Shown here piece after piece: positions 1-34,252 of a DNA stretch of 34,252 nucleotides. The notes below the pieces were generated by a model, which did no database searches, was not told where the DNA came from, and was given only the letters and a program-made list of their open reading frames with translations. The position numbers and the translations under genes were made by a program. Source of the stretch: Trueperaceae bacterium (GTDB lineage: Bacteria; Deinococcota; Deinococci; Deinococcales; Trueperaceae); contig JAABRX010000041.1 in NCBI GenBank assembly GCA_011390675.1, positions 1 through 34,252 of the forward strand, read 5' to 3'. How positions within the stretch are numbered: position 1 is the stretch's first letter; each line of letters begins with the position of its first letter.

Positions 1-87
1 TGGACCACGGGGGCGTTGGCGACCACCCTCGATCCGGTCGGGCTCAGCGAGGCCTTCGTGCTGCGCTTCCCGGACGGAGCGCCCTGA
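1..87 (+). CDS. C-terminal fragment of a CDS running in from the left edge (…TLDPVGLSEAFVLRFPDGAP*)
   Basis: Open frame from base 1 to TGA at 85-87; too short to assign a family. Confidence 0.5.
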   Translation, partial: WTTGALATTLDPVGLSEAFVLRFPDGAP

Positions 88-185
88 CCGCTGGGGCGCC
101 CGCATCGGTGCGGGCGTCCGAGCATGGCACCCCCCGCGTTGGGGCGCTCCCGTTCGGTGGCGCCCCATCGCATGATGGCCCTGCG

Positions 186-809
186 ATGGCCGACGCTCCG
201 CTCCTCCCCCCTGGTGCCCTCCCCCCCACCGAGCTCCGCACCGCCGACGTCTGGCTACGTCGCCAGCGCGCGGAGGACGCAGCCGCCGACCACGAGGCGG
301 TGATGGCCTCCAAGGAGGCGCTGCGCGTCTGGTGCGATGGCGACTGGCCCGAGGACGGTTTCACCCTCGACGAGAACGTCGAGGACCTGGCCGGCCACCT
401 CGAAGACGCCGCGGCGGGGACCGCCTTCGGCTACACGATCTGGGATCCGGCGGGCACGCGCGTGCTGGGCTCGCTCTACCTCGAACCGACCGCCCCCTTC
501 CTCGATGCCTACGTCGTCGACGACGCCACCCGGGCGGCGCTGGCCACGTGCGACGTACGCGTCGAGCTCTGGTTGCGCGCCGACCTGCCCGACGACGTCG
601 AGCCGCGCGTGCTGGCTTCGGTGCGCGGGTGGCTCCAGGACGCCTGGCCGTTCCAGCGCCCCGCTTGGGGGAGCCGCCGTGGGATGCACGCGCGCCGCCG
701 GCACCTGGTGGCGCTGGGCTTGACCGAGGTGGCCGCGCTCGAGGGCCGCGACGGCGTCCGTCGCTTTCACGTGCACGCCGCCCCGACCGTCTGCGCCCCG
801 ACCGTCTGA
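186..809 (+). CDS. Hypothetical protein, possibly GNAT acetyltransferase-like
   Basis: ORF 108-809; ATG at 186 (MADAPLLPPG…) is the likely start. Sequence GYTIWDPAGTRVLGSLYLEP is GNAT-like but weak. Confidence 0.6.
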   Translation: MADAPLLPPGALPPTELRTADVWLRRQRAEDAAADHEAVMASKEALRVWCDGDWPEDGFTLDENVEDLAGHLEDAAAGTAFGYTIWDPAGTRVLGSLYLEPTAPFLDAYVVDDATRAALATCDVRVELWLRADLPDDVEPRVLASVRGWLQDAWPFQRPAWGSRRGMHARRRHLVALGLTEVAALEGRDGVRRFHVHAAPTVCAPTV

Positions 810-967
810 AGGGGCTGCGGCGCTCGATCCGACGGCACCCCCGAGACGGCGCGCCGGTCGCCGGTCGACGTGCGGTCGTCCACGCGCCGCGCGCGCTGCA
901 GGCGATACCGTACCGGCACCGACCTGCCGACCCCGTCCCCCCTCCCGTTCCGTCGAGGAGCCCCACC

Positions 968-3900
968 ATGCCGCATCCCAGCCGCCTCCGGCGCGCCGTA
1001 CGCGCTCTGTCGACCGCCCTCGTCGTGTTCGCCCTGGGGCCCGTGGCCTGGGCCCAGAACTGCGCGCTCGAGGTCGAACCCAACGACGCCCCGGCGAACG
1101 CGACGCCGCTCGATGGGCGCAGCTGCCTGGTCGGCGAACTCGACGGCTCCGACCAGGACGCGTGGTGGTGGGAGGTCGACGAGGAGGCCTCGGAGCACGT
1201 CTGGCACCTCGAACTCGACAGCTTCCCGGGGCACCTGACCAAGCTCGACGTGGTCCGCATCGAGATGGCCGCCAACGGCGACGTCACCGGCGCCGAGACG
1301 CTGACGACGCTGGGCACGGTCGACGGCCGGCAGGTCCGCAGCGAGCCGCTCCTGATCGCGCCCGGCCGCTACCTGCTCGGGTTCTCGAAGTCCGGCGGCA
1401 GCGGGGAGTACGTGGTCCACCTCCGTCGCGGCGATGCGATCTCCCGCGGTCGCACCGCGTTCGAGCGCCTGCAAGACGGTCGAGCGCTCGGAGCGTTCGC
1501 AGGCTACGGCGTGCTGGACGGACGCGACGAGCTCGCCTGGACCCTCGACTCCGAGGGTGCCGGCTCGAGGTGGGCGGTCGAGGCGCAGGGCGCGCTGGGC
1601 ACGACGCTGACGCTGGAGCTGATCGACCACGACGGTACGCGCGTCGGCCGCGCGAGTTCCGGAACGGACGGCCGCGCCGCCCTCCGCAGCCTCGGCCTCA
1701 GCGCGGGCGAGCATCGGTTGGTCGTGGAGGGCTCCGGCCCGTTCACGCTCGCGGCCGTCGCGACGGGCACCCTCACCGACGGCGACGAGATCGAGCCGAA
1801 CGACTCGTTCGCGGAAGCCAACCTGCTGCGCCTCGACCGGTCGCTGCGGGGCACCGGCACCAACGCCGACTACTACGTCTTCGACATCGGACCCGAAGAG
1901 GCCGACCGGCCGTGGGACCTGCACGTCGAAACGTCCGAGAGCATCGACGTCCGGCTCTTCGACGGCGACCAGAACGACCTCCAACGGCGGACGGGCAACG
2001 GCGGCGTGCTGCGAGGGCTGATGCTGCCCGAAGGCACCTACTACCTGTACGTGTCGCACGGGACGACCGGACCCTACACGCTTCGGTTCGCCCAGGGCGA
2101 GGCCCATCAAGACGGCTTCGAGCGCGAACCCAACGACACGCTGGCCACCCTCGATCGCCTCTCCGACGACCTCACGGTGCGCGGCACGTTCACGCCGCAG
2201 GACCGCGACGTCTTCCGGTTCGCCGTCGAGGGTGCGCCCCAGGCATGGCGCGTGCAGGCGATCGGCGAAGGCGTCTCGGAGCTGGCGGTGTACACGGTCG
2301 GCGGCGCCGAGCTCGCCCGCGTGCGCGAGGCCGGCCGGCCACGCATCGACCAGCTCGTCCTGCGTCCCGGCGACCACTTCGTCGAGGTGCGCGGCGACTC
2401 CGGCGCCTACGCGCTCCGGCTCCTGGCGCAGGGGCCGGCACCCGTGCCCGAGCCGGCCGCGGCGACCGCGCCCGCGGCGCAGGAGCCGTTGACGAACGCA
2501 CCGGCACCGCCACCGATCGACGATCCGGTCGCCGCCGGGCCACCGCCACCGCCCGGCGTGCTGGAGTCCGAACCGAACGACGACACCACCCGCGCGGAAC
2601 TGCTGCTCGCCGGGGTCGTGCGGGTCGGCACGCTCTCCGGCACCCAGGACCGCGACCTGTACCGGTTCTTCTTGCCCGAGGACCGCGTGGTGCGGCTCGA
2701 GGCGGTCTCGCCCGACGGGGGGACGGTGGAGTTCACGCTGCGGCCGGACGGCCTGACCGTGACGCCGCTGGAGCGCGGCGGCGTCGCCGTCCTCGAGCGC
2801 GAGCTGCTCGCAGGGGACCACATGGTCACGCTCCGCGATCGCGAGGGTGGCGGCGGCTGGTACCAGCTCCGCTTGAGCCTCCCGGATCCCTTCGACCGCC
2901 CGGCCGACCTGGAACCGAACGACGACCGAGCCACGGCCACGCCCGTGCCCGCGACGCTCGAATGGGCCGGCACCGTGGGCGAGGTCGGCGACGAAGACGT
3001 CTACGTGCTGCCGGCGTTCGAGGGCCCAGCGACGCTGACGGTCACGGCCGAGCTCGACGAGGGGATCGCGCTGTTCCACGACGCCGACGGCACCACGAAC
3101 CTGCGGCTCACCGACGGCGAGGCCGAGGTGGAGCTCGCGCCCGGCGGCCCGCAGTACCTGCGCCTGCGCGGTCGCGGCGCGTACGCGCTGGCGCTCGCCT
3201 TCGACCCCGCCCCTGATCCCGGCCAGCTGGCGGCGCCCGTGGGCGACCCGCGCGCCACGGCGGCGTTCGGTGCCGATGTCGTGACGCTGCAGGCGTACGG
3301 CCCACAGGGTCAGCACGTCGACGCCACCCTCGCGGTGCGCAACGACTCCGACCAGGCGCGTCGATTCGCCGTCGAGGTCGCGCTCGACCACCCCACGGGT
3401 ACGGTCGCGGCCCCCGCGTTCGTCGACGTGCCGGCGAGCGGCCGGGTCGACGTGCCCATCGCCACCACCCTCCCCCCCGACCTGCGCGACGACCTGCCGG
3501 TCACCCTGACGATCGGGTTGCGCGACGACTCCGGCATCGCCACGGCGCAGCAGACGTTCGCACCGGTGTGCGAGGCGTCGCCGGTCGGGGGGCGTCCGGT
3601 GTGGCCGCTCCCCGAGCCGCTGCTCGGCCGCTTCGACGTCGCCTGGACCGGGTTCGGTGCGGTCCCCGTCGACGAGGAAGGGCGGGGCGAGCGCGTGCTC
3701 GACGGACGCGTGGCGCCGTCGACGGGCATCGCCCGCGATCCGGCGACCCCGCTCGACGTGCGCTTGGCGGGGGACGGACCGGTGCGCGTCGTCGGCACCG
3801 TGCTGCATCCCCTCACGAACGCGCCGGTCGAACGGCAGCTGCGCGGCTTCGAGGTGTGGACGTCGCTCGACGGAGACGCGTACGAGCTCGCCCACGCCGG

Positions 3901-6220
3901 TGAGCTCAAGGCGGCGCGGGTCGGGCAGGCGTTCGTGTTCGAGGCGCCCGTCCTGGCGCGCTACGCCCGGCTGGTCTTCGTCGACGCCCAGGGCGACTGG
4001 AGCTCCGCCACCATCGGCTCCTGGCAGGTGATCGCGGACGACGCGACCGAGCTCGGCGAGCGGAACCTGGCCGATCCGGCGGTCGGCGGCAACGTCGTCT
4101 GGGCGGAGCCGTACATCGGACGCCACGACGACCTGTTGGACGGCACCTCCTCGAACGTCTCCGTCGACGGCCGACGGGAAGCGGTCACCTTCGTGGTCGG
4201 CTTCCACCACGGACGCGCCGCGCAGGCCACCCGCGTCGAATGGACGGCGGCCGACGAGCAGCGCAACACGCGTGCCGCCGCGGTGACGGTCTCGGCGAGC
4301 CTCGAGGGCCCGCTCGGTCCCTGGACCGAACTGGGGACGTGGCCGGTCGCCCCCAGCGGCACCACCACGCTCGACCTGGACGGCCCCACCTGGATGCGGT
4401 ACCTGCGCTTCGACGCGCACGGTCACGACACCACCGAACGCACCTTCTACCTACCGGCGCACGTCCGGGTGTTCGAGCGCCCGGTCGACGCCTCGTACCG
4501 CTCGGCGCTCGGCTCGTGGGGGTACGACGCCCGCGAGGCCAGCTACGAGTTCCACGTCGGTCGCGCCGAGGTCGGCGTCGTCGACGATCCCCGCGACGAC
4601 GGGGAAGCCGAGCGCGCCCATCCCGTCGCGTCGGGCGAGGTCGCCACCGGCACCGTCGCGGTCGCCGAGGACGTCGACTGGCTGCGGTTCACCGTCCCGC
4701 AGGGCGAGAACCTGCTCGAGGTTCGCCTCGACGGCGATCCCGCGATCGAGTACGAGCTGCTGCGCGCCGACGGCACCGCGCAGGTGCACGACGTCACCGA
4801 GGACGGTGAGGCACGCGTGCTGCGCGCCTTCGTCGAACCGGGCGACTACCTGCTCAAGCTCGAGGAGCCCCGCCGTTCCGTCGCGTTCGTCTGGGACAAC
4901 TCGGGCAGCATGGGTCCGTACATCGACATCATCTACAACGCGCTCGCCCGCTTCACCCGCGACCTCGACCCGGAGCGCGAGTTCGTGCAGCTCGGGGTGT
5001 TCGACATCCCCGACATCACCTGGCTGCTTCCGTACTGGACCGCCGACCCGCTTCGCGCGCAGCGCGCGCTCACCGAGTACGACCGCTCTGCAAGCTCGAG
5101 CAGCGCCTTCCCTGCCCTGCTTGCCGCGAGCGAGGCCCTGGGCGACCGCACCGGCGTCCGCGCGATCCAGCTGATCACCGACGCCGAGACGGGCGGGCAG
5201 GACGCGGAAGAGGCGATGTGGCGCTCGTTCGACGGCGTGCGCCCGCGCGTGTTCACCTTCGAGGTGTCGAGCGCCGGCTCCGACGCCGCCCAGGACCTGA
5301 TGCAGGAGTGGGCGTACGCCGCCGGTGGCGATTACCGGCTGGCGACGAGCGTCGGCGACCTCGACGCCGGCTTCGCGCGCACCGCGTGCCTGCTGCGCCG
5401 GCCCAAGCCCTACCGCGTCGAGGTGACCACGGGGTACGAGGCGCCACCCGGGCCCGGCACGCTCCGGGTCGTGCGCGGCGAGGGCGCGGCGCAGCCCGCC
5501 GTCGAGGTGATCTTCGACGCGTCGGGCTCGATGGGTCAGCGCCTGCCGTCGGGCGAATCGCGCATCGAGGTCGCCAAGGGAGTGTTGGAGGAGTTCGTTC
5601 GGAGCGGCCTCCCCGACGACGTCCCGTTCGCGCTGCGCGCCTTCGGCCACATCACCCCCAACTCGTGCGAGACGCGCCTCGATGTGTCGCTCGCGCCGCT
5701 CGACCGCAACGCCGCGCTCTCGGCGGTGCGCGCGATCGAGCCCAAGCTGTTCTCGCAGACGCCGATCGCCGCCTCGATCGAGGCGGTCGCGCAGGACCTG
5801 GCGGGTTCGGCGGGGCCCAAGTCGATCCTGCTGATCACCGACGGCGTGGAGTCGTGCGACGGCGACCCTCAGGCGGCGGTCGAAGGGTTGCGCGCGGCCG
5901 GGATGGACGTGCAGCTGTCGATCGTCTCGCTCGGGCTCGACGACCCAGAGGAGGTGGCCGCCTTCGAAGCGCTCGCCGAGGCCGTGGGCGCGAGCTACGT
6001 GGGGACGAACGACGTCGCGGGCCTGCGCGACGCGGTTCTCGCCGCGCTCGCCGTGCCCTACCAGGTGCTGGCGCTGGACGGCACGGTGGTCGCCACCGGG
6101 CTCGTCGACGGCGACCCGGTGGAGTTGCCGGCCGGCAGGTACCGGGTGCGGGTGGGCACCGAGCTGCTCGAGGCGCGGGTGCCCGGCGACGGGGCGGTGG
6201 ACGTGGTGACCGGGCGCTGA
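968..6220 (+). CDS. Large secreted multidomain protein: signal peptide, five EPND/PPC-like repeats, discoidin-like regions, two VWA domains
   Basis: ATG 968 followed by a signal peptide (MPHPSRLRRAVRALSTALVVFALGPVAWAQ). EVEPND, EIEPND, EREPND, ESEPND and DLEPND repeat starts. Two MIDAS motifs, WDNSGSMG and FDASGSMG. About 1750 aa. Confidence 0.88.
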   Translation: MPHPSRLRRAVRALSTALVVFALGPVAWAQNCALEVEPNDAPANATPLDGRSCLVGELDGSDQDAWWWEVDEEASEHVWHLELDSFPGHLTKLDVVRIEMAANGDVTGAETLTTLGTVDGRQVRSEPLLIAPGRYLLGFSKSGGSGEYVVHLRRGDAISRGRTAFERLQDGRALGAFAGYGVLDGRDELAWTLDSEGAGSRWAVEAQGALGTTLTLELIDHDGTRVGRASSGTDGRAALRSLGLSAGEHRLVVEGSGPFTLAAVATGTLTDGDEIEPNDSFAEANLLRLDRSLRGTGTNADYYVFDIGPEEADRPWDLHVETSESIDVRLFDGDQNDLQRRTGNGGVLRGLMLPEGTYYLYVSHGTTGPYTLRFAQGEAHQDGFEREPNDTLATLDRLSDDLTVRGTFTPQDRDVFRFAVEGAPQAWRVQAIGEGVSELAVYTVGGAELARVREAGRPRIDQLVLRPGDHFVEVRGDSGAYALRLLAQGPAPVPEPAAATAPAAQEPLTNAPAPPPIDDPVAAGPPPPPGVLESEPNDDTTRAELLLAGVVRVGTLSGTQDRDLYRFFLPEDRVVRLEAVSPDGGTVEFTLRPDGLTVTPLERGGVAVLERELLAGDHMVTLRDREGGGGWYQLRLSLPDPFDRPADLEPNDDRATATPVPATLEWAGTVGEVGDEDVYVLPAFEGPATLTVTAELDEGIALFHDADGTTNLRLTDGEAEVELAPGGPQYLRLRGRGAYALALAFDPAPDPGQLAAPVGDPRATAAFGADVVTLQAYGPQGQHVDATLAVRNDSDQARRFAVEVALDHPTGTVAAPAFVDVPASGRVDVPIATTLPPDLRDDLPVTLTIGLRDDSGIATAQQTFAPVCEASPVGGRPVWPLPEPLLGRFDVAWTGFGAVPVDEEGRGERVLDGRVAPSTGIARDPATPLDVRLAGDGPVRVVGTVLHPLTNAPVERQLRGFEVWTSLDGDAYELAHAGELKAARVGQAFVFEAPVLARYARLVFVDAQGDWSSATIGSWQVIADDATELGERNLADPAVGGNVVWAEPYIGRHDDLLDGTSSNVSVDGRREAVTFVVGFHHGRAAQATRVEWTAADEQRNTRAAAVTVSASLEGPLGPWTELGTWPVAPSGTTTLDLDGPTWMRYLRFDAHGHDTTERTFYLPAHVRVFERPVDASYRSALGSWGYDAREASYEFHVGRAEVGVVDDPRDDGEAERAHPVASGEVATGTVAVAEDVDWLRFTVPQGENLLEVRLDGDPAIEYELLRADGTAQVHDVTEDGEARVLRAFVEPGDYLLKLEEPRRSVAFVWDNSGSMGPYIDIIYNALARFTRDLDPEREFVQLGVFDIPDITWLLPYWTADPLRAQRALTEYDRSASSSSAFPALLAASEALGDRTGVRAIQLITDAETGGQDAEEAMWRSFDGVRPRVFTFEVSSAGSDAAQDLMQEWAYAAGGDYRLATSVGDLDAGFARTACLLRRPKPYRVEVTTGYEAPPGPGTLRVVRGEGAAQPAVEVIFDASGSMGQRLPSGESRIEVAKGVLEEFVRSGLPDDVPFALRAFGHITPNSCETRLDVSLAPLDRNAALSAVRAIEPKLFSQTPIAASIEAVAQDLAGSAGPKSILLITDGVESCDGDPQAAVEGLRAAGMDVQLSIVSLGLDDPEEVAAFEALAEAVGASYVGTNDVAGLRDAVLAALAVPYQVLALDGTVVATGLVDGDPVELPAGRYRVRVGTELLEARVPGDGAVDVVTGR

Positions 6221-6250
6221 CCCGCGGTACGGGCGCACGGCTGGGGCATC

Positions 6251-6281
6251 CGCCCCTCGGAGGGTCCCCGCACGAGGGGCG
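6251..6281 (+). terminator. Predicted hairpin terminator after the VWA protein
   Basis: CGCCCCTCG (6251-6259) and CGAGGGGCG (6273-6281) are perfect 9-bp inverted arms; no clear U tract. Confidence 0.4.
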
Positions 6282-6330
6282 AACCTGAGCGGTGGACCCC
6301 GCCGCGCGCGGCGGTCCCGGAGGCGCTCCC

Positions 6331-6861
6331 ATGGACATCCGCACCGCGCAACGCGACGTGCGCACGACCTTCCTCGGCGGCTTCGCCGGCCAACTGGTCT
6401 CGGGGACGCTCTGGCTCACCGCCGCGGTGCTCGCCACCTGGGGGACGCCGACCGCGGCGATCGCCGTGCTGGTGCTGGGCGGGATGCTCATCTTCCCGCT
6501 CACGCAGTTGACGCTGCGCTTGATGGGGCGACCCGCCGGCCTGCCGTCGGGCCATCCGATGAACGGCCTGGCGATGCAAGCGGCGTTCGTCTTGCCGCTC
6601 CACCTGCCGCTGGTCGGGGCGGCCGCGCTTTATCGGATCGAGTGGTTCTTCCCGGCCTTCATGATCGCGCTCGGCGCCCACTACCTGCCGTTCGTCTTCC
6701 TGTACGGCATGCCGCACTTCGCGGCCCTCGCGGCGTTCCTGGTGCTCGCCGGGCTGGCGCTCGCGCTCTACGGCCCGCCGGTGTTCGCGCTGGGCGCGTG
6801 GGTGACCGCTGCCGCGCTGCTGGCGTTCGCGTTCGTGGGCCGAGCCGCAGCAGCGCGGTAG
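6331..6861 (+). CDS. Multi-pass membrane protein, DUF7010-like
   Basis: Several hydrophobic helices; MDIRTAQRDVRTTFLGGFAGQLVSGTLW… resembles DUF7010 proteins (family call from memory). Confidence 0.65.
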   Translation: MDIRTAQRDVRTTFLGGFAGQLVSGTLWLTAAVLATWGTPTAAIAVLVLGGMLIFPLTQLTLRLMGRPAGLPSGHPMNGLAMQAAFVLPLHLPLVGAAALYRIEWFFPAFMIALGAHYLPFVFLYGMPHFAALAAFLVLAGLALALYGPPVFALGAWVTAAALLAFAFVGRAAAAR

Positions 6862-6877
6862 CGCGCGCGTCGCTCGT

Positions 6878-7873
6878 TCAGAGCTCCACCCATCCCCCGC
6901 GCCGCGCGCTCTCGAACACCGCGTCGACCGTGCGCGCGTTGGCGAGCGCATCGCTCAGCGGGATGGGGACCGGCGCGTCGTCGAGCACCGCTTTCGAGAA
7001 GGCCTCGGCCTGCAGCGCGTACTGGTCGACCCGGTCGAACACGGTGGCGCACGTGCCCGCCGCGGTCTCGTGCCACACCCGGCTCGGGCCGTCCTGGGGG
7101 GCGTTGAACGGGATCTCGAGCTGCACCCGCCCCTCGCTGCCGAACGCGTGCGCCGTCTGGTACCCGAGCATCTGCGTGCCGCACGTGAAGGTGGCGGTGC
7201 GCCCGGCGCCGAAGTCGAGGATCGCGCTCGCCAGCCGGTCGATGCCCAGGTCGGGGTCGACGTCCACGACCGACGCCACCCGCACCGGCTCGGCGCCGAA
7301 CAGGAAGCGCGAGAGCGACACGTCGTAGGTGCCGATGTCGAGCATCCCGCCGCCGCCCGCGTGGGGTTGGTTGCGGATGTTGCCGGGGTCGAGCTTGAAG
7401 TACGAGAAGTGGCTGTGCACCGTCTGCAGCCGCCCGATGGCGCCGTCCTCGACCAGGCGCTTGGCGTGGAGCCACTGCGGGTGCAGGCGGTACATGAACG
7501 CCTCCATCACCTTGAGGTGCGGGTGCGCCGCGGCCGCGTCGACCAGGCGCTGCGCGTCCGCGGCGTCGAGCCCGAGCGGCTTCTCGCACAGCACGTGCTT
7601 GCCCGCCTCGAGGGCGCGGATGGACCAGTCGACGTGGAGGTGGTTGGGGAGCGGCACGTACACCGCGTCCACGTCGGGGTCGGCGAGCAACTCGTCGTAG
7701 CCGCCGTACGCGCGCGGGATGCGGAGCGCGCCGGCGGCCGCCTCCGCGGTCGCAGGGTCGCGCGAGGCGATCGCGAGCACCTCGACGTGCTCAGCCTTGA
7801 ACATGGCCGGCACCACCTTCTCGCGGGCGATGCGGGCAGCCCCGAGGACCCCCCAACGGACGCGGTCGCTCAT
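6878..7873 (-). CDS. Gfo/Idh/MocA-family oxidoreductase
   Basis: MSDRVRWGVLGAARIAREKVVPA (Rossmann), VYVPLPNHLHVDWSIRALEAGKHVLCEKPLG (family EKP motif). Confidence 0.92.
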   Translation of the reverse strand: MSDRVRWGVLGAARIAREKVVPAMFKAEHVEVLAIASRDPATAEAAAGALRIPRAYGGYDELLADPDVDAVYVPLPNHLHVDWSIRALEAGKHVLCEKPLGLDAADAQRLVDAAAAHPHLKVMEAFMYRLHPQWLHAKRLVEDGAIGRLQTVHSHFSYFKLDPGNIRNQPHAGGGGMLDIGTYDVSLSRFLFGAEPVRVASVVDVDPDLGIDRLASAILDFGAGRTATFTCGTQMLGYQTAHAFGSEGRVQLEIPFNAPQDGPSRVWHETAAGTCATVFDRVDQYALQAEAFSKAVLDDAPVPIPLSDALANARTVDAVFESARRGGWVEL

Positions 7874-7926
7874 GATCGGACCTCCTTGCACGAGGCTACC
7901 GCGCCCCGCCGTGCGACCATCGACGG

Positions 7927-8952
7927 GTGACCGGCGACCCCACCCCCCGGCTCGAGGCCGCGATCGCCGCCCGAGCGCCGCTCTTCGACGCCGAGCATCG
8001 CGGCGCCTTCCGCGCGTTCCACGGCCACCTCGAGGGCGACCCGCGCTTCGTGGTGGACGTCTACGGGGCGACGGCGGTGGTCTACCGGCACGGCCGTGGC
8101 GCCGCTCCGGACGCAGCGACGGACGGTGCGCCCGACCCCGCCCTCGAAGCGCTCGTCGCGCGCGTGCGGGTGGCGTTGCCGTGGCTGCGCGCGCTGGTCG
8201 TCAAGGAGCGCGACGGGGCGACGGACGCCGCGCGCCGCGGGCGGTTGGTCTGGGCTGCGCTCGGCGCCGAGCCCGACACCGAGGTGGTCGAGCACGGCGT
8301 GCGCTACGCCGTCGACCTGCTTCTGAACCAGGACGCGGGCTTCTACCTCGACACCCGTGAGCTGCGCCGCTGGTTGCTCGACCACAGTGCGGGGCGCAGC
8401 GTGCTCAACACCTTCGCCTACACCGGCAGCCTCGGCGTCGCCGCCCGCGCGGGGGGCGCTGCCCGCGTGGTGCACACCGACCTGAGCGCACGCTTCCTGG
8501 CCGTCGCCAAGGCCACCTACGCGCTCAACGGCTTCGGCGTCGACCGGCGCGACTTCGCCGCGCGCGACTTCTTCTCGTTCGTGCGCGGCGCCAAACTGCG
8601 CGGCGAGCGCTACGACACGGTCGTCCTCGATCCCCCGTTCTTCTCGAGCACCGACCACGGCGCGCTCGACCTCAACCGCGACACCGCACGGCTGATCAAC
8701 AAGGTGCGGCCGCTCGTCGCGAGCGGTGGCGCGCTCGTGGTCGTGAACAACGCGCTCTACCTGACCGGCGCCGACTTCCTGCGCGAGCTCGAAGGCTTGT
8801 GCACCGGCGGCTGGCTGAGCATCGACGCGCTGATCGGTGTCCCGCCCGACGTCACGGGCACCGCCGCGACGCGCGTCGGCGCGCCGCCGGTCGACCCGGC
8901 GCCGTTCGACCACAGCACCAAGATCGCGGTGCTTTCGGTACGGCATCGGTAA
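7927..8952 (+). CDS. Class I SAM-dependent rRNA (cytosine) methyltransferase, RlmI/RlmK-like
   Basis: GTG start at 7927; LLNQDAGFYLDTRELRRWL, NTFAYTGSLGVAA, VVLDPPFFSS motifs. Confidence 0.85.
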   Translation: MTGDPTPRLEAAIAARAPLFDAEHRGAFRAFHGHLEGDPRFVVDVYGATAVVYRHGRGAAPDAATDGAPDPALEALVARVRVALPWLRALVVKERDGATDAARRGRLVWAALGAEPDTEVVEHGVRYAVDLLLNQDAGFYLDTRELRRWLLDHSAGRSVLNTFAYTGSLGVAARAGGAARVVHTDLSARFLAVAKATYALNGFGVDRRDFAARDFFSFVRGAKLRGERYDTVVLDPPFFSSTDHGALDLNRDTARLINKVRPLVASGGALVVVNNALYLTGADFLRELEGLCTGGWLSIDALIGVPPDVTGTAATRVGAPPVDPAPFDHSTKIAVLSVRHR

Positions 8953-9098
8953 CGTCGGAAGCGACCGCACGGTGGTCGCGGACGCCGGGGCGACCATGGT
9001 CGTGCGGCTTGCGCGCGGGCCGCGTCGGAACCTATCGTTCAATCCGAACGACATCCCTGCAACCATCCCCGATCCCAGCGCACCAGGAGCGTGAACCC

Positions 9099-10067
9099 AT
9101 GGACACCTCGATCTTCCGCGGCTCCCTCGCCGCCGTCATGACGCCGTGCGACGAAGCCGGCACGCCCGACTTCGACGTGCTCGTGCGCACGTCGCAACGG
9201 CTCGTCGCCGCCGGCATGCGCGGCGTCGTCTATTGCGGCTCGATGGGCGAGTGGCCGCTCTTGACCGACGCGCAGCGCCAAGAGGGCGTCCGGCTCCTGG
9301 TCGAGGCCGGCGTCCCCGTCGTCGTCGGCACGGGGGCCCAGAGCCCTGCCACCGCCGTGGCCCACGCCGACCACGCGCGCGAGGTCGGCGCCCACGGGCT
9401 GATGGTCATCCCGCGCGTGCTCTCGCGCGGCACGTCGACCCGCGCCCAGCGCGACCACCTCGCCCGCGTGCTGGACGCCGCCCCCGACCTCCCCGCCGTC
9501 GTCTACAACAGCCCGTACTACGGGTACGAGACCGGGCCCGAGCTGTTCTTCGACCTGCGGCGCGACCACGCGAACCTGGTCGGCTTCAAGGAGTTCGGCG
9601 GCGCCGCCGCCCTCACCCGCGCCGCCGAGCACATCACCCACGCGGACGACGAGCTGTTGTTGCTGGTCGGCGTCGACACCCAGGTGGTCCACGGTTTCGT
9701 GCGCTGCGGCGCCGCCGGCGCGATCACCGGGGTGGGCAACTGCCTCCCCACCGAGGTCCTCCACCTGGTCGAGCTGTGCCGCTTGGCCGCAGCCGGAGAC
9801 GCCGAGGCGACCCGCCTCGCGGGTGAACTCGACGACGCGCTGCACGTGCTCGCCACCTTCGACGAGGGCCCCGACCTGGTGCTCTACTACAAGCTCCTCG
9901 CCACGCTCCTGGGCGACGCCGCCTACGCCCACCCCGTGCACCCCGGCGACGAGCTCTCCGCCAGCCAGCAGCGCTACGCCGAGGCGCAGCTGCGGCGGTT
10001 CCAAGCATGGTGGCGGGATTGGCCGGGCAAAGGATACCGAGGAGCCGAGAGCAGCACGTCGGCCTGA
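9099..10067 (+). CDS. Dihydrodipicolinate synthase/N-acetylneuraminate lyase family protein
   Basis: ATG 9099; GVVYCGSMGEWPLLTDAQR, VVYNSPYYGYETGPELFFDL, LVGFKEFGG (Schiff-base Lys). Confidence 0.9.
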   Translation: MDTSIFRGSLAAVMTPCDEAGTPDFDVLVRTSQRLVAAGMRGVVYCGSMGEWPLLTDAQRQEGVRLLVEAGVPVVVGTGAQSPATAVAHADHAREVGAHGLMVIPRVLSRGTSTRAQRDHLARVLDAAPDLPAVVYNSPYYGYETGPELFFDLRRDHANLVGFKEFGGAAALTRAAEHITHADDELLLLVGVDTQVVHGFVRCGAAGAITGVGNCLPTEVLHLVELCRLAAAGDAEATRLAGELDDALHVLATFDEGPDLVLYYKLLATLLGDAAYAHPVHPGDELSASQQRYAEAQLRRFQAWWRDWPGKGYRGAESSTSA

Positions 10068-10122
10068 GCGCGGCCCACGCTCGAAGCGCAACCTCGGAAC
10101 GACGCAGCGCGCTTCGTGACCC

Positions 10123-10148
10123 GAGCGCTGGAGCGTTCTCCGGCGCTC
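10123..10148. terminator. Bidirectional hairpin between convergent genes
   Basis: GAGCGCTGGAG-cgtt-CTCCGGCGCTC (10123-10148), 11-bp stem with one T·G pair. Confidence 0.55.
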
Positions 10149-10149
10149 C

Positions 10150-10719
10150 CTAACGGCCACCCTGAGGCTTGTCGGGACGCCGATCCTGGCCCGGAGGCTC
10201 TTCCGGACGCCGATCCTGACCCGGGGGCTCCTCTGGACGTCGATCCTGGCCCGGGGGCTCTTCCGGACGCCGATCCTGCCCAGGAGGCTCGCCGTCGCGG
10301 CCGGGGATCTCCCGGTCTTCGGCACGGGGCTCGTCCTCGCGACCCTGCTCGACGCCCGGCGGGTCGGCGGGTGCGCCCGGCTCCGCCACGAAGCGCACCG
10401 CGACGTGCTCGAACGCCGCGGCCAGCAGCACGCGGAGGTCGACCCCCTCGATGCTGACGACGCCATCCGCGATCGCCACGTCGATCGCACGGGTGCCCCC
10501 GTCGTCGAGGAACAGCGTGAGCCGAGCCGTTCCCTCGAAGCCGCTCCAGACCTCCACGGACACCGACGCGCCACCCACGGTTCGGCCGATGGCGACGATG
10601 ACGCCCTGGGCGTCGGTGACGATGAACTCGGCATCCGATGGGAACTCGAAGGCGTGCGCGAGCGACGCCGCGAGCACGACGACCATCGCCGCGACGACGG
10701 TGCGGAGTTGACGGCGCAT
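10150..10719 (-). CDS. Small secreted protein A (189 aa) with repeat tail; paralog of 24130-24696
   Basis: Signal peptide MRRQLRTVVAAMVVVLAASLAHA; core EFPSDAEFIVTDAQGVIVAIGRTVGG…DGVVSIEGVDLRVLL; C-terminal (EEPPGQDRRP)n tail. Confidence 0.85.
   Translation of the reverse strand: MRRQLRTVVAAMVVVLAASLAHAFEFPSDAEFIVTDAQGVIVAIGRTVGGASVSVEVWSGFEGTARLTLFLDDGGTRAIDVAIADGVVSIEGVDLRVLLAAAFEHVAVRFVAEPGAPADPPGVEQGREDEPRAEDREIPGRDGEPPGQDRRPEEPPGQDRRPEEPPGQDRRPEEPPGQDRRPDKPQGGR
10161..10290 (-). repeat. 30-bp in-frame tandem repeat, about 4.3 copies, encoding (QDRRPEEPPG)n
   Basis: Copies at 10161-10190, 10191-10220, 10221-10250, 10251-10280 and partial 10281-10290 (consensus ccggggctcttccggacgccgatcctggc-like). 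Confidence 0.9.
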
Positions 10720-10770
10720 CGCGCCTCCCTTCCCGGGTTCGGACCTGGCCGCCCGACCCGCGCATGCCCG

Positions 10771-10802
10771 AGCATAGGCAAACGCACTGACGCGACTCTG
10801 AA
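10771..10802 (-). promoter_or_regulatory. Predicted regulator-activated promoter of secreted protein A
   Basis: Minus strand TTCAG-AGTCGC-GTCAG-TGCGTTTGCC-TATGCT: direct repeat with 11-bp period, 10 bp upstream of a -10-like TATGCT. Confidence 0.6.
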
Positions 10803-10838
10803 CGGGCGCCGGCGACGGTCGTCGCCTCCCCCGCCCGA

Positions 10839-12128
10839 TCACGGCGTCGGGTCCGCGCCGGTCGCCTCGAGCCGCGCGGCGAGGCTCGGGAGCCGGACCT
10901 CGAACACCGCGCCGCCGCCCGCTGCCGACGAGGCGGTGACCCTACCGCCGTGCTGCTCGACCCACTGCCGCGCGACCACCAACCCGATCCCGGAGCCCGA
11001 TCCGCGGCGGACGCCCCGATCGAACGGCGTCGCCTGCGCGTCGGGGTCGAGACCCGGCCCGTCGTCGACCACGCGCACGACCTGTGCGTCGCCGTCCTCG
11101 GCGAGCTCGAGCCGCACGCCCTCGGGGCGGCCCGCCGCCTGGACCGCGTTGCGCACGAGGTTGCGCAGCGCCTGCATCAAGCGGTCGCGGTCGCCGATCA
11201 CCTCGCCGATCCGCGGCGCGACCACCTCGAGCCCCGGGAACTCGCCCGCCGCCTGCGCGAGCAGGTCGCGCAGGTCCACGACGTGCGGCTCGAGCGGGCG
11301 TTCGAGCTCGCCGCGCGCCAGCACCAGCAGGTCCTGCGAGGTGCGCAGCAGCTCGTGCGCGGCACCGGTCGCCGCCCGGAGTTGCGGATCCTCGGGGTAG
11401 CGCTGCCCGACCTCGGTCAGGTGGTAGTGGACGAGCGTCAGCGGGCCGGCGAGCTCGTGCGCGACCTCGAGCAGGAACGCGCGCTCGGTTCGGGTGCGCT
11501 CGCGGATGGCGGCCAGCGCGTGGTTGAGCGCGCCCGTGAGCGACCGGACCTCGGTGAGCCCGCCGTCGTAGCGGATCGCATCCGGCGTCGCCGGATCGAC
11601 GTTCCGCGCGGCGGCGGCGACGCGATCGAGCGGCGCCAGCGCCCGACGCACCGCGACGACCGCGACCAAGCTCGCGAGCAGGAAGGTCAGCGCGCCGCCC
11701 ACCGCCAAGCTGCGCCCGAGCTCGCGGCGGGTGGCCAGGGCGGCGCCTTGGTCGTGGGCGATGCGGATCGACGCGCCCGCTTCGCGCCACGGAGCGCTCC
11801 CGACCAGATGGGGCCGACCCGCGACGAGCAGCGTCGCGGCCGGCGACGTGAGCGGCAGCGGCTCGTCGGATCCCCATGCCAGCACCAGCTGTCCGTCGGC
11901 GCCCACCAGCTGGACGACGAAGCCTGGAGCCGAGCCGGCGGCCAACGAAGCGCCCAGCACCGGTTGCTCGAAGAGCGCGGCCACCCGCTCGAGGTCGTCG
12001 GCGAGCAGACGCCGCATCGCCGCGTCCTGCTGCCGCACGAAGCCGGCGTAGGCAAGCAAGCCGAACGCCACCACGACCGCGGCCGACAGCAGGGCAACGC
12101 CCACGCCGATCCCGGTCTTGAGGCTCAC
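10839..12128 (-). CDS. Sensor histidine kinase A (429 aa)
   Basis: GTG start overlapping regulator stop (GTGA). Two TM segments, H-box FLLEVAHELAGPLTLVHYHL, N-box NLVRNAVQAAGR, G-box VVDDGPGLD. Confidence 0.93.
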   Translation of the reverse strand: MSLKTGIGVGVALLSAAVVVAFGLLAYAGFVRQQDAAMRRLLADDLERVAALFEQPVLGASLAAGSAPGFVVQLVGADGQLVLAWGSDEPLPLTSPAATLLVAGRPHLVGSAPWREAGASIRIAHDQGAALATRRELGRSLAVGGALTFLLASLVAVVAVRRALAPLDRVAAAARNVDPATPDAIRYDGGLTEVRSLTGALNHALAAIRERTRTERAFLLEVAHELAGPLTLVHYHLTEVGQRYPEDPQLRAATGAAHELLRTSQDLLVLARGELERPLEPHVVDLRDLLAQAAGEFPGLEVVAPRIGEVIGDRDRLMQALRNLVRNAVQAAGRPEGVRLELAEDGDAQVVRVVDDGPGLDPDAQATPFDRGVRRGSGSGIGLVVARQWVEQHGGRVTASSAAGGGAVFEVRLPSLAARLEATGADPTP

Positions 12129-12790
12129 TGGGGCGCTTCGCGGACCACGTACCCGAGCCCACGCACGGTGTCGATCACCCCTTGGGCCCCCGCTTCGGCG
12201 AGCTTCTTGCGCAACCGCGACACGACCACCTCGAGCGCGTTCGAGGCGGGGGGCGCGTCCGCGAACAAGCGGTCCTCGAGCTCCCCCTTGGCGAACACGC
12301 GCCCCTGACGCTCGAGGAGCGCGTGCAGGAGCTCGAACTCCTGCGCGGTCAGCGGAACGGCGACGCCGGCGACGGTGCAGGCACGCCCTTCGACGTCGAG
12401 CGCGAGCGCACCGTGGCGGACGCCGACGGCGCGCGAGCGACCCCGAAGGCGCGCGAAGATCCGGGCGAGCAGCTCGTCCATGGCGAACGGCTTGCTCACG
12501 TAGTCGTCGGCGCCGGCGTAGAGGCCCCGCACGCGGCTCGCGACGTCGCTGCGCGCGGTCAGCATGACGATGTCGGCGGCGTGCGCCGCCAGGTGCTGGG
12601 CCACGTCGATGCCGTCCATGTCGGGCAGGTTGAGGTCGAGCAGGATCAGGTCGACGTCGGGTCGGGCCAACGCGAGCGCGTCGCCCCCGGTGTGCGCGAC
12701 CACGGTGTCGTACTCACGGCCGATCGCCCGCGCCAGCGCCTCCGCCAACGCGACGTCGTCCTCGACGATCAACACCTTCGGCCGCTGCAT
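12125..12790 (-). CDS. OmpR/PhoB-family response regulator A (221 aa)
   Basis: VLIVEDD, LILLDLNLPDMDGID phospho-acceptor, DDYVSKPF, wHTH with SNALEVVVSRLRKKL and RGLGYVV. Confidence 0.95.
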   Translation of the reverse strand: MQRPKVLIVEDDVALAEALARAIGREYDTVVAHTGGDALALARPDVDLILLDLNLPDMDGIDVAQHLAAHAADIVMLTARSDVASRVRGLYAGADDYVSKPFAMDELLARIFARLRGRSRAVGVRHGALALDVEGRACTVAGVAVPLTAQEFELLHALLERQGRVFAKGELEDRLFADAPPASNALEVVVSRLRKKLAEAGAQGVIDTVRGLGYVVREAPQ

Positions 12791-12927
12791 CCCATCCGCC
12801 CGTTCGACCGGGCCCTACGGGCGCCCGGTCGCCCCAGAGTATGGCGGCGCAGCGGCGAGCGCCACCACCGGGTTCGTCACTCGCAGCACCCACACCGCGG
12901 CGCGTCGGCCCGTGTCAGAGTGCCCGG

Positions 12928-13419
12928 GTGGACCACCCCGCCACGCCCTCCCGGACCGTTCCGCGCTGGCGCCCACGCTGGTCGGCGCTGCTGCCTTCGG
13001 CACCGACGCGCTTCGCCGGACCGGCGTTCGCGTGGTGGTTCGCCGTGGTCTACCTGACGCTCGTCACGGTGCGCAGCCTGATCCACCTGGTCGCGCCCGA
13101 TGGCGGCGCGGGGTCGATCGCGACCGTCGACGTCGCGGTCGCCGGAGGCGCCAACATCGTGGCCATGTTCGGGCAATGGGGCGCCATCCAGTTGCTCCTG
13201 GCCGCGTTGCTCTGGGTCCTCCTGCTCCGCTACCGGGGCTTCGTGCCGCTCGTCTTGCTCGTGTTCCTGGTCGAGCCGGCGCTGCGTGAGCTCTCGGGCG
13301 CCCTGAAGCCCCTCGAGACCATCGGCACCGCACCCGGCGCCATCGGCAACTGGCTCGTGGTGCCGGTGCTGGCCGTCGCGTGGTGGCTCTCCCTGTGCCC
13401 GGTCCGGGAGCGGAGCTGA
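12928..13419 (+). CDS. Hypothetical multi-pass membrane protein
   Basis: GTG 12928 (VDHPATPSRTVPRW…), about four hydrophobic helices. Confidence 0.6.
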   Translation: MDHPATPSRTVPRWRPRWSALLPSAPTRFAGPAFAWWFAVVYLTLVTVRSLIHLVAPDGGAGSIATVDVAVAGGANIVAMFGQWGAIQLLLAALLWVLLLRYRGFVPLVLLVFLVEPALRELSGALKPLETIGTAPGAIGNWLVVPVLAVAWWLSLCPVRERS

Positions 13420-13462
13420 GGCTCGGCGACCCGACCTGAGTGGGACGCGTTGGGCGCCGCGC

Positions 13463-14568
13463 TCAGGTCGCCGAACGCGCCCCCGCCCGCCGGTCCATCC
13501 ACGCCACCACCGCGAGGTGGGGCATCGTCAGGGCGCTGATCCACGCTAGGTACAGCGCGACGAACCCGCCGACCCCGTCGATGCGCGGGCCCGCCCACGC
13601 GCCGAGCGCCGCGAGGAAGAGCAGCGCGATCCCCGTGATGGGGATCAGGTCGCGCGCCAGCCGCAGCACCGGCCCACGAAGGTCGCCGCAGGCGACCGCG
13701 CGCGCGTCGACGTCGCGCAGCAACAGCAGCCGCGCCAGGTGGCGCAGCGAGTGCCAGAAGAGGAAATAGGCGCCGATGGCCAGGTAGGCGGGCACCCAGG
13801 CGAAGAGCGCCACGAGCAGGGCCACCTCGCCGACGTCGAGCCAGCGACCGGCCGGGGTCGTCCACGCGCGGCGCAGCCCGAGCGCGTAGGCCAGACCGGC
13901 GCCCAGCACCACGACCAGGAGACCGCCGCGCACCATCGGCGCGCCCAGGTCGAGTCCGCCCGCCGCAGCGCCGAAGGCCGCGGCGGCGGACGCCAGCAGC
14001 CCTTCGGCCACCTCGGTCTGGACGAGCACCGGGATGGCGACCGGCAGCGCGCCGCGCAGGACGATGGCCGCGCCATGGGCGAACGGGCCCCCGCGCCGAC
14101 GGCCCAAGAAGCGCTCGAGGAAGTCGACGTCGCCCTGGCCCCAGTGGCCGACGGTCGCCAGCAGGAAGCCGACGAAGGCGAGCCCGGGCGCGACCGACCA
14201 CAGCGCCAGGTAGCCGAGCGCGAGCGCGACGTACCCCGCGAGGAAGAACGCCATCGGCAGCGGCCGACGCCCCCAGGACGCGCCCATGCGGGCGGGCACC
14301 AGGTGGTCGAGCGCCCCGTGCGGCAGACCGAACAGGACCAGCCCCAGGAGCAGCGGCACGAAGGCCGCGCGCTCGGCGGTCGCCGGGGCGAGCGCGAACC
14401 AGGCGAGCGCCGCCACGGCGCCGCCCGTCCCGGCGAGGGCGATGGGCAGCGCCAAGCGGGACGCCGCGCGCGCCGCGTCGGTGTGCGTCCCCGCGCGTCC
14501 GCGCGATGGAACGCGCTCGAGCCCCGCCGTTGGGCGGGACTCGAGCGCGAAGGTGGGACGCGTACCGA

Positions 14569-14572
<4 letters not shown>
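13463..14572 (-). CDS. blh: Brp/Blh family beta-carotene 15,15'-dioxygenase (retinal formation)
   Basis: GLPHGALDHLV, HWGQGDVDF, YFLFWHSLRHLARL, LTMPHLAVVAWMD motifs. TTG at 14572 overlaps the rhodopsin stop (TTGA); start uncertain. Confidence 0.88.
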
Positions 14573-17962
<3,390 letters not shown>

Positions 17963-18012
17963 GTCGGAACGACCACGGAACGCGAGGCCGACCGCCGTCC
18001 GGGTCGCTCGCG

Positions 18013-18051
18013 AGGGCCGCGACCCCCGAACCGATCGGGGCTCGCGGCCCT
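18013..18051 (+). terminator. Predicted katG terminator hairpin
   Basis: AGGGCCGCGA (18013-18022) pairs with TCGCGGCCCT (18042-18051); inner CCCCG/CGGGG stem; followed by tccttc. Confidence 0.6.
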
Positions 18052-18141
18052 TCCTTCGTGCGCCACCACCCCGCTGGGACGTTCGTGCCTTGCCCACGCC
18101 CCCCCGTCCTCCTAGCGTCGAGGCACGAGGAGGACCGCGGC

Positions 18142-19677
18142 ATGCAGGACGTCGGCAGCGGCGTGCGAACCCGGCGGGGCGCGTGGGTCCGCGCGGTCGT
18201 CGTGCTCGCCGTCGTCGTGGCCGTGATCGCCCCACGTTCGGGCATCGAACCGGCGTCCGGCGTGGAGGAACGCGCACCGTGGCCGAGCTTCGTCGCGCAC
18301 CTCGAGGAGACCGTTCCCAACAGGATGGACGCGTTCGGCGTGCCCGGCGTCGCCGTGGCGCTCGTCGTCGACGGCGAACCGGTATGGGCGGGGGCGTACG
18401 GCGACGCCGACCGCGATGCAGGACGCCCCATGACCGTCGACACCTATCTGCGGACGGAGTCCATCTCCAAGTCGCTCACGGCCTGGGGCGTCCTGCGGCT
18501 CGTGGAGCTCGGCCTCGTCGATCTCGACGACCCCGTCACGAAGCATCTGCGGACGTGGTCGTTCCCCGAACCGGACGACGCCGACGCGCGCGTCACCGTC
18601 CGGGCGCTGCTCGCCCACACGTCGGGCCTGCGCCACGGCGACATCGACCTGCGCTACTCCCCGGGGGCCGCCGTGCCGGCGCTGCGCACGAGCCTGACCG
18701 AGCAAGCGGGCTTCGACCGCGAGCCGGGCGCCGGCTTCGCGTACTCCAACGTGGGCTTCAACCTCCTCGAGGTGCTGATCGAGGACGTCACCGGCCAGGA
18801 CTTCGCGGCGTTCATGGAGGAGCAGGTCTTCGAACCCCTGGGCCTGCACCGCACCACGTTCGCGTGGCGCCCCGACCTGGCGCCCCCGGTGCCCATGGGC
18901 CACGACCTGGCGGGCCGCCCGACGCCCACCTACGTCTACGCCGAACGCGCCTCCGGCGGCCTGCTCGCGACCGTCGAGGACGTCGCGCGCTTCGTGGCGG
19001 CGGGTATGCCGACGTCCGCGACGGCCGGCGCCGTGCTCTCGACCGAGGCCATCGCCGAGATGCACGCGCCGCAGGTGCACGTCGCCGGGTACATGGGCGC
19101 CGTGTACCAGGCCTACGGGTTCGGGCACTTCGTCGAGACGCTGCCCAACGGCATGCAGGCGGTCTCGCACGGCGGCCAAGGGTACGGCTGGATGACCCAC
19201 TTCCACGCCGTGCCCGAGAGCGGCGACGGCATCGTGCTCCTCACCAACAGCCAACGCAGCTGGCCGCTGTTCGCCCGCGTCCTCGGCGATTGGGCTCGTT
19301 GGCGCGGCTTTCCCTCGGTGGGCATGGAGCGCATCCGCATCGCGGAGGCCGCCATGTGGGCGATCGTCGCCGGCATCCTCTACGCCGTCCTCTGGGGCGC
19401 CTGGGGCCTGGCGGCCGGGCTCGCGTCGGGTCGCCGGCGCTTCGCGCCGCACGCCCCCACGCATCGCGCCTCGCGCCTCGCTCGTGCCGCGGCATCGATC
19501 GCGATCCTGGCGGGCCTCGGCTGGGCCGCGCGTCAGACCTACCTGTTCCTGCCCTCGGTGTTCCCGGCGGCGTGGCCGTGGTTCACGGCCGCCGCGTTCG
19601 GCCTCGCCGTCGTCGGTCTCGGGACCGCCACCTTCCCCGCCACGGGTCCGCGGCGGGGGCAGCGCGCCGAGCTCTGA
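18142..19677 (+). CDS. Class C beta-lactamase-related serine hydrolase with N-terminal TM and C-terminal membrane segments
   Basis: SxxK in TESISKSLTAWG, YSN in FAYSNVGFNLLE, HTSGLRHGD; hydrophobic C-terminus. Confidence 0.92.
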   Translation: MQDVGSGVRTRRGAWVRAVVVLAVVVAVIAPRSGIEPASGVEERAPWPSFVAHLEETVPNRMDAFGVPGVAVALVVDGEPVWAGAYGDADRDAGRPMTVDTYLRTESISKSLTAWGVLRLVELGLVDLDDPVTKHLRTWSFPEPDDADARVTVRALLAHTSGLRHGDIDLRYSPGAAVPALRTSLTEQAGFDREPGAGFAYSNVGFNLLEVLIEDVTGQDFAAFMEEQVFEPLGLHRTTFAWRPDLAPPVPMGHDLAGRPTPTYVYAERASGGLLATVEDVARFVAAGMPTSATAGAVLSTEAIAEMHAPQVHVAGYMGAVYQAYGFGHFVETLPNGMQAVSHGGQGYGWMTHFHAVPESGDGIVLLTNSQRSWPLFARVLGDWARWRGFPSVGMERIRIAEAAMWAIVAGILYAVLWGAWGLAAGLASGRRRFAPHAPTHRASRLARAAASIAILAGLGWAARQTYLFLPSVFPAAWPWFTAAAFGLAVVGLGTATFPATGPRRGQRAEL

Positions 19678-20901
19678 TCAGCCCGCCACGTCCCACGCCA
19701 CCGGCAGCGCCTCGAGCGCGCGGAAGCCGGGGAGGAAGCGATAGCGCAGGTCCTCCTCGGGCACCGCGACCCGCAGCCCGGGCAGCCGCGCCAGCAGGGC
19801 GTTCAGGGCGATCTCGCCCTCGAGTCGCGCGAGCGGCGCCCCCATGCAGTAGTGCGCCCCTTTCCCGAACGCCAAGTGCGGGTTCGGGCTCCGCGCCGGG
19901 TCGAGCACGTCGGCCGCCTCGAAACGGTCGGGGTCGCGGTTGGCGCTCCCCAAGATCAGGATCAGCGGGTCGCCGCGGCGGATCGTCTGGCCACCCCACT
20001 CGACGTCCTCGGCGGCCCAGCGGTTGAGCGCGCGCTCGACCGGGCCGTCGAAGCGCAGCAGCTCCTCCACCGCGCCCGGCATCGCGGCGGGTTCGGCAGC
20101 GAGCGCGTCGCGCACGTGCGGATGGCGCGAGAGCGCCAACACCGCGTTCGCGATCAGGTTGACGGTGGTCTCGTGCCCCGCGGTGATGAGCAGCACGAGC
20201 GTGGAGAGCAGCTCGTCCAGGCTCAGGCGATCGCCGGCCTCCTCGGCCGCGACGAGGCCGGAGAGCAGGTCGTCCTGGGGATGCGCTCGGCGCTCCTCCA
20301 CGAGCGCCGCCACGTAGTCCGCGAACTCGACCATCTGCGCCTCGAGCACGCGCCCCTCGTCGGCGTCGCGCGGCGCCGCCAGGAGCGCGTTCCCCCACAC
20401 GCGCACCCGGTCGCGGTCCTCGCCCGGCACCCCGATCATCTCGAGGATGACGGTGGTGGGGAGCGGGAAGGCGAAATCGCCGATCAGCTCCATCGAGCCG
20501 CGGCCCTCGAACGGCTCGAGCAACCCGTCGGCGATCGCACGGACGCGCGGGCGCATCTCGGCGACGCGCCGGGGCGTGAAGGCTTGGCTCACGAGCCCGC
20601 GCAGACGCTGGTGGTCGACGCCGTCGTGGTTGAGCATGTGTTGCCCGATGCGGCGCAAGAGCTCGGGCTCGGGCGGCAGGTCGGCGGGGTCGTGCGCGAG
20701 CGCGGCGTCGCGCACGAAGCGCTTGTCGCGCAGCATCGCGTCGACGTCGGCGTAGCGGCTGACGAACCAGATGGGCGTGGAGCCGTCGAGCCCCGCCTGC
20801 TGCCAGATCGGCGCCTCGCGCCGCATGGCGGTGAAGGTCGGGTGGGGGTCGCGCTTGAAGCCGTCGCCGTAGAGGTCGAACCGTCGCTCCGTCTCGGACA
20901 T
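19678..20901 (-). CDS. Cytochrome P450 (407 aa)
   Basis: ITAGHETTVNLIANAV (I helix), AFGKGAHYCMGAPLARLEGEIAL (heme-thiolate loop). Start MSETERRFDLYGDG at 20901. Confidence 0.95.
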   Translation of the reverse strand: MSETERRFDLYGDGFKRDPHPTFTAMRREAPIWQQAGLDGSTPIWFVSRYADVDAMLRDKRFVRDAALAHDPADLPPEPELLRRIGQHMLNHDGVDHQRLRGLVSQAFTPRRVAEMRPRVRAIADGLLEPFEGRGSMELIGDFAFPLPTTVILEMIGVPGEDRDRVRVWGNALLAAPRDADEGRVLEAQMVEFADYVAALVEERRAHPQDDLLSGLVAAEEAGDRLSLDELLSTLVLLITAGHETTVNLIANAVLALSRHPHVRDALAAEPAAMPGAVEELLRFDGPVERALNRWAAEDVEWGGQTIRRGDPLILILGSANRDPDRFEAADVLDPARSPNPHLAFGKGAHYCMGAPLARLEGEIALNALLARLPGLRVAVPEEDLRYRFLPGFRALEALPVAWDVAG

Positions 20902-21058
20902 GGCAGCCTCCTCGCGGTCGCCGCTCTGCATCCGCGACCATGCGGTCGAGTCTAGCCGCACCGCCGCACCGAGGGACGGACGCCCGTCGCCGCAGCGGTC
21001 GTCGCGACCGTACGCTCGCGTGGCCGTGCGGTCGCGGACCGCGCGGCGGGAGGTCTCG

Positions 21059-22324
21059 ATGAAGCACCTGCTCGTGCTCGGCGGCGGCAGCGCCGGGACC
21101 ATGGTGGTCGCCAAGCTGCGGCCGCGCCTCGACCCCGAAGCCTGGCGGATCACCGTCGTCGACCGCGACGACGACCACCACTACCGCCCTGGCTACCTGT
21201 TCGTGCCGTTCGGCACCTACGGCCGCGCCGACGTGGTGCGGCCGCGGCAGCGGCAGCTCCCCGACGGGGTCGAGTTCGTCGAGGCCGAGGTGGCGGCGAT
21301 CGAACCCGAAGCGTCCAACGTGGTGTTCGCCGACGGGCGCTCGATGGCCTACGACCAGCTGGTGATCGCGACCGGCAGCCGGCCGCGCCCGGACGCCACG
21401 CCCGGCGTGCTCGGTGCCGAGTGGCGGACGAGCGTCCACGAGTTCTACACGCTCGAGGGCGCCGAGGCGCTGCGCGCCGCGATCGACGCGTTCGACGGCG
21501 GCCGCTTCGTCGTCCACGTCACCGAGATGCCCATCTCGTGCCCGGTGGCGCCGCTCGAACTGGCGTTCCTCGCCGACGCGCGCTTCCGCGAGCGCGGGAT
21601 CCGCGACCGCGTGGATCTGGTGTACGTCACTCCGCTCGACGGCGCCTTCACCCGTCCGATCGCGTCGGAGCGGCTGGGCCACCTGCTCACCGAACGCGGC
21701 ATCGAGGTCGAAACGGACTTCGTCGTCGAGCGCGTCGACCCCGAGGCCAAGACGCTGGTCAGCTTCGACGACCGCGCGGTGCCCTTCGACCTGCTGGTGA
21801 CCACGCCGCTGCACATGGGCGCCGACTTCCTCGCCGGCAGCGGCCTCGCCGACGAGCTCCACCACGTCGAGGTGGACCCGGGCACGCTGCGCTCGCGCCA
21901 CTACCCCAACGTCTTCGCCCTGGGCGACGCCGCCGACCTGCCGACCTCGAAGGCAGGGGCCACCGCCCACTACGCCGCCGACGTCTTCGTCGAGAACTTC
22001 GCGGCGCACGTCGAGGGCCGCCCGCTGCCGCACGCGTTCGACGGCCACGCGAACTGCTTCGTGGTCACGGCCCCCGGGCGGGCCGTCCTGCTCGACTTCG
22101 ACTACGAGCACGAGCCGCTGCCCGGCCACTACCCGGTGCCCGGGATCGGCCCCTTCACCCTCCTCGAGGAGAGCGCGATGAACTACGACGGCAAGATGCT
22201 CTTCCGCTGGGCCTACTGGAACGTCCTGCTGCGCGGCCACGACCTGCCGTTCCCGACGCACTACACGAGCGCCGGCAAGCGGGCGGCCGAGCCCGCCGAC
22301 GCGCGCACCGAGGTGGCGCGGTGA
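21059..22324 (+). CDS. FAD-dependent oxidoreductase, sulfide:quinone oxidoreductase-like
   Basis: HLLVLGGGSAGTMVVAKL, LVIATGSRPRPD, NVFALGDAADLPTSKAG. Two Cys, C161 (PISCPVAPLE) and C333 (FDGHANCFVV), at SQR-like positions. Confidence 0.85.
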   Translation: MKHLLVLGGGSAGTMVVAKLRPRLDPEAWRITVVDRDDDHHYRPGYLFVPFGTYGRADVVRPRQRQLPDGVEFVEAEVAAIEPEASNVVFADGRSMAYDQLVIATGSRPRPDATPGVLGAEWRTSVHEFYTLEGAEALRAAIDAFDGGRFVVHVTEMPISCPVAPLELAFLADARFRERGIRDRVDLVYVTPLDGAFTRPIASERLGHLLTERGIEVETDFVVERVDPEAKTLVSFDDRAVPFDLLVTTPLHMGADFLAGSGLADELHHVEVDPGTLRSRHYPNVFALGDAADLPTSKAGATAHYAADVFVENFAAHVEGRPLPHAFDGHANCFVVTAPGRAVLLDFDYEHEPLPGHYPVPGIGPFTLLEESAMNYDGKMLFRWAYWNVLLRGHDLPFPTHYTSAGKRAAEPADARTEVAR

Positions 22325-22737
22325 GCGCGGCTGGCAGCGCGCCTGCACCCAGCGCCGCGCCGGACGCCGCGACGGCCCCCGACCTCGCCGCCGTGCACGC
22401 CCAGTTGGCGCAGGTCGCCGAGCAGCTCGCCGCGCTGGTCGACGAGCAGCGCCGGACCCGCGAGCACCTCGAGGTCGTCGCGGCCGAGAGTCGCCGCACC
22501 GCCGAGCGCTGGGACGAGGCCGAGGCGCTGATGCGCGACCTCGCGCCGGTGGCGCGCCGCGCCGTGGGGGCCACCATCGAGAAGCTCGCGGTCCTCGAGG
22601 ACCCCAAGTACCGCGAGGTCCTCGGCGCCACCGCCCAGGTCGCGGACCGCATGCTGCGCAGCTTCGAGCCCGCGGGCGTGCGGTCGATCGGCGACAACCT
22701 GGTGCTGCTCCTCAAGACCATCCAGGGCATGCGGTGA
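22321..22737 (+). CDS. DUF1641-like protein
   Basis: GTG start overlapping upstream stop (GTGA); helical, LEDPKYREVLGATAQVADRMLRSFEP…IQGMR. Confidence 0.65.
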   Translation: MSAAGSAPAPSAAPDAATAPDLAAVHAQLAQVAEQLAALVDEQRRTREHLEVVAAESRRTAERWDEAEALMRDLAPVARRAVGATIEKLAVLEDPKYREVLGATAQVADRMLRSFEPAGVRSIGDNLVLLLKTIQGMR

Positions 22738-24122
22738 GCGTCGGGGCCTGGCGCGTCGCCGTGCTCGGCGCCGGGCTGGGCGGGCTCACGGCCGCCCACG
22801 CGATCCGCCGGCGCGCGCACGAGCTGGGCCACGCGGTCGAGCTGGCGGTGTGGGAGGCCGGCGACCGGCCGGGCGGCCAGTTGCGCACCACGGTCGAGGA
22901 CGGCTACGTCGTGGAGTGGGGCGCCAACGCCTTCCGCACCGGCGTCGGCCCCACGGCCGACCTGGTGGCGCGCCTCGGGCTCCAGGACCAGCAGGTCCAC
23001 GCCGACCCCGCGGCGAACCGGCGCTACGTGTTCCACGGCGGCCAACTGCACCTGCTGCCGAGCGACCCGATGTCGCTCCTGAACTTCACGCCCATGTCGG
23101 TCGCGGGGCGCTTCCGGGTGATGGCCGAGCCCTTCCTCGCCGAACGCGTGGATCACGACGAGTCGGTGCACGACTACGCCGCCCGCCACATCGGCCCCGA
23201 AGCGGCCGAGGTCCTGCTGGGCACGATGGTGCGCGGGGTCTACGGCGGCGACGCGCACCTGCTCTCGGTCGACGCCGCGTTCCCGGTGATGCGCGAGATG
23301 GAGCGGGATCACCGCTCGCTGGTGATCGCCGGCCTCGCCGGCATGAAGGAGCGGATGCGCGAGCGCAAGACGACGTGGAGCTTCCGGGAGGGCATGAACG
23401 TGCTCCTCGATGCGCTGGCCGACGACCTCGGCGACGTCCTGCACCTGGGCCGGCGCGCGCACGCCCTCGCTCGGGACGCGGCCGGTGGCTACCGCTTGAC
23501 GGCGGAGGACGGCTCGAGCGAGCGCTTCGACGCGGTCGTGTTGGCGCTGCCGCCGCGGCCCGCCGCCGACCTGCTGGCCGCGCTCGACCCCGAAGCCGCC
23601 GCCGACCTGCGCGCCATCCCCTCGGGCCCGATCGGCATGGCCGCGGTCGCGTTCGAGCGCTCGGCCCTGCGCGAGGCGCCCGATGGCTTCGGCTTCCTCG
23701 TCGCCCCCGGCGAGGACCTGCCGGTGCTGGGGGTGTTGATCGAATCGAACGTCTTCCCGCACCGCGCGCCGGAGGGTCACGTACTGCTGCGGGTCATCCA
23801 GGGCGGCGTCGCCCGCCCCGACCTCGACGACCTAAACGACGAGGCGCTCCTGAGCGCCGCGCTCGACGCCATCGACCGCGCCTGGGGGGTCGTCGCGCCT
23901 CCCGTGCGCACGTGGGTCGGACGCCAGGAGCGGGGCATCCCGCAGTACGTGCTGGGGCACCTCGAGCGCCTGGTGCGCGTCGAGGGACACCTGCGCCGCC
24001 TGGGCGGCCTGCACGTGGCGGGCAACGCCTACCGCGGCATCGCGGTGGGCAAGCTGGTGGACGACGCCGAGCACGTCGCGGAAGCCGTCTGGGCCGAGGT
24101 ACCGGCGCCGACCGCCGCGTGA
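22734..24122 (+). CDS. Protoporphyrinogen oxidase, HemY-type FAD amine oxidase family
   Basis: GTG start overlapping upstream stop. VAVLGAGLGGLTAAHAIRR, EAGDRPGGQLRTTVEDGYVVEWGANAFRT, AARHIGPEAAEVLLGTMVRGVYGGD, LHVAGNAYRGIAVGKLVDDA. Confidence 0.92.
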   Translation: MSVGAWRVAVLGAGLGGLTAAHAIRRRAHELGHAVELAVWEAGDRPGGQLRTTVEDGYVVEWGANAFRTGVGPTADLVARLGLQDQQVHADPAANRRYVFHGGQLHLLPSDPMSLLNFTPMSVAGRFRVMAEPFLAERVDHDESVHDYAARHIGPEAAEVLLGTMVRGVYGGDAHLLSVDAAFPVMREMERDHRSLVIAGLAGMKERMRERKTTWSFREGMNVLLDALADDLGDVLHLGRRAHALARDAAGGYRLTAEDGSSERFDAVVLALPPRPAADLLAALDPEAAADLRAIPSGPIGMAAVAFERSALREAPDGFGFLVAPGEDLPVLGVLIESNVFPHRAPEGHVLLRVIQGGVARPDLDDLNDEALLSAALDAIDRAWGVVAPPVRTWVGRQERGIPQYVLGHLERLVRVEGHLRRLGGLHVAGNAYRGIAVGKLVDDAEHVAEAVWAEVPAPTAA

Positions 24123-24129
24123 CGCGGCG

Positions 24130-24696
24130 CTAGGGGCGTCTGCCGGGAGCGTCCTCGGGTGGGCCGGGCGGGTCGCCTCGAGGTGGGTCGGCTCGGGGTG
24201 GGTCGGCTCGGGGTGGATCGGCTCGGGGTGGTCCATCGTCGGGCGGGCCAGGCGGATCGGCTCGGGACGGGCCCTCCTCGGGTGGACCGCGCCCCTGGGC
24301 CGGTCCTGGCGCGTCGGCCGGTGGACCCTGGCCGACGTCGGGCGGCCATGCTTCGCCGAGCTCCGTCGCGAGCCGCACGCGCACGTACGCGAACGTCTCG
24401 GGCAAGAGCGACCTCAGGTCGACGCCGTCCACCCAGACCACGCCGTCCTCGACCTCGACTTCGGTCGTCCGTACGCCCCCATCGGGCGGCAACCACACCA
24501 GCGAAGCAGGACCGGCGAAGCCCTCTTCGAGCACGAGTTCGAAGCGCACCCCACCGATGACGCGGCCGACGCCCACGATCCGGCTGTCCGAATCGGTCAC
24601 GAGCACCTCGGCCTCCGCCGGGATCTCGAGCGCGCTCGCGAACGTCGCCATCAGGGCCACGAGGAGCACGCACGTCCATGTCCACGCTCGTTGCAT
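24130..24696 (-). CDS. Small secreted protein B (188 aa) with repeat tail; paralog of 10150-10719
   Basis: Signal peptide MQRAWTWTCVLLVALMATFASA; core EIPAEAEVLVTDSDSRIVGVGRVIGG…DGVVWVDGVDLRSLL; (ADPPR)n tail. Confidence 0.85.
   Translation of the reverse strand: MQRAWTWTCVLLVALMATFASALEIPAEAEVLVTDSDSRIVGVGRVIGGVRFELVLEEGFAGPASLVWLPPDGGVRTTEVEVEDGVVWVDGVDLRSLLPETFAYVRVRLATELGEAWPPDVGQGPPADAPGPAQGRGPPEEGPSRADPPGPPDDGPPRADPPRADPPRADPPRGDPPGPPEDAPGRRP
24178..24237 (-). repeat. 15-bp in-frame tandem repeat, about 4 copies, encoding (ADPPR)n
   Basis: 24178-24192, 24193-24207, 24208-24222, 24223-24237 (tcggggtgggtcggc). Confidence 0.88.
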
Positions 24697-24746
24697 CGGC
24701 CTGCCTCCTCGATTCGCGCCGAACGCCGACTTCGGTACGTGCTCGC

Positions 24747-24778
24747 AGCCTAGAGCGCGCACCTGACGGGAGGCTGAC
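24747..24778 (-). promoter_or_regulatory. Predicted regulator-activated promoter of secreted protein B
   Basis: Minus strand GTCAG-CCTCCC-GTCAG-GTGCGCGCTC-TAGGCT; same spacing as 10771-10802. Confidence 0.62.
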
Positions 24779-24806
24779 GACGCGCCGGCCAGCCCAGCGC
24801 CCGCCC

Positions 24807-26096
24807 TCACGACGCGCCGCCCGGGGCCGGCGTCGCCAACCGCGTCGCGAGCGACGGCAAGCGCACCTCGAAGACCGCACCGGGCCCCGCCTCGGCCAAG
24901 GCCTCGATGCGTCCCCCGTGCCGCTCGACCAGGTCCTTGGCGATCGACAAGCCGACGCCGCTGCCCTCGCCCCGCCGGTAGCCGCGCTCGAACACGGCCG
25001 TCCGCGCCTCGGCGTCGAGGCCCGGCCCGTCGTCCGCGACGCGGACCACGTGCTCGTCGTCGCGCGCTTCGAGGGTCACGCGCACGCCGTTCGCGCGGCC
25101 CGCGGCCTGCACGCCGTTGCGCACCAGGTTGCGGAACACCTGGGCCAAACGATCCGCATCCGCGACGACGTCGCCACGCTCGTCTGCTTCGAGCACGACG
25201 CCGGGGTAGGCGCGCACGACGCGCTGCAGCACGTCGCGCAACGCCACGATCGACATCTCGAGCGGTCGCGCGTCCTCACCGCGTGCGACCACGAGCAGAT
25301 CTTGCGAGGTGCGCAGCAGCTCCTCGGCGGCCTCGGCCGCCACCCTCAACGAGACGTCGTCGGGACGCTCCCGGCGCGCGGAGCCCAGGTGGTAGTGGAC
25401 GAGCGTCAAGGGCCCGGCGAGCTCGTGGGCGACCTCCAGCAAGAACGCGTGCTCGCGGTCCGAGCGCTCGCGGATGGCGGCGAGGGTCTCGTTCAACGCA
25501 TCGGTCACGACGCGCAGCTCGTCGTCGCCGCCCGCGTACGCGATGGCGCCCGGCGCGGACGGGTCGATCCGGCGCGCGTCGGCCGCCACCCGCTCGAGGG
25601 GCCGCAGCGCTCGCCGCGCCACCGTGCCCGCCAACCACAAGGCGATCGCACCGGCGACGACGCCCCCCGTCCACAGGCTGCGCAGCAGCGCCGACCGCGT
25701 CGCCAGCGCGTCCTCGACGTCGTGGGCGACCCGGATCGTGGCGCCGCCGTCGCGCCAAGCGGTGCTTCCGACGAGCGCGCGGCGCCCCTCGAGCACCCGG
25801 ATGGCGGCCGGTGCCACGAGCGGCAGCTGGGTGGTGATGCCCCACGACAGCACGGTCGCTCCGTCGGGCGAGACGATCTGGACGCCGTACCCCGGGACCG
25901 CCGGGTCCACGAACGAGGCCCCCAGCACGGGACGCTCGAGCAGCGCCGCCAGCCGCCCCAGGTCCTCGTCGAGAAGTCGCCGCATCGAAGCGTCCTGCTG
26001 GCGCACGAAGCCCACGTACGCCAGCGCGCCGAACGCCGCGACGACCACGAGCGTCAAGGCCGCGCTGCCCAGCGCGACGCGCCTCGCGAGCCTCAA
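24807..26096 (-). CDS. Sensor histidine kinase B (429 aa), paralog of 10839-12128
   Basis: TTG start overlapping regulator stop (TTGA) gives exactly 429 aa as in kinase A. GFVRQQDASMRRLLDEDL, LLEVAHELAGPLTLVHYHL, NLVRNGVQAAGR. Confidence 0.9.
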   Translation of the reverse strand: MRLARRVALGSAALTLVVVAAFGALAYVGFVRQQDASMRRLLDEDLGRLAALLERPVLGASFVDPAVPGYGVQIVSPDGATVLSWGITTQLPLVAPAAIRVLEGRRALVGSTAWRDGGATIRVAHDVEDALATRSALLRSLWTGGVVAGAIALWLAGTVARRALRPLERVAADARRIDPSAPGAIAYAGGDDELRVVTDALNETLAAIRERSDREHAFLLEVAHELAGPLTLVHYHLGSARRERPDDVSLRVAAEAAEELLRTSQDLLVVARGEDARPLEMSIVALRDVLQRVVRAYPGVVLEADERGDVVADADRLAQVFRNLVRNGVQAAGRANGVRVTLEARDDEHVVRVADDGPGLDAEARTAVFERGYRRGEGSGVGLSIAKDLVERHGGRIEALAEAGPGAVFEVRLPSLATRLATPAPGGAS

Positions 26097-26761
26097 GGAC
26101 CCTCGCCGCGGACGACGTAGCCGAGCCCCCGGATCGTCTCGATCATGGACGCCAGCTCGACGGCGGCGAGCTTCTTGCGGACGCGCGACACGAGCACCTC
26201 GATCGCGTTCGAGTCGGGTTGCTGCTCGGCGTAGAGCCGGTCCTCGAGCGTGCGCTTGGAGAACACGCGGTCGGGGTGCTCGAGCAGGAGCGCGAGCAGG
26301 TGGTACTCCTGGGCCGAGAGGTCGACGCGCTCGCCATCGACGAAGCAGCTGCGGTCGGCGAGCGTCATCTCGAGCCGGCCCCAGCGGACCTGACCCGCAC
26401 GCGACCGCGTGCGCATCCGCGCGTACACCCGCGCGAGCAGCTCCTCCATATCGAAGGGCTTGCTCACGTAGTCGGCGGCCCCCGCGTAGAGCCCGCGCAC
26501 CCGACTCGCCACGTCGCTGCGCGCGGTGAGCATGATGACGTCGGCCGGGTTGGCCTCCAATTGCGTGGCCACGTCGATGCCGTCCATGTCCGGCAGGTTG
26601 AGGTCGAGCAGGACCAGGTCGAAGCGCTGGGTCTCGGCCAGGAACAACGCGTCCTTGCCGGTGTCGACGACCACGGTCTCGTAGCCGCGCCCCAGCTCGC
26701 GGGCCACGACCTCCGCCAAGCGATCGTCGTCCTCCACGATCAGGATGCGCCCGCGCGACAC
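26093..26761 (-). CDS. OmpR/PhoB-family response regulator B, paralog of 12125-12790
   Basis: GTG 26761 (VSRGRILIVEDDDRL); LVLLDLNLPDMDGID, ARSDVASRVRGLYAGAADYVSKPF, SNAIEVLVSRVRKKL. ORF extends to 26863. Confidence 0.93.
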   Translation of the reverse strand: MSRGRILIVEDDDRLAEVVARELGRGYETVVVDTGKDALFLAETQRFDLVLLDLNLPDMDGIDVATQLEANPADVIMLTARSDVASRVRGLYAGAADYVSKPFDMEELLARVYARMRTRSRAGQVRWGRLEMTLADRSCFVDGERVDLSAQEYHLLALLLEHPDRVFSKRTLEDRLYAEQQPDSNAIEVLVSRVRKKLAAVELASMIETIRGLGYVVRGEGP

Positions 26762-26886
26762 GTCGGCCTCCTCGCCGCGGCGCGGCCGACCCTGAGGGGC
26801 CGCACCGCCGCCGTCGCTTCGAGTGTCGGCCCAACCAAGGGCCCATGAAGCAGAATCGGTCACTCCGCTCGATCGTCCGCAGCGCC

Positions 26887-26918
26887 GTCAGGTTGGGGTC
26901 AGGTGCCGCCGGTACCTT
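26887..26918 (+). promoter_or_regulatory. Third copy of the shared promoter architecture, upstream of secreted protein C
   Basis: Plus strand GTCAG-GTTGGG-GTCAG-GTGCCGCCGG-TACCTT; identical N6 and N10 spacings. Confidence 0.55.
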
Positions 26919-27069
26919 GCCCATGGACACCGACGTGTCCGCCTCGGTGGCAACGAAACCCGGCCCGCATGTGGGCGCCTGGACCGGGTCGAGCCAGTGG
27001 CGCAACCGCCCGAGGAACCGACCGAACCGCCGTGCGCCCGCACCGGCCCGACGCCTTGGAGGCGATCGC

Positions 27070-27618
27070 ATGAAGCGTACGTTGTTCACCCTGATGTTCT
27101 TGGCCACGTTCGGCATGGCGCTCGCGGGACCCCCCGTGGACGTCCAACTCGTCTGCGGCACGGACGAGGACGCTGCGCTCGTGGGCGTCGCCAGCCTCGT
27201 CGAGGACCAGCTGCACGTGGCGCTGATCGACGGCGCGCTGGAGGCGTGCACCGCAGGTGTGTACGGCGTCGTCGACGGCGCGACGGTCTTCACCGTGAGT
27301 TACCTGCTGGTGGACGGTGTGGTCGACGACGTCCAGGTGGTGTTCGAGGAGGACTCGACGTACGAGCCGGCGCTCACGTACGGCGAGGTGCCCGAAGTGG
27401 CCGTCGAGGGCAAACTCGGCGCGCAGCAGAACCGCGCCATGGCCCGCGAGCGAGCCACGCAAGCCCGCGAGCGGGCGGCGGAGCACGCCGGCGGTCCGAA
27501 CATGGACGCGCCGGACGACGGCGGCGACGGCGAAGAGGAAGAGGTCGAGGCCGACGGCGAGGACCACGACGGACCGCCCGCCGACCTGCCCGCGCCCGCG
27601 ACCCGTGGGCGTCGCTGA
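27070..27618 (+). CDS. Secreted protein C with Arg/Glu-rich segment and acidic tail
   Basis: Signal peptide MKRTLFTLMFLATFGMALAG; tail DDGGDGEEEEVEADGEDHDGPPADLPAPATRGRR. Confidence 0.78.
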   Translation: MKRTLFTLMFLATFGMALAGPPVDVQLVCGTDEDAALVGVASLVEDQLHVALIDGALEACTAGVYGVVDGATVFTVSYLLVDGVVDDVQVVFEEDSTYEPALTYGEVPEVAVEGKLGAQQNRAMARERATQARERAAEHAGGPNMDAPDDGGDGEEEEVEADGEDHDGPPADLPAPATRGRR

Positions 27619-27646
27619 CGGCGACCGAGCGAACCACACGACCGTA

Positions 27647-27684
27647 GGCGGCGCGCCCGGGGCTTCGGCTCCGGGCGCGCCGCC
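27647..27684. terminator. Bidirectional hairpin with UUCG tetraloop between convergent genes
   Basis: GGCGGCGCGCCCGG (27647-27660) and CCGGGCGCGCCGCC (27671-27684) are perfect; inner ggc-ttcg-gct extends to a C(UUCG)G tetraloop. Confidence 0.75.
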
Positions 27685-27717
27685 GTTCGGAGCGCGCCGG
27701 CGAGCGGCGCTCGGCCG

Positions 27718-28398
27718 TCAGCGAGACGAGACGAAGTGCCAGGCCACCTGCGCCCGTGGGAATGGCTGCACCGACGCGTGGACGTCGCGGCAATCGCAGT
27801 AGCCGATGCTCTCGGCGACGGCGACGGTCTCGAACACCACCGTGTTCCAGCCGGCCGCGAGCTCGATGTCGTAGGTCTCCTGGCCCCACCCGAACGTGCA
27901 GCGGCCGGTGACGGTCGCCGCCCGCTCAGCGTGGATCCAGCGGACCTCGACGTCGCCCGTGGTCGCGAGGCTGCCATGCTCCTTGGTGGCGGCGTACAGC
28001 GTCCCGAGCGTCTCGCAGTACTCGCACGCAGCGCCGCGGGGGACGATGCGCAGCTCGCGGACCATCACGACACGAGCCTCGGGCTCGGACACGGTCAAGT
28101 CCTCGCAGCGCTGCCCCGCGAACAGGTTCTCGAGCGGCACCGTGACGTCGTCGGGCAGGTAGGGGGCTTCGTGGAAGGCGAGCGCGAAGGAGCCGTCGGC
28201 ACCGACGGAGCCGCGGCCGACCTCGACCGGGAACCAGGCGAGCCCAGCTCGGGCTTCGGCGACCAGATCGGCGGGCGCCACCTGGGCGCACGCACCGACG
28301 GTGCCGTTGACGCGCGTCTGCGACCAAGCAGCGCCTAGCATCGCGAACAGCGCGACGACGACGGCAACGCGCAAGGCGGAGCGACGACGGGATCTCAT
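27718..28398 (-). CDS. Secreted Cys-containing protein of unknown function
   Basis: Signal peptide MRSRRRSALRVAVVVALFAMLGAAWSQ; Cys at GACAQ, RCEDL, ACEYCETLG, GRCTFGWG, YCDCRD. Confidence 0.78.
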   Translation of the reverse strand: MRSRRRSALRVAVVVALFAMLGAAWSQTRVNGTVGACAQVAPADLVAEARAGLAWFPVEVGRGSVGADGSFALAFHEAPYLPDDVTVPLENLFAGQRCEDLTVSEPEARVVMVRELRIVPRGAACEYCETLGTLYAATKEHGSLATTGDVEVRWIHAERAATVTGRCTFGWGQETYDIELAAGWNTVVFETVAVAESIGYCDCRDVHASVQPFPRAQVAWHFVSSR

Positions 28399-28801
28399 GG
28401 AGGGACCTCCCCTCGAGCCGTGCCCAGCGGGCAACGGCCGGTAGTGGGGTGTGGGCAGAGCCTCAGGCGCCCCCACGCACGGGGTCGCCTCAGCCGGGAC
28501 CGCCCGGGCAGGTCGGCTCGAGCACGCCATCACCTCCAAGGTCAGGTCGGTTCCTCCGAAGCGATTGAGGAGGAACGCCCGGTTGCCGTAGGACAAGTGT
28601 CGAACGTCCCGACGGCCGGGTCGGCACGACGCTCGCGGCGCACCGCATGAGCGTGGACCGAACCGCCTTCGCGTCGCTCACCACCGGGATCGCCCCCACG
28701 CTCACGAAGTGCGGGATCAGCTCATGCGGCGGCCATGGCGCTCATGTCGTGCCCCCATAGGGTGCCCCGACCGTCGCGAACCCGACGGCCAAGGAGGCAC
28801 C

Positions 28802-29539
28802 ATGCATCGCAACCCGATGACCGGCACGACCGAACGAACCGGCCCGACTCGATCCGCACGCGTTCGCCGCGCACCGACCCGGGCCCTAGTCGGTGTCCTG
28901 GCGGCGGCCGCGCTCGCGCTGCCGACGACCGGCGCGCTCGCCCAGAGCGACGTCGATTCGTCCGAGGTGGTGCTCGCGAGCCTTGGCGACGCGACCGTGA
29001 CGCTCGAAGCGTTCGAGCTCCGGTTCGAGGCGGCGGTGCGTTCGACGCTCGCCCAGCAAGGGGTCGAGCCCGACGCGGAGACCGTCGCCGGCTTCGAAGC
29101 GCAGCGGCCGGTGTTCCTGGAGCAACTCGGTCAGGAGCTGGTCTTGAGCGCGCATGCGGAGGAGTTGGGCATCGCCGCGGGCGACGCCGAAGTCGACGCC
29201 GTGGTCGAGCAGGCGCGCGAAGAGCACGGCGCGGATCTCGACGCGGCGCTGGCCGAGATCGGCTTCGGGTCCACCGCGGACTTCGAGACCGCCGTCCGGC
29301 GCTCGCTGAACGCGCAGCGCGTCGTGGAAGCGTTGCGTGCTGAGGTCGAGGTCGACCCGGCCGCGATCGAGGCCTGGTACGAGGCGAACCCCGACCAGGT
29401 GACCGGACCGGACGGCCCGGTTCCGCTCGAAGAGGTGCGCGAGCCGATCGCCGACCTCCTCGCCGGCGAGCACGTCGAGGCGCGGGTGGCCGAGCTGGTG
29501 GCGGAATCCGGGATCGAGACCCATCCCGAACGGCTCTGA
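28802..29539 (+). CDS. Secreted SurA N-terminal-domain-like chaperone, no evident PPIase domain
   Basis: Signal-like N-terminus to GALAQ; LGDATVTLEAFELRFEAAVRSTLAQQG…FLEQLGQELVLSAHAEELGI…EVDPAAIEAWYEANPDQV. Confidence 0.75.
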   Translation: MHRNPMTGTTERTGPTRSARVRRAPTRALVGVLAAAALALPTTGALAQSDVDSSEVVLASLGDATVTLEAFELRFEAAVRSTLAQQGVEPDAETVAGFEAQRPVFLEQLGQELVLSAHAEELGIAAGDAEVDAVVEQAREEHGADLDAALAEIGFGSTADFETAVRRSLNAQRVVEALRAEVEVDPAAIEAWYEANPDQVTGPDGPVPLEEVREPIADLLAGEHVEARVAELVAESGIETHPERL

Positions 29540-29548
29540 GGGGACGAG

Positions 29549-30202
29549 CTAGAGCTCCGGCAGCTGCGCCACCACGTGCGGCGTGATCGCCTTCGCCAGT
29601 TCCGGATCGACCACCCCGTTGGTGACGAACAGGCAAGTGGCGCGGGCCGCGATCGCGGCCCGCGCCCCCGCCAGGCTGTCCTCGATGGCCAGGCAGCGAA
29701 CCGCCGGCACGCCCAGACGTGCGGCGGCGAGCAGGTACCCGTCTGGATGGGGCTTGCCGCGCTCCACGTCCTCGATCGTGACGCGCACCTCCAAGTGCCG
29801 GGACCACGCGTGCGGGGCGAGCGAGGCGTCCACCATCGAGCGCGGCGAGTTCGACACCACGGCCCGGGCACGGCCGGCCTCCGCCACCGCCTCGACCCAC
29901 GCGACCGCGTTCGGCATCGGCCGCACCCCCGCGAGGTCGACGATCAAGCGCTCGACCACCCGCGCCCAGAACGCCTTGGCATCTCCGGTGAGGCCGAAGC
30001 GCTCGCGCAGGATCCGAGTGGCGGCGGGGCGGTCGGTTCCGTGCAGCGCCGCGTGGGCGCCCTCGGGGAGGGCGCCCCCGAACTCGGGCACCACCGAGCA
30101 GAGCACCGCGAACCAGATCGGCTCGCTGTCGACGAGGGTGCCGTCCACGTCGAACAGGACGGCATCGAAGGCGCGCGGGTCGGGGTGCGGGGGCCGGGTC
30201 AC
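29549..30202 (-). CDS. HAD-superfamily hydrolase (beta-phosphoglucomutase-like)
   Basis: AVLFDVDGTLVDSEPIWF, VVSNSPRSMVDASL, GKPHPDGYLLAAARLGV, IEDSLAGARAAIAA; GTG start at 30202 likely. Confidence 0.92.
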   Translation of the reverse strand: MTRPPHPDPRAFDAVLFDVDGTLVDSEPIWFAVLCSVVPEFGGALPEGAHAALHGTDRPAATRILRERFGLTGDAKAFWARVVERLIVDLAGVRPMPNAVAWVEAVAEAGRARAVVSNSPRSMVDASLAPHAWSRHLEVRVTIEDVERGKPHPDGYLLAAARLGVPAVRCLAIEDSLAGARAAIAARATCLFVTNGVVDPELAKAITPHVVAQLPEL

Positions 30203-30286
30203 GGGGCCATCATCGCGCGCGGCGGCGGGGACGCGGGCGACCGGCATGGTCGCGGACGACGGACCCTGCCCGCGCTATCGTCCGCC

Positions 30287-30688
30287 ATGGCCCCTTCGAT
30301 GCAGCGCACCGACGCCGACCCGAACGCCTACCTCGACGCGATCGAACACCCCGTGCGGCAGCGCGACGCGCGCGCGCTGGTGGCGCTCATGAGCGACGTG
30401 GCCGGAGAGCCCCCCGCCATGTGGGGGCAGATCGTCGGGTGGGGAAGCTACCACTACGACTACGCCTCGGGCCACTCGGGCGACTTCTGCCCGATCGGCT
30501 TCGCGGCCGGCAAGCAGCGCCTGTCGCTCTACGGCCTGCGCGACGCGCCCGAGTCCGAGAAACTACTTGAGCGGCTCGGCAAGCACACCACCGGCGTCGG
30601 CTGCGTGTACGTGAACAAGCTCGACGACGTCGACCTCGACGTGTTGCGCCAGCTGATCGAGTTGGCGTGGGCGCACCCGCGCGGTTGA
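30287..30688 (+). CDS. DUF1801-domain protein
   Basis: MWGQIVGWGSYHYDYASGHSGDFCPIGFAAGKQRLSLYG…HTTGVGCVYVNKLDDVD. Confidence 0.82.
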   Translation: MAPSMQRTDADPNAYLDAIEHPVRQRDARALVALMSDVAGEPPAMWGQIVGWGSYHYDYASGHSGDFCPIGFAAGKQRLSLYGLRDAPESEKLLERLGKHTTGVGCVYVNKLDDVDLDVLRQLIELAWAHPRG

Positions 30689-30745
30689 CGGCGCGCGTCG
30701 GGCAGTTGGCAGCCTGCGCTGCGCGCCGCGGTGCAGACTGAGCGT

Positions 30746-31483
30746 ATGGAAGAAGCGAGCACCTCTCCGAGCCGCTACGACGACCTGCGCGCGCTCTTCG
30801 TCAACTGCACCCTCAAGCCCTCGCCCCAGCAGTCCCACACGCAGGTCCTGATGGAGGTGTCGCAGGCGATCATGGCCGAACAGGGCGTGCACGTCGACCA
30901 CGTGCGCGCCGAGGACTTGGTCCTCGCCCCAGGGGTGTACCCCGACATGACCGAACACGGGGCCGAACGCGACGATTGGCCCGATCTCTACGCCAAGGTG
31001 CGCGCGGCCGACATCCTCGTGCTTGGAAGCCCCATCTGGCTCGGCGAACGCTCCTCCACCTGCGCGCGCGTGATCGAGCGGCTCTACGCCCACTCGGGCG
31101 AACTGAACGATCGGGGCCAGTACGTCTACTACGGCAAGGTCGGCGGGGTGCTGGTGACCGGCAACGAGGACGGCATCAAGCACGTGGCCATGGGGGTCCT
31201 GTACGCGTTGCAGCACATCGGCTACGCCGTGCCGCCGCAGGCCGACGCCGGCTGGATCGGCGAGGCGGGCCCCGGCCCCAGCTACGGCGACGAGATGGAC
31301 GACGGCCGCCGCGCCGGGTTCGACAACGACTTCACCCAGCGCAACACCACCTTCATGACCTGGAACCTGATGCACCTGGCGCGCCTGCTCAAGGACGCCG
31401 GTGGCTTTCCCACGCACGGCAACCAGCCCCAAGCGTGGAACGCCGGGAACCGCTTCGACCACCCCAACCCCGAGTACCGCTGA
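30746..31483 (+). CDS. Flavodoxin-like NAD(P)H-dependent oxidoreductase
   Basis: LFVNCTLKPSPQQSHTQVLM, ADILVLGSPIWLGERSSTCARVIERL, GGVLVTGNEDGIKHV. Confidence 0.88.
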   Translation: MEEASTSPSRYDDLRALFVNCTLKPSPQQSHTQVLMEVSQAIMAEQGVHVDHVRAEDLVLAPGVYPDMTEHGAERDDWPDLYAKVRAADILVLGSPIWLGERSSTCARVIERLYAHSGELNDRGQYVYYGKVGGVLVTGNEDGIKHVAMGVLYALQHIGYAVPPQADAGWIGEAGPGPSYGDEMDDGRRAGFDNDFTQRNTTFMTWNLMHLARLLKDAGGFPTHGNQPQAWNAGNRFDHPNPEYR

Positions 31484-31499
31484 CCCGGGCGGAGCGACG

Positions 31500-32438
31500 C
31501 TAGGTTCCGATCGCGGCGGCCACGTCGAACGCGGCCCCCACCTCGCGCTCGGACACGGTCCACAGCTTCGCCAGGTCCTCGGGCTTCCGCAACCGTGGCG
31601 CGATCCCGCCCACGACCGGCGACCCGACGGCGATCCACCGGGGGCGGTAGAGCGCGCCGCCCTCGGCCTCGGGGTCGGTCCCGGCCCGGAGCTGATCGAG
31701 GGCCCCCGCCGCCGGGGATTGGCCGATCCATCGGACCAGCCGGGCGGCGAGCCGCTGCGACGGGCCCGGCAGCTCCTTCGCCGTCGTCTGCTGGAGGTCG
31801 GTGTTGGCGAAGCCGGGGTCGGCCGAGAGCGCCGCGACCCGCGAGCCAGCGGCGCGCAGCCGCCGGTCGAGCTCCAGCGCGAACTGCAGGTTCGCGAGCT
31901 TCGAGTAGCCGTACGCCTCCCACGGCTCGTAGCGGCGATGGCGATGGTGCGGGTCGTCCAAGTCGTACGGACCGGCGCTGAAGCGGGCGGTCGAGGTCGT
32001 GGTCACGACGCGCCCCGCGCCCGAGCGGTGCACGGCGGGCAACAGCAGGCGGGTGAGCTCGAAGTGGCCCAGGTGGTTGGTCCCGAACTGGGTCTCGAAG
32101 CCGTCGACGGTCGTGCCCTCGGGCGTCGCCATGACGCCCGCGTTGGCGAACAGCAGGTCGATGGCGGCGTGCGCCTCGAGGACCTCGGCCGCGAACGCGT
32201 GGACCGAGGCCAACGACCCGAGGTCCAGCGCGCGGACCTCGATCGAGGCCCCGGGCAGCTCGGCCGCCACCGCTGCGTGGGCGCTCGCCGCCTTCTCCGA
32301 GTTGCGTGCCGCCATCACGACATGCGCGCCCTTGCGGGCCAGCTCGCGGACGGTCTCGAGCCCGAGCCCGCCGTTGCCGCCGGTGACGACGGCGACGCGG
32401 CCGGTCTGATCGGGGATGTCGCGGGCGGTCCATGCCAT
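31500..32438 (-). CDS. Short-chain dehydrogenase/reductase
   Basis: VAVVTGGNGGLGLETVRELARKG, LFANAGVMATPEG, YGYSKLANLQFA. Confidence 0.94.
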   Translation of the reverse strand: MAWTARDIPDQTGRVAVVTGGNGGLGLETVRELARKGAHVVMAARNSEKAASAHAAVAAELPGASIEVRALDLGSLASVHAFAAEVLEAHAAIDLLFANAGVMATPEGTTVDGFETQFGTNHLGHFELTRLLLPAVHRSGAGRVVTTTSTARFSAGPYDLDDPHHRHRRYEPWEAYGYSKLANLQFALELDRRLRAAGSRVAALSADPGFANTDLQQTTAKELPGPSQRLAARLVRWIGQSPAAGALDQLRAGTDPEAEGGALYRPRWIAVGSPVVGGIAPRLRKPEDLAKLWTVSEREVGAAFDVAAAIGT

Positions 32439-32653
32439 GGGGGTCGACCTCCAGGGGCCGTCGTCCGCGCGGCCGTGGGCTGTCGGCGAGTGTCGCACGG
32501 GCGCCCGTGGCGCTCCGTGGCCTGGCGTCGAGGGCGCAGGTGGGTCGGGACGCCCGACTCAGCGTCTTCTACGCCGCGCTCCCGAAGGACCCGGAAGGCG
32601 CGTTCGAGCGTCGAGCCGCGGAGACCGCCGTGGCCGCGGCAGGGGCGCCGGCC

Positions 32654-33211
32654 TCAGGCGGCGCCGCAGACCCACAGCGTGCAGGCGACGTCGCCTTCGG
32701 CGAGGGCGGCTTCGTGCTGCACGGCGAGGCCCGAACGACCCAGCGCCGCGCGCCACGCGCGCTCGGCCCGGGCGCCCCCCGGAAGGCCGCCGTCCTTGAC
32801 GACGACGAGGCGACCCCCGGGTCGGAGCACCCGCGCGACCTCGCGGAGCCCGGCGTCGAGGTCGCTCCAGTGGTCGATCGAATCGAAGGCGAGGACGAGG
32901 TCGGCGACGCCGTCCTCGAGCGGGAGGCGCTCCGCCGGGGCCTCGGCGAACTCGATCCGGTGGCCGTTGGGGTCGGTCGATGCCCGTTCGCGGGCGATCG
33001 CCAGCATGCGGGGGACCGGGTCCACGCCGACGAGTCGGCCCTTCGGCACGCGCGGCGCGAGGCGCCGCAGCGCCGACCCCGTCCCGCACCCCACGTCGAC
33101 CACGAAGGCGTCGGGCGCCACGTAGATGGCATCGACGGCCAGGCGGTTGGTCGCGTACTCCCCGTAGTGCGCGGCGTACCAGTCGGCGGTCTCGGCGGTC
33201 CACTCGCTCAT
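32654..33211 (-). CDS. Class I SAM-dependent methyltransferase
   Basis: FVVDVGCGTGSALRRLAPRVPKGRLVGVDPVPRMLAIAR; start 33211 (MSEWT) or 33247. Confidence 0.88.
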   Translation of the reverse strand: MSEWTAETADWYAAHYGEYATNRLAVDAIYVAPDAFVVDVGCGTGSALRRLAPRVPKGRLVGVDPVPRMLAIARERASTDPNGHRIEFAEAPAERLPLEDGVADLVLAFDSIDHWSDLDAGLREVARVLRPGGRLVVVKDGGLPGGARAERAWRAALGRSGLAVQHEAALAEGDVACTLWVCGAA

Positions 33212-33282
33212 GACCCGCTCGTCGTACCACCCGAACGGCCGCAGCATCCGGGGCGCCTCGCCTCGGAGCGCGCGGAGCCGAG

Positions 33283-34252
<970 letters not shown>

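Follow-up and report, generated by a model that had tools for sequence, protein, structure and literature searches.

Gene C, which encodes a small predicted secreted protein, is quite likely a target with two inputs, the features of its upstream region suggesting that an OmpR-type regulator would activate its transcription and that a c-di-GMP riboswitch in the leader would then gate its expression. In the proposed mechanism the phosphorylated OmpR/PhoB-type regulator RR1 (perhaps also RR2) would bind as a head-to-tail dimer to the two GTCAG pentamers, and the box would replace the absent -35 element and recruit RNA polymerase to TACCTT, with transcription starting near position 26925. The leader would fold into a c-di-GMP-II aptamer whose P1 helix is stabilised by binding of c-di-GMP, and this stabilisation would make the ribosome-binding site, which lies 40 nt further on, more or less accessible, with more translation at high c-di-GMP as the most likely outcome. 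The product would be a small secreted protein of a family linked to sensor pairs, of which A and B are encoded behind kinases and C divergently from a regulator. The coordinates of the features are collected in Table 1 and refer to the window, i.e., the whole stretch of 34,252 nucleotides that was analysed.

Table 1. Features of the C region and of the related modules A and B in the window.
Feature	Position	Strand	Remarks
Protein A, secreted	10150..10719	-	Repeat tail; B paralogue
Site A TTCAGAGTCGCGTCAG	10787..10802	-	One mismatch (TTCAG); -10 TATGCT
Histidine kinase 2 (HK2)	10839..12128	-	
Response regulator 2 (RR2)	12125..12790	-	RR1 paralogue, similar recognition helix
Protein B, secreted	24130..24696	-	Pro/Asp-rich tail
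Site B GTCAGCCTCCCGTCAG	24763..24778	-	-10 TAGGCT at 24747-24752
Histidine kinase 1 (HK1)	24807..26096	-	TTG start overlaps RR1 stop
Response regulator 1 (RR1)	26093..26761	-	Response_reg and Trans_reg_C; GTG start ~26761
Site C, direct repeat GTCAG-N6-GTCAG, GTCAGGTTGGGGTCAG	26887..26902	+	11-bp period; predicted response-regulator box
-10 element TACCTT	26913..26918	+	10 nt past the repeat; without a sigma-70 -35 hexamer
Predicted transcript start and 5' terminal hairpin GGACAC-CGAC-GUGUCC	26925..26940	+	Start predicted
c-di-GMP-II riboswitch aptamer (Rfam RF01786)	26937..27018	+	58.3 bits against a gathering score of 53.5; E=1.2e-10
Aptamer P1 3' strand CCGAGG	27010..27015	+	Complementary to CCUUGG at 27054-27059, overlapping the Shine-Dalgarno sequence; possible switch pairing
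Shine-Dalgarno sequence GGAGG	27058..27062	+	Inside the local hairpin CGCCU-UGG-AGGCG
Protein C coding sequence	27070..27618	+	ATG at 27070, stop at 27616-27618; 182 aa

According to the initial annotation C is secreted and its tail is acidic, and the gene agrees with this description: it shows the codon pattern of a coding sequence, follows a Shine-Dalgarno sequence (SD), starts with a hydrophobic, signal-peptide-like N-terminus from which secretion is predicted, and closes with a RERATQARERAAEH helix and the acidic tail GDGEEEEVEADGEDHDG. The tail does not, however, set C apart as had been supposed, since many relatives of the B family also end in poly-Asp or Pro/Asp-rich tails. According to an alignment of relatives and a low-confidence structure model the core of C is beta-rich with two conserved cysteines; these are invariant and, like a conserved segment of the form V-P..A..G...A...RA.A, are lacking in A and B. 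Searches of Pfam and NCBIfam gave no family name for A, B or C. The structure models had mean pLDDT values of 55.8 (C alone) and 69.6 (B+A), and Foldseek searches of the PDB with the A, B and C models returned nothing at E<=0.001, so that none of the three proteins is assigned to a named fold. Many C-termini of A, B, C and their relatives finish in GRP, RRP or GRR despite their differing tails, a hint that the terminus may serve as a recognition motif. Two further predicted secreted proteins adjoin C (27718-28398 and 28802-29539), one of them with a SurA-like N-terminal domain.

The statement of the initial annotation that C has no obvious homology to A and B holds at the level of BLAST, by which A and B are paralogues (E=1e-22) and C matches B in the tail only and not in the core, but profile comparison suggests remote homology. 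With hhalign the cores alone gave a score of 22.8 (E=0.0016, at a probability of just 16%), compared with at most 13.3 for 60 column shuffles and 9.1 for the reversed profile; with the signal peptides included the probability was 92.7%. The models of C and of A/B have the same strand order, at low confidence, and a remote relationship between C and the A/B pair is probable.

Each of the two modules runs in one direction (RR2-HK2-A and RR1-HK1-B), with C divergent from RR1, and both regulators are of the OmpR/PhoB type with the receiver and the winged-helix Trans_reg_C domain present. A search of the collection of genome contigs with HK1 returned only distant kinases of other phyla. Near module A a bacteriorhodopsin-like gene adjoins a beta-carotene 15,15'-dioxygenase gene (13463-15360). 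The B family was found in 18 genomes, which represent nine genera, and in most of the loci read its gene directly follows a related kinase. The probable place of action of protein C is the cell surface or the envelope, and its role there could be in the matrix, in adhesion, in handling cations or in modulating the kinase. The last of these functions leads to a tentative reading, compatible with control of C by two inputs, in which the three proteins, like DbfQ, act in the periplasm as feedback modulators of the kinases and not as surface effectors; the tight linkage to the kinase and the DbfQ precedent (PMC12714742) are in keeping with it, whereas no PepSY domain was found in A, B and C (Pfam) or their relatives, unlike in DbfQRS and BqsRS, the Pro/acidic tails are long, and C genes also occur away from a kinase.

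A GTCAG promoter had been proposed for C, with a leader of about 145 nt, and the upstream region indeed contains an exact GTCAG-N6-GTCAG-N10-TACCTT arrangement at this distance, counted from the predicted start near 26925. The motif GTCAG-N6-GTCAG is present twice in the window (~0.05 expected), and in the 3.49 Mb genome the extended motif GTCAG-N6-GTCAG-N10-TA has two exact occurrences (~0.1 expected), one before B and the other before C. Within the genus all ten exact boxes, from five genomes, stand before genes of the B or C family. The boxes of the B family consist of GTCAG, GTAAG, TTAAG or TTCAG, with halves that mostly change together as in the box of a dimer; an ECF or plain sigma-70 promoter for C was rejected for this reason and because there is no sigma-70 match. 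CTTAAG boxes were seen only in the relatives L118 and L120. Recognition helices of the form VSR[VL]R go with GTCAG or GTAAG boxes and ISNLR goes with the CTTAAG boxes in L118, and this covariation of helix and box, a single case, suggests that the box is read by the linked regulator. The predicted C transcript begins with a perfect 6-bp hairpin, which some relatives, with or without an aptamer, retain through base-pair changes and which perhaps protects the mRNA.

Seven other genomes, from two genera, contain relatives of C (G035, with a weak match in pieces, is counted), and every relative has the exact GTCAG box upstream, while the shortness of a further fragment in G026 precluded a judgement. 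The earlier proposal that the regulon reaches C is thereby supported, as the same site precedes relatives of C even at loci with no regulator gene found in the vicinity. The complete arrangement of site, aptamer and C gene is also present in G001, G015 and G035, with aptamers above the gathering score, and in G032, with one below it (E=2e-4); thus 5/5 riboswitch-bearing C genes, counting the weakly C-like gene of G035, have the exact box 18-36 nt ahead of the aptamer. In G001, G004 and G029 the C-like paralogues next to the regulator keep the box and have a short leader without an aptamer match, the leader of the C-like gene in G002 is short in the same way, and G001 holds both kinds of C gene.

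The genome encodes 32 GGDEF domains above the cut-off (predicted c-di-GMP synthase domains) and carries ten c-di-GMP-II aptamers, that of C included. The other nine, among them a tandem pair, precede genes for predicted secreted proteins or lipoproteins, one of these assignments being less sure at a distance of 221 nt. The tandem aptamers (locus L088, G000:C208:469-728) lie ahead of a single secreted-protein gene with the promoter GTCAT-N6-GTGAC-N10-TAGGAT, and the riboswitch genes L090, L089 and L094 have the boxes GTCAG/GTAAG, GTAAG/GTAAG and GTAAG/GTTAC, respectively, with the same N6 and N10 spacing. The idea that GTCAG stands at all c-di-GMP-II promoters proved false outside the C genes, though related GTNAN boxes precede some. 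In another genus (G019) a distant B-family gene lies directly behind a c-di-GMP-II aptamer (L121:2109-2191, 56.4 bits). A wider network in which a response regulator and c-di-GMP act jointly on other riboswitch genes is possible. These other riboswitch genes also bear on an alternative that we regard as unlikely, namely that the riboswitch alone controls C and that the GTCAG repeats are the site of another OmpR-family regulator or simply the form of promoter used in the clade: boxes of the types GTAAG-N6-GTAAG, GTCAG-N6-GTAAG and GTCAT-N6-GTGAC with N10 to the -10 element precede some of them, and PhoB-type boxes share the 11-bp period, but across five genomes the exact box is restricted to genes belonging to this module, and in several genera it is carried by B-family genes that directly follow the kinase.

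An Rfam scan of the whole window returned one family only, the c-di-GMP-II aptamer, located between the predicted transcript start and the SD of C. By this match the leader of C is a c-di-GMP-II riboswitch, a candidate element that the initial annotation had overlooked, and RACE at 26925 alone would therefore leave the control of C hidden. Among five leaders, a small number of sequences, substitutions in the aptamer helices replace both partners of a pair (A-U to G-C, G-C to C-G and C-G to U-A). The aptamer of C scores lowest of the ten in the genome, its GCGAUGA segment departs from the consensus as GCAACGA (G001 and G032 likewise have C for U), so that AACGA replaces GAUGA, and one helix pair is C-A, all of which would fit a decayed riboswitch that has lost binding of c-di-GMP; this is nevertheless very unlikely, as the aptamer scores above the gathering cut-off with an intact 3' core GAGCCAGUGGCGCAACCG, and the riboswitch relative in G001 has a nearly identical leader though the proteins are only ~50% identical.

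For a functional riboswitch in the leader of C, control of translation is favoured because no intrinsic terminator is present in the leader. Whether free or aptamer-enforced, the fold places the SD in a small hairpin of its own, and nested folding, which omits the pseudoknot and the ligand, favours a non-aptamer structure by 15 kcal/mol. From the complementarity of the strands, P1 stabilised by the ligand could free the SD. That c-di-GMP turns C on is moderately probable, a guess which leans on the type II c-di-GMP riboswitches of C. difficile, reported to turn surface genes on (PMC3649979).

It is hardly likely that site C serves mainly in autoregulation of the divergent RR1-HK1 operon, for although the site does lie close to the divergent regulator gene as had been noted (~126 bp claimed, a gap of ~125 bp to the RR1 start being found), at a similar distance in G001, G002 and G004, the orientation and spacing of the repeats point at C, the gene order in G029 is RR-HK-B-C with no site found before RR, and G001 (riboswitch copy), G015 and G032 have site, leader and C with no regulator found nearby (the contigs of G015 and G032 being short).

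With the two-input control of C as the preferred reading, an uncharacterised family of secreted, tail-bearing proteins is tied to two defined signals, each with an exact RNA or DNA site, and c-di-GMP-II riboswitches are placed behind promoters of the response-regulator type. A more far-reaching and rather doubtful version is a coincidence circuit, in which the two-component system and c-di-GMP would jointly gate C and the kinase-linked members of the family would feed back on the kinase; if true, envelope sensing and a signal of sessile lifestyle would meet on one mRNA. The class of riboswitch and the class of regulator are already known, and neither Pfam nor NCBIfam names the secreted family. 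A limited literature search did not find a response-regulator box and a c-di-GMP-II aptamer jointly on such a gene.

The c-di-GMP-II riboswitch (RF01786) is described as typical of clostridia and deinococcus (PMC9495176), and the leader of C resembles other members in the aptamer core, the helices, the position in the 5' leader and a surface or secreted target; it departs from them in the response-regulator-type promoter ahead, the unnamed target family and the altered GAUGA segment. The type II riboswitch genes of C. difficile include pilin and adhesin-like surface targets, so that control of the surface is alike, whereas that set includes a case with a self-splicing intron and no linked two-component box is described in the available part of the study (PMC3649979). 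In DbfQRS and BqsRS with their PepSY proteins, as in the modules described here, a small secreted protein adjoins an OmpR-type regulator and a kinase (PMC12714742, PMC4682146), and the DbfQRS type of layout may thus exist with unrelated secreted proteins. The activity of DbfR in Vibrio cholerae raises c-di-GMP (PMC12714742), whereas here c-di-GMP would act on the target gene via the proposed riboswitch. The operator of BqsR in Pseudomonas aeruginosa, TTAAG-N6-TTAAG (PMC4682146), has the same tandem form of two pentamers, that of BqsR/PmrA-like boxes of the OmpR family, with the same spacing as site C, with TTAAG in place of GTCAG.
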